Of a stretch of 64,000 nucleotides of DNA, positions 1 to 64,000 are shown piece after piece. A model generated the notes under the pieces. That model worked only from the letters and a program-made list of their open reading frames with translations, did no database searches and was not told the DNA's origin. Source of the stretch: Methanofollis tationis (GTDB taxonomy: Archaea; Halobacteriota; Methanomicrobia; Methanomicrobiales; Methanofollaceae); assembly GCF_013377755.1 (NCBI RefSeq), contig NZ_JABXWR010000001.1, forward strand, positions 941,104-1,005,103. The letters are read 5' to 3'. Every line of letters begins with the position of its first letter. The stretch's first letter is position 1. The position numbers were made by a program, and so were the translations under genes.

Positions 1-56
1 AAGAATAAATCAAAATCTATTTAAAGTAGCATTAATTATAGAGGCCAGGCGTCTTT

Positions 57-67
57 GGGGGGGGGGG
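57..67. repeat. G11 homopolymer tract
   Basis: An uninterrupted run of eleven G residues lies about 40 bases beyond the stop codon of the first gene. It is outside any coding region. Such tracts are prone to slippage and to sequencing error, so the exact length is uncertain. Confidence 0.8.
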
Positions 68-92
68 CGAGGGGAGACACCAGCGGGACGCG

Positions 93-99
93 AAAAAAA
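93..99 (-). terminator. poly-U terminator of the VWA/Ig-like surface protein gene
   Basis: On the minus strand a run of seven T follows the stop codon of the first gene by 7 bases. Archaeal transcription commonly ends at such U-tracts without needing a hairpin. Confidence 0.45.
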
Positions 100-106
100 G
101 GGGAGA

Positions 107-2986
107 TCAGATCAGCTTCATCCTGATCTTTTTGCCGTCGTCGATCCTGACCGGCTGCTCGGTGGTCCGCCATGCTTCGGCGCCGCCGCTGATCGCCTCC
201 CAGGCATGGATGCGGATCCGGTAATAGCCGTTCTTTTTGTCGGTGTCGAGTTCGGCGGAGTAATCCCCGGTGACATCCTCATCGACCGCCGGGACGGCAA
301 AGTCATGCCAGAGGTTGTTCCAGACGATGTTGTCCGCGCTGTACTGGTACTGGGCCCGCTGCCTGACCGATTCGGGGTGCTCACCGGCATAGTCGAGCGT
401 CCAGTCGACGGCGATGCTGAGGGTGTTGTTGTCGCCCAGTGCGTCAAGCGACGGGATCGAGAGCGCGCTCGTGCCGAAGATGTCGGCCGTCTCCTGGTCG
501 AAGACGGTGATGTAGACCGGCGGGAGGGTCTGCTCATAGGTGGTGCCCGCTGCATTCGAGAAACTGATCTTTGATGCCCCATCGGTGAAGAGGCCGATGG
601 TGCCGGTCTGCAGGAGGGCGAAGCGCAGGTTCGCGGTCCAGGTCTGGCCGTACTCCATTGTACCGATGTCGTAGTCCAGCACCCGGTCGGTCCAGTCGAG
701 CGTGTCATCGACGGTGGTCGAGACCCAGGTCTGGTTTACTATGTTTGTCGAGACACCGTCAACATACTGGTACTGGAGAACATTCCCACCCAGAACCGGC
801 AAATCGGTGACGGTGGTGTTCGTGACCGTGACGTTAACCAGACTGGTATCCAGTGTTGTTTCAAAGATCGTAGCATCCTTTAGATCGGATTTAATCACTG
901 CAAAAAACGCAACAAGATCTGAATTGTAATTGTTACAATTTGTGCCATCAATTTTCAGTATCTTTGCGCCTGTATCCTCCGCCATTTCTTCAATCTTCTT
1001 TTCAAGCCCGTTATGATCATTTCCATTCGAATTTCCATTTTTCTTCGGCATATCCAGAATGATAACATAAATCTTAACTTCGTTATCGATTGCCTTCTGT
1101 TTTGCAGAGGTTTCCCAAGAATCACGGTTCCAACCATTGGTAAACTCGTCATCAAGGATTGCCACGATCACTTTATTATCGGAAGTACCATGATCTACCA
1201 GTTCATCAACCGCCATTCCAAGAGCAATGCCAAGATCCAGACCACTCTTTTTATCAGGCCCCTTGCCATTCGTCGTATCCTCAGGCGAAAGAGCATTGAT
1301 AGAGGCATTGAATGTTGAAAAGCCCGAACTCAGGGAAAGATCAAGAGATACGTCTTCATCGAGATAACATCCATATGATACCAGGCCAAGAGAGTCCGCA
1401 CCGGAGTCCATCATTGCTGAAAAGTCTTTTGCGACATTCTTTACAACTCCAATCGCAGGAGGAGCACCATCCAGCATCGTCGGTGCCCTGCTGATGCACA
1501 TCATGACATCCATTGGAGCCGGACCAAACTCCCACCCATCGCCAGCCAGAGAGATGGTCACGTTGGCCTCATTGCCGATCAGAACTGTGGACGGCGAGGC
1601 AGAGACCGAGACGGAGAACGAAGGGTAGTTCCGCCAGGAGAGATCAACGCTCCGGGAAACCACAGTCCCGTTCAGCGTCGCCGTCGCCGTCACCGTGCAG
1701 GTGCCGGTCGCATCCTCAGAGGTCGCGAACGCCCCGGGCGTAAAAGTGACGCTGGCGACACCGTCATCGCCGGTCGCCTGCATGACCGTTGAAGAACCAC
1801 CGTTGAGACAGGGATCGGCCGTCAGAGTCGCACCGTGGCCGTCGATATCTGTGATCGTAAAGGTCACATCCACCTGATTATCAGTCACGGTGACGCCGCT
1901 CTCATCAGTCACCCATGCCGCGAGGCCTGCCTCCGACGAGGGATCGACATCGAGGCTCTTCATATTCAGGGGAGAGGCGGCGAGAACAAGGTTGACGGGA
2001 TCGGTCGATGCGAAGGAGAAGGTATCGATGGTAAAGACCGAGGCGTCCTCTGCCGCCGTCGCGGTGAGGGTCACATCCACCGGGGCGTTCTTCGGACCAT
2101 AACGCACGAGCACGCTGCCGTACGAGTTGGTCGTGACCGCCGTCGCCTCACCAAGGCTGCTTGCGATCCTGACCGGCGCCTCATTGCAGAGGTTCCCATA
2201 CTGGTCGTACAGGGTGTAGGCGATCAGGACCGTGCCCACGCCGTCGGCCGGGCACGAGGCAGAGGCATACGCGCTCTCGATAGAGACCGGCGGCCCGTCT
2301 GCAACGCCCAGAATCGTGAGATAACGGTCACCCACTGCACCGGGCGGGGTGATCTGGACGATGTTCTCCCCGGCCATCGTGCTGAGGCGGAGCGTCGCCG
2401 TCACCAGACCGTCAGGGCCGACCGGGAGCGAGACAGAGGCAGCATTCCGATCACCGATTATAAAAGCCGCGCCGTCACCCGGCGACCCGACCGAGAAGGT
2501 GACGTTCTCGATTATGTTGGCGTTATCGACCGGGTTGTCCCACCGGTCCGACAGGGCGAGAGCGATCTCGACTTCACTCCCGACACTGCCCTCTTCCGGG
2601 CAGGAGAGGGACGAAATCTCAATCGGTGTGCCGTGATCGATCGACAGGTCCACCGACGCGCTCACCGGTGTGCCGTTCTCGTCCGTGAACACCGCCGTGA
2701 TCGTCGCTGTCCCGCTCACCGTTCCGGCCGTGAAGGTCGTCGTCGCCTGCCCCCGAGCGTCGGTGGTCACGATAGAGGGGGAGAGTGTTCCAAGCGTAGA
2801 TGAGAGGCTAACAATCCGCGAGGCTTCATCGTTCACCTGCACCGTCACCGTTGCGGTCTCACTTCCGCCGGCCGTCAACCAGGCCGTATCGGTTGAGACG
2901 CTGACGGTGGGGAGACCTGATGCGGCCGTAACCAGTGCGAGGAGGACGAAGCCGATCAGAAACATATTTTTGATAGGTATATCCAT
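107..2986 (-). CDS. secreted Ig-like / von Willebrand factor A domain surface protein
   Basis: This 959-residue protein has an N-terminal signal peptide (hydrophobic residues about 8-23 ending at an AASG site). Several beta-sandwich segments of the invasin/bacterial Ig-like (Big_1) type follow, with the recurring pattern of a 'GxATxTFTAG' strand and 'SVDLS' ends, to about residue 470. A von Willebrand factor A-like domain follows at roughly 490-700. The metal site is degenerate: the segment VMMCISRAPTM stands where DxSxS is expected. The C-terminal 250 residues resemble beta-rich domains and have no membrane anchor or PGF-CTERM signal, so attachment is unclear. The VWA part (about bases 850-1450) is visibly more AT-rich than the flanks. 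Function is probably adhesion or cell-surface structure, by inference only. Confidence 0.75.
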   Translation of the reverse strand: MDIPIKNMFLIGFVLLALVTAASGLPTVSVSTDTAWLTAGGSETATVTVQVNDEASRIVSLSSTLGTLSPSIVTTDARGQATTTFTAGTVSGTATITAVFTDENGTPVSASVDLSIDHGTPIEISSLSCPEEGSVGSEVEIALALSDRWDNPVDNANIIENVTFSVGSPGDGAAFIIGDRNAASVSLPVGPDGLVTATLRLSTMAGENIVQITPPGAVGDRYLTILGVADGPPVSIESAYASASCPADGVGTVLIAYTLYDQYGNLCNEAPVRIASSLGEATAVTTNSYGSVLVRYGPKNAPVDVTLTATAAEDASVFTIDTFSFASTDPVNLVLAASPLNMKSLDVDPSSEAGLAAWVTDESGVTVTDNQVDVTFTITDIDGHGATLTADPCLNGGSSTVMQATGDDGVASVTFTPGAFATSEDATGTCTVTATATLNGTVVSRSVDLSWRNYPSFSVSVSASPSTVLIGNEANVTISLAGDGWEFGPAPMDVMMCISRAPTMLDGAPPAIGVVKNVAKDFSAMMDSGADSLGLVSYGCYLDEDVSLDLSLSSGFSTFNASINALSPEDTTNGKGPDKKSGLDLGIALGMAVDELVDHGTSDNKVIVAILDDEFTNGWNRDSWETSAKQKAIDNEVKIYVIILDMPKKNGNSNGNDHNGLEKKIEEMAEDTGAKILKIDGTNCNNYNSDLVAFFAVIKSDLKDATIFETTLDTSLVNVTVTNTTVTDLPVLGGNVLQYQYVDGVSTNIVNQTWVSTTVDDTLDWTDRVLDYDIGTMEYGQTWTANLRFALLQTGTIGLFTDGASKISFSNAAGTTYEQTLPPVYITVFDQETADIFGTSALSIPSLDALGDNNTLSIAVDWTLDYAGEHPESVRQRAQYQYSADNIVWNNLWHDFAVPAVDEDVTGDYSAELDTDKKNGYYRIRIHAWEAISGGAEAWRTTEQPVRIDDGKKIRMKLI

Positions 2987-3020
2987 GGCAGATCCCTGCG
3001 TAACCTATAAGATACCAAAT

Positions 3021-3044
3021 TATTATATAAATATATCTATTTAT
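3021..3044 (-). promoter_or_regulatory. AT-rich TATA region upstream of the VWA/Ig-like gene
   Basis: A 24-base stretch of only A and T apart from one C lies 35-58 bases before the ATG at 2986. It contains overlapping TTATATAA/ATATATTT cores. The spacing fits an archaeal TATA box with a short leader. Confidence 0.5.
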
Positions 3045-3154
3045 CACGCAACGGCGATATGATATAATATTCATAAAAATAGCAATTTTTCCGGATCCAG
3101 TCAAAAAGAACAACCCTTAGAAACATCAGGGGAATCAACTGGAATAAAGGCCCT

Positions 3155-3169
3155 GAAAAAAAAGAAAAA
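3155..3169 (-). terminator. poly-U terminator of the PEGA-repeat gene
   Basis: On the minus strand two T-runs (five and eight T, separated by a C) start a few bases after the TAG stop at 3173. This is a typical archaeal U-tract terminator. Confidence 0.55.
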
Positions 3170-3172
3170 GAT

Positions 3173-4576
3173 CTAGAAACCCTTCTGCCCGGGCCGCCGC
3201 CGGCGCCCGACCATCCTGATCCTGCGGGTGACGACCACGCCGGCCAGCAGGAGGACGATCAGGATGAGGGCGGCCGCCCCCACGACGATGGGCGTCGGCC
3301 CCTCGGGCTTGAGCGTCAGGATCGCCGACTCCCCGGACGACCCGACCGCCAGCGTCCGGTCCGCATATGCGGTCAGGTAGCCTTCACGAGAGCCGGAAAT
3401 ATTGTAGGTGCCGGGCTTGAGGCTGAGCACGAGCCTGCCGTCCGCCGCGGTGACTCCCTGCGAGGCGCCGTTCACCCCGATTGTAACGCCCGAGAGCGCC
3501 GCATGGTCGGCGTCCTCGGTCAGCACCGAGAGGGAGACCGGCACAGAGGCCAGTTCGACCGCAAGATCGGCACCCGTGGCGCCCGGCGTGCAGGTACCCT
3601 CCCAGGAGGTGTAGCCGTCCGCCTTCACCGCCACCGTATGGCTCCCTCCGACCACCTGGCCGAGGCTGAGCCTGCCATAGCGGTCGGTCACGCCCGCACG
3701 CGACCCGTCGACCGTCACCGTCGCCCCTTCCACCGGCTTTGTCTCCTCGTCGAAGACTGAGATAAAGACCGGATAGGTGGCCTTCTTCAGGAAGATATCG
3801 GTGACAACGGCGTTTTCACCGATGTACACCTCCTGCAGGTACTCCTGGTATGAGGTGTGCGTTACCTTCACCTGGTAGGACCTCCCCTGGTCGAGGACGG
3901 TGGCAAGCGTTCCCTCGCTCCCGGTCACGCCCTTGACGGTGCCGCCAATGCTGATCTCGGCACCGGCGATCGGGCTCTGGTCCTGCGCATCCAGCACCCT
4001 GAAGGCAAACCGGCCGGCAGGGTAGAGCCAGAACTGGACGTTCCTGCTCTCCCCGTCCATCTCGATCTCCCGTTCAAGGCTTTCATAATCGTCGGCATCG
4101 ATCCCCACCGTGTAGGTCTCGCTCGCGTCGACGTCAAAGACCGCCTTCCCGGCAGAGTTCGTCCGTTCGGACTCGACGCTCCCGCTCCCCTTTGCGGTGA
4201 TCGCCACCCTGATCCCGCTGATCGGCTTGACGGTATCGGCGTCGTAGACGACCACCGCAAGGTCCACGGTGGTCTTTTTCACCCTGACCGTCACCGAGGT
4301 ATCATCGTAGTCGATCCACTCAGACCAGTCCGCATACCCGGACTTCGTCACCTTCAGGCTGAAGTCCGAGGTGAGAGAGTGCGCATAGTCGAACGTCCCG
4401 GACGAGCCGGTTTTGCCCACATAGGTGCCGCTGACATAGACCGACGCCCCGCTGAGATACGAACCGCTCTCGTAGTCCTTCACCGTGACCGTGAGGGTCA
4501 CCGCCTGGACTGCAGAGCAGAGAAGGGCGAGGGCGATGAGGGAGAAGAGGAGACGGTGCGGGACCTTATACGCCAC
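3173..4576 (-). CDS. PEGA/carboxypeptidase-regulatory-like repeat membrane-anchored surface protein
   Basis: The protein has a signal peptide ([17 protein letters not shown]). About five beta-sandwich repeats of the PEGA or carboxypeptidase-regulatory type follow, each with a pattern like '[11 protein letters not shown]...G.T...G'. It ends in one transmembrane helix and an Arg/Lys-rich cytoplasmic tail, so it should sit outside the cell on a C-terminal anchor. The start is ambiguous. A full GGAGGTGAT Shine-Dalgarno sequence touches an ATG at 4582, which is too close, and lies 8 bases before the in-frame GTG at 4576, which I prefer. The start overlaps the 3' end of the AMP phosphorylase gene by about 10 bases, so the two may be translationally coupled. 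The ligand is unknown. Confidence 0.7.
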
Positions 4577-6113
4577 GCACATCACCTCCCGCACCCCAGT
4601 GCCGACCCGGCACCCGATCGATGAGCATGCCCTCGACAACGACCGGCATGAGCCGCCGGCCCTCCTCGAGCGCCTTCTGGAGGCGCCATTTCCGGTCGGC
4701 GTACACGGTGAAGATCGGTTCGCCGCTCCGCACCCGCGACCCCTTCTTCGCGTGGATGTACACCCCGGCGCCCTGGTCCTGCGGGGCCCCGGCGGCGCGG
4801 GCCAGGCTGATGAGGGCCTTGTTGTTCAGCTCCACCACATACCCGGTCGCCGGGGCGTTCACGACAAACTGGAATTCACCCGGGACGATATCGGCCGAAG
4901 TCACCGACGGATCGCCGCCCTGCACCTCGATGATCTGCTTCATCTTCTCAAGTGCCCGGCCCGAAGAGAGGATCTCCTGCGCCGCGGCATAGCCCTGCCC
5001 CGGCGCCGCCTTGCCCGACATCTCAAGCAGGATGCCGGCAAGAGAGAGGCTTTTCTGGATGAGCGAGTTCGGCTCGGTCGCCCCTTCCAGGACGGCGAGG
5101 GCCTCTCTCGCCTCAAGCTTTGGCCCGATGGTGTGCCCGACCAGGGACTCGCCGTAGGTGAGGGCGCATTCCACCCGCATCCCGAGGCGCTCGCCGAGGT
5201 CGATGAACTCCCGCGCCAGTTTCCGCCCCTCGTCGGCGTTCGGCACCTTCGTGTGCTCCCCGACCGGGATATCGATGGCGACCAGGTTCGCACCCACCGC
5301 AAACTTCTTCGCCATCACCGAAGCGAGCATCTGCCCCCGCGCATCGATCTTGAAGGGGTACTCGACGGTGATGAACCGGTCGTCCGCGGGGGCGATGTTC
5401 GTCGCCCCGCCCCAGACGATCACGGCCCCCACCTTCTCGGTCATCTGCTGCACCTCGAGGGCGGAGAACGCCACCGGGGCGAGGACTTCCATCAGGTCTG
5501 CCGTTCCGGCGGCCCCGGTGATCGCGCGGGAACTGGTCTTGGGGATCTTGAGCCCGGCGGCGGCGATGATCGGGACGATCAGGAGGCTGATCTTGTTCCC
5601 GGGCACCCCGCCGATGGAGTGCTTGTCCACGATCGGGTACGAGGGAAAATGGAGCTGTTCCCCGGTCTCCACCATCGCCCGCGTCAGGTGTTCGACCTCG
5701 TCCATGTCAAGGGGGTTTGTGTAAGTGGCGACGATGTATGCCGTGAGTTCGCTCGGCGAAAGGACATCGTCCACCACATCCCTGATGATGGCGAGGGTCT
5801 CTTCCTTGTCGAGGCGCTGGTTGTCCATCTTCTTTTTGATGAAGTCAAGGGTCGCCGGGCGGTCGGCCGCCCGCACCTCCACCTCGGCGCCCTCCAGGAC
5901 GTCGATGCGCACCTGCGTCGGCCGGTAGATGCCGATCACGCCCTGCGGGATCATGGAGGCCGTGGTATCGACAAAGGCGGAGACCGACTCGCCGGTGATG
6001 TGGTTCTTCACCTCCACGCGGTCGCCGTCCCGCACGCTGATCTCCCGGGCGTCGCCGGCATGGAGAAGGACGCCGCGGTTCTCGATATCGATCGATTTGG
6101 TTGTAAGCTTCAT
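4566..6113 (-). CDS. deoA: AMP phosphorylase
   Basis: This 515-residue protein matches the archaeal AMP phosphorylase family (pyrimidine-nucleoside-phosphorylase fold with an extra N-terminal domain of about 85 residues). It converts AMP and other NMPs plus phosphate to the free base and ribose-1,5-bisphosphate, the first step of the AMP pathway feeding form III RuBisCO. The phosphate-binding motif KHSIGG is at residues 164-169, and the family SSRAITG..GTADxMEVL segment is present. Length is close to the family norm (about 500). The other two pathway enzymes are at 43.4-45.6 kb, so the genes are split within the window. The ATG at 6113 has a GAGGAG motif 13 bases upstream. Confidence 0.93.
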
Positions 6114-6266
6114 GGAATAGAGATGCTCCTCTCTTCTCTAAAGGGTATCGGCATTGTACCCAGAAAAGAGTGCCGGAAAGAGTGTTTGAGGATGCGGACC
6201 CTTAGGTGCAAAACATGACCGTGGATGAATGTTTGGGTGCCCATTCACGCGAAGGTGCTATAATGT

Positions 6267-6608
6267 GGCTCTTCGCTACTGTGTGTGGGTAGCCCTGATA
6301 TCTTCATTTGACTCCTCTCAGGCGACACGGGATAATGGGCTGACCTCACAAAGCAGGTCGCGATTGAGAGGGCGAGGAGTGTTTCCAGATTAAAAGGAGT
6401 TGATCCCTGTGCTGGTGCCTGGAGGCTGGCTTGCCCCGCTGATCTGCGATAGGGGGGATGGGCGTAATCCCTCAGGATACCGTGTGTGCCTTCCCGGTCC
6501 AATCGTGCGCGGGGGTCCGGGGGTGCAACCCCCGGCGTGCAGCGTGGGGAAGGCGGTTGATCGATAGGCACGTGTGAAAGCGTTACCTACATGAAACAGC
6601 GAAGAGTC
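6267..6608. mobile_element. MITE-like non-autonomous element, copy 1 (342 bp)
   Basis: The element starts GGCTCTTCGCT and ends AGCGAAGAGTC, with imperfect terminal inverted repeats of about 25 bp (19/25 matches in the copy at 60 kb). It is flanked by the 8-bp direct repeat TATAATGT at 6259-6266 and 6609-6616. A second copy at 60058-60400 is about 97 % identical (nine substitutions and one indel by eye). There is no transposase gene. Inside is a perfect stem CCGGGGG/CCCCCGG with a TGCAA loop. It lies between the AMP phosphorylase promoter region and the MNT gene. The mobilising IS family is unknown; 8-bp duplications would suit an IS1595-like or ISH1-like transposase, but this is a guess. Confidence 0.85.
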
Positions 6609-6688
6609 TATAATGTGACCTCATCCCCCGAAGAAGAACGACAAAAACCCTCATTGATTTCCAGACAAAAGATCGTCCAGTATCCTCT

Positions 6689-6739
6689 TCACCAGGGCCG
6701 GAGCGGCGGCAGGTACTTCCCGATCTCACGGCGCAGCAT
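6689..6739 (-). pseudogene. truncated start of a probable HEPN partner of the MNT gene
   Basis: A 16-codon ORF (MLRREIGKYLPPLRPW) begins inside the end of the MNT gene, overlapping it by 14 bases. HEPN toxins paired with MNT antitoxins are usually placed this way and have similar charged starts. The frame stops after 16 codons, and only further out-of-frame coding-like residues remain before the MITE copy at 6267-6608. I infer that the partner was deleted. The evidence is short and the identity uncertain. Confidence 0.35.
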
Positions 6740-7037
6740 AGACAGGTACCCTTGATTCTTCGATCGCCTTCAAAAAATAGGGATTTTTGAGGGGCGCCAT
6801 CTCCACCAGATCGACGGGGCGGACGAACAGCGCCTCGAGGTCCAGTGCGAGGTCAAGATAGGCATCAGCATGGTCAGCAGGCGGCATGGGCTCAAAGGCG
6901 ACGATAAAATCGAGATCGCTCCTTTCGGGGTCGAAATTCTCCCCGGCCGCCGAGCCGAAGAGTTCAAGGGTTTTTACCCGGTGACGCCGGCAAATCTCAA
7001 CGATCTCCGACATTTTCTCTGCGATGATCCGGTGCAT
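6726..7037 (-). CDS. MNT-type nucleotidyltransferase (antitoxin-like)
   Basis: This 103-residue minimal nucleotidyltransferase of the DNA polymerase beta superfamily has the signature GS at residues 28-29, DxD at D41 and D43, and a third acidic residue near D76 (PVDLVEM). It is therefore probably catalytically competent. Family members (MntA) AMPylate or neutralise HEPN RNases in two-gene toxin-antitoxin systems. Here the expected partner is reduced to a short fragment directly downstream. The ATG at 7037 is preceded by a GGAGGG motif. It may be a surviving orphan antitoxin. Confidence 0.85.
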   Translation of the reverse strand: MHRIIAEKMSEIVEICRRHRVKTLELFGSAAGENFDPERSDLDFIVAFEPMPPADHADAYLDLALDLEALFVRPVDLVEMAPLKNPYFLKAIEESRVPVYAAP

Positions 7038-7371
7038 TCCCTATTCTTCCCTCCTCTGGTACGATGGAGTGGTACGGGCAGGGAGATATGGTTTTTCCCT
7101 CCCATGGTCCACCCGCGACCCTTCATGATGAGATCGCAAAAGGCACCCTGCACGATATCGGCACAAAGGTGTCGCAGTGGAATTGCATCCCAAAGGATTC
7201 GCTTCGTGCCTCGATCAAATCCTCTCTTCGCCTCTTTTCGCCCCTAGAGCGTGAGTCCACACAGAGACGACGGGCAGGTTTCGCACAGGAACCGGCGAGG
7301 TCATCCCCCGGCACCATGCAAAAACAGAATCACAACACAAACGCGGCCAGGATCAGCGCCGCGGGAAAATT
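7038..7371. other. intergenic region without recognisable gene
   Basis: Between the MNT start and the S-layer terminator I see no convincing gene on either strand. The segment TTCGCCTCTTTTCGC near 7214-7228 recurs near 18354-18368, so it may belong to a dispersed short intergenic repeat. Confidence 0.5.
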
Positions 7372-7384
7372 ACAAGAAAAAAAG
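7372..7384 (-). terminator. poly-U terminator of the S-layer gene
   Basis: On the minus strand a CCCCC then seven-T run follows the stop codon of the S-layer gene within a few bases. This is a strong U-tract terminator, as expected for a highly expressed gene. Confidence 0.55.
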
Positions 7385-7389
7385 GGGGA

Positions 7390-9807
7390 TTAGTTCCTGC
7401 GCATGACCAGGAACGCAACAGCGCCGAGGCCGATCAGGGAGATCAGCGCGCCAAAGCCGGGCTGAGAGACCGGGGTGGTCGCCGGAGCGGTGGTCGCCGG
7501 GACGGTGGTCGCCGGAGCGGTGGTCACGGGTGCAGTGGTCGCGGGGACGGTGGTGGCGACGCCCTCGAGCACGTTGAAGGTGGTGCTCGTGGTCACGTCG
7601 GCATCGATCGACTCGACCTTAACAGAGTACTGGTCTGCCTTGAAGCTGGAGGCGTCAACGGCGAAGGACCAGGTGTTGTAGTCGGTGCCCTCAGCGACAA
7701 CCACGGTACCGGAGGAGCCGGAGAACGAGGTCGCCTGGTCCTTGGTGGACGCGGCGAAGGACGCCGAGGTCACATCGACAATTAGGTCATTGCCGACCGC
7801 GAGGTTGGTGGTGCCGGTGATCGTGAACTTGTCGCCGACGGCCTTGTCGCCGATGGCGTCGATCCTGATCCAGGCCTCTTCAAGGGTGAAGGAAACCTTG
7901 CGGTAGGTGTCGTCACAGTTCGGCGAGTTGAGCGCCTCTACAACGGCGGTGGCGGCTTCAGAGGCAGCGAGGCTGCCGAGGTCGATGGCGTTGCCCTGCG
8001 CATCCGTGATCCGGAAGGGCTGGGAGGCGGTCGGGGACGGAATGACGTTGAAGATACCGTCGGTCATCGGGTGCTGGACCACGACGAAGTACTGGCCGGT
8101 GGCCAGGGCCTGGGTGTCGGCGCGCTCGAGGGTGTACTCGAAGGAGCCGTCGTCCTCAACGGTGGCGGTAGCGCCAAGGTTGCGGTAGTTCTTGCCGAAG
8201 ATCCAGACACGGACCTGGTCGGGCTTGCCTTCCGCAACGCCGGTGATCTTCAGCTCGTCGCCCTTCGCGACAACGGCACCGATGTCGTTGAGCGAGAGGT
8301 AGGGCGCCTTGAAGACGACCGAGAAGGTCTGGTACTTCACGTCGGAGAGACGGTTCTTGCAGACGAAGGCACCGTTGCTGTCAACGTTGTTGCTGGTCGC
8401 GTAGATCGTGTAGGTACCGGCGTCAAGGATAGAGCCAGTGCCCGAGAGAGCCGCGGTGTCCCAGCGGTATTCCCAGGTGTCGTCGGACTCGACAGCGCGG
8501 ACAACATAGTTGCCGGCAGAGGCGTCGCGGCTGAGGTTGTTCAGGGCAACACCATTCAGGTCGGTGCCGAGGTTCGGACCGGTCATGAAGAGGTAGACGT
8601 TGTCGCTGTCGGTGTTGGTGCCGGAGAGCTTGACTTCCTCACCGAGGTAGTAGGAGCCTGCGCCCTCGGCGGTGATGGTGACTTCGCCCTCTTCGACCTT
8701 GACCTTGACCTCATCGTACTTGGAGGCGTCGGCCGGGTCGACGATCTTGATCGTGAAGGTCTTGTCGTCGGTGGTGGCAGTGGTGCCGAACTCGACAGAG
8801 CGGGTGCCGCCGGCGGTGGTGTTGACAATGGCGCCGGTCGAGTTGACGATTACACCGCCGATCTTGGCACGCTCGTTGTTGGCGAGGGTGGCGGCGGCAG
8901 CGGGGCCAATCAAGGGCACAAAGGCGACGTTGGTGATGTTCACATCAGGCTGACCCGGCTTGATGGTCGGGTACTGGTTCGCCGCAGTGAGGCTGGCGTC
9001 CTTGATGTACAGGTAGTATCTCGTCTTGGAGTCACCGGTGATGGTCACGACGAAGGGGTTGTTCCTGACAACGTTCTCCTTGTTGGAGACGATGGAGATC
9101 TCCTTCGAAGCGACGGTGAAGCTCACGGAGTTCGAGTCGGTGGCGTAGTCGGCAAAGCCTTGGGGGGTGGCCCAGACGGCCTTTGCGGTGTAGGTGCCTG
9201 CCTCAAGCTGGCTGATGTCGATGTTGTTGAAGTAGGTCCGCGGGGCGTCCAGCCGGAGATCCATAAAGACCTGGGGAACACCTGTAGCGTTGTTGATCTG
9301 ACGGATCGTACCGCCGCCGGGGGTGACGATCTCGACATTCACGGTAGCGACATCCGCACCGGTGAGGTAGGTACCGACCTCGGTGGCGTCGAACCGGAAG
9401 GCGATGACAGTGTTCTTGGTCACCGTCTTGCCGGCGATGGACGAGGTGACGTCATCCTGAAGAACTGCGTTGAAAGACACAGTCGGGTCACGGATGTAGA
9501 TCTTGTGGGTAAGGTTCTGGACGTGGAAGTACGTGCCGTAGTTGCCCTGCATGTCGATCTGGGTCAGGTCGAACGCGGTTGCGTTGGCGACCGGGACCGA
9601 GAAGATCTGACCCTTGGTCGGGTCATCGTCGGTGTACTTAGCGAGCTGGTCGCCGTTCGCCACGAAGGCGGAGAGGTTGAGACCAGTTTCGTAGTCAAAG
9701 ACGGTTCCGCCGTTCGCTACAACCCTTGCGGACGCCGGCATAACCAGCATCGCAGCGGCAAGGAGCAGCACTGCGGCGATAACCATCATCTTAGATGTAC
9801 TCTTCAT
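7390..9807 (-). CDS. major S-layer glycoprotein with PGF-CTERM anchor
   Basis: This 805-residue secreted protein has a clear signal peptide (residues 1-27, ending PASA). A long beta-rich ectodomain follows, of the kind found in S-layer proteins of Methanomicrobiales, with several NxT/S sites. A Thr/Pro/Ala stalk (repeats of TTVPATTAP) comes next. The C-terminus has QPGFGAL, a hydrophobic helix and a final RRN. The PGF motif plus helix plus basic end is the PGF-CTERM signal processed by archaeosortase A and linked to lipid. A strong ribosome site (AAGGAGGAATTG) precedes the ATG. The gene has its own AT-rich promoter, a leader of about 100 bases and a poly-U terminator, consistent with very high expression. 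It is the probable lattice protein of the cell wall. Confidence 0.88.
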   Translation of the reverse strand: MKSTSKMMVIAAVLLLAAAMLVMPASARVVANGGTVFDYETGLNLSAFVANGDQLAKYTDDDPTKGQIFSVPVANATAFDLTQIDMQGNYGTYFHVQNLTHKIYIRDPTVSFNAVLQDDVTSSIAGKTVTKNTVIAFRFDATEVGTYLTGADVATVNVEIVTPGGGTIRQINNATGVPQVFMDLRLDAPRTYFNNIDISQLEAGTYTAKAVWATPQGFADYATDSNSVSFTVASKEISIVSNKENVVRNNPFVVTITGDSKTRYYLYIKDASLTAANQYPTIKPGQPDVNITNVAFVPLIGPAAAATLANNERAKIGGVIVNSTGAIVNTTAGGTRSVEFGTTATTDDKTFTIKIVDPADASKYDEVKVKVEEGEVTITAEGAGSYYLGEEVKLSGTNTDSDNVYLFMTGPNLGTDLNGVALNNLSRDASAGNYVVRAVESDDTWEYRWDTAALSGTGSILDAGTYTIYATSNNVDSNGAFVCKNRLSDVKYQTFSVVFKAPYLSLNDIGAVVAKGDELKITGVAEGKPDQVRVWIFGKNYRNLGATATVEDDGSFEYTLERADTQALATGQYFVVVQHPMTDGIFNVIPSPTASQPFRITDAQGNAIDLGSLAASEAATAVVEALNSPNCDDTYRKVSFTLEEAWIRIDAIGDKAVGDKFTITGTTNLAVGNDLIVDVTSASFAASTKDQATSFSGSSGTVVVAEGTDYNTWSFAVDASSFKADQYSVKVESIDADVTTSTTFNVLEGVATTVPATTAPVTTAPATTVPATTAPATTPVSQPGFGALISLIGLGAVAFLVMRRN

Positions 9808-9851
9808 TCAATTCCTCCTTTAACGTAAACGTGGTGAGCAGACGAGCCCTC

Positions 9852-9867
9852 TTCGACAGATGTCGAA
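9852..9867. repeat. inverted repeat in the S-layer leader
   Basis: TTCGACA and TGTCGAA arms face each other across two bases, 45-60 bases upstream of the S-layer ATG. On the transcript this would form a small hairpin in the 5' leader; on DNA it could be an operator. A similar palindrome lies at 53054-53070. Confidence 0.5.
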
Positions 9868-9900
9868 TACGGATTCACCATGCCCAATACTCCGATTGCC

Positions 9901-9940
9901 GGAATATACGACATTATTAGTGTAACACTTAATATATCCT
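9901..9940 (-). promoter_or_regulatory. probable S-layer gene promoter
   Basis: On the minus strand AGGATATATT (9931-9940) and CGTATATTCC (9901-9910) are two TATA-box candidates. They give predicted leaders of about 100 or 70 bases ahead of the S-layer start. The region between them is AT-rich compared with the surrounding GC-rich DNA. Confidence 0.5.
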
Positions 9941-10125
9941 TTGTGGTTGTGCGGCCGGGAGGAGGGGCGTCAGACGGCGCATTCACCCTGAAATCCGATA
10001 TCACCCGATAATATCCATTTTTTGAAAACGGAGGGACGGCAGCGCCGGACCATCTCCGAACATTTCTCGCGCCACCACACCAAACGGGCAAACACTCATC
10101 TATCGGGCCCGGCCAATTCTTCTCC

Positions 10126-10851
10126 ATGAGAGTGATCAGGGCCCCCTCCCTCGGACGGGCGCACGAGCTGGTGGTGAAGATGATCCTGGAGAAGGGCTAT
10201 GTGCTCGACACCGAGGACGGCGAGGCGACGGTGGAGTTCGAGGAGACGGCGATCACCGTCGAAGACCCGTTCGCCGAACCGATGGCGAGCGGACGCTCGC
10301 GCTTCGGGCGCCGGTTCCTCGACTCCTACGCCGACGCCCTCCTCCACGGCTCGGACTCGGTCTTCGAGTACGACTACCACGGCCGCCTCTTCGACTGGGG
10401 GCAGGGGCTCTGCGCCGAAGGCGCGGCAGTCCACGCCGACCAGATCGGGTACATCGTCAAAAAGCTGCGGGAGGCCCCGGAGAGCCGGCGGGCTGTTGCG
10501 ATCACCTGGAACCCCCCGGTGGACGAGACCCTCCACGACTGCCCCTGCCTCCAGCTCGTCCAGTGCGTCGTGCGCGACGGCAAACTCCAGATGAAGGTGG
10601 TCTTCAGGAGCAACGACATGCTCAGCGCCGCCGGCGCAAACATGTTCGCCCTCGCCCACCTGCAGAAGGCGATCGCCGAAGAACTGGAGATCCCCTGCGG
10701 GGCCTACACCCACATCTCCCTGGTGCCGCACATCTATTACCGGCGGGACGTAAACGACATCCCCCCGTTCTGCAAAGAAGGCACCGAAATCGCTCCGATG
10801 CCCGAGGTCTGCCGGGCGTGCGGGCGGTGTGCGCGCTCGCGCCAGGTCTGA
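10126..10851 (+). CDS. thyA: thymidylate synthase, methanogen type
   Basis: This 241-residue protein matches the archaeal ThyA family found in methanogens, which methylates dUMP to dTMP, probably with a methylene-tetrahydromethanopterin donor. The catalytic Pro-Cys pair is P140-C141 in the segment DETLHDCPCLQLVQ. RRAV.TW.P, RSNDM.SA.GAN and H.SLVPHIY match substrate-binding segments. The C-terminus carries a CxxCxxC stretch (CRACGRC), a possible metal site. The start ATG at 10126 is upstream-isolated and faces away from the S-layer gene, so the gene is monocistronic. Confidence 0.9.
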   Translation: MRVIRAPSLGRAHELVVKMILEKGYVLDTEDGEATVEFEETAITVEDPFAEPMASGRSRFGRRFLDSYADALLHGSDSVFEYDYHGRLFDWGQGLCAEGAAVHADQIGYIVKKLREAPESRRAVAITWNPPVDETLHDCPCLQLVQCVVRDGKLQMKVVFRSNDMLSAAGANMFALAHLQKAIAEELEIPCGAYTHISLVPHIYYRRDVNDIPPFCKEGTEIAPMPEVCRACGRCARSRQV

Positions 10852-10901
10852 CGCAATCCGTCACCCTTTTAACCCCGAAGAGCGAACAGATTAAGGCACA
10901 C

Positions 10902-10974
10902 AGCCCGGTAGTGTAGCGGTCAATCATGGGGGACTCTGGATCCCCCGACAGCAGTTCGAATCTGCTCCGGGCTA
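10902..10974 (+). tRNA. tRNA-Gln (anticodon CTG)
   Basis: A full cloverleaf can be drawn: acceptor AGCCCGG pairs with CCGGGCT, the anticodon stem is GGGGA/TCCCC with loop CTCTGGA (anticodon CTG), and the T-arm carries GTTCGAATC. CCA is not encoded. A TATA-like CTTTTAACC lies about 35 bases upstream and a short T-rich run follows. Confidence 0.93.
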
Positions 10975-11024
10975 CTCTTTCTTTTCCGACAGACTGATGC
11001 CAGAGCAGCGGCCACATAATCATC

Positions 11025-11873
11025 ATGGACCGGCCGTACAGGATCGGCGCGGGCGTGCGCATCGACGACGAAGAGACCTTTGCCGCCCTCGCCGCACGCT
11101 ATCACGAAGGACGGATCGACCACATCCAGGTCCAGATCATCCCGGGGGACGAACGGTCGTTCCGGGATCATCTCGACCTGATCGCAGACGCCGGCGTGCA
11201 GGTCGTCATCCACGCCCCGCACCACGCCCACGGGGTCAACCCCTGCGCACCGACGGCCTATGACGATCGCTCCCCTGCAGAGATTGAAGCCTGGATCGAA
11301 CTGGCCCTCGCACAGACGGCCGAAGCGGCCGACCAGACCGGCGCCGATACCATCGTCCTCCACACGGGCCGCTACCTCCCGGGCCGGCGGGACGAGGCCG
11401 AAGCGACCTTCGCCGCATTCCTCGACGACCACTTCGACCCCCGCTTCATCCTGGAAAACCTCCCCTCGATCTACGCCGACTACCCCCTCCTCGGCAACGA
11501 GGCAGGCGACCTCGCCGCCCTCGGCGGCGGGCAGATCCGCGGCTTCTGCCTGGACTTCCCCCACCTCTTCTGCACGGCAAACTATCTCTCCCGCCCTTTC
11601 GCCGACCTCCTGGCCCCCTTCGGCGCCCTCGAACTCAGGCTCTTCCACCTCTCCAACAGCAGGAGAGGCTCCATCACCGACGAGCACCTCCCCCTCGACC
11701 ACCCTGACGGGGGGCTCGACTTCGGCGTGATCGTCCCCTTCATCGCCGCGCACCCGGCAATCGACGTCAGCCTCGAGTACAAAGAGAACGATCCCCGCGT
11801 CTACGACCGGCAGGTGGCCCTCTTCGACGCCCTCTTCAGGCGATGGAATGCCCCGGGCGCGGGCGCCCTATAA
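11025..11873 (+). CDS. sugar-phosphate isomerase/epimerase-like TIM-barrel protein
   Basis: This 282-residue protein belongs to the xylose isomerase-like / AP endonuclease family 2 TIM-barrel superfamily. The typical metal-ligand strands appear in order: VQVVIHAPHHAHG, ADTIVLHTGR, FILENLP, GFCLDFPHLF, LRLFHLSNS and a final DVSLEYKE. The conserved His, Glu and Asp positions suggest a divalent-metal site. The substrate cannot be told from sequence; it could be a sugar-phosphate epimerase or a nuclease-related enzyme. It sits alone just after tRNA-Gln and converges on a DUF1614 gene. Confidence 0.7.
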   Translation: MDRPYRIGAGVRIDDEETFAALAARYHEGRIDHIQVQIIPGDERSFRDHLDLIADAGVQVVIHAPHHAHGVNPCAPTAYDDRSPAEIEAWIELALAQTAEAADQTGADTIVLHTGRYLPGRRDEAEATFAAFLDDHFDPRFILENLPSIYADYPLLGNEAGDLAALGGGQIRGFCLDFPHLFCTANYLSRPFADLLAPFGALELRLFHLSNSRRGSITDEHLPLDHPDGGLDFGVIVPFIAAHPAIDVSLEYKENDPRVYDRQVALFDALFRRWNAPGAGAL

Positions 11874-11898
11874 GATACCTGCGTTCCCGCCCGGCCCG

Positions 11899-11905
11899 AA
11901 AAAAA
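11899..11905 (-). terminator. poly-U terminator of the DUF1614 gene
   Basis: Seven T on the minus strand, 20 bases after the stop at 11925, in the convergent gap with the TIM-barrel gene. Confidence 0.4.
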
Positions 11906-11924
11906 GAATCGGCCCTTCCCGGCC

Positions 11925-12647
11925 TCACGCCAGAAACGCCGCGAGCACGCCGGTCAGAAACACGCCGTCGAAGGTCCCGGCGCCCCCGATGCTCACCATT
12001 GGCGCCCCGAGTTCGCCGAGGCGGCGGAGGTTCAAGAGGTCGGCGCCGATGAGCGTCCCGAGCGTGCCCGAGATATAGGCGATCACCGGGGCGGCGATCA
12101 CGGCGACCGTTGAGCCGCCGGCGAACCCGGAGAGGACGAGCGCCACGAGCAGGGCGGCCAGCGGCGGCACAAAAAAGGGCGTGGCGATCCCGAGGCCCGG
12201 CACCGGCCGCGCCACCCGGTTGGTGACCAGCGTCACGACCAGGGTGCCGACGAGCGCCAGGGCCAGGATCGTGTAGCCGCCCGAGAGGATCACCGACTCT
12301 GCGAGAAGGTAGAGCGAGATCAAGAGGGGGATCAGCGCCCCGCCCAGGTTGATCGCCACCGTCGTCTCCGGCGCCACCTCGGGGATGCGGTAGACCCAGC
12401 CGTAAAAGGGATTATAGGTCTTCTCCATCCGCACCGGCCCGCTCTGGACGGTGGTGAGCGGGATATTGACCAGGCTGCCAAAGAGCGTCAGGATCAGGAT
12501 CAGAAGAACGGTCCACGGCTGAAAGCCGAGTTTCGCAAACGCTCCCCCGATGACGCTCAGGAACAGCAGCGGAATGAGAAATATGAGGACGGCGAAGAGA
12601 AACGCCATCATGATGAGGCTGAACGGGTTGAAGATGCATCTGCCCAT
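11925..12647 (-). CDS. DUF1614 multi-pass membrane protein
   Basis: This 240-residue integral membrane protein has about seven hydrophobic helices. It matches the DUF1614 family, whose C-terminal signature is a Gly-rich 'GTLIGADLL...SIGGAGTFDGVFLTG' segment, present here at the end. The function of the family is unknown. A paralogue with the same signature is at 25929-26648. The gene follows fibrillarin by 20 bases on the same strand and may be its distal operon member. No clear ribosome site precedes the ATG. Confidence 0.75.
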   Translation of the reverse strand: MGRCIFNPFSLIMMAFLFAVLIFLIPLLFLSVIGGAFAKLGFQPWTVLLILILTLFGSLVNIPLTTVQSGPVRMEKTYNPFYGWVYRIPEVAPETTVAINLGGALIPLLISLYLLAESVILSGGYTILALALVGTLVVTLVTNRVARPVPGLGIATPFFVPPLAALLVALVLSGFAGGSTVAVIAAPVIAYISGTLGTLIGADLLNLRRLGELGAPMVSIGGAGTFDGVFLTGVLAAFLA

Positions 12648-12667
12648 GAAAAGGAGAGGGAGAGATC

Positions 12668-13273
12668 CTATTTGATGGCTTCGCAGACGATCGCCGCATG
12701 GTCCCGGTGATAGGGCTCAAGCCAGCGGGTCTCCCTGATAGCGAGCCCTCCGGCCGTGAGGGTGCGGACCGTCTCTTCGAGGACGTCCTGCGGGCTCTGC
12801 GTGACGTCGACGCTGCGCGTCTTGAGCATCAGCACGAGGGTGCCGCCCTTCCGCAGGAACGGAATGTTCCGCAGGGCGATCCCTGCCTGGTCGGGCTGCG
12901 CCACGTCCATGTAGAGCAGGTCCACCCCCTCCACGATCCCGGCGTAGCGCTCGGGCCGCCCGGCATCGGCCATGATCGGGACGATGTTCCTCCGCCTCCG
13001 GCAGACCTCCAGGAGGTCCTGCATCGGGCGCGGGGCGAACTCGACCGCATAGACCACCTCCACGTAGTCGGCCACGTGGGAGACGGTGGTGCCGTTCGCC
13101 GCCCCGAGGTAGAGCACCCGCATTTCGGGAGCGAGATCGGTCTCGCTCCCCAGCAGGGCGAGGGCGGCGAGCTTCGAGCGGCGCGGGTCCCAGACCCGGT
13201 AGCTCCCGATCATCCGCTCGCCGTAGACGCCTCCCTCCCCCGGGGAGACCAGCACGCCGCCGATCCTGATCAT
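12668..13273 (-). CDS. flpA: fibrillarin-like rRNA/tRNA 2'-O-methyltransferase
   Basis: This 201-residue class I SAM-dependent methyltransferase is the archaeal fibrillarin. With Nop5, L7Ae and C/D-box guide RNAs it 2'-O-methylates rRNA and tRNA. The SAM motif is VLYLGAANGTTVSHVAD, followed by VYAVEFAPR. The catalytic region VDLLYMDVAQPDQA and a basic lysine in LMLKTRS fit the fibrillarin Lys-Asp-Lys arrangement. The N-terminal RNP beta domain is short, as in archaea. Its start overlaps the stop of nop5 by 4 bases (ATGA), indicating coupled translation. Confidence 0.93.
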   Translation of the reverse strand: MIRIGGVLVSPGEGGVYGERMIGSYRVWDPRRSKLAALALLGSETDLAPEMRVLYLGAANGTTVSHVADYVEVVYAVEFAPRPMQDLLEVCRRRRNIVPIMADAGRPERYAGIVEGVDLLYMDVAQPDQAGIALRNIPFLRKGGTLVLMLKTRSVDVTQSPQDVLEETVRTLTAGGLAIRETRWLEPYHRDHAAIVCEAIK

Positions 13274-14115
13274 GCCGACACCCCGGCGGCATCGATGCGC
13301 GCCTGTGCCCGGTCGATGAATGCAGGGTCGAGCTCCCCGCGGTACAGGTCGATGCGTGCGGCAATCGCAAGCTTCGCCGCCAGCACCCGCGCCACCCGGC
13401 CCCGCACCTCTTTGCCCGCATTATGGACCCGCCGGTGCTGGAAGATCACGCCGTGCTTCGGAGACGGCGCCCCGCCGCGGATATGCGAGAACAGAGCCGT
13501 CCGCGCCCCGAGCACCTGGATCGTCCCGGCCGGCATCCTGGCCAGCGCCAGAAGACCGCCAGCCTCGGCCATCAGCCGCGCCGCCACCAGCCCGCCGACA
13601 AGCGCACTCGTATTGGGCATGACCTGATCAGCCCGGCGGGAGACCTCGCGCATCAGCCGCGTCCGCATCTCCCCGAGGCTCTCGATCTCAGCGCCGACCT
13701 GCCTGAGGGCCGGCGACGGGCTCCGCCGGATCCGCCCCGAAAGCGCCTTGCCCCCCTGCCGGTACTTTCTCGTGAACCCCGGGTCGAGGACGGCCTGCCA
13801 GTCGACGGCGCGTTCGAGCAGGAGGTTGACCACATGATCGGTCTCGTCGAGCGTCCTGACCATCTGCAGGAGCTCGACATCAGGACCCGAGAGCTCGGTC
13901 GCCACCTGCGCCCGCGCCAGCTCGATGCACGAGCGGCCGAGCAGGGCGATGTAGCCGGCCCGGTCCTCCACCACGCCGCAGGACTGCGCCAGCGTCCAGT
14001 CGGGCCGCTGGAGAGACGGCCCCAGCTCCTCAAGCCGGCGGGCAACCGCTGCAGGATCGGCCTCGACCGGCCGGCACCGGCCGTCCTCGATCTCCCCAAA
14101 CCAGTAACGCTCCAT
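13270..14115 (-). CDS. nop5: Nop5/Nop56-like C/D-box RNP scaffold protein
   Basis: This 281-residue protein has the Nop domain: the signature MPNTSALVGGLVAARLMAEAGGLLALARMPAGTIQVLGA and the downstream HGVIFQHRRVHNA segment that binds the kink-turn RNA with L7Ae. The N-terminal part contacts fibrillarin, and a coiled-coil-like middle mediates dimerisation. It is shorter than many Nop5 proteins because it lacks the long C-terminal Lys-rich tail. It is the first gene of an operon with flpA. The gene pair encodes two of the three proteins of the C/D guide RNP. Confidence 0.92.
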   Translation of the reverse strand: MERYWFGEIEDGRCRPVEADPAAVARRLEELGPSLQRPDWTLAQSCGVVEDRAGYIALLGRSCIELARAQVATELSGPDVELLQMVRTLDETDHVVNLLLERAVDWQAVLDPGFTRKYRQGGKALSGRIRRSPSPALRQVGAEIESLGEMRTRLMREVSRRADQVMPNTSALVGGLVAARLMAEAGGLLALARMPAGTIQVLGARTALFSHIRGGAPSPKHGVIFQHRRVHNAGKEVRGRVARVLAAKLAIAARIDLYRGELDPAFIDRAQARIDAAGVSA

Positions 14116-14185
14116 CCTGCAGGTATAGGGGCTCAGGGAGCATTAACATATCAGGCGCGAAGCCCCATAACAACGGGAACTCACA

Positions 14186-15100
14186 ATGATCCTCGAAGTT
14201 ATTCTGTTTCTCGCAGGCATCGCCCTCCTTATCAAGGGCGCCGACCTCTTCGTCGGCGGCGGCAGCGGTCTTGCGGCGCGGTTCGGCGTCTCCCCGGCGA
14301 TCATCGGCTTCACGGTGATCGCATTCGGCACCTCCCTTCCCGAATTCGTGGTGAGCGTCAACGCCGTCATCGCAAACGACACGGGAATCGCCCTTGGAAA
14401 CGTCCTCGGGAGCAACATCGCAAATATCGCCCTCGTGCTCGCCCTCTGCGCCTTTATCAGACCGGCACTCGTCAGCGGCGGCATGGCAAACCTGCGCGAG
14501 ACCGCCCTCATGCTGGCAGCGACCGGGGTCTTCTGCCTCTGCGCCCTGCGCGGCGTCCTCGACCTCCCGGCCGGGCTCGTGATGCTCGCCGCCTTTGCCG
14601 TGATCCTCTTCGTCATGACGCGGGGCGGCGGGGCGATCGCGGAGGGCGTGATCCCGAGCCACGGCCGCCGGGACATACTCCTCACTATCGGGGGGCTTGC
14701 CGCCGTCGTCATCGGTTCCCAGCTCGTCATCGACGGGGCGGTGGCGATCGCCGGGTTCTTCCAGATCCCCACCCTCGTCATCGGCCTCTCGATCGTGGCG
14801 GTCGGGACCTCCCTGCCTGAACTGGCGACCTCGCTCGTCGCCATCATGAAGGGGGAGGACGGGATCTCGGTCGGAAACCTGCTCGGGAGCAACATCTTCA
14901 ACCTCCTCTTCGTGATGGGGATCGGGGCGCTGATCCGCCCGGTGCCGGTGGCAAACCTCACCGACACCCTGATCGTCGCCGCCTTCTCCGTGGCGGTGAT
15001 CCCCCTCTTCCTGGGCAGCGACCGCTGGACGCGGATCTGGGCCGTCGGCCTGATGGCGGCCTATGCGGTGTACATCGCCTTCATCTTCGGGATGATCTAG
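14186..15100 (+). CDS. calcium/sodium antiporter (CaCA family, YrbG-like)
   Basis: This 304-residue membrane protein has about ten transmembrane helices in two inverted halves. Each half carries an alpha repeat: GFTVIAFGTSLPEFVVS near residue 45 and GLSIVAVGTSLPELATS near residue 207. Each is followed by a GNLLGSNIFN-type segment. These acidic and Asn motifs bind Na+ and Ca2+ in the family. It probably exports calcium or another divalent cation using the sodium gradient. It is divergent from nop5 across a 70-base gap and overlaps the end of the TctA-like gene by four bases tail-to-tail. Confidence 0.9.
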   Translation: MILEVILFLAGIALLIKGADLFVGGGSGLAARFGVSPAIIGFTVIAFGTSLPEFVVSVNAVIANDTGIALGNVLGSNIANIALVLALCAFIRPALVSGGMANLRETALMLAATGVFCLCALRGVLDLPAGLVMLAAFAVILFVMTRGGGAIAEGVIPSHGRRDILLTIGGLAAVVIGSQLVIDGAVAIAGFFQIPTLVIGLSIVAVGTSLPELATSLVAIMKGEDGISVGNLLGSNIFNLLFVMGIGALIRPVPVANLTDTLIVAAFSVAVIPLFLGSDRWTRIWAVGLMAAYAVYIAFIFGMI

Positions 15101-16305
15101 AGGACCGGTATCCCCAGGGAGGAGAGGATCACCGGCACCATGATCGCCCCCATGCAGGAGACGCGCCTGACCTCGACGAGCGCCGGGACGCGGCCGAGCA
15201 GGGTCGCCGCGGCGAGGATGAAGAGCCCGAACGGGCCGCAGAGGACAAACGAGAGGAGGGTGACGAAGAGGATCACCGCAGCGTTCAGCGGCCCGAGGGG
15301 GACGCGGGCAAAGAGCCCGGCCGTCCCGGAGAAGAGCATGGTGACGCCGAAGGCAACGGCCGCCGAGAGGACGGCGGCGAAGAGAAGGAACGAGAACGGC
15401 GGAAGATCGAGGGTGCCAAGGGCGACCATCACCCCGTTGCGCATCCGCCCCAGGGCGTACAGGGCAGCGAGGCCGAGAAAGGCGTTCGCCGTGTTTGCGG
15501 CGCTGGTGGCAAGGATGAACCCGGCGCGGTCGTCGCCGTAGTCGATCGCCGAGGCGAGGACGGCGTTTGCGGTGGCACTGGAGAGCCCGGGCAGCCACCC
15601 GACAATGGCGCCGGCGACCGAGCCCGCACACGAGCAGCGGACGAACGCCCGCGTCAGGGGGACGGCGCCTCCCTTCTTCTGCGGGGGCATCGCACCGCCC
15701 GAGGCCGAGAGGAGGACGGCGACGCCGAAGAGCCCGGAGAGGAGGGGCATGAGCACGGCGTCGCCGCCGTTCCAGGCGAGGAAGGCGTACCTGAAAGTGA
15801 AGAGGCCGAGGAGCCCGGAGACGAGAAAGACCCCGGCGGCCCATTCCGGCGACTCCGAGAAGACGACGAGGTAGCAGGCGACCGCAAGGAGGAGGAGGCC
15901 GATCCCCCAGTCGATCGCGGGCTGGAGTGCGGGGAGGAGGACGAGAAAGAGGAGGCAGAAGGGGAGCGCCCACACGACGGCGCTGGCGCTGCCGAAGGCC
16001 GAGATCCGCACCGCTTCGGCGCCCCGCCCCTCAAGGCAGAGGGCGTGCGCCGGCAGGACCATCACTGCCGTGTCGGCATCGGGCACGCCGAGAAAGGTGG
16101 AGGGGACGCAGTCCAGGAAGGTGTGGGTGATCAGGGCCGCCACCAGCGCCGCGGCGAGCACCGGGGTGCCGAGGATCCCGACCAGGAGGGGGGCGACCGA
16201 GAGGAGGAGGCCGGCCATCGTGTTGGCGTGCACCCCTGGCACGAGCCCGCTGACGATCCCGAGGGCGACGCCTGCAAGCGTGCCGACGATGAGGGGGACG
16301 ATCAC
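15097..16305 (-). CDS. TctA/DUF112-family membrane permease
   Basis: This polytopic membrane protein (about 402 residues from the chosen start) resembles the tripartite tricarboxylate transporter TctA family and its archaeal DUF112 branch. Features are the N-terminal GLVPGVHANT segment, repeated at GWLPGLSSATANA, and the 'HTFLDCVPSTFLGVPDADTA' region. No TctB or TctC partner is nearby, as is usual in archaea, so the substrate is unknown. I choose the GTG at 16305: a TATATATA box ends 22 bases upstream, which would give a leaderless or nearly leaderless transcript. A longer frame to 16410 would run past that promoter and into the divergent gene. Confidence 0.75.
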   Translation of the reverse strand: MIVPLIVGTLAGVALGIVSGLVPGVHANTMAGLLLSVAPLLVGILGTPVLAAALVAALITHTFLDCVPSTFLGVPDADTAVMVLPAHALCLEGRGAEAVRISAFGSASAVVWALPFCLLFLVLLPALQPAIDWGIGLLLLAVACYLVVFSESPEWAAGVFLVSGLLGLFTFRYAFLAWNGGDAVLMPLLSGLFGVAVLLSASGGAMPPQKKGGAVPLTRAFVRCSCAGSVAGAIVGWLPGLSSATANAVLASAIDYGDDRAGFILATSAANTANAFLGLAALYALGRMRNGVMVALGTLDLPPFSFLLFAAVLSAAVAFGVTMLFSGTAGLFARVPLGPLNAAVILFVTLLSFVLCGPFGLFILAAATLLGRVPALVEVRRVSCMGAIMVPVILSSLGIPVL

Positions 16306-16326
16306 ACGGGAAGATCGGCCCGGCCC

Positions 16327-16336
16327 GATATATATC
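16327..16336. promoter_or_regulatory. shared palindromic TATA box of two divergent genes
   Basis: GATATATATC is a perfect palindrome placed 22 bases before the GTG of the permease gene (minus) and 57 bases before the ATG of the HemD-Cbf5 gene (plus). A symmetrical TATA could serve either direction. Confidence 0.5.
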
Positions 16337-16393
16337 CTGCGCAATCGATCCGGGGGAAACCGTGATATCCCTCCCGCACCGAACATTCCAGCA

Positions 16394-17995
16394 ATGTTGA
16401 TTGCGATCACCCGCCTGGCAGAGAAGGCGGGGAACGACGCCGATGTCTGCGCCCGCTTCGGCCATACCTGCTATACGGTCTCGCCCCTCAGGGCCGACCT
16501 CCGCGAAGAGGCCGTCGGCCGGTTTGTAGAGGACGCAAACGCCGGGGTCTTCGACGGCATCTTTTTCACGAGCGCCCTGCCCGCGGCGGTCGTCGCCCCG
16601 CGCCTTCACCTCCCGCGTCCGACCCGGATCGTCGCCATCGGGCCGCAAACGGCCAGGACCCTCGAAGAGAGCGGCCTTGAGCCCGAGACCCTGCCCACCT
16701 ATTACTCGGCTGATTTCGCCCCGCACATGGGGGCATGGCTGCAGGGCAAACGGGTCGGGATCCCGCGAGCGGCGGTGCCGAACCCGGGCCTGATGCAGGC
16801 GATCGCGGACGCCGGAGGAGAGGCCTGCGAGTACCAGGTCTACGACCTGGTGCCCTCGGGCGAGGCCCTCGATACCGGCCGCGCCGACGCCGTGCTCTTC
16901 ACCAGCGCCTCGTCGTTTACCACGGCGCGGTGGGAGCGGCGGGAGGGGCAGATCGTTGTCGCCATCGGGAGGGTGACGGCGCAGGCGATGGAGACGGCGG
17001 GCGTCGTCCCTGACGTGGTCGGGGACGGCTCTCTTGCCGGGACGCTTGCGGCCCTGGACCTCAGGGGCGGGAAGAGAGCGACGACCGAACACCTGCCAGG
17101 CGTGCCGCAGGCCGGGCTTGTCGTGGTGGACAAACCGCGTGGGCCGTCGAGCCACCAGGTCGCCGCATGGGTGGGCAAGATGCTCGGGGTGCAGGTCGGG
17201 CATGCCGGGACCCTGGACCCGCAGGTCTCAGGGGTGCTCGTGGTGATGTTCGGCCCCGCGGTGCGCCTCGCCCCGGTGCTGCTCCGGGAGCAGAAGGAGT
17301 ACGTCTGCGCCATGCGCATCCACGGCGATGCCGACCGTGCAGAGATCGAGGAGACCGCCCGGGAGTTTGTCGGCCGGATCTACCAGCGCCCGCCCAGGCA
17401 GAGCGCCGTGAAGCGGTCGCTGCGGATCAGGAAGATCCACGACCTCGAGGTGCTCGACGTCGACGGGCGGGTCGTGCTCTTCAGGGTGGTCTGCGACGCG
17501 GGCACCTATATCAGGTCGCTCTGCCACCACCTCGGCCTCGCCCTCGGGACCGGCGCCCATATGCAGGAACTGAGGCGGACGAGGTCGGGCCTGTTCACCG
17601 AGGATACGGCCCTGACGCTCCACGCGATCAGGGACGCCTGCGTCGCCGCGGCGGCGGGCGATGAGACGGCCCTCAGCAGGATCATCCTCCCACCGGTGCT
17701 GGGCGTCGGCGAGATGCCCAGGATCGTGGTGCGCGACACGGCGATCGACGCCATCTGCCACGGAGCAAAACTCGCCGGGGTCGGCGTGCTCTCGAAGACG
17801 AAGTACCGCAAAGGGGACCTCGTGGCAGTGATCTCAGAGAGGGACGAACTGGTCTGCCTGGGCGAGGCGCTCGTCGATGCAGAGGCCTACAAACCCGGCG
17901 ATACCGGGCTGGTGCTCGCGCCGAAGGCCGTGATGATGGCGGCTGGCACCTACCCGCGGGGCTGGACGAAGAAGGCCGGCCAGAAAAAAGCGTGA
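16394..17995 (+). CDS. fused uroporphyrinogen-III synthase (HemD) - pseudouridine synthase Cbf5
   Basis: One uninterrupted 533-codon frame encodes two known proteins. Residues 1 to about 235 match uroporphyrinogen-III synthase, with two Rossmann-like halves (segments IFFTSALPAAV and VLFTSASSF) that close the tetrapyrrole ring used for F430 and cobamides. Residues about 245-533 match archaeal Cbf5/TruB: VVDKPRGPSSHQVAAWV, the catalytic motif HAGTLDPQVSGVL with Asp275, Y.CAMRIHG, GTYIRSLCHHLG, and a C-terminal PUA domain that binds H/ACA guide RNA. HemD has no stop before Cbf5. An internal GTG at 17102 could also start Cbf5 but has no good ribosome site. The fusion joins unrelated pathways; verify the reading frame. 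Confidence 0.85.
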   Translation: MLIAITRLAEKAGNDADVCARFGHTCYTVSPLRADLREEAVGRFVEDANAGVFDGIFFTSALPAAVVAPRLHLPRPTRIVAIGPQTARTLEESGLEPETLPTYYSADFAPHMGAWLQGKRVGIPRAAVPNPGLMQAIADAGGEACEYQVYDLVPSGEALDTGRADAVLFTSASSFTTARWERREGQIVVAIGRVTAQAMETAGVVPDVVGDGSLAGTLAALDLRGGKRATTEHLPGVPQAGLVVVDKPRGPSSHQVAAWVGKMLGVQVGHAGTLDPQVSGVLVVMFGPAVRLAPVLLREQKEYVCAMRIHGDADRAEIEETAREFVGRIYQRPPRQSAVKRSLRIRKIHDLEVLDVDGRVVLFRVVCDAGTYIRSLCHHLGLALGTGAHMQELRRTRSGLFTEDTALTLHAIRDACVAAAAGDETALSRIILPPVLGVGEMPRIVVRDTAIDAICHGAKLAGVGVLSKTKYRKGDLVAVISERDELVCLGEALVDAEAYKPGDTGLVLAPKAVMMAAGTYPRGWTKKAGQKKA

Positions 17996-18093
17996 GGGCC
18001 CGGCCCGCCCGCACTCCCACCGGCAGGGGGCCGGCCGGCACGGCCGCGGGGATAGGCTTAAAAAAAGGTGAAGCGAATAGTTAAAGGCGCAGT

Positions 18094-18178
18094 GCTGAGG
18101 TAGTCTAGTGGTATGGCGCGGGCCTGGAAAGCCCGTGGGGCGTTGAGCCCCTCGGGAGTTCAAATCTCCCCCTCAGCG
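18094..18178 (+). tRNA. tRNA-Ser (anticodon GGA)
   Basis: The acceptor stem GCTGAGG pairs with CCTCAGC, the anticodon stem is CGGGC/GCCCG with loop CTGGAAA (anticodon GGA), and a long variable arm and a GTTCAAATC T-loop are present as in serine tRNAs. The discriminator base is G. A TATA-like CTTAAAAA lies about 35 bases upstream. CCA is not encoded. Confidence 0.93.
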
Positions 18179-18567
18179 TTTTGAAATCACGTTCAATTCT
18201 TCTGTTCATGATACTCTTCTGATCCCTTCCTGTGATTCGGCTCCTATCCAGATCGGCAGACCTCTCTCTGCCGCCCTGACCATCGAGCACTCCGGTCTCG
18301 CGCGACGCCTTCGAACGGCGTTGGCAGCACCCGGACACCGGACTTCGCGGCTTCGCCTCTTTTCGCGTGAGGTTCTATCGCCCACCGTGCACAACGCTCA
18401 CGCGAAGATACGCGAAGGGAAGCCGAGGGGTTGATCTCCTGATGGCCGCCTCAACCATTCAAGCGAAGTGCTGAGCCCGGATCCTCCCCGCATCCACACC
18501 CCTGAAAAATAAAAATGGGCCCCGAATCGCAATTTAAAACCCGTATAACTGCGAATATTCCCGCAGC
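18179..18567. other. intergenic region with a dispersed-repeat-like segment
   Basis: No gene is convincing here. A perfect 10-bp inverted repeat, TTCGCGTGAG at 18362-18371 and CTCACGCGAA at 18397-18406, flanks a 25-base loop. The neighbourhood (ACGCGAAGATACGCGAAGG) resembles short repeated intergenic sequences. A TATA-like ATTTAAAAC near 18531 probably serves the META lipoprotein gene. Confidence 0.5.
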
Positions 18568-18607
18568 CATGGGATCCTATATCTCTGCACGCCGCCCATC
18601 CCTGAGC

Positions 18608-19441
18608 ATGCGACCACGAAGATACACCCCGACCCTCGCGGCGACGGCCGTCGTCCTCGCCGCCTGCCTCCTTGCCGCCGGCTGCACCGGGCAGGCTCCA
18701 GGAGGGGAGGACAACGCCACCGCTCCGACGGCCGTACTGGACGGCACGGCCTGGAACCTCCTCTCATACGAACAGGACGGTTCGATGAAGAGCACCCTCG
18801 AGGGAACGATGGTCACCCTGGCCTTCACCGACAACACCACCCTCTCGGGCTCGGCCGGGTGCAACCACTACTCCGCCCGGTACACGGAAACGGGCACGGC
18901 GATTGCCATCGGCCCGGCCGTCTCGACGCTGATGTATTGTGAGACACCCGGCGTGATGGAGCAGGAGACGGCGTACCTCAAACTCCTCGGCACAGCGGCT
19001 TCCTTTGCGGTCGAGGGCGACACGCTGACCCTCAGCGACATAAACCGCACCGTCATCCTCGTCTTCGAAAAGGCCACACCGTCCGGGCCAGCACCCCTCA
19101 TCGGGACAACCTGGACCCTTGAATCTCTCTACAGCGGCGACACCGTCAGTTCGGTCGTCGCAGGCTCAATGATCACCGCCATCTTCGGGGAAGACGGGAG
19201 TCTCACCGGTTCGGCCGGGTGCAACCGCTACTTCGCCACCTGCACCCTCTCGGGCGCCTCGCTCTCGATCGGCCAGATCGGGTCGACGAAGATGCATTGC
19301 ACCGCGGAAGGGATCATGGAGCAGGAGACCACGTACCTCAACCTCCTCGGGGACGTGAAGAGGTACGCCATCGAAGGTGACCGGCTCGACCTCCTCGATG
19401 AGAGCGGTGTCCGGGCCCTCACCTTCAGGGCAGAGGCCTGA
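18608..19441 (+). CDS. lipoprotein with two META (HslJ-like) domains
   Basis: From the ATG at 18608 the protein has a basic start (MRPRRY), a hydrophobic stretch and a lipobox LAAGC, so it is probably a lipid-anchored surface protein. Two META domains follow, each with WxLxS, the signature GSAGCNxY, and MEQETxYLxLL. The domain occurs in the heat-shock protein HslJ and in secreted proteins; its activity is not established. An in-frame ATG at 18569 is possible but would put a hydrophilic segment before the signal peptide. The two halves are clearly an internal duplication. Confidence 0.8.
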   Translation: MRPRRYTPTLAATAVVLAACLLAAGCTGQAPGGEDNATAPTAVLDGTAWNLLSYEQDGSMKSTLEGTMVTLAFTDNTTLSGSAGCNHYSARYTETGTAIAIGPAVSTLMYCETPGVMEQETAYLKLLGTAASFAVEGDTLTLSDINRTVILVFEKATPSGPAPLIGTTWTLESLYSGDTVSSVVAGSMITAIFGEDGSLTGSAGCNRYFATCTLSGASLSIGQIGSTKMHCTAEGIMEQETTYLNLLGDVKRYAIEGDRLDLLDESGVRALTFRAEA

Positions 19442-19569
19442 GCGTTATGCCGGAATCCGGTTTAAGGGGAGGCATATTCCCCCGCCGTATCGGAACGGAG
19501 CTCATTCCAGGTGTCGCCATACCTGGCCGGGGACCAGGATCTCAAACCTGGCCCCCTTCCCGCTGTATT

Positions 19570-19758
19570 GAGCGGAGGCGAGAACAGAGGGGCACCAGGG
19601 AGCGGGCGCTCGCCGCCGGGATGGTGACGCCCGGCGAGTGGGAGCGCGGCATCGCGGCCCTCAGGAGAACGGAAGAGGAGGACGGGACCTTCACCTACAC
19701 CTTTTTCAGGGCCGTTGCAGGGGATGGCGAGGAGCCTCCGGGGATCTCCGCCGGTTAA
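19570..19758 (+). pseudogene. relic of a methyltransferase C-terminus
   Basis: The frame encodes RERALAAGMVTPGEWERGI..LRRTEEEDGTFTYTFFRAVA, very like the last 45 residues of class I SAM methyltransferases, in which a helix-turn segment is followed by 'GTFxYTxFRAVA'. No upstream SAM-binding part is present in any frame, so the rest of the gene has been lost. An intact but different methyltransferase starts 54 bases later. Confidence 0.45.
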
Positions 19759-19811
19759 GGAAGACCACTTCTCCCAGCTCGCTTATCAACCCCTGCGGCC
19801 CATCCACCGCC

Positions 19812-20642
19812 ATGCACCGGATCATCGACTGGAACGAACTCTGGAAGGCGGTCTATGCCGCCGCACCCCGCAGGAAAGGGAAAGATCGCGACCCCGGCGC
19901 CGCATGGGACAAAAAAGCGGCCGCCTATGAACAGGCGGTGAACGACGAGGCGGCGATCGCGGCGCAGGAGGTCGGGATGATGGCCCTCCTCCCGGGCGAC
20001 CGGGTGCTCGACATGGGTGCGGGAACCGGCCGCCTCGCCGTCCCGATGGCAGAGGTCGCCGCCCACGTGACCGCCCTCGACCCGTCTGAGCGGATGCTTG
20101 AGAAGCTCGCGGCCGGCATGGCGGCAAAAGGGCTCACGAACTACTCGTGCATCAGGATGCGGTGGGAAGAGGCGGCGATCGGAGAGAACGTCGAGGAGCA
20201 CGACGTCGTGGTCGCCGCATACTCCCTGGGCTTTTACGACCTCGGGGCGGCGCTGGAGAAGATCGACGCCACCGCCAGCCGCTCTGTCTGCCTCTTCTGG
20301 CACGCGGGAGAGTGGCGCACCCCGGCGGAGATCGCCCTCAGGCAGGCGGTGTTCGGCGGGGAGGGGGAGGACGCGGGCTACCCTGACTACTCCTATATCA
20401 TAAACATCCTCCACGACAGGGAGATCTACGCCGACGTGACGGTCTACGACGTCGTGCTGACAAACCGGTACGCCTCGCCCGAAGAGGCTGCAGAGGGATG
20501 GGCGACGCTCCACGAGGCCCCGAAGGAGAGCCTCGGGACGATCACCGAACATTTCGCCGCAATGCTCGAGCCCGACGGCGCCGGGGGGTATCTCCACCGG
20601 AAACGGCGGCGGCAGGCGATGATACGCTGGGAAAAGAGGTGA
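19812..20642 (+). CDS. class I SAM-dependent methyltransferase
   Basis: This 276-residue methyltransferase has motif I VLDMGAGTGRLAVPMA, then HVTALDPSERML (acidic ribose-binding position), and VVVAAYSLGFYDL as motif IV. The N-terminus (WNELWKAVY..) and C-terminus are typical of archaeal small-molecule methyltransferases often found near cobalamin or metal genes, but no such neighbour exists here. The substrate is unknown. The ATG at 19812 is the first in frame. It converges on mscS with a 14-base gap. Confidence 0.8.
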   Translation: MHRIIDWNELWKAVYAAAPRRKGKDRDPGAAWDKKAAAYEQAVNDEAAIAAQEVGMMALLPGDRVLDMGAGTGRLAVPMAEVAAHVTALDPSERMLEKLAAGMAAKGLTNYSCIRMRWEEAAIGENVEEHDVVVAAYSLGFYDLGAALEKIDATASRSVCLFWHAGEWRTPAEIALRQAVFGGEGEDAGYPDYSYIINILHDREIYADVTVYDVVLTNRYASPEEAAEGWATLHEAPKESLGTITEHFAAMLEPDGAGGYLHRKRRRQAMIRWEKR

Positions 20643-20656
20643 GGGGGAGAACGGCC

Positions 20657-21577
20657 TTATGCCGATGTGTCTTCACGGATCTGCACCCCGGTGATCCCCT
20701 CCTCCTCGAGGGAGGAGAGGATCGCAAGGAGAAACGAGGAGAGGATCTCGTCCCGGTGATCGATCCGCTGGATCCAGAACCCGATGCTCAGGGTCAGGGT
20801 GTCGGGGCCGGCGCCCGAGACCAGCACCTTCGGGCTGAGAAGCGAGAGATCGACCGTTTCCGCATACAACCGGCGCATCGAGGGGAGCTGGAGCAGGGAA
20901 TCGAAGAGACTTTTCTGCTCGCCCCAGACATTCGGGAGGATCTCGGGCTCGCGGTCTGCGGCGGCGAGCACCAGAGCGCTCACACGCTCCACCGGAATGG
21001 TGCGCGGCATAATGAAGGCAAGGCGCACCCTGATGAACCCTGAGCGCGTGTAATTGACGATCTTCGTGTTGAGCAGGGCGGAATTCGGCATCGTCACCAG
21101 CCTCCCATTCTGGCCGCGCAGGGTCGTCGTTGTCAGGGCGATGTCCTTGACCCTGACGATGCCGGTCTCAGGCGCCCCGCCGACGGCGATCCACTCTTCG
21201 AGCCGGATTGGACGGTTCACGGCAATGAGCAGCCCGGCCAGGACGTTCTGAATGATCTGGGCCGAGGAAAAGGCGACGACGATGCTGAGGATCCCCAGGC
21301 TTGCCGAGAAGGCGGTCAGATCAAAATCGAGGATGACGAGGGCACTGAAATAGATCCCGGTGAAAATAACGGCATACTGGACCAGGGCAGCGGAAAACCT
21401 GGCGCTTCCGCGCGGGAGTACGGGGTCCAGGGCCCGCCTGACCAGGGCGTAACAGAGGTTTCCGGCAAAGATGAATACAAAAAAGAGGAGGATGAAGATG
21501 AGAACGTTCTCCAGGGGGACGCCGCCGATCATCACGCCGTTGTCTGCCATCGGATCGGTGTCGCCACAGATACTCAT
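20657..21577 (-). CDS. small-conductance mechanosensitive channel (MscS family)
   Basis: Three N-terminal hydrophobic helices are followed by the MscS pore and beta domain: the TM3-like segment 'LGILSIVVAFSSAQIIQNVLAGLLIAVNRPIRLEEWI', the beta-domain 'TTLRGQNGRLVTMPNSALLNTKIVNYTRSG', and a C-terminal alpha/beta domain. It should release osmolytes during hypo-osmotic shock. I use the ATG at 21577 (MSICGD); an ATG at 21595 would overlap the promoter of the divergent hydrolase, and one at 21550 is also possible. Confidence 0.88.
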   Translation of the reverse strand: MSICGDTDPMADNGVMIGGVPLENVLIFILLFFVFIFAGNLCYALVRRALDPVLPRGSARFSAALVQYAVIFTGIYFSALVILDFDLTAFSASLGILSIVVAFSSAQIIQNVLAGLLIAVNRPIRLEEWIAVGGAPETGIVRVKDIALTTTTLRGQNGRLVTMPNSALLNTKIVNYTRSGFIRVRLAFIMPRTIPVERVSALVLAAADREPEILPNVWGEQKSLFDSLLQLPSMRRLYAETVDLSLLSPKVLVSGAGPDTLTLSIGFWIQRIDHRDEILSSFLLAILSSLEEEGITGVQIREDTSA

Positions 21578-21604
21578 AAACCATTCCCCGTCCACCGGAG
21601 TACT

Positions 21605-22807
21605 GTGCTACCCGAAAGGATCCGCGAACTGATCAGGGCAGACCTCCCCTCGCTGCTCGCCCTGTACAGAGACCTCCACACCCACCCCGAGATCTCGGGC
21701 GAAGAGGCTGAAACGGCAGGGAAGCTCGCTGCCGCCCTTTCTGCCGCAGGGTGCAGGGTGACCGGCGGGATCGGTGGCCACGGCATCGTCGGCGTGCTCG
21801 AAAACGGCGCCGGCCCGGTGGTGATGCTCAGGGCCGACATGGACGCCCTCCCGGTCGCCGAGGAGACCGGCCTCCCGTACGCAAGCCAGCGCCCGGGCGT
21901 CATGCACGCCTGCGGTCACGACGTCCACATGACCGCCCTCGTCGGGGCCGCCCGCCTCCTCGCCGCCACAAAAGAGCGCTGGCGCGGGACGGTGCTCTTC
22001 GTCGGCCAGCCGGCAGAGGAGATCGCGGCCGGGGCGCGCCTGATGATCGCCGACGGCCTCTTCTCCCGGTTCCCGCGACCCGACTACGCCGTCGCCGTCC
22101 ACGTCGGCCCTGACCTCCCGGTCGGGACGGTCGGGAGCAGGGGCGGCATCCTCTCGGCAGGAGGGGAGTCTATTGACCTGGTCGTCAGGGGTATCGGTGG
22201 GCATGCCGCCCACCCGGACCGGGCCCGCGACCCGATCCTCCTGGCCGCCCAGACCGTGCTCGCCCTGCAGGCGATCAGGAGCCGCGAGATCGATCCGAAC
22301 GAGTTTTTCATCCTCTCGACCGGGGCGATCCACGGCGGGAGAAAACACAACGCCATCCCGGACGAGGTCGTGCTGAAGATGAGCATGCGCTACCACACCC
22401 GGACCGTCCAGGAACAGGGCCTCGCCGCCATCAGGCGGATCGCCGAGGGGACCGCCGTCGCCGCCGGGATCCCTCCGGCCCTGATGCCCACGGTCAGCGT
22501 GATCGGCGAATCGGCCCCGCCCCTGTACACCGACGCCGCACTGACCAAAGGGTGCGCCGCGGCGATCAGGGCATGCCTGGGAGCGGAGAGCACGGTCGAG
22601 ATCCCGCCCCTCTCAGGGAGCGAGGACTTTGCGGTCTTCGGAGAGGAGGGCATACCGCTCGCCTACTTCAGGATCGGAACAAAAGAGGAGGGCGACGGCG
22701 GGGCATACCTCCACTCCTCCCGTTTCGCCCCCCGGCCCGAGGCCGCCGTCGAGACCGGGGCGATCGTCCTCGCCGTCGCCGCCATCGCATGCTCTCCGCC
22801 TGAGTGA
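21605..22807 (+). CDS. M20-family amidohydrolase
   Basis: This 400-residue zinc peptidase-like amidohydrolase belongs to the family of hippurate, indole-acetyl-amino-acid and N-acyl-amino-acid hydrolases. Metal ligands are visible in [19 protein letters not shown] and the C-terminal GSEDFAVF. The dimerisation (lid) domain lies in the middle (about 175-290). The start is a GTG at 21605; the divergent mscS start is only 27 bases away. The substrate is unknown. It is followed after 10 bases by the DUF2179 gene, probably in the same operon. Confidence 0.88.
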
Positions 22808-22817
22808 GGAAAGAGCG

Positions 22818-23396
22818 ATGGATGCCTGGGTCTTTTCAAGCGTGCTCCTCCCCCTCTTCATCTTCTTCGCGAGGATCGCCGATGTGACCCTCGGGACGAT
22901 GCGGATCATCCTGGTGAACAGGGGGATGAAATATGCCGCCCCGGCGCTCGGCTTCTTCGAGATCCTGATCTGGCTCCTTGCAATCGGCCAGATCTTCTCG
23001 AACGTCACAAACTATGTCAATTATATCGCCTACGCCTCTGGTTTTGCGGCCGGCAACTACATCGGCATCCTGGTCGAGGAGAAGATCGCCATGGGCCTGG
23101 CCGTCGTGCGGATCATCACCCAGCGGGACGCCACATCGCTCATCGGGACGCTCAGGAGTTCCGGCTATGGCGTGACCGTCATGGACGCCCAGGGCATGGC
23201 CGGGCCCGGCAAGGTGATCTTCACCGTCGTGCGGCGGAAAACGGTCCCTGACGTGGTCAGAAAGGTGCACGAGATCTCCCCGAAGGCCTTTTACTCGGTG
23301 GAAGACGTCCGTCATGCGGCCGAAGGGACGTTCCCGCAGGCGATGTACCAGCGGCGCGATATCCGTCTCCTCAGGTACTTCCGCAAGGGGAAATAG
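22818..23396 (+). CDS. UPF0316/DUF2179-family membrane protein
   Basis: This 192-residue protein starts with three hydrophobic helices ([24 protein letters not shown] is the family signature) and ends in a soluble DUF2179 domain ([39 protein letters not shown]). The function of the family is unknown; DUF2179 domains resemble small ligand-binding domains. The ATG at 22818 follows the hydrolase stop by 10 bases and a GAGGAAAG ribosome site. Confidence 0.82.
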
Positions 23397-23400
23397 GTGC

Positions 23401-24312
23401 TCAGGCGAATACGCCTGCAGCGGCGAGGGCGGCGACCAGGATAAAGGCGATGAGAGCGGCGAGGTTCAGTTCTGCGGCACGGATGATCTCTCGCCGGTCG
23501 GCCGGGGGGTGAAGGAGAGGGATGGCCCCGGCGATCACCGGCAGTAACGAGGCCGCCAGCACCTGAGGGGGAGCGCTCCAGGCGGCCGGAAGGAGAAGAG
23601 ATATAGCGGCGGCGGCGAGAAACATCGCCAGAAACGCATTTCTTCTGCCATATCTCACGACAAGATTCTCTTTTCCGGCAGCACGATCGCCCTCGCAGTC
23701 AGGCATCTCCACGCTCAGGATGAAAAAAAGCCCGGCGAAAAGAAGTGGGAGGATGAAAAGGGCGAAGGAGAGGTCTAACCGGCCGCCTGCCGCAAGATAA
23801 CCGGCGCCCGGCATGAAAAAACCGAAGGTGAGCATGGTCGCCGCCTCGCCGAGACCGCGGTATGCGAGGGCGAGGGGCGGGGCGGTATAGTACCAGCCGA
23901 CGAGGTTCCCGGCGAGGACGAAGGGGAGGAAATAGGGGGGCAGGGGGTAGAGGATCGCACAGAGAAGGGCGAGGGCGAGAGAGATGCCGATGAGCACGAG
24001 GGCGAGCAAACGGGCCGCCCCGGCGAGATCAGGCCGCGAGAGAAGGATGCCGCTCCCGCCCGATATGCGCGTGCGCATCCCCGGGCGGTCAGCCTGCCGG
24101 TCGAAGTAGTCGTTGCTCAGGCTGACCGAGACCTGCCCGGCGGCAAGGACGAGGTAGCAGAGGAGAAGACGGTCCGGCACTGCAAAGGGATCGCCTGCAG
24201 TATATGCGCCCAGGAGAAAGAGCAGCAGCCCACCGAGGAGAAACGGGAGGCGGCACAGCCTGAGCAGGGCGCAGAGTGTCCCGGTCTGCCGGGAAAGGCC
24301 GATCCCCCTCAT
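23401..24312 (-). CDS. UbiA-family prenyltransferase
   Basis: This polytopic membrane protein of about 303 residues has the two Asp-rich motifs of UbiA prenyltransferases: NDYFDRQAD in the first cytosolic loop and MPDCEGDRAAGK in the second. These bind the Mg-diphosphate of a prenyl donor. The acceptor could be a quinone-like or lipid molecule and cannot be assigned. I use the ATG at 24312 (MRGIGLSRQTG); the longer frame to 24450 would overlap the divergent gene. The gene converges on the DUF2179 gene with a 4-base gap. Confidence 0.85.
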   Translation of the reverse strand: MRGIGLSRQTGTLCALLRLCRLPFLLGGLLLFLLGAYTAGDPFAVPDRLLLCYLVLAAGQVSVSLSNDYFDRQADRPGMRTRISGGSGILLSRPDLAGAARLLALVLIGISLALALLCAILYPLPPYFLPFVLAGNLVGWYYTAPPLALAYRGLGEAATMLTFGFFMPGAGYLAAGGRLDLSFALFILPLLFAGLFFILSVEMPDCEGDRAAGKENLVVRYGRRNAFLAMFLAAAAISLLLPAAWSAPPQVLAASLLPVIAGAIPLLHPPADRREIIRAAELNLAALIAFILVAALAAAGVFA

Positions 24313-24406
24313 ACTCAGGAAGAGAGAGGCGGCCCTGATAAATCTGGCGGTCGGACCCGCGGAGAAACATCTATTACCGTTCAGCACACCCCTCCTCCTG
24401 AGCACC

Positions 24407-25393
24407 ATGAACACCTTTGAACGGCCGCGGATCCTCTCGAGCAGGTGCATCGAATTCGATCACTGCCGCTGGAACGGAGACCGGATCACGAGCAACACGG
24501 TCAGCGCCCTGAAGGAGTATGCAGATTTCCTTCCGGTCTGCGCCGAAATGGAGATCGGCCTGGGCGTGCCGCGCGAACCGGTCAGGCTCGTGGACATGAA
24601 CGGTTCGACGCGGCTGATCCAGCACGAGACCGGCCTCGACGTCACCGACCGCATGATCGCCTTCGCGGACAGCACCCTCGACGCTGCCGGGGATCTCGAC
24701 GGCTTCATCTTAAAATCGCGCTCGCCGTCCTGCGGGATAAAAGACGTAAAGGTTTATCGCGGCGCAGAATCCGGAGACACCGCCAGAAAGGAGGCCGGGA
24801 TATTTGCGGCCAGGGTGATGGAGCGCTTTCCCGGCCTGCCGGTCGAGGACGAGGGACGGCTCAGGAACAGACGGATCAAAGAGCACTTCTTCACCCGCAT
24901 CTTCGCCGGCGCCTTGTTCAGGCAGGTCAGGGCCTCGGGAAAGATGCACGAACTCGCAGCGTTTCATCAGAGAAACAAGTTTCTCCTGATGGCCTACAGC
25001 CAGAAAGAACTGCAGGAACTCGGCAGGATCGTTGCAAACCATGAAAAACACGGCTTCAACGAGGTCGCGGACGCCTACGGGGCGCACTTCTCCAGGGCGC
25101 TTGCACGGGCGCCGCCCTACACCGCCACGATCAACGTCCTGATGCACGCCCTCGGCTATTTCAAGGACAGCCTCTCGCACGAAGAAAAGGCGTTCTTCCT
25201 CGAAAACCTCCACCGCTACCGCGAGGACCGCTCGACCGTCTGCCCGAACCTCGCCGTCTTCCGCTCGTGGATCGTCCGCTTCGGCAACGATTACCTTGCG
25301 AACCAGACATTCTTCAATCCGTTCCCGCCCGACCTCGTAGAAGTGGCGCGGGACCTCTCCCACAAGGAGAGGGACTACTGGGCCGAGAAGTGA
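24407..25393 (+). CDS. DUF523 - DUF1722 (YbgA-like) protein
   Basis: The 328-residue protein joins two domains that also occur together in bacteria. The N-terminal DUF523 (about 1-150) has SSRC, VCAEMEIGLGVPR and the cysteine motif KSRSPSCG. The C-terminal DUF1722/YbgA domain (about 185-315) has FHQRNKFLLMAYSQKELQELG and HALGYFKDSLS. The conserved cysteines (SSRC, PVCAE, SPSCG) hint at metal or cluster binding. The molecular role is not established. It stands alone with its own start at 24407. Confidence 0.85.
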   Translation: MNTFERPRILSSRCIEFDHCRWNGDRITSNTVSALKEYADFLPVCAEMEIGLGVPREPVRLVDMNGSTRLIQHETGLDVTDRMIAFADSTLDAAGDLDGFILKSRSPSCGIKDVKVYRGAESGDTARKEAGIFAARVMERFPGLPVEDEGRLRNRRIKEHFFTRIFAGALFRQVRASGKMHELAAFHQRNKFLLMAYSQKELQELGRIVANHEKHGFNEVADAYGAHFSRALARAPPYTATINVLMHALGYFKDSLSHEEKAFFLENLHRYREDRSTVCPNLAVFRSWIVRFGNDYLANQTFFNPFPPDLVEVARDLSHKERDYWAEK

Positions 25394-25439
25394 GGAAAGG
25401 AGATACCTTTATGCAACCTCCGCACCCTGACAGAACAGG

Positions 25440-25844
25440 ATGAACGCACAGGTCCTGGCACTCCTCTGCCTCGCCCTCGTCGGCGCCGCCGGCATCGCCG
25501 CCTGCTGCACCGCCACGCCAGACGGCAGCCTCCCGACGGCAGTCACCTTCAGGGGCGAGGTGGTCCACACCGGCGGCGATCCTGATGAACTCGTCGTCAG
25601 GTACTATCCGAACAGCACCGAACCGTCTGATTATACGGTCACCTTCGAGATGAGAAGAGGCGGTACGACCGAGGAGGCCGTCGCCGGCAGGCTCTACACG
25701 AACATCTCGGCAGAACGGCCGATCGAACTCCCGGCAGCGGCCGCCGAGCCCGGCGTCCCGGTGACGGTCAGCATCGCCATCTACGACCGCTGGGGGAGGA
25801 ACGTGCACACCTCGACGACCACCCTCACGCCGGGGGAGCCCTGA
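25440..25844 (+). CDS. small secreted or lipid-anchored protein, function unknown
   Basis: This 134-residue protein begins with a hydrophobic signal sequence and an IAACC segment that could act as a lipobox. A single beta-sandwich-like domain follows, with two NxS/T-type sites (NST, NIS) and ends in Thr-rich strands. I do not recognise the family. A TATA-like TTTATGCAA lies just upstream of the start. It is probably an extracytoplasmic protein. Confidence 0.6.
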   Translation: MNAQVLALLCLALVGAAGIAACCTATPDGSLPTAVTFRGEVVHTGGDPDELVVRYYPNSTEPSDYTVTFEMRRGGTTEEAVAGRLYTNISAERPIELPAAAAEPGVPVTVSIAIYDRWGRNVHTSTTTLTPGEP

Positions 25845-25928
25845 GAGAAGGGGTATCGGAACAGGAGGCGTGCGCATTTTCCGCCGGCACCCGGAGGTAT
25901 GTTTATCCCGTGGCCGCGACACCATAGC

Positions 25929-26648
25929 ATGATGACCCCTGCGTCGTTCCCGGCGATCGCCTTCGTCCCCTTCTTCTCAACAGATATGATCATCATGCTC
26001 GGGCTCCTGATGGTCCCGGTCCTCCTCCTCTACCTCTATATCGTCGTCAGCGAAGAGGCGTTCGAACTCGCGGGATTGAAGGCGTGGGCGGCCCTCCTGA
26101 TGACCCTGGGAGCGCTTGCCGGGAGTTTCATCGATATCCCGTTCATGACGATCGACGGCGTCACCCTCGCCGTGAACGCCGGGGGGTGCCTGATCCCGCT
26201 CATGATCTCGGCCGAACTCCTCGCCAGGGACCGGGTTGAAAAAGGGCCGGCCATCCTCGCCATCCTGCTGGTGGCGGCGATCTCGTATTACTTCTCGGTG
26301 CCGACGCCTGAAACGGGCATCCTGATGCCCTTCTACATCGCCCCGCTCGCAGGAGCGTTTGCCGGCATCCTCTTCACCAGGGCCGGGATCGCCGCGGCGG
26401 GCACGGCATACATCGGCGGGGCGATGGGCACCCTGCTGGGCGCGGACATCTTCCATCTCCTCACGCCGGGAACGGTCGCCCATATCGCCGGGGGAAAAGC
26501 AGCCGTCCTCTCCATCGGCGGGGCCGGAGTATTCGACGGCATCTTTCTCACCGGGATCTTCGCGGTCTTTTTAGCGGCGGTCGTCGCGCACAGGATACGG
26601 AATAACGAGGCAGACGGGAATAAGGCGCATTTAGGGAGAGATAAATAA
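25929..26648 (+). CDS. DUF1614 membrane protein (paralogue)
   Basis: This protein of about 239 residues with about seven transmembrane helices ends in GTLLGADIFHLL..SIGGAGVFDGIFLTG, the same signature as the protein at 11925-12647. The function is unknown. The ATG at 25929 is 27 bases after a GTTTAT element and would give a leaderless message; the upstream ATG at 25899 directly abuts a GGAGGT and is too close to it. The C-terminus is hydrophilic. A short gap separates it from the HdeD-like gene. Confidence 0.75.
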   Translation: MMTPASFPAIAFVPFFSTDMIIMLGLLMVPVLLLYLYIVVSEEAFELAGLKAWAALLMTLGALAGSFIDIPFMTIDGVTLAVNAGGCLIPLMISAELLARDRVEKGPAILAILLVAAISYYFSVPTPETGILMPFYIAPLAGAFAGILFTRAGIAAAGTAYIGGAMGTLLGADIFHLLTPGTVAHIAGGKAAVLSIGGAGVFDGIFLTGIFAVFLAAVVAHRIRNNEADGNKAHLGRDK

Positions 26649-26670
26649 CGTATTTCCGCTCTTTGAGTGC

Positions 26671-27237
26671 ATGGAAGAGACAGAAATCATCATTGAGATG
26701 AGAAGCAGCCGCGAATGGGGGCCCTTTGTCGTGCGCGGCATCGCCGCCCTCCTCGTCGGCACCGTCGTCCTCCTCTGGACCGGGCTCAGCCTCGAGATCT
26801 TAATGTACCTCTTCGGGGCGATGGCGCTCATCTACGGCGTCATGCTCGTCGTCTTCGGATCGACGCAGCCGGTCGGCAGGACGGGCACGACCCTCGCCAT
26901 GCTCCTCGGTGTCCTCTCGGCCATCCTCGGCATCGCGGCGATCGTCTGGCCCTGGCTCATGGCGGCCGCCCTGGTCACCCTCCTTGCGGCCCTCTCGATC
27001 GTCATCGGCCTCTCTGACATCGCCCTTGCGATCTTTGCCGTGGAGGGAACCGGGAACCGCCTGCTCCTCGGGATCTCAGGGGCGCTCTCCGTCGTCATCG
27101 GCGGCATCTTCATGGCATTCCCGATCTTCGGCGGCCTGGTGTTTGTCGCCCTGTACCTCGGCGTGTTTGCGATCGCCTGCGGGATCATATCCATCATCAC
27201 CGGGATCTCCCTGCGGGGAGAGAAGACCGGGGCCTGA
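26671..27237 (+). CDS. HdeD/DUF308-family membrane protein
   Basis: This 188-residue protein has six predicted helices in three repeated hairpins. It matches the HdeD (DUF308) family, best known from acid-resistance protein HdeD of enterobacteria: RGIAALLVGTVVLLWTGLSLE..LFGAMALIYG and similar later repeats. Its role in methanogens is unknown. TATA-like GATAAATAAC ends 22 bases before the ATG, suggesting its own near-leaderless transcript. It converges on a HAD hydrolase gene. Confidence 0.82.
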   Translation: MEETEIIIEMRSSREWGPFVVRGIAALLVGTVVLLWTGLSLEILMYLFGAMALIYGVMLVVFGSTQPVGRTGTTLAMLLGVLSAILGIAAIVWPWLMAAALVTLLAALSIVIGLSDIALAIFAVEGTGNRLLLGISGALSVVIGGIFMAFPIFGGLVFVALYLGVFAIACGIISIITGISLRGEKTGA

Positions 27238-27249
27238 CACACCTTTTAT

Positions 27250-27891
27250 TCAGACCGAAAAGAGGTCCCACGCCTCGTTGATGTGCAGGGCCTGCATCCC
27301 GAGACGGCGCGACGGGACGATATCGTTGCTCTGCGAGTCGCCGATGAAGAGGACATGCTCGGGCTCGAGATGCATCCGTTCGAGCGCCACACGAAAGATC
27401 GCCTCGTCAGGTTTTTTGCACCCGACGTCCGAGGAGAAGACGACCGTCTGGAAGAAGGGATAAAAGCCGAACATCCGCAATTCGATCTCTGAGAAGACCC
27501 GCTGGCCATTGGAGACAACCCCGAGGGGGTATGCGCTGAGGGCGGCGATCAGGCGGCGGCTACTGGGAAATGCGCAGATCCGCCTGACGGTCGCCGCCCT
27601 GAAGGAGCGGGCGAGCAGGACGCCAAGCGCCGTGAAATCGATGGGCCAGACCGCATGGTCCTGGCAGATCCCGGCGAAGACCTCTTCGACCCGCACCTCC
27701 GGGTGCGCTCCTCCCCTCAGTTGCATCTCGTCCCTGATCCGTTTCCGGTATGCCGCCTGCAGGTCTTCGGGCGTGATCCTGACACCCTGATAGGCAAGCC
27801 AGGAGCTGAGCGTCCGGTACGGCCCGGGACTCCGCTCGTCGATGCTGATATCGAGCAGGGTGTCGTAGCAGTCGAATAAGATCCCCTGCAC
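27250..27891 (-). CDS. HAD-superfamily hydrolase (paralogue 1)
   Basis: This 213-residue HAD phosphatase has motif I FDCYDTLLD, motif II VVSNGQ, the lysine in VGCKKPDEAIF and motif IV FIGDSQSNDI. A small alpha-helical cap lies between motifs I and II. It shares the unusual SNGQRVFSE..LR..GF segment with the HAD protein at 34439-35101; the pair are close paralogues. It is the last gene of the glucan cluster (11 bases after the kinase). The substrate, probably a sugar phosphate, is inferred only from context. Confidence 0.85.
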   Translation of the reverse strand: MQGILFDCYDTLLDISIDERSPGPYRTLSSWLAYQGVRITPEDLQAAYRKRIRDEMQLRGGAHPEVRVEEVFAGICQDHAVWPIDFTALGVLLARSFRAATVRRICAFPSSRRLIAALSAYPLGVVSNGQRVFSEIELRMFGFYPFFQTVVFSSDVGCKKPDEAIFRVALERMHLEPEHVLFIGDSQSNDIVPSRRLGMQALHINEAWDLFSV

Positions 27892-27902
27892 CCGTGAGAA
27901 AT

Positions 27903-28844
27903 CTACCGGCGCCTCAGACAGAGCATCGCCTCCTGTAAAAGCCAGTTTCGTTCATCCCGCGGGGGTGCCAGGCGCGCCATCCTGAGATAACCGAGCCCCA
28001 TGTAAAACGGGACGCACCCGGTGATGTACGCAAACTCCTCAGGGGAACGGGCATAATTCCAGAGAAAGTGGCCGATGTATGGTTCGGCGGCGTCGGGATT
28101 GCCGCAGCGGCGGCGAAAGGCGAATTTCATCTCGGCACAGAAGATCCCGGGGTCGTGGGCCGGGTGAGCATCGGTCCATGCGGATTCAAAATCGATCGCC
28201 ACGACGCCGTCGTTTGTGAAGAGATAGTTTGCCGGCGTGGCGTCCCGGTGGATCATGCAGCCGCGCTCGCGGTCAAGGGCGCCTGAATGCCACCATTCCC
28301 CGAGCAGGCGGTTGAATAACTCCCGCTCCGCCCCGGGGAGGCGGTTCTGGTCGAGGACGTCATGGACGTTCGAGAACTCCCGCTCCTTGCGGTACCGGGA
28401 CGACTCCAGGTCGTGGAGCCGTCTGAGCAGGGTGGCGACCCCGGTCAGGCGGTTGTAGAGGGCGGGTTCATCTCCCAGACAGGCGGAGAGCGGCGTGCCC
28501 GGCACGAAAGCGGTCACCAGGACGCAGTTGAACTCCCGCCTCATCGCAAGCGGTTCGGCGACCCGGATCACCTTTCCCGCCCGCCTGAGCAGGCGGAACT
28601 CGGACTTCATCGCCTTCTCCGGGTCGTAGCGATGGTTCGCTCCGGTCGGTTCGGCGAAGAACTTGGCGACCACCGCCGGCCCGCCGGCAAACTGGTAGCG
28701 GCAGACGGTGTGCGAGGCCGGCCTGATCAGGGAGACCTCGGCCGGGGCCGAGGGGTCGGGCAGGCGGCCGTCGAGCACCGAGACGAGCCAGTCCCTGAAC
28801 GGGTCGCCCTGGTGCAGGGTGGCGAGATGCCGTTCATGCCGCAC
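27903..28844 (-). CDS. APH-fold phosphotransferase of the glucan cluster
   Basis: From the GTG at 28844 this is a 313-residue kinase of the aminoglycoside/choline phosphotransferase fold. The catalytic loop is MIHRDATPANYLF (HxDxxxxN) and the metal loop VVAIDFESAW. The start overlaps the debranching enzyme stop by 11 bases and is preceded by GGGGGTGA. A much longer upstream extension of the frame is only the shadow of the debranching enzyme gene. The position between the debranching enzyme and a HAD phosphatase suggests a sugar or glucan kinase, but the substrate is unproven. Confidence 0.78.
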   Translation of the reverse strand: MRHERHLATLHQGDPFRDWLVSVLDGRLPDPSAPAEVSLIRPASHTVCRYQFAGGPAVVAKFFAEPTGANHRYDPEKAMKSEFRLLRRAGKVIRVAEPLAMRREFNCVLVTAFVPGTPLSACLGDEPALYNRLTGVATLLRRLHDLESSRYRKEREFSNVHDVLDQNRLPGAERELFNRLLGEWWHSGALDRERGCMIHRDATPANYLFTNDGVVAIDFESAWTDAHPAHDPGIFCAEMKFAFRRRCGNPDAAEPYIGHFLWNYARSPEEFAYITGCVPFYMGLGYLRMARLAPPRDERNWLLQEAMLCLRRR

Positions 28845-30531
28845 CGGCGTCACCCCCTGAGGGCGGGCCGCGGTATCCCCGCAGCACCCCGGCGACGCTC
28901 CAGGCCTGGGAGATGCAGCCGCGGGGACGGTGCGGCGTGTCGCCGTCGAAGCACTCCGAGACGGTGCCGAGCCCGGCGTCGGCAAGGTGGGCAGAGAGCG
29001 GAGCGAGCAGGACGGCGGAGTCGGCGCCCGGTGCGTGGATGCGCAGGGCGTCGATGTAAAAGGGGAGGAGCCACGGCCAGACCGTGCCGTTGTGGTAGGT
29101 GGCGTCGCCTGCGAACCGGCCGGCATAGCCGCGCTCGCGCGGCGAGAGGGTGCGCAGCCCGAAGGGCGTGAGCAGTTCCTCCCTGATCACGCCGAGGGCG
29201 CGGCGCCCCTGTTCGGGTGGTACGATCCCGAGGGCGAGGGCGATTACCTGGTTCGGGCGGACGGCGGGGTCGGTCGGGTCGAGCAGATCGAAGAAACAGC
29301 CGCGATCCTGGTTCCAGAACCGGGAGAAGGCACTCTCTGCCGTATGCGCCGGCACCGGCCCCTCGATCCCGAGGGATTCGGCGAACCTGAGGGCGGCGAT
29401 CCAGAGGGCGTTCACCTCCACCGGTTTTCCGGCCCGCGGGGTATGGGGCGTGTCCATCCAGGTGCTCCGCGGCGCAACGGCGATGAGACCGCCGTCGAGA
29501 TGCGCCACGGCGCTTTCGGGATACTCCCGGAGGATCGCCTCGATATGCGGCCGCATCGACGCCACAAACCGGTCGTCATGGGAGCAGGCGCGGTAGCGTT
29601 CAAGGGCATGGAGAAACCAGAGCGGGGCGTCGCTGGAGGCGTAGTCGTCGGGCATCCGGTTCGGGATGAGGCCGCCCTTCAGCCTTTCTGCAGAGCGGGC
29701 AAAGACCCGGCGTGCCTCTGCATATCTCCCCCGCGAGAGGAGGAGGCCGGGGATGGAGACGAAGGTGTCCCGCCCCCATCCTTCGGCAAACCAGTGGTAG
29801 CCGGCCAGGATCTCGTCACCGCAGAGAAACGAGTCCGCGGCCCGGTCGAGCCAGCCGTCCCGACCGGGCCGTGCGGCGGAGCAGGACACCCCGTCGGCCT
29901 CGGCCGTGAGGGTGAGGGTGCAGTCCTCGCCGGCGGCGGTGAACGCACCCGGCGCGTAGAGGTGTTCCTGGTGCGCATACCCCCGCTCCCTGTCCTCCTC
30001 GTAGAGGACGTCGCGGTAGAGGCAGGGCGCCGGGGCAAAGGCCATCTCCCGCGACCGCAGGGTGAGCGGCCCGACCCGAACCCCGCCGGGGATCGGCGTC
30101 GCCGTGAGGTCGTACGCCGTTCTCGTCTCGTGGATCCCCCGGTCGGCGACGAGCGGGACGACCCGCACCTCGCCAGGCCCGGCGAGATCGTACCTGACCG
30201 TGAGGGCGCCGTCAAACGAGATGCGTTTTCTGAGGGAGGCGCCGCCTGCCGCATAGGAAAAGACGGGATCGGGATCCAGGCAAACGCCGTACAGGCGGGA
30301 GAGGCCGCGCTCGTCGGTCCCGCCGGCGTAGGCCGCCGGGGTGAGGGGCTCGCCGTTGAGGTGCTCGTCCAGCGAGGCGAGGAGGACGCGGCCCCCGGCC
30401 ACCAGCAGACCGTGATATTTGCGGGTGTTCCCGGCAAGGGAGGATGAGGCCCACGCCCCGTTGCAGACGAGCAGGAACTCTTTTCGCCGTGCGAACCTCC
30501 GGTCCTGCACTTCGGACCCGAAAGCGATCAT
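28834..30531 (-). CDS. archaeal glycogen-debranching enzyme (amylo-alpha-1,6-glucosidase)
   Basis: This 565-residue protein has an N-terminal beta domain (NTRKYHGLLVAGG..LASLDEHLNG is the family signature) and a C-terminal (alpha/alpha)6 barrel with the catalytic-region segments WFAEGWGRDTFVSIPGLLL, STWMDTPHTPRAGKPVEVNALW, YHNGTVWPWLLPFY and SECFDGD. It removes alpha-1,6 branches from glycogen-like glucans. The ATG at 30531 overlaps the stop of the upstream glycosyltransferase (ATGA) behind GGGGAGG; a start at 30549 is less likely. It is the fourth gene of the GH57-GT-GT-GDE-kinase operon. Confidence 0.9.
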   Translation of the reverse strand: MIAFGSEVQDRRFARRKEFLLVCNGAWASSSLAGNTRKYHGLLVAGGRVLLASLDEHLNGEPLTPAAYAGGTDERGLSRLYGVCLDPDPVFSYAAGGASLRKRISFDGALTVRYDLAGPGEVRVVPLVADRGIHETRTAYDLTATPIPGGVRVGPLTLRSREMAFAPAPCLYRDVLYEEDRERGYAHQEHLYAPGAFTAAGEDCTLTLTAEADGVSCSAARPGRDGWLDRAADSFLCGDEILAGYHWFAEGWGRDTFVSIPGLLLSRGRYAEARRVFARSAERLKGGLIPNRMPDDYASSDAPLWFLHALERYRACSHDDRFVASMRPHIEAILREYPESAVAHLDGGLIAVAPRSTWMDTPHTPRAGKPVEVNALWIAALRFAESLGIEGPVPAHTAESAFSRFWNQDRGCFFDLLDPTDPAVRPNQVIALALGIVPPEQGRRALGVIREELLTPFGLRTLSPRERGYAGRFAGDATYHNGTVWPWLLPFYIDALRIHAPGADSAVLLAPLSAHLADAGLGTVSECFDGDTPHRPRGCISQAWSVAGVLRGYRGPPSGGDAGAA

Positions 30532-31763
30532 CCTCCCCTCCCCTGGCACGCCTCCTCGTACGCCGCCAGCGTAGCCTCGACGGCGCCTTCCCAGGCAAAC
30601 ATTGCGAGCACCCGGGCCCTCCCGTTCCTGCCCATCGTCTCCCTGAGAGCGGCGTCCCGCAGGATCAGGGAGATATAGGTGGCGATGTCCCGGGGATCGT
30701 ACGGGTCGATGTGAAAACCGCAGATCCCCGGCCCCGAGGGCACGACCTGCTCGCGCATCCCCGAGGTGCCCTGCGCCCCGACGACGACCGGTTTTGCCAT
30801 CGCCATCGCCTCGGTGCAGACGATGCCGAAGGGCTCGTAGGTCGAGGGAAAGACGCAGAGGTCGGCGGCGGCATAGGCGATTATCCGCTCCTCCTCAGGG
30901 AGCACCGAGAAGAGCAGGTGAACTCGTCCCCCCCCTTTCATCTCCGCGAGGTGCCGCACCTCGTCCTCTGTTTCGCCGACCCCGATCACGACGAGGCGCG
31001 CCTCCGGGACGTCCTGGAGGACGTACTGGAAGGCCCTGACCAGGGTGTCGGCGCCCTTCACCCGCGTAAGCCTGCCGACAAAGAGGATCACCGGGTCGTC
31101 GCCCAGACCCAGGCGCTCCCGGAACGCCCTGACGTCAGCCTTCAAAACGCGGCCGGGATCGTACTTCGCCGGGTCGACCCCGTTGTAGACCACCCGGATC
31201 TTTTCCGGGGGAACGCCCAGGGAGACGAGTTCGTCCTGCATCGCCCGGCTCACGGTGACGACGATATCTGCACGCTCCGCAGCCCGCGCTTCTAACGCCC
31301 TGATCGTCGGCGACCCCCAGCCCACCGACCGCCCGGCCTCGGTGGAGTGGACGTGGAGCACAAACGGGATATCCAGACTCGCCGCGGCGAGCATGCCGGC
31401 CGGGGCCGCAAGCCAGTCGTGGGCGACGGCGAGGTCGTGACTCACGCCCCGGTTGAGGAGGTCGCCGGCGGAGAGGATCGAGAAGATCTGGTATTCGGCA
31501 AAGAACCGCTGCGAGTCAGGCGGCCAGCCCGCCACCTCCTGCGGGAGGAGGATCGGGAGGAGGGGGCGCGGGTCAGGGATCGCCGGTCTCCTGACCGTGA
31601 TCGCACCCCCGACCTCTTCGGCCGCCGTGCCCTCGCTCAACCATGCATAGACGCTCAGGGCATGACCCGCCGCCGCGAGCCGCGGCGCAACCTCCAGGGC
31701 ATAGGTGCCGAGCCCACCCCTGAAAAACGGCGGGAACTCATCGAGAAAATAGGCGATCCGCAT
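30528..31763 (-). CDS. glycosyltransferase family 4 (glycogen-synthase-like) 1
   Basis: This 411-residue GT-B protein has the N-terminal loop PPFFRGGLGTYALEVAPRL, the linker VPPEKIRVVYNGVD, VGRLTRVKGADTLVRAF and the donor-site motif STYEPFGIVCTEAMA (EPFG..E). It is typical of retaining GT4/GT5-like enzymes that build alpha-glucans from nucleotide sugars. It overlaps its neighbours on both sides by 1-4 bases, so the operon is tightly coupled. The exact donor (UDP- or ADP-glucose) cannot be told from sequence. Confidence 0.85.
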   Translation of the reverse strand: MRIAYFLDEFPPFFRGGLGTYALEVAPRLAAAGHALSVYAWLSEGTAAEEVGGAITVRRPAIPDPRPLLPILLPQEVAGWPPDSQRFFAEYQIFSILSAGDLLNRGVSHDLAVAHDWLAAPAGMLAAASLDIPFVLHVHSTEAGRSVGWGSPTIRALEARAAERADIVVTVSRAMQDELVSLGVPPEKIRVVYNGVDPAKYDPGRVLKADVRAFRERLGLGDDPVILFVGRLTRVKGADTLVRAFQYVLQDVPEARLVVIGVGETEDEVRHLAEMKGGGRVHLLFSVLPEEERIIAYAAADLCVFPSTYEPFGIVCTEAMAMAKPVVVGAQGTSGMREQVVPSGPGICGFHIDPYDPRDIATYISLILRDAALRETMGRNGRARVLAMFAWEGAVEATLAAYEEACQGRGG

Positions 31764-32896
31764 CAGAGCACCTGTTCATAGACGCGCTCCATCGCACCGG
31801 CGACCGACTCCCAGCGGAACTCCCGCTCCACCTTCTCCCGGCCGCGCCTGCCGAGGGCGCAGCAGAGCCCGTGATCGCCGATGACAGCGTTGATCCCGTC
31901 GGCGATCCCTTTCGCGGACGGCTGCACCTTCACCCCGTTGACAAACTGGTCGATGTTCTCGGAGAGGCCGCCGACGTCTGAGGCGACGACGCAGCGACCG
32001 GCGCTCCACGCCTCGGTGAGGACCAGCCCGAAGGGTTCGTTCCTGCTCGGGATGGCGACGATATCGGCGGCGTTCATGAGCCTGATATAGGCGGGCTCGT
32101 CGAGATAGCCGAGAAGGCGCACCGGCATCCCCCTGGCGCGGCGGGAGAGCACGCCGTGCATGTCCCCCTCCCCGGCAAAGAGAAAGTGAGCGTCCCAGCG
32201 GTTTTTCAGGACGGCGGGCACCGCCCTGAGGAGGAGGTCAGGGCCTTTCTGGTAGGCGAGGCGGCCGCCGAAGAAGACGAGCGGGGCGTACGGGTGGACG
32301 CCGTACTTCTCTTTCACCGCCCCGGCATCGACCGGCATATAATAACGGTCAGGATCGATCCCGTTCGGGACGGCGTCGATCTTATAGTCAGGGACATTGT
32401 AGAGGCCCATCACCTCCTGCCTGAGGGTGCGGGAGACCGCCGTGACCCGCTTTGCAATATAGGCGCCATACCACTCTTTCCCTGAGATCTCGCCGAACTC
32501 CCACCATCCTCCTCTCTGGTTGCCGTTCCGGCCGTATTCGGTCGAGTGAAAGGAGAGCACCGTCTTTCGGTCCCTGAAGAGGTGGAGCGCCTCCACAAAG
32601 TGCCAGTCGTGAAAGTGCAGGATATCGAAGGGCGGCGAATCCTCCCCCCTGAAGAGGGCGGCGGCCTGGAGCGAGAGGTCACGGCAGTAATCGACGATGT
32701 TTCCTCCCTGCGAGCTGCAGTAGTGATAGCGCACGCCGTTTCTCCTGTCAGGGCCCGGACCGCGGGTGAAAAAGTGGATCTCGTGGCCGCGGCGGGCGAG
32801 GGCCTCGGCAAGGCAGGTGGCGGCCGGGGCGAGGCCGCCGACCCGCACCGCATGGAGCGACTCCCAGCAGAAGAAGGCGATCTTCAGCGGGCGCAC
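31763..32896 (-). CDS. glycosyltransferase family 4 (glycogen-synthase-like) 2
   Basis: From the GTG at 32896 (GGAGGTG six bases upstream) this 377-residue GT-B protein carries VRVGGLAPAATCLAEALARRGHEIHFFTRG, the HFHDWH and SFHSTEYGR segments, a GGRLAYQKGPDLLL motif and SRNEPFGLVLTEAWSAG. The last is the EPFG..E donor motif. It overlaps the GH57 gene by 13 bases and the next glycosyltransferase by one base. Having two related GT4 enzymes in one operon suggests either a heteromeric synthase or different steps of glucan synthesis. Confidence 0.83.
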   Translation of the reverse strand: MRPLKIAFFCWESLHAVRVGGLAPAATCLAEALARRGHEIHFFTRGPGPDRRNGVRYHYCSSQGGNIVDYCRDLSLQAAALFRGEDSPPFDILHFHDWHFVEALHLFRDRKTVLSFHSTEYGRNGNQRGGWWEFGEISGKEWYGAYIAKRVTAVSRTLRQEVMGLYNVPDYKIDAVPNGIDPDRYYMPVDAGAVKEKYGVHPYAPLVFFGGRLAYQKGPDLLLRAVPAVLKNRWDAHFLFAGEGDMHGVLSRRARGMPVRLLGYLDEPAYIRLMNAADIVAIPSRNEPFGLVLTEAWSAGRCVVASDVGGLSENIDQFVNGVKVQPSAKGIADGINAVIGDHGLCCALGRRGREKVEREFRWESVAGAMERVYEQVL

Positions 32897-34317
32897 AGCC
32901 TGCACCTCCGTTCCCGCACCGCGTTCTTCACCGCATCGGCCGTCTCGCAGGCGGCGACCTCGAGGGCAAGGCGGCGTTCGCCAAACGATCCCTCGATCCA
33001 GCGTGCGAAGTCGCCGCGGGCAAGGTGGCGGTCCACCGAGGCCGCAGGCGCCTGATCGAGCGCCTCCTCGAACTCGCGGAGGCTGTGGGCCGACCACCCG
33101 GCATAGGTGCCGTCCGGGAAGGAGAAGTGGAAGGCCCGATCCGCCGGGAGCGAGACGAGGGCGTGTTTCGCTCTCGGGAGGCAGCGCCGTTCGAGGTGGG
33201 AGAGGACCTGCATGAAGGTTTCATAGGACTCGAACCTGCCGTTCGGGCAGAAGTGCCGGTGGACCTCGCCGCAGGACCCGCCCTTCGAGGCAAGATAATA
33301 GAAGTGGTCGCTCGTGCCGAGGTACCGCCAGAGTTCCGGGCGCATCGTGCGGGCCGGCGAGTGCTCAAGGGCGAAAAAGGCGCTCCTCTGGAGGTGGTTG
33401 CCGAGCCATGCCGAGGTGTCCTTCTCCAGGTCGGCCCAGGAGACCGGATCAGGGATCTCGATCTTTCCTGCCGGCGGGTGCGCCGCCGCTTCCGAGGGGA
33501 GAACGCACGCAACCCCGGCCCTGTCGAGAGCGGCGGGCAGGGCGGAGAGAAACTCGAAGATCCCGCTCCCCGCGGGCTGGTGCTCGCCGAAGGTCTCGAA
33601 GTCCACGAAGACGTGGGCGCACCGGCCAGGCGAACCGGCGATCCAGGCAGCGTACTTCCCGGCGGTCAGGGGCTGTTTGTCCCATCCCTTCCACGAGAAC
33701 CTGAAGGCGATGTCGTCTGAGAGCGGGCAGTTGCGGAGGAGCACCGGCATGCCCTCGCAGGTGTAGGTCTCGTTCGGCGTCCTTCCCAGGAGGATACGGT
33801 CGGCCCCCTCGGTGTAGACGGCCGAGAAGCCAAGGTCCCTGATGGCGGCGGCGATGCCCGGGTCGAGGGAGAACTCGGTGTTTTCGGCCACGCGGGGCCG
33901 CCGGCCGAAGAGATCGGCCATCAGGTCGGCGTGCATCCCGATCTGAGCGGCGAGTTCGTCCTGGTCGGCAAAAAAGCCTGCAAGGCTGTGGTAATAGGTC
34001 TGGGCGAGCACCTCGGCATTCCGGTGGGAGCCTGCCTCGACAAAGAGGGAGAGGCCCTCAGGGCACCACGCTTCGAGCTGCTCGACAAGCACGCCCGAGA
34101 GCGAGAACGAACACCGCAGCCCCTCGTCGAGGGCGTCGATGAGCAGCCCTGCTGCAGGGATGTAACAGCGTTCGGCCACCTTTCTCAGGATCGCCCGGTT
34201 CCCCGGGTCGAAGTAGTGATTTTTCAGGTCCCGCCGCCCTTTTGCCGCCTCAGGCCTGAACGAAGGGTTCAGGCGGAATGGTTGATGCACCTCGAATCCC
34301 AGACAGATACCTGCCAT
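32884..34317 (-). CDS. GH57-family alpha-amylase/glucanotransferase-like glycosidase
   Basis: From the ATG at 34317 this 477-residue protein is a glycoside hydrolase family 57 member. Its barrel begins ICLGFEVHQPFRL (conserved His), and a catalytic-nucleophile-type segment RPRVAENTEFSL is near residue 150. The strand AHVFVDFETFGEH supplies the expected Asp, and HSLREFEEALD is C-terminal. It should act on alpha-1,4-glucans. GGGGGGT precedes the start, and a TATA-like ATTATTTATT lies about 80 bases upstream, making this the first gene of the glucan operon. Confidence 0.85.
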   Translation of the reverse strand: MAGICLGFEVHQPFRLNPSFRPEAAKGRRDLKNHYFDPGNRAILRKVAERCYIPAAGLLIDALDEGLRCSFSLSGVLVEQLEAWCPEGLSLFVEAGSHRNAEVLAQTYYHSLAGFFADQDELAAQIGMHADLMADLFGRRPRVAENTEFSLDPGIAAAIRDLGFSAVYTEGADRILLGRTPNETYTCEGMPVLLRNCPLSDDIAFRFSWKGWDKQPLTAGKYAAWIAGSPGRCAHVFVDFETFGEHQPAGSGIFEFLSALPAALDRAGVACVLPSEAAAHPPAGKIEIPDPVSWADLEKDTSAWLGNHLQRSAFFALEHSPARTMRPELWRYLGTSDHFYYLASKGGSCGEVHRHFCPNGRFESYETFMQVLSHLERRCLPRAKHALVSLPADRAFHFSFPDGTYAGWSAHSLREFEEALDQAPAASVDRHLARGDFARWIEGSFGERRLALEVAACETADAVKNAVRERRCRLCAR

Positions 34318-34410
34318 GATACCCCCTCGCAACGGTGCGGTCTTACTGCTCCGGAAAGACCTCACCGTAGCACCACCCTCTTTCGGGACGCGGAATAAAT
34401 AATTTTCTCA

Positions 34411-34438
34411 GAAAAAAGCCGGCATATATGATGCCGGC
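34411..34438 (-). terminator. hairpin plus U-tract terminator of HAD paralogue 2
   Basis: Directly after the TGA of the HAD gene on the minus strand, GCCGGCAT and ATGCCGGC form a perfect 8-bp stem with a 5-base loop (34418-34438), followed by six T. It looks like a bacterial intrinsic terminator, unusual among the plain U-tracts elsewhere in this window. It separates the HAD gene from the glucan operon. Confidence 0.75.
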
Positions 34439-35101
34439 TCACGAACGATCAGGCAGGCCCCAGGCATCCCTGATATACATCGAGTGCATCCCGATTGCCC
34501 GCGGGGCCAGGATATCGTTTCGGTACGAGTCCCCGATGAAAAGGGCGTTTTCCGGATCGACCCCGAGTTTCTCCAGGGCATACACAAAAATCCTGGGGTC
34601 GGGCTTCTTGAACCCGAGGTCTGAGGAGAAGACGAGCACGTCGAAATACCCCTTGAGACCGAGGTGGCGGAGTTCGTGCTCGGAGAAGACCCGCTGGCCG
34701 TTGGAGACGATGCCCATCGGCAGACCCCTGAGGTGCTCGAGCAGACGCAGGCTCTCGGGAAAAACCCTTTTTTTCCGTACCGACGCCGCCCGGAAGGTCC
34801 GTGCAGCCCGGCGACCGACCCTGCGCGCATCGAGATCCCAGAGGCGATGGTCCCGGCAGATCTGGACAAAGACCGCCTCGACGTCGATCTCGGGGTGGGC
34901 TTCCCCCCGTCGCACGGCCTGCTCGCGGCAGGTCCGCCTGTACTCGTGCATCAGATCCCCCGCTCCGATCCCGACGCCCTGATAGGACAGCCACGAACTC
35001 AACATCTGCCAGGTCAGCGGGTCGTCCTCGTCGGTGCCGATCTCGATCAGGGTGTTGTAGCAGTCAAAGAATACGGCCTGGACGTTGTCAGGAATACCCA
35101 T
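34439..35101 (-). CDS. HAD-superfamily hydrolase (paralogue 2)
   Basis: From the ATG at 35101 (MGIPDNVQAVFFDC) this 220-residue HAD protein shows motif I FDCYNTLIE, motif II IVSNGQRVFSE, lysine in LGFKKPDPRIF and motif IV FIGDSYRNDI. It is a paralogue of the protein at 27250-27891, with matching WLSYQGV and SNGQRVFSE..LR segments. GAGAGGTGG stands before the start. Its own promoter is the AT-rich region near 35150-35180. The gene sits just upstream of the glucan operon, so the two paralogues bracket it. Confidence 0.85.
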   Translation of the reverse strand: MGIPDNVQAVFFDCYNTLIEIGTDEDDPLTWQMLSSWLSYQGVGIGAGDLMHEYRRTCREQAVRRGEAHPEIDVEAVFVQICRDHRLWDLDARRVGRRAARTFRAASVRKKRVFPESLRLLEHLRGLPMGIVSNGQRVFSEHELRHLGLKGYFDVLVFSSDLGFKKPDPRIFVYALEKLGVDPENALFIGDSYRNDILAPRAIGMHSMYIRDAWGLPDRS

Positions 35102-35146
35102 GGGCCACCTCTCTGAGAAAGGTCGGCCGGGGCGCCAATATACGTT

Positions 35147-35183
35147 TTCGAAATAATATATAATAGATATTGGAAATATATAT
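35147..35183. promoter_or_regulatory. AT-rich promoter region of HAD paralogue 2
   Basis: A run rich in TATATA/AATATT motifs lies 46-82 bases before the HAD start on the minus strand and just beyond the end of the MCR-activation operon. Several TATA boxes are possible. Confidence 0.45.
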
Positions 35184-35189
35184 TGTCGA

Positions 35190-35648
35190 TCAGGCGCCGC
35201 CATCGTCCTTTGAAACGCCGTTCGTCCCCTGGATATCGCAGGAGATGCAGGGCTCGTCCGGTCTGGTCTCGTCCATCACCCGGTAGGCGTCGGCGAGCAC
35301 CGAGGCGTTGGAGGCGAGGCCCGCGATCAGGATCACCTCGAGAACCTCGTCCCTGGTCGCCCCTTTCGCCATCGCCGCCTGCATATGGTAGTCCACGCAG
35401 TGGCGGCACTTCAGGGCGGCGCCCACCGCAAGGCTGATCAGCTCGATATATTTCGGGTCGAGATGGCTCGTTTCAAAAATGGCATCCCGGTAGAGAAGAT
35501 GGGAGACGAGCACCTCGGGCCGCTCCCCCATCCGCGTCTGGATCAGGGGTGCGCGGCCGAACTCTTCCTCGATCTCCCTGAGCCAGCGGGCCGAGACCGT
35601 GCCGGTGCCCTCCTTCAGAATGGTGGCGAGTTTCTCTTCAAAGGTCAT
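35190..35648 (-). CDS. carboxymuconolactone decarboxylase (AhpD-like) family protein
   Basis: This 152-residue all-alpha protein has the AhpD-type redox signature KCRHCVDYH (CxxC plus His) in a segment ALKCRHCVDYHMQAAMAKGATRDEVLEVI. It is last in the operon of MCR-activation markers, 3 bases after Mmp7. AhpD-like proteins act as thiol oxidoreductases; a redox role linked to MCR activation is suggested only by the position. A second CxxC (CISC) is near the C-terminus. Confidence 0.85.
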   Translation of the reverse strand: MTFEEKLATILKEGTGTVSARWLREIEEEFGRAPLIQTRMGERPEVLVSHLLYRDAIFETSHLDPKYIELISLAVGAALKCRHCVDYHMQAAMAKGATRDEVLEVILIAGLASNASVLADAYRVMDETRPDEPCISCDIQGTNGVSKDDGGA

Positions 35649-35651
35649 CGA

Positions 35652-36590
35652 TTACACCATGATATTGGTTTCAGAGAAGGGTTTTATCCTGAGCCATATG
35701 TAGTTGCGCATCTTTGAAGGGAGCACTTCGGCGACGTCGCCCACCGTAACGCCGTTTTCGATCTCAAGGGCGCGGATCTGGGGAGCATAGACCTCGTACG
35801 GGATCTTCACCCGCAGGCCGGCCATCTGGACGGTCACCGGCGTCGGGTGATTGACCATGTGGACCGCCTCCACCTTATCCTCGATCACCTTCATCAGCCG
35901 CGCCGGCGAGACCGAAAGGGGATCTTTGGCGATTTCCGCTCGTTTTTCATCGAGCACCCGGGAGACTTCATCGACCAGAGCGTCCAGGGTGGCGAGCTCC
36001 TCGGGCTTTTTCGTCCGGTGCATGCACCGCCCCATATTCCCGACATACCCCTCCACCGGGGGATCGATGACACGCCTGAGGGCTTCGGTCGACGGGGCGC
36101 CGGTGACCACCATCGGGACGTGGACGCCCCGGCGGAGGGCCGGAAACTTCTCCTCGATGCAGACCTCGAAGTTCCCGAGCACATAGACGACAAGATCGTG
36201 CTCGTTGATCGTGTCCCGCTCCTCGACATTGAGGTTTGCAATCCGTTTGCCGAACCCCCGCGCAAGCCCGACCATATTTGTCTTCGCCCCGGCCCTGCGG
36301 AGGTACTCGGCCACGTCGCAGGAGGAGTGCGGGAGATGATGGATCTCCAGGGAGGGCGAGACGACGGCGATCTCGGTGCCGACGAGCGGGGCGACGATCA
36401 CCTCGCCGCCCAAGGGGCGACCGATCGTGCGGATCAACTCGACGTCGTCCTTCGGCACCAGGCACTGGAGGACGACATCCTGGGCGATCATGTGTTTCTG
36501 GACGATATAGCCCCCGAGATCCTCGATGAGGTCGACGATCTCGTCATGGCGGTAGACCCCGCCCTTGTAGGTGATGGGGACAAAGATCAT
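35652..36590 (-). CDS. mmp7: methanogenesis marker protein 7
   Basis: This 312-residue protein is specific to methanogens and their relatives (methanogenesis marker 7 family). It co-purifies with the methyl-coenzyme M reductase activation machinery in published work. Conserved cysteines are in LQCLVPKDD, HHLPHSSCDVAEYL, NFEVCIEEKF and GNMGRCMHR. It overlaps mmp17 by 4 bases. It likely contributes to a complex with Mmp3, Mmp15, Mmp17 and AtwA that reduces the F430 nickel. The assignment rests on recognising the family and the operon. Confidence 0.88.
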   Translation of the reverse strand: MIFVPITYKGGVYRHDEIVDLIEDLGGYIVQKHMIAQDVVLQCLVPKDDVELIRTIGRPLGGEVIVAPLVGTEIAVVSPSLEIHHLPHSSCDVAEYLRRAGAKTNMVGLARGFGKRIANLNVEERDTINEHDLVVYVLGNFEVCIEEKFPALRRGVHVPMVVTGAPSTEALRRVIDPPVEGYVGNMGRCMHRTKKPEELATLDALVDEVSRVLDEKRAEIAKDPLSVSPARLMKVIEDKVEAVHMVNHPTPVTVQMAGLRVKIPYEVYAPQIRALEIENGVTVGDVAEVLPSKMRNYIWLRIKPFSETNIMV

Positions 36591-37174
36591 AGCGTCACCC
36601 CGATCAGTTTGAGTTTTTCGGCGACCAGTGTATCGACGATCTCCTCTGAGAGGGTGTTCTCGCTTGCGACATAGTAAAACACCCCGCCGACATGGTATTG
36701 CCGCCGCACCTTGAAGCCCTCAGGGGCGACGATCTGGAGGGCGTAGATCAGGTCGCGGTACAGTCCTTCCTCGGGATCGGCGACGACGATCTCCTCGATC
36801 TCCCGTGGGTCCTCCCCCTCGGGGAGATGGACGATGACCGAGAAACGGTCTGGCTGGTCGACGTATTCCTTGCCGTAGCGCCCCCAGAGGAGGCTGAGCA
36901 TCGGGGCGAGGTAGGTCTCGTCCCCGATCGAGAGGGTGGCCCGCCCCTCTTCGACGATCACGTCGGCGAAGTCCCTGATCCGCACGAGCCCGCCGCTCCG
37001 GCGGGTCGTCCCGACGGCCACAAAGACCGGCACACGGGGGTCGATGAAGATATAGAGTTTCTCGACCACCCTGAGGAGGTCGAGGTCGAGGAGGACGTCC
37101 GAGGCGATCTGCTCGTAGACCTCCCGGCCCTTCTCCTCGACACACTCGACCGTGAAGTACTCAAGCGCAGCCAT
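36587..37174 (-). CDS. mmp17: methanogenesis marker protein 17
   Basis: This 195-residue protein matches methanogenesis marker 17 (start LEYFTVECVEEKG.EVYEQIASDVLLDLDL). It occurs with mmp7, mmp15, mmp5 and mmp6 in methanogen genomes and is reported in the MCR-activation complex. No catalytic motif is obvious. Its start codon is 3 bases after the mmp15 stop and its end overlaps mmp7, so translation is coupled. Confidence 0.87.
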   Translation of the reverse strand: MAALEYFTVECVEEKGREVYEQIASDVLLDLDLLRVVEKLYIFIDPRVPVFVAVGTTRRSGGLVRIRDFADVIVEEGRATLSIGDETYLAPMLSLLWGRYGKEYVDQPDRFSVIVHLPEGEDPREIEEIVVADPEEGLYRDLIYALQIVAPEGFKVRRQYHVGGVFYYVASENTLSEEIVDTLVAEKLKLIGVTL

Positions 37175-37177
37175 CTC

Positions 37178-38416
37178 CTACTCTCCCCTGACAAAGCCCG
37201 ACGCCAGAAGGGCGCTCCCTACCGCACCGATGTACTGCGAGTGGTGCGGGACCACGATCTCGGTCTGGAGGAGCTGCCCCATCGCATACACCAGCCCCTG
37301 GATCAGAGAGGTGCCGCCGACCATGATCACCGGCTCCTTGATGTCCACCTCCTGGAGCTGCTGCTCGAAGACCTGTTCGGCAACCGAGTGACAGGCGGCG
37401 GCGGCGACATCCTCGCGGGTGCTCCCGGCGGCGAGGGCGTTGACCAGGCTCTGCGTCCCGAAAACGATGCAGTACGAGTTCATCGGGACATGGTTGCCCA
37501 CCCCTTTCATCGCAAGGGGGCCGAGTTCAGTGATGTCGATGCCCAGGCGCTTTGCGGTCATCTCGAGGAACCGTCCTGAGGCGCCGGCGCAGATCCCGCC
37601 CATCGTGAAGGTGCCCGGGATCCCATCCTGGACCGAGATCGCCTTGTTGTCCATGCCGCCGATGTCGATCACCGTCGCCGGGCCGTGCTGAGCGCCGGCA
37701 AGATAGACGGCGCCCTTCGAGTTGACGGTCAACTCTTCCTGAATGAGGTCGGCGTTGAAATGCTTTCCAATCAGGTAACGGCCGTATCCGGTCGTCCCGA
37801 TCGCCTCGATATCGCCGATCTTCAGGCCGGCCTCCTGCAGGGCGAGTTCGACGACGCCCTCTGCGCTCCTGACCACCTCGGTCGTCGGGAGCCAGCCGGT
37901 GCCGACGATCTCGTTGTCCTTCATCACGACCGCCTTCGTCGTCGATGACCCCGAGTCGATCCCCATCGTGATCCCCTCCTGCCTCTCCCGGGCGAGAAGG
38001 GCGCGGCGACGGGCGATCGTGGTCAGGGCCTCCATCCTGGTGAGCAGCGTCCCGGCCGTCGTGCGCTCGGTGAAGGAGTAGGAGACGACGGGAAGGTCGG
38101 AGTTCTCATGGATATAGCGGCGCAGTTCGTTCCTGACGATCGCCGCCTCGGCGCACCTGAAACAGGTGGCGATGAAGACGGCGTCGGCGTCGATCCGCCC
38201 GTCGACGAGCGCCCTCGCCCGGGCGATGGCGAGTTTTAAGTCAGGGCTCCGCACGTCGAGCCCGAACTCTTCGAAACCTTTCCTGACGTCGGCGAGCATG
38301 ATGTCCGGGAAGAAGATCTCGGCATCGACCATGGCGGCGGCTTCGTCGATCTCCTTCTGGACGCCAGAGTATTCGGGCCCGCAGGAGAGCTGGGCGATCC
38401 GCACTTTTTCGGTCAT
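37178..38416 (-). CDS. mmp15: methanogenesis marker protein 15 (BcrAD/BadFG-type ATPase)
   Basis: This 412-residue protein has an ASKHA ATPase core like the activators of 2-hydroxyacyl-CoA dehydratases: [14 protein letters not shown] (phosphate 1), [13 protein letters not shown] (phosphate 2), [16 protein letters not shown] with the cluster-type cysteine, and [12 protein letters not shown]. The N-terminal 150 residues carry further cysteines ([18 protein letters not shown]). By analogy it could use ATP to drive low-potential electron transfer to MCR via an iron-sulfur cluster. It overlaps mmp5 by 4 bases. Confidence 0.9.
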
Positions 38417-38865
38417 GCCTGCCCCTCCTTCGCGAGACCGGCAAGAAACTCCCTGATGGCGGCGACGAAAGCGATGCCTTCCTCGTCTGACGACGGATAT
38501 TCAAGGTCGAGGACCGGGATGCCCCTATGGCGGAGACTGAACTGGATCAGTTCGTTGGTCCGGGCGCACCCCATGCACCCGAAGGCAAACTCGGCCTCGC
38601 GGATGATGATCGCCGCCTCGGACTGCTCGATGAGGGGGCCGTAGATCGCCATGCGGCCGCGAACGCCCGAGGGCACCTCGACCGCCGCCCATTTCAGCCC
38701 CTTCTTCGGTTCTTCGGGGGTGATCTGGAGGGGGGGGCTCTCAAAACCCGGGGTCTGGATGCGTTCGCGGATCCCCAGGGCCGATCCGATTGGCTCGTGC
38801 CCGAACCGGGCGACCATATCGGAGAGGATGAGGCTCGTTGCCGGATAGATAAAGACTTTCACCAT
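38413..38865 (-). CDS. mmp5: methanogenesis marker protein 5
   Basis: This 150-residue protein of the methanogenesis marker 5 family has a conserved [12 protein letters not shown] segment whose CxxC may bind metal or a cluster. It sits between mmp6 (3 bases upstream) and mmp15 (4-base overlap). The biochemical role is unknown; the operon suggests MCR maturation or activation. Confidence 0.87.
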
Positions 38866-38868
38866 GAT

Positions 38869-39309
38869 TTACGGCTCCTCTGCTTCCATCAGTTCTTTTA
38901 GTTTTCGGGCGTCGAGAGGCTCGCGCCGCTCCGGAACGGCCGGCACCCCCGTCGCCGGCGCTTCGAGCCCCCGCGCGATATAGCGGATCCGGCCCATCTC
39001 GAACTCGTGGCCCAGGTATCCGGGCCGCGCTCCGCCGAGGTTGGCCCGGCACCGGCGCTCGTCGCCGGGCGGAAAGCCCCGGTCCTTCACATAGATATGA
39101 GACGGGTCGAACTCGCGGATCCGGGCGATCAAGGTCTCGACCTCGTCGGGTTTCCCGGTCACCTGCATCCCGAAACAGGTCTCCTTGATCATGACGCCGC
39201 CCGAGATCTCGTAGGCCCTGAGGGCGAGGTCTTTCGGGGTCAGGTGAGGAGACTCGATAAAAACATATTTTGTGACCGTGCCGACATAGGCAGGAGTATA
39301 TTCAGCCAT
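38869..39309 (-). CDS. mmp6: methanogenesis marker protein 6
   Basis: From the ATG at 39309 this is a 146-residue methanogenesis marker 6 protein (YVGTVTKYVFIESP..L.P.DLA, ETCFGMQV.G, VKDRGFPPGDERRCRA). GGGAGGTG is eight bases upstream, and the start overlaps the mmp3 stop by 8 bases; an upstream ATG at 39330 is inside mmp3. Function unknown, co-conserved with MCR. Confidence 0.87.
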   Translation of the reverse strand: MAEYTPAYVGTVTKYVFIESPHLTPKDLALRAYEISGGVMIKETCFGMQVTGKPDEVETLIARIREFDPSHIYVKDRGFPPGDERRCRANLGGARPGYLGHEFEMGRIRYIARGLEAPATGVPAVPERREPLDARKLKELMEAEEP

Positions 39310-40840
39310 TCTTTCGCACCTCCCGCACATACACGGTCCCGCCTTCTTTCAGGCCGGCGAGTTTGTCCAGGTCGAGCACCCGGCCGATGAGGTTCGTCCC
39401 CTCGAACGGCTCAGAGGTGGGCCCGAACTCCGAGTTGTCGGTCTCCCGAACACCGACCATGCCGACGCCCTTTCTGGACTCGTTCGTCATCGCAAGCGAA
39501 CCGGCGGGAACGAGATCCTTCGGGGTGTTCTCGGGCAGGATATTGATCTTCTTCTTGATGGAAGGCTGGAAGAGGGTGACGTCCTCGAACTTGAAGAGCA
39601 CCGGCATCGAGCCGACCATATGGGTCCGCAGACCGGTCGCCCGCCTGAAGATGTCGCAGGTACTGGGAGCGTTCTCGTCGTCGAGGGTGATGGAGATCAC
39701 CCGCGCCGCCGGAAGGACGGCCAGGGTGACCGAGCCCGCCGCAAGGGCCTCGAGCGTCGTGGCCGGTTTCTGGCCGACGACAATGAGGTCCTCCCCGCCG
39801 CCTTCCAGCACCAGGGAAATCCCGCGTTCTCTGGCAACGGCCTCTGCCGCCTCAAGCGGCATTCCCACCAGATCGAAGCGCGGCGGGGCGACCGAGACCG
39901 AGAAGCGCTGGCCTGAGTCGGCGAGTTTGACGATCTCAAGCCCGTGAACCACCTGTCCGGCGAGCGTGTGGGCAGGGTGGGCCGGGATCTCCTCCCGGTA
40001 GATATAGATCCCGCCCATAGACCCGCCGGCCGCCCGCACGGTGACCGCACCCTCCCGCCGCGGCCTTTTGAGTTCTGCCGGCACCTCCATCGGGATCATC
40101 GATTCGTCCCTGATGAAGGTGGAGGCCGCCCGCCCGATGAAGAACGTCCCTTTCTCCATCGAGAGGAGGAGGTGCTCGACCGATCGGGCGGTCGTGGTGT
40201 CCACCGCCCCCTCGCCATAGCCCTCGGCGGCGATATCGACCCGGGTGACGATCTCGGCCCCCTCCTCAAGGGGCGTCGCCGGGTCGGCGGTCGTGAACGA
40301 GGTGGAGCGGTCGGCCCAGGAGAGCACCCGCTCGGCCCCGGTGATCGCGTCGCCGGTGGTCCAGCGGTCGATGACCCCGCGCCCGGAGACGACCCGCGCA
40401 ACAACGCCGCCGTCCTTTGCGGCCCCGAAATCGGCCCGGTGATCAGAGCGCGAGAAGATCAGCATCGAACGCGAGGGGTCGTAGCCGGCGCAGCCCAGGA
40501 CCACGTCGCCGCGCCCGTAGCGGTGCGGTGCACGGTCCGGGAGGATCGCCGACGGAAACGGTCCGAACGCCGCGGCATAGCGATCGCTCCACCGCAGAGA
40601 GAGTTCGCTATTAAAAATATCGATATCGTCGCCGAAAGCGGCTGCAAAAAGGGGGGTGGTCTCGATCACCACCTCGCCCGCGGAGGTCGAGAGCCTGATG
40701 TGCCCGGTCTGCGCCGCCTGCTTTGCCGCAGGCCTGATCACCGCCACCACGGTTGTCCTGTCCCATGCAGGGAGGAGATCGCCGATCGTCGCTCCCGCGG
40801 CAACCTCCACCTGCCTGCCGTCAAGGAAGACGTGCATCAT
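39302..40840 (-). CDS. mmp3: methanogenesis marker protein 3
   Basis: This 512-residue methanogenesis marker 3 protein has an N-terminal ubiquitin/ThiS-like segment (HVFLDGRQVEVAAGATIGDLLP), then domains with weak similarity to cyclophilin-like folds. Segments such as GTFFIGRAASTFIRDESMIPMEVP and NILPENTPKDLVPAGSLAMTNESRKGVGMVGVRETDNSEFGPT are strongly conserved in the family. It is reported to be part of the MCR-activation complex. It lies 11 bases after atwA. Confidence 0.88.
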   Translation of the reverse strand: MMHVFLDGRQVEVAAGATIGDLLPAWDRTTVVAVIRPAAKQAAQTGHIRLSTSAGEVVIETTPLFAAAFGDDIDIFNSELSLRWSDRYAAAFGPFPSAILPDRAPHRYGRGDVVLGCAGYDPSRSMLIFSRSDHRADFGAAKDGGVVARVVSGRGVIDRWTTGDAITGAERVLSWADRSTSFTTADPATPLEEGAEIVTRVDIAAEGYGEGAVDTTTARSVEHLLLSMEKGTFFIGRAASTFIRDESMIPMEVPAELKRPRREGAVTVRAAGGSMGGIYIYREEIPAHPAHTLAGQVVHGLEIVKLADSGQRFSVSVAPPRFDLVGMPLEAAEAVARERGISLVLEGGGEDLIVVGQKPATTLEALAAGSVTLAVLPAARVISITLDDENAPSTCDIFRRATGLRTHMVGSMPVLFKFEDVTLFQPSIKKKINILPENTPKDLVPAGSLAMTNESRKGVGMVGVRETDNSEFGPTSEPFEGTNLIGRVLDLDKLAGLKEGGTVYVREVRKNG

Positions 40841-40851
40841 CTATCACCCCT

Positions 40852-42462
40852 TCACGCGCCGGGTTTCCCCATGATCTCGCGTTCCTCATCGGTCAGACGC
40901 GCCAGCACCTCGGCAGACGTGCCGAGGGCGATGATCTTTCCGCCCCGCATCAGGGCTACCCGGTCGCAAATATCCCGCACAAACTCCATATCGTGCGATA
41001 CGACAATAAAGGTCTCGTCCATCTGCTCGCGGGCGTGCATGATCGAGTGCTTCACGTCGATCTTCGTGATCGGGTCCATGGTGCCGGTGGGCTCGTCCAG
41101 GATGACGATCCTGGGCTCCCTGATGAGCACCTGGGCAAGGGCGACGCGGTGGCGCTCGCCCTCGGAAAGTTCGCCCGGTTTTCGGTCCAGGATCTCGCGG
41201 CTCTTCTCCTCGGTGAAACCGGCCATGCGGAGGGTGATGACCGCCTTTCTGATCGCGAGCTCCTTCGGGAACTCGAGCCCGATCGCATCGGTGAGGTTGT
41301 CCAGGACCGTCCGGTGGGGGAAGAGATCGTACTCCTGGTGCAGGAGCCCGATATAGCCCTTCGCCCGACCGCGGAACTCGATGCCGGGCTTGGTCATGTC
41401 CACCCATTCCTCGCCGATCCGGACGTTCATCTCGCCGCTCGTCGGTTCGATGATCCCGGAGATAATCCGCGAGAGGGTGGTCTTGCCCGCACCGCTCTTC
41501 CCGATGATCCCGAAGATCTCCTTCTCCGCAACCTCGAAGGAAACGCCGTTGACCGCTTTCACCATGCCGCGGTCCACCGAGAGGTAGCGCTTGATCACGT
41601 CGCGGGCGACCAGGACGTTCGCCCCGAGGTCGGTCCTGGTGTAGGTCTCTGCGTCTGAGATCCCCTCCATGAAGTGGGCGATGACCTCCTGGGGCGACCC
41701 TATCGCTGCGATCTCGCCGTCTTTCAGCATGATCGCCCGGTCGGCGACGTCCTCGATCACCTGCGAGAAGTGCGAGGTGACCATCATGCCCATATCGTTA
41801 TTCCTGGCGGCCTCGTTGAGCATGGAGTGGACGAGGTTGGCGGTGCCCGGGTCGAGGGTGCCGGTGGGTTCGTCGGCAAAGAGAACGAACGGCTCCTTTG
41901 CGAGCTGGCGGGCGAGCACCACCCGCTGTTTCTCGCCGCCCGAGAGGTCGCGGGCGATATGCATCATGCGGTGGGAGAGACGGACCTCGTCGAGGAGATC
42001 GGCGGCCCGGTTCACCGCTTTGTTCGAGGGATAGTTGATGTCCTCAAGGGCGTGCAGGACATTCTCGATCACCCGGTCGTTCCCGTAGAGGGCAAAGGTC
42101 CGCTGGAACATGATCGCCGTCCGCGCCATGATCCGCCTTTTCATCGGCTCGTTCGAGGGGTCCCAGAGATCGAAGTCGGTCGGCTGCAGGGTCTGGCCGC
42201 ATTTCGGGCACGTTTTTCCGGCTGCGCTCGGCACGTCCACCCATCCGCACCCCTCGCACGCCGCAACATGGTAGAGCACCCGTCCGCTCGTCGGCGGCTG
42301 GTCGACACCTCTGATCAGGTGAAGGAGAACGGTCTTTCCAGAGCCGCTCCGCCCGATGATACCGACGATCTCGCCTTCTGCGACTTCAAAATTTATATTG
42401 TTGAGAGCCCGTTTCCCGCCAAAATCCATGCAGAGGTTCTCGACTGTGATAAGCGCGGTCAT
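40852..42462 (-). CDS. atwA: methyl-coenzyme M reductase activation component A2 (twin ABC ATPase)
   Basis: This 536-residue protein has two ABC ATPase modules in one chain and no membrane domain. Module 1 has Walker A GRSGSGKT near residue 37, a zinc-ribbon-like insert (CEGCGWVDVP..KTCPKCGQ), LSGGEKQRV and Walker B FVLFADEPTG. Module 2 has GKSGAGKT, LSEGERHRVALAQVL and VILDEPTG. The zinc-ribbon insert and the signature match component A2, the ATP-dependent activator of MCR. It is first of the operon atwA-mmp3-mmp6-mmp5-mmp15-mmp17-mmp7-AhpD. GGAGTATATT precedes the start. Confidence 0.93.
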   Translation of the reverse strand: MTALITVENLCMDFGGKRALNNINFEVAEGEIVGIIGRSGSGKTVLLHLIRGVDQPPTSGRVLYHVAACEGCGWVDVPSAAGKTCPKCGQTLQPTDFDLWDPSNEPMKRRIMARTAIMFQRTFALYGNDRVIENVLHALEDINYPSNKAVNRAADLLDEVRLSHRMMHIARDLSGGEKQRVVLARQLAKEPFVLFADEPTGTLDPGTANLVHSMLNEAARNNDMGMMVTSHFSQVIEDVADRAIMLKDGEIAAIGSPQEVIAHFMEGISDAETYTRTDLGANVLVARDVIKRYLSVDRGMVKAVNGVSFEVAEKEIFGIIGKSGAGKTTLSRIISGIIEPTSGEMNVRIGEEWVDMTKPGIEFRGRAKGYIGLLHQEYDLFPHRTVLDNLTDAIGLEFPKELAIRKAVITLRMAGFTEEKSREILDRKPGELSEGERHRVALAQVLIREPRIVILDEPTGTMDPITKIDVKHSIMHAREQMDETFIVVSHDMEFVRDICDRVALMRGGKIIALGTSAEVLARLTDEEREIMGKPGA

Positions 42463-42499
42463 AATATACTCCGTTGATACCTAAAGGGTAGTGTAGAGG

Positions 42500-42525
42500 T
42501 CAGATCATATTATCCTTTATATCGG
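42500..42525 (-). promoter_or_regulatory. probable promoter of the MCR-activation operon
   Basis: On the minus strand ATATAAAGGATAATATGATC contains two TATA-like cores 40-60 bases before the AtwA start, overlapping the 3' end of the upstream HAD gene. It would give a leader of about 20-30 bases. Confidence 0.4.
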
Positions 42526-43344
42526 AACAATTGCGTCTCCCGAGAGGTCCCTGATGATGGGGACAACTTCCCTGACGCTTCCAACGATATAATCTGCCGC
42601 TTTGCAGAGTTCAAGCGGCTTTTCCTTCGACTGCTGTTCTGAGAGGATGGCAACGTCAGCCTTCCTGAAGGCCTGGAGGTCGTTGATGCCGTCGCCGACC
42701 ATCACCACGGCGTCATAGCATTTTTTGAGGTCGTCGACGATCTGCGCCTTGATCGAGGGCGTGGCGATGCCGTGCACCTGGTCCCGCGGGATGCCCAGGT
42801 GGTCGGCGATCCGTTCGAGCTTTGCCGCCCGGTCGCCTGAGGCGATGAAGGTGGCAACTCCCATCGCATGGAGATCGCTGATCGCCTCCTTCGCACCTTC
42901 GAAGGGGCGGCCCCCCGCGGTGACGGTGAACTCGATCCCCGGCATGGTGAGGTTGAGGATCGCCCCGGAGTCCATCACCACAAGCGATTCCTCCTTCAGG
43001 GTCCCCCACACGTCCCTGATGCAGGCCTGGAGATCGCCGACCATGGCGTTTCTGTCAGAGTAGAGGATCCGCGCCAGGTCTTCGTGGGGTGTGACCTGGC
43101 GGAGGCACGAGACACCGAAACCGATATTCTGCGCACAGAGGTATGCGGAGAGGAGCTGGTCGGGCGGCGCCCCGATCACGTCCCTGGAATGGGCGTTGAG
43201 AGCGATGAGCACCCGAGCACGGTCCAGGCAGGTGAGGAGGGTCGTCTCGACGTCTGAGAGAATCTCACCGGTTCGGACGTCCCGTGCCGTCCGGTAGCTC
43301 CGGAGGAGGGTGCCGGCACTATCAAATACCACTGCAACGGTCAT
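42517..43344 (-). CDS. soluble P-type-ATPase-like HAD phosphatase
   Basis: From the ATG at 43344 this 275-residue protein has motif I VFDSAGTLL, an insert with several cysteines, then FIASGDRAAKLERIADHLGIPRDQVHGIATPSIKAQIVDDLKKCYDAVVMVGDGINDLQAFRKADVAI. The last segment is the motif IV of P-type ATPase phosphorylation domains (GDGxND) in a soluble protein without membrane helices. Such stand-alone versions occur next to methanogenesis genes in Methanomicrobiales. The substrate is unknown. It is 54 bases upstream of atwA and divergent from the R15P isomerase. Confidence 0.8.
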   Translation of the reverse strand: MTVAVVFDSAGTLLRSYRTARDVRTGEILSDVETTLLTCLDRARVLIALNAHSRDVIGAPPDQLLSAYLCAQNIGFGVSCLRQVTPHEDLARILYSDRNAMVGDLQACIRDVWGTLKEESLVVMDSGAILNLTMPGIEFTVTAGGRPFEGAKEAISDLHAMGVATFIASGDRAAKLERIADHLGIPRDQVHGIATPSIKAQIVDDLKKCYDAVVMVGDGINDLQAFRKADVAILSEQQSKEKPLELCKAADYIVGSVREVVPIIRDLSGDAIVPI

Positions 43345-43398
43345 GGATGCACACAGGTAACGCTTATGTGATCGGGTATTCATCTACTCCATTAAAGT

Positions 43399-44361
43399 AT
43401 GTTGCTGAATGAAACCGCAGAAAAGATCAGGAGCATGGAGATCAGGGGGGCAGGCAGGATCGCCCGGTCGGCGGTCGGCGCCCTCAGGGACCATGCGGCC
43501 GGACTGGAAACTTCCGATACCGCCTCCTTTCTCCGCTCCATGAAGGAGGCGGCCGACCTCCTCGTCGCCACCCGCCCGACGGCGGTCTCCCTCCCGAACG
43601 CCGTGCAGACCGTGATGCGTTCGCTCGAGGGGGCTAAGAGCGTCGATGAGGCGAAGGCAGCGATAAAGGCGGCCGCGGACTCGTTCATCCTCTCGTCAAA
43701 ACACGCGGTGGAGTGGATCGGCGAGATCGGCGCCCGCCATATCTCCGACGGCGACGTGATCCTCACCCATTGCAACTCCGAGGCGGCGCTGGCCTGCATC
43801 CTCACGGCCCACCGGGAGGGCAAGGCGATCGAGGTCTTCGCCACCGAGGTAAGGCCGAGAAACCAGGGGCTCCTGACGATCCGGGCCTTAAACGATGCCG
43901 GGATCCAGACGAACTTCATCGTGGACTCGGCGGTGAGGAGTTATATCAATGATGTGGACCTGGTGATCACCGGGGCGGACGCAATCACGGTGAACGGGGC
44001 GGTGGTGAACAAGATCGGCACCGCCCAGATCGCCCTCACCGCCCACGAGGCCAGGACGCCGATGGTGGTTGCCGCCGAGACCTACAAGTTCGCCCCCAGG
44101 ACGATCCTCGGGGAGCGGATCGCGATCGAGGAGCGGGAAACCGGGGAGGTGCTCGACCGGCGTATCGCCGCGGGCCTGCCGCACGTGCGGGTGAGAAACC
44201 CGGCCTTCGACGTGACCCCGGCGCGCTACGTCGACCTGATCGTGACCGAGATCGGGGCGATCCCGCCAGCGATGGCCTATATGATCATCAGGGACCATCT
44301 CGGCTGGGGAATTGGGGAGTTTCACAAGGCATTTGAGATAGACGAGAGAATACAGGAGTGA
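43399..44361 (+). CDS. ribose-1,5-bisphosphate isomerase
   Basis: This 320-residue protein is homologous to eIF2B-like isomerases and matches archaeal ribose-1,5-bisphosphate isomerase, which makes ribulose-1,5-bisphosphate for RuBisCO. The family catalytic residues are present as Cys125 in THCNSEAA and Asp194 in ITGADAI, and VNKIGTAQIAL follows. The stop is just before the RuBisCO start, so the two genes are one operon. The substrate comes from AMP phosphorylase (4566-6113). The alternative annotation as translation initiation factor eIF2B subunit is less likely in this context. Confidence 0.92.
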   Translation: MLLNETAEKIRSMEIRGAGRIARSAVGALRDHAAGLETSDTASFLRSMKEAADLLVATRPTAVSLPNAVQTVMRSLEGAKSVDEAKAAIKAAADSFILSSKHAVEWIGEIGARHISDGDVILTHCNSEAALACILTAHREGKAIEVFATEVRPRNQGLLTIRALNDAGIQTNFIVDSAVRSYINDVDLVITGADAITVNGAVVNKIGTAQIALTAHEARTPMVVAAETYKFAPRTILGERIAIEERETGEVLDRRIAAGLPHVRVRNPAFDVTPARYVDLIVTEIGAIPPAMAYMIIRDHLGWGIGEFHKAFEIDERIQE

Positions 44362-44363
44362 AC

Positions 44364-45566
44364 ATGACAAAAGACGTTGTTGCAACCTATTATTTCCGCC
44401 CGCGGTCCGACACGACCCCTGAGGCGGCGGCACTGGCGATCGCCGAGGAGGAGACGACCGGGACCTGGACCGAGATCACCACCACGACCGAGTATGTCCG
44501 CCGCCTCGACGGCGAGGTGCTCTCCCTTGAGCCCTCGGGGAACGGGTACGTTACGCGGCTTTGCTACCCGGCCGAGATCTTCGAGGCAGGAAACGTCCCG
44601 CAGTACCTCTCGGTGGTGGCGGGCAACCTCTTCGGGCTTGCCCGGCTGGATGCAGTCCGCCTCCTGGACGTGGAGTTCCCGGAGACGCTCGTCCCCTTCG
44701 CCGGACCGAAGTTCGGGATGGAGGGGATCAGGCGGCTGATCGGGACGACCGACCGGCCGCACGTCGGGACGATCATCAAGCCGAAGGTGGGCTTAAACCC
44801 GAAGGACACGGCAGAGGTCGCCTATAAAGCGGCGATCGGCGGGGTGGACCTGATCAAGGACGACGAGACCCTGACCGACCAGACCTTCTGCCCGATGGAC
44901 GAGCGCCTCCAGGCGGTGATGGCGAAACTCGACGAGGCGAAGAGCGAGACAGGGCAGGAAGTGCTGTATGCGGTGAACATCTCGGCGCGGGCCGACGATA
45001 TCGTGGAGCGGGCCGAGCACGCCATCGACCTGGGTGCGAACATGGTGATGATCGACGTGATCACCTGCGGGTTCACTGCCTTGCAGGCCCTTGCCGAGGC
45101 GCCCTCGGTGACCGTCCCGGTCCACGTCCACCGGACGATGCACGGGGCGATCACCAGGAACCCGGAGCACGGGATCGCGATGCGCCCGATCGCACGGATC
45201 GTGCGGATGCTCGGCGGCGACCAGCTCCACACCGGGACGGTTTCCGGGAAGATGAGCCACGACGTCGGCGAGTTGCGGGGGGACAACGCCGCCCTCACCG
45301 ATCCTTACCACGGACTCAAACCGACCTTCCCGGTGGCGAGCGGCGGGCTGCACCCGGGCAAGGTGGCGGCCGAACTCAAAAACCTGGGCACGAACATCGT
45401 GCTGCAGGCCGGCGGCGGGATCCACGGTCACCCTGACGGCACCGAGGCCGGCGCCCGGGCGATGCGCCAGGCGGCCGACGCCTTCATGGCCGGGGTCTCG
45501 GCGGAGGAGTACGCAAAGGACCACCGCGAGCTGGCGCGGGCCCTGGAGCGGTGGGGGAACCGCTGA
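44364..45566 (+). CDS. rbcL: ribulose-1,5-bisphosphate carboxylase, archaeal form III, large subunit
   Basis: This 400-residue RuBisCO carries GTIIKPKVGL with the catalytic lysine Lys139, the carbamylation-site segment GGVDLIKDDETL with Lys165, and the loop 6 and phosphate-binding parts (HVHRTMHGAI, QLHTGTVSGKM, VASGGLHPGKV, QAGGGIHGHPDGTEAGARAMRQA). With no small subunit nearby it is the archaeal form III that carboxylates RuBP from nucleotide breakdown to 3-phosphoglycerate. The ATG at 44364 lies two bases after the isomerase stop and behind GGAGTG. Confidence 0.93.
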   Translation: MTKDVVATYYFRPRSDTTPEAAALAIAEEETTGTWTEITTTTEYVRRLDGEVLSLEPSGNGYVTRLCYPAEIFEAGNVPQYLSVVAGNLFGLARLDAVRLLDVEFPETLVPFAGPKFGMEGIRRLIGTTDRPHVGTIIKPKVGLNPKDTAEVAYKAAIGGVDLIKDDETLTDQTFCPMDERLQAVMAKLDEAKSETGQEVLYAVNISARADDIVERAEHAIDLGANMVMIDVITCGFTALQALAEAPSVTVPVHVHRTMHGAITRNPEHGIAMRPIARIVRMLGGDQLHTGTVSGKMSHDVGELRGDNAALTDPYHGLKPTFPVASGGLHPGKVAAELKNLGTNIVLQAGGGIHGHPDGTEAGARAMRQAADAFMAGVSAEEYAKDHRELARALERWGNR

Positions 45567-45582
45567 GGGCCAGGCCCGACTA

Positions 45583-45597
45583 TTTTTTTCTCTTTTT
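45583..45597 (+). terminator. poly-U terminator of the isomerase-RuBisCO operon
   Basis: Two T-runs (seven and five) within 15 bases follow the RuBisCO stop by about 16 bases. Confidence 0.55.
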
Positions 45598-45616
45598 CCC
45601 TGACCGGTCCTGAGCC

Positions 45617-45790
45617 TCATCGCCTCCGCCGGCACCACAGGTAGGCGTCGGTCGCCTGGCGCATCGCCCTTGCCCGTCTCTCGGCCGTCGTCGATGATAA
45701 GGACCCCGCCGGGACGTGCGATCCGACCGAACTCAGCCAGGAACGCAGCCGGGTCGAACACCGGATCGCAAAGAGCCATATCCCGGCGGA
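45617..45790 (-). pseudogene. relic of a methyltransferase C-terminus with a frameshift
   Basis: On the minus strand one frame encodes FDPAAFLAEFGRIARPGGVLIIDDGRE, the post-motif segment of class I methyltransferases (…RxxRPGGVLIIDDG). A second frame continues ERRARAMRQATDAYLWCRRRR and a stop, resembling the usual C-terminus. No SAM-binding N-terminal part is present, so this is a decayed fragment. The 5' end of the relic lies just before the acyltransferase start on the other strand. Confidence 0.5.
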
Positions 45791-45798
45791 GAGAATCA

Positions 45799-47058
45799 AT
45801 GATCATGGCCCCCGCACCAGCCCCGGTCTTCGATGTCTTCAACGTCTATTTCGAGCAGATCTACGACCCGACGATGCACCTCGTCTTCACCTTCGACGGG
45901 GCACTCGATGAGGACGTCCTGCGGGCGGCGACGCTTCGCCTGATCGCCGCAAACCCCTATCTCGGGTGCCGGTTCGCGGTGCGGGACGGCGCACCCGTCT
46001 GGGAGGAGATCCCGGAGGAGGCGTGGGAGCGGGGCTTTGAGGTGCTCCCCCCCGGAGCGACGATGCCGCCGCCCCCCCTCGACGTCCGCACCGGCCCGCA
46101 GGTGCGGGTGGCCCTCTGCCGGGAGGAGGAGGGCGACCGGGTGACCGTCACCTGCCACCACGGCTTCTGCGACGCCCGCGGCCTCCTCGACCTGGCGCGG
46201 GATCTCTTCGCCGCCTGCCGGGGGGTTCCTCCGGCCCCCACCGGGCTGTACGACCGGAGCGCCGACCAGGTCCTCGCACGCTTCTCCGCGGCGGAGATCG
46301 AAGGGGCCTGCGAGGCCGAAGAGCCCTTCGTCGATAGATGGCGTTTCCCGGTCGAGCGGACCGGGCGGGGGGCGCCGCGGGTCGCTCTCAGGACGCTCGC
46401 ACCAGAACGGCTGGCGCGGGCACGGGCGTTCGGCAAAATGCACGGCGCCACGGTGAACGACGTCGTGCTTGCCGCCTTCTTCCTCGCGATCCTCAGGATC
46501 AGGGACGACCCCGCCGATCTGCATGCGCCCAGATCCGTCCTCACCTCGGCCGATCTCCGCCGCTACCTCGACCGCCCGGTGCCGCCGGCAAACCTCTCCA
46601 TCGCCTACGAGGTAACGCTCTCCCCCGGCGAGGGGGCAGGGCTGGAGGAGGTCGTGGGCCAGGTGGCGGCGGTGACAGGACGGCGCAAGGCAAACGGCCT
46701 TGGACTCGGGTGCATCGGGTTCTACGAAGAGATCTATGCGGGCGGCGTGCCTGCGGTGAAGGTGTTCTTCGACGGGATGATGAGGCGCTACCAGGAGAGC
46801 GGCATGAAAAACCCGGTCTTCTCCAACATCGGGGTGATCGACGCCGGGGTCGCCCTCCCGCTCGCGGGAAAGGACGGGCGGCCCCTCGACCTCCGGGAGG
46901 TTGTTCTCCTCCCCTGCGTCTGCTGGCCGTACGGGTATCTCATGTCCCTCTCCACCTTCAGGGATGCGATGACGATCGCCTCGGCCTATGAGGAGGGGCC
47001 GTATGCACCGGAGACGGTGGAGCGGTTCCTGGAACTCGTGGATGGGTACCTGCCGTGA
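45799..47058 (+). CDS. condensation-domain-like acyltransferase
   Basis: This 419-residue protein belongs to the CoA-dependent acyltransferase/condensation superfamily. The active-site motif HHxxxD is HHGFCD at residues 120-125, and the later conserved part includes NDVVLAAFFLAILRIR. It resembles PapA5- or alcohol-acetyltransferase-like members rather than NRPS modules; no carrier protein or adenylation domain is near. It may acylate a lipid or sugar, but the substrate is unknown. A GGAGAG motif precedes the ATG at 45799. A start at the third codon is also possible. Confidence 0.75.
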   Translation: MIMAPAPAPVFDVFNVYFEQIYDPTMHLVFTFDGALDEDVLRAATLRLIAANPYLGCRFAVRDGAPVWEEIPEEAWERGFEVLPPGATMPPPPLDVRTGPQVRVALCREEEGDRVTVTCHHGFCDARGLLDLARDLFAACRGVPPAPTGLYDRSADQVLARFSAAEIEGACEAEEPFVDRWRFPVERTGRGAPRVALRTLAPERLARARAFGKMHGATVNDVVLAAFFLAILRIRDDPADLHAPRSVLTSADLRRYLDRPVPPANLSIAYEVTLSPGEGAGLEEVVGQVAAVTGRRKANGLGLGCIGFYEEIYAGGVPAVKVFFDGMMRRYQESGMKNPVFSNIGVIDAGVALPLAGKDGRPLDLREVVLLPCVCWPYGYLMSLSTFRDAMTIASAYEEGPYAPETVERFLELVDGYLP

Positions 47059-47105
47059 AGGGGGGAATCGTTAGAGAGAAATCTTCCCCACGCCTACAAT
47101 ACAGT

Positions 47106-47927
47106 ATGCACATCCCCTTCACCAAACTGCACGGCAACGGCAACGACTTCATCCTGATCGACGAGACGGCGGGAACGGTCATCCCCGACGAGATGAAACC
47201 CGGTTTCGCCGCCCTGTACTGCGACCGCCGGTTCGGCATCGGCGGCGACGGCGTCCTCTTCCTCCTTCCTTCGGAGAGCGCCGACGTGCGGATGCGCCTC
47301 TTCCAGCAGGACGAGAGCGAGGCCGAGATGTGCGGGAACGGGATCCGGTGCCTGGCGAAGTACGCCCATGACGCCGGCTACGTGCAGGAGACCTGCACCG
47401 TCGAGACGATGGCAGGCACGATGCCGGTCTCGATGGGCTACGACGAGGAGGGCGAGTTCTGGGCCGAGATCGAGATGGTGGACCCGGCCTATGAGCGCTC
47501 CGCGATCCCGGCGATCGGCGAGGGCGAATACAAAGAGCAGATCGGGCCCTTCACGGTCTATGCCGCGAACACCGGCGTCCCGCATGCGGTGATCTTCGTC
47601 GATGACGTCTCGGCGATCGACGTGGCGGCCGCAGCACCGCAGGTCCGCCGCCACCCGTCGTTCGCGAAAGGCGCGAACGTGAACTTTGTCGAGGTCACCG
47701 GCGAGGCCTCGATCAGGATCCGCACCTTCGAGCGGGGCGTCGAGGGCGAGACCGAGTCCTGCGGCACCGGGGCCACGGCGTCTGCGGCGATCGCCCACCG
47801 CCTGGGCCTGGTCGGGGCCGAGGTGGCGGTCGAGACGAACGGTGGCCCCCTGGTGATCACCTGCGGCGAGCGGACCCTGATGCGGGGGCCGGCAGAGACG
47901 GTCTTCTCGGGCGTCATCGAGGGGTGA
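47106..47927 (+). CDS. dapF: diaminopimelate epimerase
   Basis: This 273-residue enzyme converts LL- to meso-diaminopimelate, the last step before lysine. The two catalytic cysteines are in EMCGNGIRCLAKY (Cys76) and ETESCGTGATAS (Cys219), in two similar halves. HGNGNDF opens the protein. The ATG at 47106 is 47 bases after the acyltransferase stop, with its own weak TATA-like sequence. Archaea without peptidoglycan use the product for lysine only. Confidence 0.95.
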   Translation: MHIPFTKLHGNGNDFILIDETAGTVIPDEMKPGFAALYCDRRFGIGGDGVLFLLPSESADVRMRLFQQDESEAEMCGNGIRCLAKYAHDAGYVQETCTVETMAGTMPVSMGYDEEGEFWAEIEMVDPAYERSAIPAIGEGEYKEQIGPFTVYAANTGVPHAVIFVDDVSAIDVAAAAPQVRRHPSFAKGANVNFVEVTGEASIRIRTFERGVEGETESCGTGATASAAIAHRLGLVGAEVAVETNGGPLVITCGERTLMRGPAETVFSGVIEG

Positions 47928-48265
47928 ACCCCCCTCCCTCCCGGATGATCTCTGGCCATTCCGGGCGTTATTTTCGATTTTAGAGGACTCGATCCGGGCG
48001 GATCGGGCTTCGTTTCAGATCTGGATATCTGCGGGGTTTCGGGCGGAACGGAGGCGAAGACGTGCTGTTTCACGTGGAAATCCGGGGCTCCGCGGGGGGG
48101 CGCCGGGGATTTTGTCGGGGGTGCGACGGGGAGGGGATGGACGGGGCAGGAGAACGGGCGGAAATGGGCGCGAATCTGAGGGCGGAAGAGGGGCGATTTT
48201 GCCGGTATTCTCGATTTTGTGGGGAACTGGCCGGGTATACGCGGTCGAGATCCGGCATCTTCGCG
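47928..48265. other. intergenic region without a recognisable gene
   Basis: No coding sequence with family similarity is visible on either strand. The base composition is GC-rich with long G tracts. One stretch at 48066-48081, TGTTTCACGTGGAAAT, resembles a bacterial parS site at 13 of 16 positions but is probably chance. Confidence 0.5.
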
Positions 48266-48312
48266 GGGTTATAACCCGGCATACATGGGGGTTTTTGATG
48301 GAGTATAACCAC
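48266..48312. promoter_or_regulatory. palindrome pair, orphan copy
   Basis: GGGTTATAACCC, a perfect 12-bp palindrome, is at 48266-48277; a damaged second palindrome (GGAGTATAACCA) centres 34 bases further on. The same pair with the same 34-base spacing stands directly upstream of the DUF4143 ATPase gene at 50034-50079. Here no ATPase follows on the minus strand, so it appears to be a leftover of a duplicated promoter/operator. Confidence 0.55.
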
Positions 48313-48328
48313 GCGAACATGGGAGGGG

Positions 48329-48358
48329 CGGTTGTGAGACATCCATGTCCCACAACCG
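48329..48358. repeat. inverted repeat 1 (14-bp arms)
   Basis: CGGTTGTGAGACAT and ATGTCCCACAACCG are inverted copies with one mismatch and a 2-base spacer. Half-site core TTGTG.GACAT. Confidence 0.7.
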
Positions 48359-48360
48359 AA

Positions 48361-48396
48361 TTTGTTGGACATAAAATGCAAAATATGTCCAACAAA
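48361..48396. repeat. inverted repeat 2 (13-bp arms)
   Basis: TTTGTTGGACATA and TATGTCCAACAAA are perfect inverted copies with a 10-base spacer. It starts two bases after inverted repeat 1, and the arms share TTGT..GACAT with it. The tandem pair looks like an operator for a dimeric regulator. Confidence 0.7.
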
Positions 48397-48449
48397 AGAT
48401 CCTGTGGGATACCGGCGGCAGGGGCACCCGCCGGGTGAGGGAGGACGGC

Positions 48450-48657
48450 GGAGCATTCTACCCGGTGCTCGGCATGCCTGACCGGCTCCAATGGATCGCC
48501 ACGATCAACCCGGAGTACTATGCGATCCACGTTCCTCAGGAGCCTGATCCTGCGGGGGCAGGCAAACCTCATCGGCATGGACCTGCTGGCGATCTTCATC
48601 ATCTCAGGGATCGCCATCGCTCTCGGGATCACGATGTATCGGCGGACGCTGGAGTGA
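48450..48657 (+). pseudogene. relic of an ABC-2 permease C-terminus, copy A
   Basis: One frame encodes GMPDRLQWIATINPEYYA, and after a +1 shift another continues RSLILRGQANLIGMDLLAIF..GIAIALGITMYRRTLE and a stop. This is the typical last loop and last helix of ABC-2 type permeases. The rest of the gene is absent. A shorter, diverged copy of the same tail is at 50231-50332, with the ATPase gene between. Confidence 0.6.
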
Positions 48658-48732
48658 GGAGAGGACCGGTTGTCGAGGTGGTGCAGAGAGAGCGGCGGAA
48701 CGTGTACTGACACTGTTCGTTAAACGCCGATC

Positions 48733-50022
48733 TCACACCACCCCGAGGAGCCACCGCCAGAGCGGGACGCACCTGATCTCCCCATCCATTCGCACCGTAT
48801 CCTTCGTGATCAGCACCAGATCCCTCACCCGGCCGTCGAACTCAGCGGCGAACTCCCGGAGGGCGTTCATCTCCCGTTCGGGAGGAGTGTCGGTGTAGGT
48901 GACGTTGATCGCGGTCAGGGTGTTGTCCGGGTTTTTCAGGACGAAGTCCACCTCGCCCCCTTTTTTCCAGTAATAGGGATCGCCCCCCCGCCGCCGCAGT
49001 TCGAGAAATACCAGGTTCTCAACACAACGCCCTTCGTCGGCAGAGAACGTGAACGAAACGGCATTTCTCAGCCCGGTGTCGATGCAGTAGACTTTTTTGT
49101 TGTTCCTCGCCTGCACCTTCAGGGAGTAACTGAAATACTGGACCTCGAAGAGCACCCGTGCCATCTCGGCATAACAGACGTACTCCCTGATCGTCGCCGC
49201 CTCGATTCCCAGCACCTCTACCAGCTGTCGGTAGGAGTAGGGCAAGGCGATGTTGGTCAGGAGGTAGGAGAGGAGATCGGCAAGCGCCCGCTGGTTGCGC
49301 ACTTTGTTCACCTGGACGATATCGCGATAGACGATGCTGTCGTAATACGCCCTGAGCTGATCCGCCTTCACGCCCCCGTCCTCCTGCCGCACCGCCTGCG
49401 GAAACCCACCTTCCCGGATGTATTGCCCGAGCAGGTTCAAAATGTCGTATTTTCTGGCGGCGAGGGCGACCGGGTCGAGCTCGACCTCCATCCCGCGAAA
49501 GAGGAGATACTCTGAGAAGTCAAGGGGATAGACCGGCACCGCAAGGTACCTTCCGCTGATCAGGGTCGAGACCTCCGAATCGAGGAGATAGGAGGAAGAC
49601 CCCGAGATCACCAGCCTGAACCGCTTGCGATCATAGGTCGCCTTGAGCCAGCGCTCCCAGCCCGGGATCGCCTGGATCTCGTCGAAAACGAGCCAGGCCC
49701 CCTCTCCGCTCCAGATGTTCGAACGATAGGTGTCGAGCACCGCCTCCAGCGGCCGATCAAGGTTGGCCAGGGCGGGCTCGTCGCAGTTGACGAAGAGGAT
49801 CGATCGCGGGTCGACACCCTGTTCATCGATCAGGTCGCGGATCATCTGGTACAGCAGGGTGGTTTTGCCCGAACGCCGGACGCCGCTGAGGACTACGATC
49901 TCCCCGGTGGTGCAGTATCTTTTGATCTTCGAGAGGTAGCGGTCCCGCCGGACGCCGGTGTCGAAGTCTCTGCCGCTCCACCAGGGGTTGAGGGCGACCA
50001 GAAGGTCGAGGAGATCGGCCAT
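48733..50022 (-). CDS. AAA-type ATPase with DUF4143 C-terminal domain
   Basis: This 429-residue protein has an N-terminal AAA module with P-loop GVRRSGKTT (residues 47-55), Walker B GAWLVFDEIQAIPGW, and the sensor segment RLVISGSSSYLLDSEVSTLISGRY. A DUF4143 domain with winged-helix and nuclease-like end follows (NLVFLELRRRGGDPYYWKKGGEVDFVLK, reminiscent of the restriction-endonuclease-like fold). Families of this type are abundant in methanogens and behave like mobile or selfish genes; their function is not established. Two palindromes sit 12 and 46 bases before the ATG. Confidence 0.85.
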   Translation of the reverse strand: MADLLDLLVALNPWWSGRDFDTGVRRDRYLSKIKRYCTTGEIVVLSGVRRSGKTTLLYQMIRDLIDEQGVDPRSILFVNCDEPALANLDRPLEAVLDTYRSNIWSGEGAWLVFDEIQAIPGWERWLKATYDRKRFRLVISGSSSYLLDSEVSTLISGRYLAVPVYPLDFSEYLLFRGMEVELDPVALAARKYDILNLLGQYIREGGFPQAVRQEDGGVKADQLRAYYDSIVYRDIVQVNKVRNQRALADLLSYLLTNIALPYSYRQLVEVLGIEAATIREYVCYAEMARVLFEVQYFSYSLKVQARNNKKVYCIDTGLRNAVSFTFSADEGRCVENLVFLELRRRGGDPYYWKKGGEVDFVLKNPDNTLTAINVTYTDTPPEREMNALREFAAEFDGRVRDLVLITKDTVRMDGEIRCVPLWRWLLGVV

Positions 50023-50033
50023 GCGATTCTGGT

Positions 50034-50079
50034 GGGTTATAACCCTGCATAAAGGTATGTTTTTAAGTGGTTATAACCA
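50034..50079 (-). promoter_or_regulatory. palindromic operator pair and TATA box of the ATPase gene
   Basis: GGGTTATAACCC (50034-50045) and TGGTTATAACCA (50068-50079) are two perfect 12-bp palindromes with centres 34 bases apart. A minus-strand CTTAAAAAC between them is a likely TATA box. The proximal palindrome would cover the transcription start, a good place for repression or autoregulation. Confidence 0.6.
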
Positions 50080-50230
50080 TGCGAAAATTACCCTGACATT
50101 ACACTGGAAGAGTCTGAAGATAACGATCCCGGTTCGCTGGGGTCGATAGTGGCGTCGGATGCCGCCTGTGACCTGCCAGTCGAGAGGAGAATCGAACATG
50201 ATCAGGTGTGGGGATAGATATTGAGTTAAG

Positions 50231-50332
50231 GGGCAGGTACACCTCATCGGCATGGATCTGCCGGCGATCTTCATCTTCTCCGGGATCGCCATCGCCCTCG
50301 AGATCACGACGTATCGGCGGACGCTGGAGTGA
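50231..50332 (+). pseudogene. relic of an ABC-2 permease C-terminus, copy B
   Basis: The frame encodes GQVHLIGMDLPAIF..GIAIALEITTYRRTLE and a stop, clearly the same tail as copy A at 48450-48657 with substitutions. No upstream permease sequence remains. Confidence 0.6.
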
Positions 50333-50487
50333 GGGAAGTATGGCCGGTGAAGAGATGCCGCCGATGACAGTTGTCCTGATGTTCACCATTATCGACCGTT
50401 TTCGACAGGTTTTCACCACCTGCCGAAAGAAGGCGAGGATAGAGGAATAATGGCGGATCGGAAATTACGCATAGATATAATGATCAA
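50333..50487. other. intergenic remnant left of the IS5 element
   Basis: No gene seen. Before IS5 insertion this stretch was continuous with 52889-53199. Confidence 0.5.
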
Positions 50488-50553
50488 TATATGTATGCTG
50501 TGTTGCATAACTCTCTCCTGTACTCTTCCTCCCTCTTTTCTCCGCCGTCTCGC

Positions 50554-51504
50554 TCACTTCACCATTGTAAGCAGCATATTGTAGCAGTTCATTTTCATCT
50601 TCACCTCCCGGATCATTCCCTCCTTCGAAGTCGCCCTCACCGTTTCGCCGAATATTCGTTTTCCACTGGAAAACACTCCTTCAGCCTTCCATCTCATCCC
50701 ATAGTCGATATCCTGTGCCCACTCTCTATATCCCCCCAATCGTACTCGCTCCCGTACGCATTCGGCGCGATAGGGCGATCCGGTGGATCTGGTCGCTGCA
50801 TCTGTTCGCGTCTTGATTCCCGATAGGATCCCGCGTTTTTCGAGCGTATTGAAGATCTCGTTCCGGTCATAGGCCCCATCTGCAAGAAGACGGCGTATGG
50901 TATGCTCCCTGCCACAGTGCTGCTGGACCTGATCCAGGAGGGGAATACACCGTGCATCATCCTGAACCGATTCGTCGGTGACCTCTAGACCAAGGATCTG
51001 ATTGGTTTCGATGTCGATCATCGCATGGACCTTGATCCATCCGCGCCGGACCCTCCACTTCTCCCGCATCCATTCCCCGCGGTTGGTGACTTTGATCCCG
51101 GTGCTATCGACAGCAATGATGACATTGCGTGAGAGGATCGTTGGATCAACCCGAAGGGAGATATCAAGACGCTTGATCCGGCGGAAAAGGGTTGTATAAT
51201 CTGCTGAAACAAGGGAAGGAATAAAGATAGAGAGTTTCCGGGTAAAACCCTCCATCTGGCGATAGGGCATCTGCAGGAAGACGTGAATGAAAGCCATCCA
51301 GGTGATGAAGGGTTCGGGATAGTGAAAAGGACGACCGGGCTTGCCGGTGTTCATCCGGGAAACGAGATCAGTCCAGTGGTCGATGAAATCAAGGGAGAGG
51401 TAGAATTCGCCGCGGCGAACCAGACGTTCATTATATATACTCCAATCACGAGTGTCGGTGTACGGACGGCCCCAGTACTTCTCTAATTCCTTCCTCCCTC
51501 TCAT
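50554..51504 (-). CDS. IS5-family transposase, N-terminus replaced by ISH3 end
   Basis: The DDE transposase has IIAVDSTGIKV (first Asp), RRLLADGAYDRNEIFNTL (second Asp) and AEGVFSSGKRIFGE (Glu region). The original start is on the other side of the ISH3 insert: rejoining the sequence at the GGCCC duplication gives MPKNKRWGRPYTDTRDW. The present frame instead begins at an ATG inside the ISH3 end (MRGRKELEKYWGRPYT) and stays in register, so an almost full-length protein of 316 residues could still be made. Whether it is expressed is unknown. Confidence 0.85.
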   Translation of the reverse strand: MRGRKELEKYWGRPYTDTRDWSIYNERLVRRGEFYLSLDFIDHWTDLVSRMNTGKPGRPFHYPEPFITWMAFIHVFLQMPYRQMEGFTRKLSIFIPSLVSADYTTLFRRIKRLDISLRVDPTILSRNVIIAVDSTGIKVTNRGEWMREKWRVRRGWIKVHAMIDIETNQILGLEVTDESVQDDARCIPLLDQVQQHCGREHTIRRLLADGAYDRNEIFNTLEKRGILSGIKTRTDAATRSTGSPYRAECVRERVRLGGYREWAQDIDYGMRWKAEGVFSSGKRIFGETVRATSKEGMIREVKMKMNCYNMLLTMVK

Positions 51505-52787
51505 TTCATTCAACGGCGTTTCTCGCTCCCTTTCCTAAACAGGATACCTTAACACAGGAATGGCTCTGGCACCCCTCATCGATGTGCGGATCGCCTCCCA
51601 GATTATGCACATGAAGGAGCTGAACCGGAAGCCGCGCACCTCAATGGTTTGTGGTCCCTGTTTCGCGGGGGAAAAGTGCTTCCAGAGTATATCGATCCAG
51701 ATATTCTTGAGGAGGAACGATATTATGGCGTAGAGATACCGGATGACCGGGTTTTTTGTGCTCGTACGGGGTTTCACCTGGTTGCGCATCCGATAGGACG
51801 ATTCAATCGAGAACCTGGACCGATAGGTCTGATGGACCCGATGGGGATTCCACCGGAGGTTTCCCACGACGTAACCCAGATTCTCAACGCCGCGCTTACC
51901 CCGTTTTCCTTTTGCATACTTCACGGCAATCGCAATCTTCAGGACCAGCACCGGTTTTCCGTGCATCCGATATTCAGCATACCGGGAGTGTGTTCCCTGG
52001 AGGACTTGTTTCATCCTTTTCCCGTGTTTCCTGACAGGAACGATGAACGGCACCTGGACGTCCATCAGAAACCCGAGCACCTTCCGGGTGTAGAACTCCC
52101 GATCCAGGCAGAGAACTTCGATGCGAAGACCGAGTTCAGTGATCCGATCGAGACATTGCGCGATGTATCCGACCTTCGAGGTATCCCGGCGCACCGGGAA
52201 CACGGCCAGCGTCATCTGCCGGTTCCTGGTGGTCACATACAGAGTGATGTAGGAATAAAACTCATTTGTTGACTTTTTACGCTTACTTCGCACGATATAG
52301 GCCTCATTCTCCTCATCGGTTGACCCGTAGTACGGATCGTTGGTAAAGTCAATCGCAAACTGATAGGCGTACCCAGGTTTGAGGACGTGGTGCATATGGG
52401 TGGTGAGGATCGAGGTGTTATTCTGTTCCAAATCGGCCATATCGAGTTTTTTGAGGTGGTAGCGAACGGACGTTTCGCACGGTACCCGATCCAGGATGTG
52501 GGTGATTGAGTGAACTGACTGATTCATTACAGCCATGCCGACCAGAGAAGAAATCAAGTCCGTTTGAGTGAGTTTTCCCTGAATGGGAATGGTTAGATGC
52601 TGATCCAGTGCCGAAACAACAGGGGCGCAACAGTCTTTAGGTTTCAGAATGTTGCTCTTTCTGCAGGTCACCCTCGATTTAGGTAAAGGCATGAGGGGAA
52701 GCCTGCAATCTATATAGATCTTTCGATTTTGGGCGGGCTTCGGGCGGTAGAGGGGGATTTGGGGTCTCTAAAATTAGCGAAGTACTG
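51473..52787 (-). mobile_element. ISH3-family insertion sequence nested in the IS5 element
   Basis: The 1315-bp element has terminal inverted repeats CAGTACTTCTCTAATT (51473-51488) and, on the other strand, CAGTACTTCGCTAATT (52772-52787), 15 of 16 identical. It is flanked by the 5-bp direct repeat GGCCC (51468-51472 and 52788-52792). It encodes one intact transposase and lies within the eighth codon or so of the IS5 transposase gene. Confidence 0.92.
51535..52692 (-). CDS. ISH3-family transposase
   Basis: This 385-residue intact DDE transposase matches the archaeal ISH3 family. Catalytic positions are FAIDFTNDPYYG (Asp), IEVLCLDREFYTRKV (Asp) and RFSIESSYRMRNQVKPRTSTKNP (Glu, with the YREK-like Arg/Lys). 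A TATA-like TCTATATAGATT lies about 20-30 bases before the ATG, inside the element. It appears functional by length and motifs. Confidence 0.93.
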   Translation of the reverse strand: MPLPKSRVTCRKSNILKPKDCCAPVVSALDQHLTIPIQGKLTQTDLISSLVGMAVMNQSVHSITHILDRVPCETSVRYHLKKLDMADLEQNNTSILTTHMHHVLKPGYAYQFAIDFTNDPYYGSTDEENEAYIVRSKRKKSTNEFYSYITLYVTTRNRQMTLAVFPVRRDTSKVGYIAQCLDRITELGLRIEVLCLDREFYTRKVLGFLMDVQVPFIVPVRKHGKRMKQVLQGTHSRYAEYRMHGKPVLVLKIAIAVKYAKGKRGKRGVENLGYVVGNLRWNPHRVHQTYRSRFSIESSYRMRNQVKPRTSTKNPVIRYLYAIISFLLKNIWIDILWKHFSPAKQGPQTIEVRGFRFSSFMCIIWEAIRTSMRGARAIPVLRYPV

Positions 52788-52888
52788 GGCCCCATCGTTT
52801 GTTCTTTGGCATGAGGGAATGACGGGGCCTCCGGCATATTCTATCTTTGGGTGCGGTAGTGGCACTTATGCAACACAGCATATATGTA

Positions 52889-53199
52889 CATACGTACCTC
52901 TTTTCACCAGATGGAAGGAGCACAGAGTGCGGGCAACCCTGGAGTGGATGTGGGTGCTTGTGACTGTGATCTTCCGTATGGTGAAAACGATTTTTTAAAT
53001 CAATGGATATGACGTGAAATATTGATTTGAGACACGAATGCACCGGGAAACATTTTCGACGCCGTCGAAAGGTGTCGAGAGTGGGTGAAAGTGGTGAAAG
53101 GGCATGCACCGGATCACGAGGGAGGAGATCCTTAACGCACAATATACTTATTCAGACGCCTCTACAGAGTGATCTTCAGAAGTAGAAATCAAAACTCCC
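52889..53199. other. intergenic region right of the IS5 element
   Basis: No gene recognised. It contains a 17-base inverted repeat TTTCGACGCCGTCGAAA at 53054-53070 and some GGTGAAAG-rich sequence. It ends near the radB stop. Confidence 0.5.
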
Positions 53200-53868
53200 T
53201 CAAACCCCCCTGATCCCCTCCTCCACGATCACATAATCAAACGACGTATCAGCCGGCCGCGACCGGTGCTTCTCCAGCACGACCCTCCGCGTCGCGTCCC
53301 GCCGCTCGATCCTGAGGATCGCCTTCGAGATATGCCCGAGGGCCGTCCCCCCGAGTCCAAAGAAGACGTCGGTGTCCACGTTCATGTACACCTGGTTCGT
53401 GATCAACACCGGCACCTCGTACTTCTTCGCATACCCGAGGAGGAGGACCATATGCCGCGAGAGGGTGCGGAGGGCGTCCTTCGTCGTCCCGAGTTCGGAG
53501 CGGTACAGGGCCGTCGCCGAGTCCATCACGATCAGCCCGACCCGCTTCGTGCGCAGCAGGGCCTCGGCCTCGGCGATCATCACCCCCTGCTGCACGAAGT
53601 CCGCCGGCTCGAAGAGGTAGAGGTGGTCGGCCAGGCTCACCGCCTCCTCCCCGGCGATCTGCTCGAACCGGTCGGCGGAGAAGCCCTCGGTGTCGATATA
53701 CACCACGTCCTCGCCGCCCCGGAGGCAGGAGACCGCCGCCATGATGCAGAGGGTGCTCTTCCCGCTCCCGGGCTCACCGTAGATCTGCGTGATCGTCCGG
53801 CGCTCCAGCCCGCCGCCCAGGAGGTCGTCGAGAAGGGGAGAACCGGTGGAGAGGCGCGAGAGCTTCAC
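53200..53868 (-). CDS. radB: DNA repair and recombination protein RadB
   Basis: From the GTG at 53868 this 222-residue RecA-like ATPase has Walker A GEPGSGKST (residues 31-39), Walker B VGLIVMDSATALYR and the archaeal RadB C-terminus. It lacks the N-terminal HhH domain of RadA, as RadB does. It assists RadA in homologous recombination. The GTG start overlaps the larC stop (GTGA). A longer upstream frame is the shadow of larC. Confidence 0.92.
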   Translation of the reverse strand: MKLSRLSTGSPLLDDLLGGGLERRTITQIYGEPGSGKSTLCIMAAVSCLRGGEDVVYIDTEGFSADRFEQIAGEEAVSLADHLYLFEPADFVQQGVMIAEAEALLRTKRVGLIVMDSATALYRSELGTTKDALRTLSRHMVLLLGYAKKYEVPVLITNQVYMNVDTDVFFGLGGTALGHISKAILRIERRDATRRVVLEKHRSRPADTSFDYVIVEEGIRGV

Positions 53869-55049
53869 TGCCCCTCGCCCTCCAGTTCGCGCCATGCGGC
53901 TGCCTCGACGATCCTGGCCACGGTCCTGACCGGCACCCCGAGTTCCTCGGCCCACGCCCGCACCTCGTCTGACTCGGCCTTCACCGAGAAGACCTCCCCT
54001 TCGATGGCGGCGACCTTCACCGCCACCTCGCGGCGCACGCCCGCGACCTCGGCCGCCACCCGCTCGATCCGGCGGGCCGTGGCCAGGCGGTGGACCGACG
54101 GGATGCACCGCACCCCCAGGGTGCCGAGTTCCCGCGCCAGGATCAGGGAGAGGGGGGCGGAATCGGCCGGTCGGCAGACGACCCGGACCAGGTGCCCGGC
54201 CCGCCCCTTCTTCATCGTCGCCGGGATCACCGAGACGTCCCGGGCGCCGGCGGCGAAGAGGGCGTCCATGCAGTGGGCGATCACCTCCCCGGTGACGTCG
54301 TCCACGTTCGTCTCCAGGATATCCACCTCGTCGCCCGGCACGCCGGCCGTCCCTTCCAGGAGGACGGCGCGAAGGACGTTCGGGGCGTCAGCCGGATCGC
54401 GGCTGCCTGCGCCGTAACCGGTGGCGAGCACCCGGACTGCGCCGATCGCCGCCGGCTTTATGGTCGAGAACTCGGCAAGGAGGGCCGCACCCGTCGGGGT
54501 GCAGAGCTCGCCCTCGCCGCCCCCGAAGACGGCGTCAAGATCTGATCCCCGCAGGATGCCCAGGGTGGCCGGCGCCGGCACCGGCATCCTCCCGTGGGCC
54601 GCCACCACCGTCCCCTGCCCCAGGGCCAGCGGCATCACGGCGACGGCGTCGAGGTGCAGGCTCTCAAGAGCGGTGCAGGCCCCGACCACGTCGGCGATCG
54701 CGTCGTCGGCCCCGACCTCGTGGAAGTGCGGGGCATGGCCGTGGACACGCTCCTCGGCATCGGCGATCCTCTGGAACACCCGCTTCGCCCGCTCTATCAC
54801 CGCCAGAGACGCATCTGCCGCCTCCACCCGCTCGATCACCTCGGCGAGGCTCCGGTGCGCCGGCCCCGACCTGGTCTCCACCCGCACCGCGGCGATCCCG
54901 CACCTCGTCACCCGGGAGAAGACCGGGTCGGCCACCACCGAGGCCATCGCCGCCCGGACCTGCGCCTCGTCTGCGCCCAGGTCTAAAAGGGCGCCGATCG
55001 TCATGTCGCCCGCAGCGCCGTGGAACGGATCCAGAAGAAGAACACGCAT
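53865..55049 (-). CDS. larC: nickel-pincer cofactor biosynthesis protein LarC-like (DUF111)
   Basis: This 394-residue protein begins LLLDPFHGAAGDMTIGALLDLG, the LarC/DUF111 signature. HFHEVGADDAIADVVG and LETNVDDVTGEVI follow. In lactobacilli LarC is a CTP-dependent cyclometallase that inserts nickel into the pincer nucleotide of lactate racemase. Many methanogens carry larC without an evident racemase nearby, as here. It is the first gene of an operon with radB. Confidence 0.9.
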   Translation of the reverse strand: MRVLLLDPFHGAAGDMTIGALLDLGADEAQVRAAMASVVADPVFSRVTRCGIAAVRVETRSGPAHRSLAEVIERVEAADASLAVIERAKRVFQRIADAEERVHGHAPHFHEVGADDAIADVVGACTALESLHLDAVAVMPLALGQGTVVAAHGRMPVPAPATLGILRGSDLDAVFGGGEGELCTPTGAALLAEFSTIKPAAIGAVRVLATGYGAGSRDPADAPNVLRAVLLEGTAGVPGDEVDILETNVDDVTGEVIAHCMDALFAAGARDVSVIPATMKKGRAGHLVRVVCRPADSAPLSLILARELGTLGVRCIPSVHRLATARRIERVAAEVAGVRREVAVKVAAIEGEVFSVKAESDEVRAWAEELGVPVRTVARIVEAAAWRELEGEGQ

Positions 55050-55067
55050 ACTGAGGCAGTAGTTATA

Positions 55068-55090
55068 AATCCGGGCGTATATGATTGTAA
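55068..55090. promoter_or_regulatory. divergent promoter region larC/cdc48
   Basis: TTATAAATCC (55068-55077) and CGTATATG (about 55076-55083) lie in the 44-base gap between two divergent start codons. They are TATA candidates for both genes and imply very short leaders. Confidence 0.45.
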
Positions 55091-55093
55091 CGA

Positions 55094-57511
55094 ATGCCCG
55101 AAATGTACCTCAAAGTCGACAGAGCATACCCCGAGGACCAGGGCGGGGGGAAGGCGCGTCTGGATCCCGACACCATGCTCCAGATGCGGCTCTCTCCGGG
55201 CGATCTCGTCGAAATCGTCGGGAAACGCCGGACGGTCGCCAAGGTCTGGCGGGCCATGGTTTCCGACTGGCAGCAGGGAAAAATACGGATCGATAAGTTC
55301 ACCCGGGAAAACGCCGTGGTCTCGGTCGGGGACCGGATCCTGGTGCGGAAGATCGAGCAGGAGGTCGAGGCGAAACGGGTCGTCCTCGCCCCGCCCGAGG
55401 ACATGCCGCGGCAGGTCCCGATCAACTTCCAGAGCGTCACCAACCACCTCATCGATTTCCCGGTCACAAAAAACGACACCGTCCCGATCCAGGCCGGTCT
55501 GCCCTTCATGCAGCCGCAGATCGTCGCCTTCAAGGCCGTCGTCGTGGAACCCGAGGAGGCGATCATCATCACGAAGAACACTCACCTCGAGTTCTCCGAA
55601 AAACCGGTCGCCGGCTTCGACGGGGTCAGGAAGATCTCGTACGAGGACATTGGCGGCCTCAAGGACGAACTCCAGCGGGTGCGGGAGACGATCGAACTCC
55701 CCATGCGCCACCCCGAGCTCTTCAGGAAACTCGGGATCGACCCCCCAAAGGGCGTGCTCCTCTACGGCCCGCCGGGAACGGGCAAGACCCTCATCGCCAA
55801 GGCGGTCGCCTCCGAATCCGGGGCGCACTTCATCTCCATCGCCGGGCCCGAGGTGATCTCGAAATACTACGGCGAGTCTGAACAGCGCCTGCGCGAGGTC
55901 TTCGAGGACGCCCGGCAGAACGCCCCGTCGATCATCTTCATCGACGAACTCGACTCGATCGCCCCCAAACGCGAGGACGTCACCGGCGAGGTGGAGCGGC
56001 GGGTCGTCGCCCAGCTCCTCACGATGATGGACGGCCTCGAAGAGCGGGGGCAGGTCGTCGTGATCGGGGCGACGAACCGCCTGGACGCCATCGACCCGGC
56101 CCTCAGGCGGCCCGGCCGTTTCGACCGGGAGATCGAGATCGGTGTCCCGAACGAGCGCGACAGGACCGAGATCTTCAGGATCCACACCCGCGGGATGCCG
56201 CTTGCCGACGATGTCGATCTCGGCCATCTCGCCCGCCAGACCCACGGTTTCGTGGGCGCCGACCTTGCCGCCCTGGCGCGTGAAGGAGCGATCCGGGCCC
56301 TCCGCCGCTACCTACCGGAGATCGACCTCGACGCCGAGGAGATCCCGCAGGAAGTGCTGGAGCATATGGAGGTGTATGAGGCTGACTTCCGCGAGTCCCT
56401 GCGGGACGTCACGCCGAGCGCCATGCGCGAGGTGCTCCTGGAGGTCTCCCACGTCACCTGGAACGACGTCGGCGGCCTCGAGTCAGAGAAGGAGGAGGTC
56501 AGGGAAGCGGTCGAATACCCGCTGACAAGCCGGGCCCGTTTCGAAGACCTCGGGATCAACCCCCCGCGGGGCGTCCTGCTCTACGGCCCGCCGGGAACGG
56601 GCAAGACCCTCATCGCCAAGGCGGTCGCCTCTGAATCGGGTGCGAACTTCATCCCGGTCAGGGGGCCGCAGCTCCTCTCGAAATGGGTCGGGGAGTCGGA
56701 ACGGGCGGTGCGGGAGATCTTCAAGAAGGCGCGTCAGGTGGCGCCGGCGATCATCTTCTTCGACGAGCTCGACGCCCTCGCCCCGGCCAGGGGCGGCGGC
56801 ACCGAGTCGCACGTGATCGAGAGCGTCTTGAACCAGATCCTCACCGAGATGGACGGCCTCACCGAGCGCGGCGACGTCGTGGTGATGGGGGCGACGAACC
56901 GACCCGATATCGTCGACCCGGCCCTGCTCCGGCCCGGCCGCTTCGACCGGCTGGTCTACATCGGCGCACCCGACCGCAAAGGGCGGGCAAAGATCCTGGG
57001 GATCCACACCCGCACCATGCCGATCGAGGGGTCGAGCATAAACGAGGCCGTCGCCGCCACCGAAGGGCTGGACACCTCTGCGATCGAGGACATCGCCGCA
57101 TCCCTCCCGAAGGACGAACTCCTGACAGGCGAAACCTTCAGGAAGGCAGCGGAAAAAGTCTCGAAAGGGCAGGGCGAGGTGCTGACCGCAGGGGGGCGGC
57201 GGCGGCTGATCGTCGACCTCCTCCACGCCCGCGGCATCCAGCTCGGCGACCCCGCGAGGACGGCAGTCATCGAGGCGATCGCCGGGATCACCGAGGGCTA
57301 TGTGGGATCAGACCTCGAGGCGCTCTGCAGGGAGGCCGGGATGTTTGCAATGCGGGAGGGCGCTCAGGTCGTCACCAGAAAACACCTCGAAGCGGCGGCG
57401 CAGAAGGTCCACCCCACGATGAACGAGCGGCTCGTCGATTACTACCGGCGCGTGAAGGGCTTCTTCAAGGGCGGGCTCCCCGAGGCAGTGCAGCCCCCCG
57501 AATACCAGTAA
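55094..57511 (+). CDS. cdc48: CDC48/VCP-type AAA+ ATPase
   Basis: This 805-residue protein has an N-terminal double-psi/beta domain (about 1-190) and two AAA modules with Walker A GPPGTGKT at residues 225-232 and 498-505. Walker B segments are [14 protein letters not shown] and [16 protein letters not shown], with second-region-of-homology arginines in both. It is the archaeal p97 homologue that unfolds proteins for the proteasome. The length is as expected for the family. It starts at an ATG right behind a short promoter gap shared with larC. Confidence 0.96.
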
Positions 57512-57513
57512 CC

Positions 57514-57520
57514 TTTTTTT
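57514..57520 (+). terminator. poly-U terminator of cdc48
   Basis: Seven T, two bases after the TAA stop of cdc48. Confidence 0.5.
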
Positions 57521-57608
57521 CCAGACCGCCGCCATTCCGCGCCGCATATATAGAGCGATGTACATAGTTATCCACCATCGCCTATATCCGTAGATCAGGA
57601 GACCAGCA

Positions 57609-59153
57609 ATGCCAAATATCACCACATTTCTCGACGTCAATGCCCGGTACCTCAAAGGCCCGGCCTTCGTCTTCGGACGGGACGGCCGGACCCTCACCTT
57701 TCCCGCCCTCCAGGACGCCGCCTGCCGCATCGCCGGCGGCCTCGCCTCCCTCGGCGTGCAGAAGGGCGACCGGGTCTGCATCTACCTCGACACCTCGCCC
57801 GAATATCTCCTCTCCTACTTCGCCATCTGGCGCCTCGGCGCCGTGGCCGTCCCGACCAACATCGTCTACCAGCAGGACGAACTGCGGTATGCGATCGAGG
57901 ACTCCGGGGCCGTCGCCGTCATCACCGACGAGAACGGCGCCGAACGGGTCAGGGCGATCAGATCGAGGTGCCGGACGCTCGGGAATGTCTGCGTCGTCGG
58001 TGCCGCGGCCGACGGCGAGACCGCATGGGACGATCTCCTGAAGGCCGAACCGATGGAGCGGGCGGCCAACTGCTCCTTCGACGACCTCTGCCAGATCCAG
58101 TACACCTCGGGCACCACCGGCAGGCCCAAAGGGGCGATGCTCACCCACGGCAACTGGATATGCGCCCTTGCGACCGAGGCCGAGGTGCTCTCCCTGGTCG
58201 AAGGCGACGTCTACCTCGGGATCTACCCGATGGGGCATGTCGGCCTCTCCTGGGGGCTTGCCGCCCTGAAGGCCGGCGGCACCTTCGTCTGCATGGACCG
58301 CTTCGAGCCGAAGGAGTATCTCAGGCTCGCCGAGGAGCACGGTGCCACCGTGCTTGCCGCCATGCCGCCGGTGATCCACACCCTCATCCGCGCAAAGCCC
58401 GGCACCGAGGAGATGCTCAGGACGGTCAGGTGCGTCATCAGCGGGGGAGGCCCGCTCCTGCCGGTCATCTGGGGCGAGTTCGACCGCCGCTTTAAAATCC
58501 CGGTCGTCAATGCCTACGGCCTCTCCGAGACGATCGTCGTCGGCTCGGCAAACGTCGTCCTCCCGCGCCACTACGCCCTCCACCAGGGCTACCGCTCGGT
58601 CGGGGCGCCGGTGGGCTACGGCGAGGTGAAGATTGTCGCCGAAGATGATCCAGACCGGGAACTCCAGCCCGGCGAGATCGGCGAGGTCGCCCTGCGCGGC
58701 CCCTCGGTGGCGAAGGGTTACTGGGGCATGCCCGAGGCGACCGCCGCCGTCTTCCGCCCTGACGGCTGGTTCCTGACCGGCGACCTCGGCTACCTGGACG
58801 GGGAGAGCGTGCTCTTCATCACCGACCGGAAAAAGGACATGATCATCATGTCGGGCTGGAAGATCTACCCGACCGAGGTGGAGAACGTGATCATCGAGCA
58901 CCCGAAGATTGCCGACGTCGCCATCTTCGCCCGCCCTGACGAGCACCGTGGCGAGATCCCGGTTGCGGCCGTGGTGATGAACGAGGGGGAGACGATCACC
59001 GAGGAGGAACTGATCGCCTACTGCAGGGAGCGCCTGGCCGGCTACAAGGTGCCGCGGGAGGTGGTGGTCGTCGAACACCTCCCGCGCGTCGGCGGCTGGA
59101 AACTCCTCAGGCGCACCCTCCGCGAGGCGCATGCCCCGGGCACCCGGGACTGA
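57609..59153 (+). CDS. acyl-CoA synthetase (AMP-forming, long-chain fatty acid ligase type)
   Basis: This 514-residue member of the ANL superfamily has the phosphate-binding loop YTSGTTGRPKGAM, the NAYGLSE segment, YLDGESVLFITDRKKDMIIMSGWKIYPTEVE, and the catalytic lysine region GYKVPREVVVVEHLPRVGGWKLLRR. It activates a carboxylic acid to acyl-CoA via acyl-AMP. The chain length is not predictable from sequence. TCAGGAG precedes the ATG, and a CATATATAG TATA box is about 65 bases upstream. Confidence 0.9.
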   Translation: MPNITTFLDVNARYLKGPAFVFGRDGRTLTFPALQDAACRIAGGLASLGVQKGDRVCIYLDTSPEYLLSYFAIWRLGAVAVPTNIVYQQDELRYAIEDSGAVAVITDENGAERVRAIRSRCRTLGNVCVVGAAADGETAWDDLLKAEPMERAANCSFDDLCQIQYTSGTTGRPKGAMLTHGNWICALATEAEVLSLVEGDVYLGIYPMGHVGLSWGLAALKAGGTFVCMDRFEPKEYLRLAEEHGATVLAAMPPVIHTLIRAKPGTEEMLRTVRCVISGGGPLLPVIWGEFDRRFKIPVVNAYGLSETIVVGSANVVLPRHYALHQGYRSVGAPVGYGEVKIVAEDDPDRELQPGEIGEVALRGPSVAKGYWGMPEATAAVFRPDGWFLTGDLGYLDGESVLFITDRKKDMIIMSGWKIYPTEVENVIIEHPKIADVAIFARPDEHRGEIPVAAVVMNEGETITEEELIAYCRERLAGYKVPREVVVVEHLPRVGGWKLLRRTLREAHAPGTRD

Positions 59154-59278
59154 GCGGCCCATTCTCCAGAAAAAACCTCTATTTTATCAGTACAATGAAA
59201 TGCCGACGCCATCATAAAAGAATAATTGAAATAGTGATACGGTAAAAATCACATAAAGATTTATTACTGCGGACAGGT

Positions 59279-59893
59279 ATGGATACTGCGGTGGGACGCG
59301 TGGACAGAGCAAACCGGCGGACGACTGGACTTGTAGGGCTTGACCTGGCACTCGACGGGGGTTTCCCCAGAGGAACGACGATAATCGCAGTCGGTACGGC
59401 CATAAACGGCCTGAACCTCTTCGCCGGGCAGTTCTGGAAAGGGGAGGGCGGGACGTCCGAAGAGGGGTGCTACCTCATGCTTGACGCCGAACCACAGGAG
59501 GGCATGACCGATCTGCAGGGCGTCGATCCCGAACAGTTCACCGATCTCATGCACGGCCAGCGGGTCGTGGTCGACTCCCTTTCCTCCGTGATTCTGGCAT
59601 ACGGCATCGAAAAGGCCCTCGGACTCGTCAGGAAGGCGTCGGTGTTCGCCGTGAAGCATGAGGCAAACGTGCTTTTCCTCCTCTACGCAGGCATTCACGC
59701 CCCGGAAGACGAAATTCGGATTTTCAGGGCGGCGGACGGCATCCTCGACCTCAAACAGACGATCGAGGGCTCGGAGGTCGAGCGCAAGATGGGGATCTTC
59801 AAGATGAAGGGGCTCGACCTGCCGCGCCAGCTCGTGCCCTACAACATCACCGCCGAAGGGCTCGAACTCTCGACAACAAAGCGCGTGGTGTGA
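59279..59893 (+). CDS. KaiC/RAD55-like protein with a degenerate P-loop
   Basis: This 204-residue protein follows the layout of KaiC-like RecA-fold ATPases: TTGLVGLDLALDGGFPRGTTIIAVG, a Walker B-like RVVVDSL (Asp99), and a C-terminal FKMKGLDLPRQLVPYNIT typical of the family. The Walker A region reads GTAINGLN (39-46) without the lysine of GxxxxGKT, so ATP binding is doubtful. It may be a regulatory or structural relative in archaeal signalling. AT-rich promoter DNA (AGATTTATTACTG) lies just before the ATG. No partner gene is adjacent. Confidence 0.75.
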   Translation: MDTAVGRVDRANRRTTGLVGLDLALDGGFPRGTTIIAVGTAINGLNLFAGQFWKGEGGTSEEGCYLMLDAEPQEGMTDLQGVDPEQFTDLMHGQRVVVDSLSSVILAYGIEKALGLVRKASVFAVKHEANVLFLLYAGIHAPEDEIRIFRAADGILDLKQTIEGSEVERKMGIFKMKGLDLPRQLVPYNITAEGLELSTTKRVV

Positions 59894-60057
59894 GAGAGGA
59901 GGACGGCACCCCCACACTCAGGGGTCAAAGGACCGTCAGGATCCGGCCCTTATTTTTCGGCACGATCCGCCCGGAGGGGGGCGGGGAGAGACGGCAGACC
60001 GGCACGCACCGGGAATACGACCGGGTGCGGGATCACCCCGCGTAAAACCCGGAAAAA

Positions 60058-60400
60058 GGCTCTTCACTACTGTGTGTGGGTAGCCCTGATATCTTCATTT
60101 GACTCCTCTCAGGCGACACGGGATAATCGGCTGACCTCACGAAGCAGGTCGCGATTGAGAAGGCGAGGAGTGTTTCCAGATGAAAAGGAGTTGATCCCCT
60201 GTGCTGGTGCCTGGGGGCTGGCTTGCCCCGCTGATCTGCGATAGGGGGGATGGGCGTAATCCCTCAGGATACCGTGTGTGCCTTCCCGGTCCAATCGTGC
60301 GCGGGGGTCCGGGGGTGCAACCCCCGGCGTGCAGTGTGGGGAAGGCGGTTGATCGATAGGCACGTGTGAAAGCGTTACCCACATGAAACAGCGAAGAGCC
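60058..60400. mobile_element. MITE-like non-autonomous element, copy 2 (343 bp)
   Basis: Same element as at 6267-6608, about 97 % identical and in the same orientation. Ends are GGCTCTTCACT and AGCGAAGAGCC, flanked by the 8-bp direct repeat CGGAAAAA (60050-60057 and 60401-60408). It lies 13 bases beyond the metE stop. A 92-codon frame inside each copy is not a gene. Confidence 0.88.
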
Positions 60401-60413
60401 CGGAAAAAATAGT

Positions 60414-61310
60414 TTACAGGTCGGCCCGCACAGATGCAGCCGCCTTCACCATATTGGACAGCTTTCCGAAGGCGACGTCACGCTCAAGCATCCGCAGCCC
60501 GCAGTCAGGGTCGATGAGCATGTTCTCGGCGCCGAAGATCTCGACCCCTTTTCTGATCCGCTTTTCGATCGTCTCCACGCTCTCGACACCGGGGTCGGCC
60601 GAGGCGACGCAGCCGTACCCGATCAGCCGCCCTTTCAGGTCCTTTTCCGAGAGCACTTCGAGGTTCTCGGGGTTCTCCGAGAACTCGAAGTCCAGGACCG
60701 AAACCTGCGTCTTCAGGATATCGTCGATCGCCTCGCCGATATTGCCGCAGACATGCATGCACGAGGGGATCCGAAGCACCGAGGCGATCATGTTCACCGC
60801 CTGGCGCCCGACCACCAGGTCGGCGGCGCCGGTCGAGAGGATCGGTTCGTCGATCTGGACCATTGCCACGCCGGCCTCTTCGAGCGCCCTGGCCTCGGAG
60901 GCGAGGGCCTGCGCAAGGTCCAGGACCAGTTCGTCCCGCCCCCGGTAGATCGGGGTCTCGATCCGCAATCCGTGGGCGAGGGTCGATGGCCCGGTGACGA
61001 TCCCTTTCACCTTCGGGTGCCTGGAGAGGGCGTATTTCGTATCGGTGACGGTGAGCGGCCGTTCAGGCGCTTCGACGCGGCCGATCACCTTCTGCGCCCT
61101 GATCCCCGGGAGACGGGAGACGAAGACGGTGATCATGTCGCCGCGCACCTGCCCGTCCGAGATGATGTCGATCCCGGCCTTTATCTGGTCGGCGACGGCG
61201 GCCTCGACCGCCCCGTGAAGGGGGTCGAGGAGACCTTTGAGGCCGCCCGCCTTCACGACCGGATAGCTCCCGACGACGGTCGTCGGCAGGAGGCGGGTGA
61301 TCACGGTCAT
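60414..61310 (-). CDS. metE: methionine synthase, archaeal MetE-like (methylcobalamin-dependent)
   Basis: This 298-residue protein corresponds to the C-terminal catalytic half of MetE, as in the short archaeal enzymes that use methylcobalamin or a corrinoid protein instead of methyltetrahydrofolate. Zinc ligands are His186 and Cys188 in SCMHVCGNI, and Cys270 in DPDCGLR. VQIDEPILS is also conserved. Its start overlaps the aspS stop by 4 bases, so the two are co-transcribed. Confidence 0.9.
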   Translation of the reverse strand: MTVITRLLPTTVVGSYPVVKAGGLKGLLDPLHGAVEAAVADQIKAGIDIISDGQVRGDMITVFVSRLPGIRAQKVIGRVEAPERPLTVTDTKYALSRHPKVKGIVTGPSTLAHGLRIETPIYRGRDELVLDLAQALASEARALEEAGVAMVQIDEPILSTGAADLVVGRQAVNMIASVLRIPSCMHVCGNIGEAIDDILKTQVSVLDFEFSENPENLEVLSEKDLKGRLIGYGCVASADPGVESVETIEKRIRKGVEIFGAENMLIDPDCGLRMLERDVAFGKLSNMVKAAASVRADL

Positions 61311-62596
61311 GGAACGACTCTGTGCCGGTCACGCGGGAAGAGCACGGCTTCCCTGATGTTCTGGAGGCCGAGCATCGTCATGACGAGGCGCTCCATCCCG
61401 AGGCCCCAGCCGGCGTGCGGCGGCATGCCGTACGCAAATGGCTGGAGGTAGAACTCGAAACTATCCGGGTTCAGCCCCTTCGCCTCGATCTGCCTGACCA
61501 GGAGGTCGTGCTGGTGGACACGCTGGGCGCCCGAGGAGAGCTCCATCCTTGGATGCATCATATCGAAAGACTTGCTGATGGAGGGGTCGTTCTCGTACGG
61601 CATGGCGTAGTACGGCCTGATCGCACTCGGCCAGTCGACGACGAAGTAATGCTCCCCCATCTCCTCGCCGATCGCCCGCTCCGCCGGGGTGGAGAGGTCG
61701 TCGCCGTAGGCGATCGGCTCCTCGATCTTCCGTGCAGCGATCTCGATCGCCTCAGCATAGGGCAGCCGCGGGAAGGGGGTCTTCGGGATCTCGAACTCGA
61801 TGCCGATATCGGCGATGGCGTCGGCGCAATGGTCGGCGACGGCGGCATACTGGAAGGCGACAAGGTCCTCGAGGATATTCATCACATCGTTGTGGTCGGC
61901 GAACGAAACCTCGATATCGATCGAAGTGGCCTCGTTGAGGTGCCTGACGGTGTTGTGCTCCTCGGCCCGGAAGATCGGCCCGATCTCAAAGACCTTCTCG
62001 AACCCGGCGGCCATCATCATCTGCTTGTAGAGCTGCGGGCTCTGGTTGAGAAACGCCTCCTTCTCGAAGTAGGCGATCGGGAAGAGTTCGGTCCCGCCTT
62101 CGGTGGCGGCGGCGACGATCTTCGGGGAGGTGATGTTATAGAAGCCGCGCTGCGTGAAAAACTCGTAGGCGGCGGTGGTGACCGTGCTCCTGACCTTGAA
62201 GACCGCCGCCACGCGGGGCTTTCTCACGTCGAGGAACCGGGCGTCGAGACGGGTGTCGAGGTCGGCCGGCACCTTCTCGACCACGTCGAGGGGGAGCGGG
62301 CTTGCACAGGGGGCGACGATCTCGAAAGTCTCGGGGTTGAGCTCGCGGCCGCCGGGCGCCTTGTCGATCGCCTTCACGGTCCCGGCGACCCGGACGACCG
62401 ACTCTCTCGAAACCGCTTTTGCGGCTTCAAGAACCGCAGCCGGAGCCTTCTTCTTGACGATGGTGACCTGGATGATCCCGGTCCGGTCGCGGATCAAAAA
62501 GAAGGTGAGACCGCCAAGGTCGCGGACCTCATGGACCCAGCCGGCGACTTCGGCACGCTCAATATCGGGGGTTACCTCACTGATCGGAATGCGCAT
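61307..62596 (-). CDS. aspS: aspartyl-tRNA synthetase (archaeal type)
   Basis: This 429-residue class II synthetase has an N-terminal OB-fold for the anticodon (VAGWVHEVRDLGGLTFFLIRDRTG). The catalytic core includes FEIGPIFRAEEHNTVRHLNEATSIDIE (motif 2) and GWGLGMERLVMTMLGL (motif 3), plus the flipping-loop region AAATEGGTELFPI. Archaeal enzymes without the bacterial insert may charge Asp onto both tRNA-Asp and tRNA-Asn, if a GatCAB pathway exists. A TATA-like CAATAAATA about 20 bases upstream implies a leaderless transcript. Confidence 0.95.
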   Translation of the reverse strand: MRIPISEVTPDIERAEVAGWVHEVRDLGGLTFFLIRDRTGIIQVTIVKKKAPAAVLEAAKAVSRESVVRVAGTVKAIDKAPGGRELNPETFEIVAPCASPLPLDVVEKVPADLDTRLDARFLDVRKPRVAAVFKVRSTVTTAAYEFFTQRGFYNITSPKIVAAATEGGTELFPIAYFEKEAFLNQSPQLYKQMMMAAGFEKVFEIGPIFRAEEHNTVRHLNEATSIDIEVSFADHNDVMNILEDLVAFQYAAVADHCADAIADIGIEFEIPKTPFPRLPYAEAIEIAARKIEEPIAYGDDLSTPAERAIGEEMGEHYFVVDWPSAIRPYYAMPYENDPSISKSFDMMHPRMELSSGAQRVHQHDLLVRQIEAKGLNPDSFEFYLQPFAYGMPPHAGWGLGMERLVMTMLGLQNIREAVLFPRDRHRVVP

Positions 62597-62669
62597 GTAC
62601 TAATCCTGTATTTATTGGAGGGGAGGGGTTATGGGTTTTACTATGAAGATCAGGAGAGAACGCCCGGGA

Positions 62670-63755
62670 TCATCTGCCGAAATTCTCCCGGCGCCGCAGG
62701 AACTGCCTGACGTTCTCCGAGTCCACCCAGCCGCGGTCGAGGCGGGCGATGATATCGTCGATCAGGTAGGACAACCGCAGGATCTGCCCGGCCGCGGGAT
62801 CATCCATCATCGCCGCAAGCCCGACGATCCCCTGCAGCGGGTTTCTGATATGGTCGCCGAGGACGGCGAACTGCTCGATATTCCGCTCCAGCTGCTCGTA
62901 GGCCCGGCGTTTCATCTCCTCCACGACCTTCTGGTCGCTGATGTCCCGGCAGATGAGCATCAGGCAGAGCAGACAGCCTTTTTCGTCCTTCACCCGGGAG
63001 CCCGAGATAGAGAGATCGAAGACCTGCCCGTCGAGCCTCTGCCCCTGGAACTCGGCGTGGAGCGACGGCCCATGGGTAAGCGGCCTCAGGACAGAAAGCG
63101 CCCCGTCGGGGTCTGTCAGAAACGCCTGGAATGCGCGGCCGTTCAGCGCCCCGGGCGATGCGCATCCGAAGATCTCGCCGGCGGCGCGGTTGGCGTAGAT
63201 GATCCGCCCCTCAAGATCCAGGATCAGAATGCCGTCGGTCGATGACTCGAGGGCGCTCTCCTTGATCCGCAGCTCGCGCTCGGCCTCCTGGCGCTCGGTG
63301 ATGTCCCGCGCCACGGCGACGGCATAGAGGTTCCCGCCGAACCTGACCAGTTTCAGGGTGATCTCCACCGGGATCGGGTCCCCGGTCGATCTGAGCAGTG
63401 AGGTGACCAGCGGCCCGGGCATCTTTTTCTCTCTCGCGCTGCTGTCCATGAAGGCGTAGATGCGGCCGCGATCGGCCGGGACGATCAGGTCGAGGAAATA
63501 TGCGCCGAAAACGGCCGACCTCGTAAAACCCGACTGCTCCCATGCAGACCTGCTGGCATCGACCACCACGCCGGAGACGGCGTCGATCAGGAAAATGGCA
63601 TCGTGACTCTGGTCGAGCAGCGCCCTGAACCGTTCGAGATCGCCCATCCGCTCCTGCAGCTCGGGATAATAACTCTTGTGAACCGACCGCTCGCCAAGCC
63701 CGATGATCCGTTCCCGGAGGGCCTCGCGGTCAGGGAGTTCAGAACGCCGCTTCAT
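62670..63755 (-). CDS. PAS-domain sensor protein lacking a kinase ATPase domain
   Basis: This 361-residue protein has two PAS domains (about residues 35-155 with VARDITERQEAERELRIKESALE, and 160-285 with ICRDISDQKVVEEMKRR). A short histidine-kinase-like dimerisation segment follows (IEQFAVLGDHIRNPLQGIVGLAAMM). It ends without HATPase_c motifs. Such proteins are typical of Methanomicrobiales and may pair with other kinases or act as non-enzymatic sensors. Its start overlaps the end of the iron alcohol dehydrogenase gene by 17 bases. Confidence 0.83.
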   Translation of the reverse strand: MKRRSELPDREALRERIIGLGERSVHKSYYPELQERMGDLERFRALLDQSHDAIFLIDAVSGVVVDASRSAWEQSGFTRSAVFGAYFLDLIVPADRGRIYAFMDSSAREKKMPGPLVTSLLRSTGDPIPVEITLKLVRFGGNLYAVAVARDITERQEAERELRIKESALESSTDGILILDLEGRIIYANRAAGEIFGCASPGALNGRAFQAFLTDPDGALSVLRPLTHGPSLHAEFQGQRLDGQVFDLSISGSRVKDEKGCLLCLMLICRDISDQKVVEEMKRRAYEQLERNIEQFAVLGDHIRNPLQGIVGLAAMMDDPAAGQILRLSYLIDDIIARLDRGWVDSENVRQFLRRRENFGR

Positions 63756-64000
63756 AGATCCTGCCGATATCTTCGAGCGTTATGTCTTTCGGGTTCGTCG
63801 CCAGACAGGGGTCGGCGATCGCCCTGGCGGCAAGCGACGGTATGTCTGAGCGCTCGCAACCGGCGTCGGCGATCGTCCCGGCGATCCCGAGCGAGGACCG
63901 AAACGCCCTGATCCTGGAGACGAGCGCCTCTTTCCCGCCGTCCGCAGGCGCCTGCATGATCCGGCCGATCTCGTCGTAGCGATCCGGCGCCGCGGCGTAG
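63739..64000 (-). CDS. iron-containing alcohol dehydrogenase, C-terminal part (cut by the window end)
   Basis: The last 86 residues are visible. They include the end of the family's all-alpha domain (LGIAGTIADAGCERSDIPSLAARAIADPCLATNPKDITLEDIGRIYEAAF), the standard C-terminus of group III Fe-alcohol dehydrogenases. The frame runs open to base 64000 (YAAAPDRYDEIGRI..), so the start lies beyond the window. It could oxidise a primary or secondary alcohol for reducing power; the catalytic metal site is not in view. Confidence 0.85.
   Translation of the reverse strand, partial: YAAAPDRYDEIGRIMQAPADGGKEALVSRIRAFRSSLGIAGTIADAGCERSDIPSLAARAIADPCLATNPKDITLEDIGRIYEAAF

Follow-up and report, generated by a model that had tools for sequence, protein, structure and literature searches.

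Phased palindrome pairs at the start of PDC-S01 ATPase genes: a candidate autoregulatory operator in Methanofollis tationis and its relatives

The palindrome pair and its orphan copy

The window analysed here is the whole stretch of 64,000 nucleotides from contig NZ_JABXWR010000001.1 of Methanofollis tationis (positions 941,104 to 1,005,103), in which a gene encoding an ATPase of the AAA_14-DUF4143 type is preceded by a pair of short palindromes and lies close to a damaged copy of the same pair. The features of the locus are as follows, with positions counted within the window and the strand given where one applies.

48266-48277: intact palindrome GGGTTATAACCC of the orphan (relic) pair; the same pair is found in sister genome G005
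48300-48311: damaged palindrome GGAGTATAACCA of the orphan pair, in the same 34-bp register
48330-48357: further palindrome GGTTGTGAGACATCCATGTCCCACAACC beside the orphan pair, a possible operator scar
48362-48395: further palindrome TTGTTGGACATA...TATGTCCAACAA, matching in its outer arms the operator of a different clade of ATPases (L006, L022, L303)
48555-48659, plus strand: 3' remnant, 91% identical over 105 bp to 50230-50334
48733-50022, minus strand: AAA_14-DUF4143 ATPase of 429 amino acids, PADLOC PDC-S01 family, with a predicted winged helix at residues 244-294
50034-50045: proximal palindrome GGGTTATAACCC, proposed operator between promoter and start
50046-50067, minus strand: AT-rich spacer CTTAAAAACATACCTTTATGCA, conserved among orthologues
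50068-50079: distal palindrome TGGTTATAACCA, proposed second operator, 34 bp from the first, centre to centre
50230-50334, plus strand: second remnant copy, adjoining the live pair

The two perfect 12-bp palindromes which a sequence-only reading had placed upstream of the ATPase are indeed present, among 26 perfect palindromes of at least 12 bp in the window, and the half-damaged second pair that it had described, with identical spacing and no gene, was found at 48266-48311. The ATPase starts with an ATG at 50022 on the minus strand, leaving 11 nt between the ATG and the end of the proximal palindrome, and the spacer between the palindromes is taken by us, from inspection by eye, to be an archaeal BRE/TATA element. 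The half-damaged pair (48267-48310) carries 2 mismatches in 20 positions and keeps the 34 bp between centres of the live pair; downstream of it there is an ATG with a few similar codons, but no ATPase. Allowing up to one mismatch, GGTTATAACC occurs three times in the window (48267, 50035 and 50069) against 0.34 expected, a count reached by none of 100 shuffles. Exact copies in the 2.25-Mb genome number five, comprising three in the window and two isolated ones, with none for the backward control. A genome-wide regulon defined by GGTTATAACC was rejected, as the only copies outside the window are the two isolated ones.

The 3' remnant, which from reading alone we presume to derive from an ABC-2 permease, adjoins the operator pair in sister genome G003 as well. 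The match between the outer arms of the palindrome at 48362-48395 and the operator of another clade suggests that the gap may hold the scars of several lost ATPases. Two DDE transposase ORFs (50554-51513 and 51535-52692, both on the minus strand) adjoin the ATPase locus, and ORFs at 43399-45566 resemble what we take to be a ribose-1,5-bisphosphate isomerase and a RuBisCO large subunit.

Retention and decay of the pair in sister genomes

Close orthologues of the ATPase turned up in G005 (89% identity), G009 (84%) and G001 (80%) when 12 genomes of the family were searched at the protein level; G010 has an ORF cut short where its contig ends, G011 a broken ORF and G002 a fragment. The pair has stayed in the same place, at the same 34 bp, in the orthologues L010, L011 and L012 and in the truncated L013, with upstream flanks that diverge, and the broken L014 of G011 retains it with 3 mismatches in 20 positions. 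Across the order, the pattern GGTTATAACC-N24-GGTTATAACC, with up to three mismatches, was detected in 13 of 70 genomes, compared with 1 of 70 when read backwards; at some loci (G016, G021 and G041) three palindromes stand in the 34-bp register, and weak matches to the pattern also occur in G003:C2 and G054.

The sister genomes also bear on the fate of the orphan pair. In G005 a second pair lies downstream of the ATPase, as it does in the window, and we read these 3' copies as what is left of a duplicated locus. G003 has an isolated perfect pair beside the remnant that flanks both window copies; in G002 a perfect pair is followed by roughly 20 codons from the start of the ATPase gene and then by its final codons, the product of an internal deletion; and in G006 a decayed pair adjoins a flavodoxin-like gene (named by eye), the neighbour of the ATPase in G009. 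As pairs are thus seen retained, alone, with the gene ends, or decayed, the orphan pair at 48266-48311 is most simply explained as the scar of a duplicated ATPase locus whose gene was lost.

The context of the ATPase cassette differs between sister genomes and orphan pairs persist where the gene has gone, both of which would be expected if the palindromes were the ends or targets of a mobile ATPase cassette, or sites recognised by its nuclease-like domain, and the accessible part of one source does place a PD-(D/E)XK-like domain in this protein family (PMC12988326). However, no second, matching pair, such as the terminal repeats of an insertion sequence or MITE, was found in the approximately 1.3-1.5 kb 3' of L011 and L012, two orthologue loci which lack the relic; the scar in G002 retains both ends of the ORF, pointing to internal deletion rather than excision; and the active-site E-x-K is replaced in the window clade, as read from an alignment. 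This explanation is therefore considered decidedly unlikely, and the sites are treated below as candidate operators.

Palindrome pairs across the ATPase family

Two other DUF4143 ATPases complete the set of this genome and have palindromes of their own: L008 carries TGTCGATTATAATCGACA and a near copy 32 bp apart, and L006 carries GGACATATTGTAAAT-N3-ATTTACAATATGTCC over its start. A wider survey was based on ATPases from 60 genomes of the order, at least 80 loci from a public-genome scan and 10 loci from viral contigs, with upstream regions located by a Walker-motif regular expression instead of mapped starts. Two of 110 ORFs from the order (one cut at a contig end, one with the Walker motif at residue 234) and 3 of 90 public and viral loci were left out. 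A best single palindrome scoring at least 8 was found for 41 of 108 ATPases of the order (1.2% of shuffles), for 32 of the 77 among the public loci listed (2.3% of shuffles) and for 6 of 10 viral loci; the upstream regions of other genes at the same loci gave 17 of 221, a control in which 4 of the 221 regions are antisense frames over the ATPase operator itself.

Pairs were scored as two similar palindromes 18-60 bp apart, with the threshold (8.7) set at the 98th percentile of shuffles, and the 195 ATPases, their public part drawn from the at least 80 loci, were reduced to 91 representatives at 60% identity. The pair score reached the threshold in 52 of the 91, with spacings of 32 bp (14), 33 bp (20), 34 bp (1) and 21-23 bp (8), the others being scattered; no peak appeared in the shuffles. 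Other genes at the same loci passed in 25 of 311 cases, and at 32-34 bp the 35 of 91 ATPases compare with 4 of 311 other genes (Fisher p 2.7e-21). A second set drew on 45 genomes of the phylum, on 29 that were reached through loci and on 80 retrieved stretches. It comprised 131 ORFs; removal of 5 with short flanks and of duplicates left 125, which were clustered to 105 representatives with less than 60% identity to the first set. Here 26 of 105 passed the pair threshold (15 of 630 shuffles), at 22-23 bp (8), 31-34 bp (15) or other spacings (3), so that 23 of the 26 fall in the two ranges, and single palindromes scoring at least 8 were found for 34 of 105 (18 of 1050 shuffles). A pair above threshold was absent from 39 of 91 representatives in the first set and 79 of 105 in the second, counts in which members with a long N-terminal extension (L084, L131 and L132), whose pair lies beyond the scanned stretch, are scored as misses. 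In the sister family ATPase_2 (PF01637), with 2 of 30 left out, 3 of 28 were over the threshold, at 21, 21 and 30 bp; the ATPase_2 genes L257, L264, L265, L267 and L269 carry palindrome pairs at 21 or 30 bp with scores of 8.5-13.9.

The spacings thus concentrate near two or three helical turns, with sequences that differ. The centre of the second site lies a median of 17 nt upstream of the first in-frame start codon, and the spacer has an AT fraction of 0.81 compared with 0.58 in the upstream flank (77 family pairs). The original proposal, made from a single gene, was of a protein bound to one face of the DNA across about three turns, with a lack of enrichment of the motif upstream of related ATPases named in advance as its refutation. 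It withstood this test: the pair is present in the sister orthologues and phased pairs are strongly enriched across the ATPase family, which together support both a bound protein and its link to the ATPase; strict same-face geometry fares less well, as 34 bp, at 10.5 bp per turn, makes 3.24 turns and so overshoots three, and most relatives use 32-33 bp. Behind the one gene of that proposal stands an arrangement of the whole family, in which each lineage has its own palindrome.

The same spacings bear upon whether the palindromes work instead as hairpins in a leader RNA. As RNA the sites can pair with each other (live region z -2.48, relic z -4.18), but any two copies of a palindrome can do so, and the clusters at 22-23 and 31-34 bp are explained by DNA phasing and not by RNA pairing. 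Moreover, the distal site would be untranscribed, because the proposed promoter lies between the palindromes. We give this explanation hardly any credence and return to sites that act as DNA.

The palindromes differ among the paralogues of one genome and follow the lineage of the ATPase more than that of the host. Operator similarity was 0.575 for proteins of at least 60% identity in different genomes (133 pairs), compared with 0.405 for paralogues of the same genome below 60% identity (34 pairs) and 0.367 for unrelated proteins (1210 pairs). The operator of one clade, of the TGGACA type, hardly differs between methanogens (L022, L036) and a Desulfobacula genome (L303), which argues for joint transfer of the gene and its operator; at L303 the palindrome upstream of the ATPase, TGGACATATTGT...ACAATATGTCCA, is close to that of the methanogens. 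The expansion of paralogues can be extreme, with 76 DUF4143 matches in G136 (a MAG, the genome of L196) and 34 in G118 (the genome of L191).

The ATPase, a proposed self-controlled switch and known systems

The window protein matches PF13173 (AAA_14, 118.3 bits) followed by PF13635 (DUF4143, 93.9 bits), both above the curated cut-offs, and the PADLOC PDC-S01 profile over its full length (366.8 bits, residues 22-426 of 429, profile positions 9-407 of 412). A sequence search of the PDB with the ATPase returned no matching chain. An AF2 model from 42 sequences (pLDDT 93.3, pTM 0.91) has an AAA domain, a winged helix (244-294, with predicted elements H244-256, H264-271, H275-287 and E291-294) and a C-terminal domain, as named from secondary structure and Pfam ranges. 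Winged-helix domains are also present in STAND proteins that do not bind DNA. Foldseek placed 2qen and the DNA-bound Orc1 2v1u, ranked second, at the top of its matches; the best VIA match was SSO1545 (2fna, Z 17.2, rmsd 4.5, 269 residues aligned), followed by 2qen, plant NLRs and CED-4. The STAND fold match spans residues 9-329, with Z of 15-17 in the best rows. The active-site motif of PD-(D/E)XK domains is D...E-x-K. In an alignment read by us the E-x-K is absent from the window ATPase (EVDFV...AINVTYTD), N and T standing at the E and K positions, which makes catalysis by this protein doubtful; in the L008 clade these positions are Q and T, and the translation of L006 reads EIK.

The presence of DNA-bound Orc1/Cdc6 structures (2v1u, 2qby) among the best Foldseek matches, and the AT-rich DNA between the sites, would also suit a loading or replication site for an Orc1/Cdc6-like AAA protein rather than a transcription operator. 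The sites, however, lie at the start codon of a single gene and in up to 76 copies per genome (G136), unlike replication origins, and such a role is very improbable.

Whether the operators and the protein vary together was addressed with several statistics. A partial Mantel scan (24 columns) peaked at residues 264-305 and 318-353, with a best family-wise p of 0.107 (residues 324-347) in the permutation test. Column-wise mutual information favoured the recognition helix solely at half-site position 4 (p 0.006-0.007, uncorrected). Among 9-residue windows in the high-confidence data, the recognition helix ranked 2 of 394, without family-wise significance, and as a pre-set window it gave family-wise p values of 0.72-0.91 (positions 4-7 and 4-6) and 1.0 (core). 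In the merged set of 76 it did not come near the top (family-wise p at least 0.91), the best windows being 324-343 (0.03), 230-249 (0.02) and 98-118 (0.07). Residues 324-343, the best window for half-site positions 1-7, form the first helix of the nuclease-like domain and not the winged helix. The outcome was weak or negative throughout for the winged helix, which lacks family-wise significance, and we refrain from naming it as the part that reads the site.

This result gives some room to a separate host transcription factor that would bind the sites and regulate the ATPase in trans, since direct binding by the ATPase is our inference. Such a factor would have to accommodate the different palindromes of paralogues within one genome, the sharing of palindromes by related ATPases across genomes, and a layout which spans bacteria, archaea and viral contigs; PDC-S01 is, moreover, a single-gene system in the accessible part of its description (PMC12988326). 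Control in trans is considered unlikely.

We regard it as probable that the palindromes form an operator pair through which the solitary PDC-S01 ATPase represses its own promoter. The operators would flank the promoter; the ATPase, with its predicted AAA, winged-helix and PD-(D/E)XK-like parts, would bind the two sites as dimers that cooperate across about three helical turns and so hold its own transcription low, until released by a foreign trigger or by a switch in its nucleotide state. With a palindrome of its own for each ATPase lineage, many paralogues could coexist in one genome without cross-regulation, and the orphan pair at 48266-48311 would be what a second copy left behind after losing its gene. 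A broader and more speculative extension, which we offer as a tentative possibility, is that PDC-S01 is a one-protein immune switch in which the ATPase would be sensor, repressor and effector, an infection-driven change of ATP state would free it and open the promoter, operator diversification would insulate dozens of paralogues, and scars would record lost systems.

The conserved promoter layout offers a direct handle on this family, since the operator indicates the probable binding target of the ATPase, supplies a reporter for a search for the trigger, and provides a sequence signature by which copies can be recognised as live, silent or lost. The layout would likewise account for the carriage of so many paralogues (76 matches in one MAG) without cross-talk. 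PDC-S01 is a very common candidate virus-defence gene, and the frequent occurrence, in its bacterial and archaeal relatives, of sites with this layout but another sequence is what one would predict if such genes used them as switches for their own control.

In the accessible part of its description, PDC-S01 (an AAA ATPase fused to a PD-(D/E)XK-type domain) is a single-gene system and the fourth most common defence across prokaryotes, and most PDCs still await experimental validation (PMC12988326). The window protein and 10 tested relatives from other clades and bacteria match its profiles, with the difference that the window clade is without the E-x-K of the nuclease motif. No description of regulatory sites of PDC-S01 was found in the accessible parts of PMC12988326 and PMC13356809, nor of paired sites in the papers found on DUF4143, PDC-S01, COG1373 and SSO1545 proteins, covered for COG1373 by a listing of titles. 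For a Thermus DUF4143 ATPase gene, TT_P0211, the accessible part of PMC4406477 lists a value of 6.6 where it deals with the effect of plasmid DNA on gene expression. IniR, a mycobacterial AAA ATPase transcription factor, has an AAA domain predicted to be similar to SSO1545, also the best VIA match of the window model, but it reportedly activates iniBAC and has a MalT-like domain as well as a separate DNA-binding domain at its C-terminus (PMC5760070, accessible part). STAND ATPases (SSO1545, CED-4, Apaf-1, plant NLRs and Avs) match the predicted fold of residues 9-329, but no repeat sensor domain is seen in the window protein. Archaeal Orc1/Cdc6 shares the AAA and winged-helix fold (Foldseek rank 2) and differs in binding origins; we know of no archaeal Orc1/Cdc6 with a PD-(D/E)XK-like domain. 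In the AbiE type IV toxin-antitoxin system, AbiEi reportedly binds inverted repeats and negatively autoregulates its own operon. It resembles the window locus, a candidate for defence, in the inverted repeats at the promoter and in the negative autoregulation that we propose here, whereas AbiE has two genes and a dedicated antitoxin and the window ATPase would be repressor and effector in one. Autoregulated defence loci are thus already known, as AbiE illustrates, and it is the paired sites at PDC-S01 ATPases which appear to be new.
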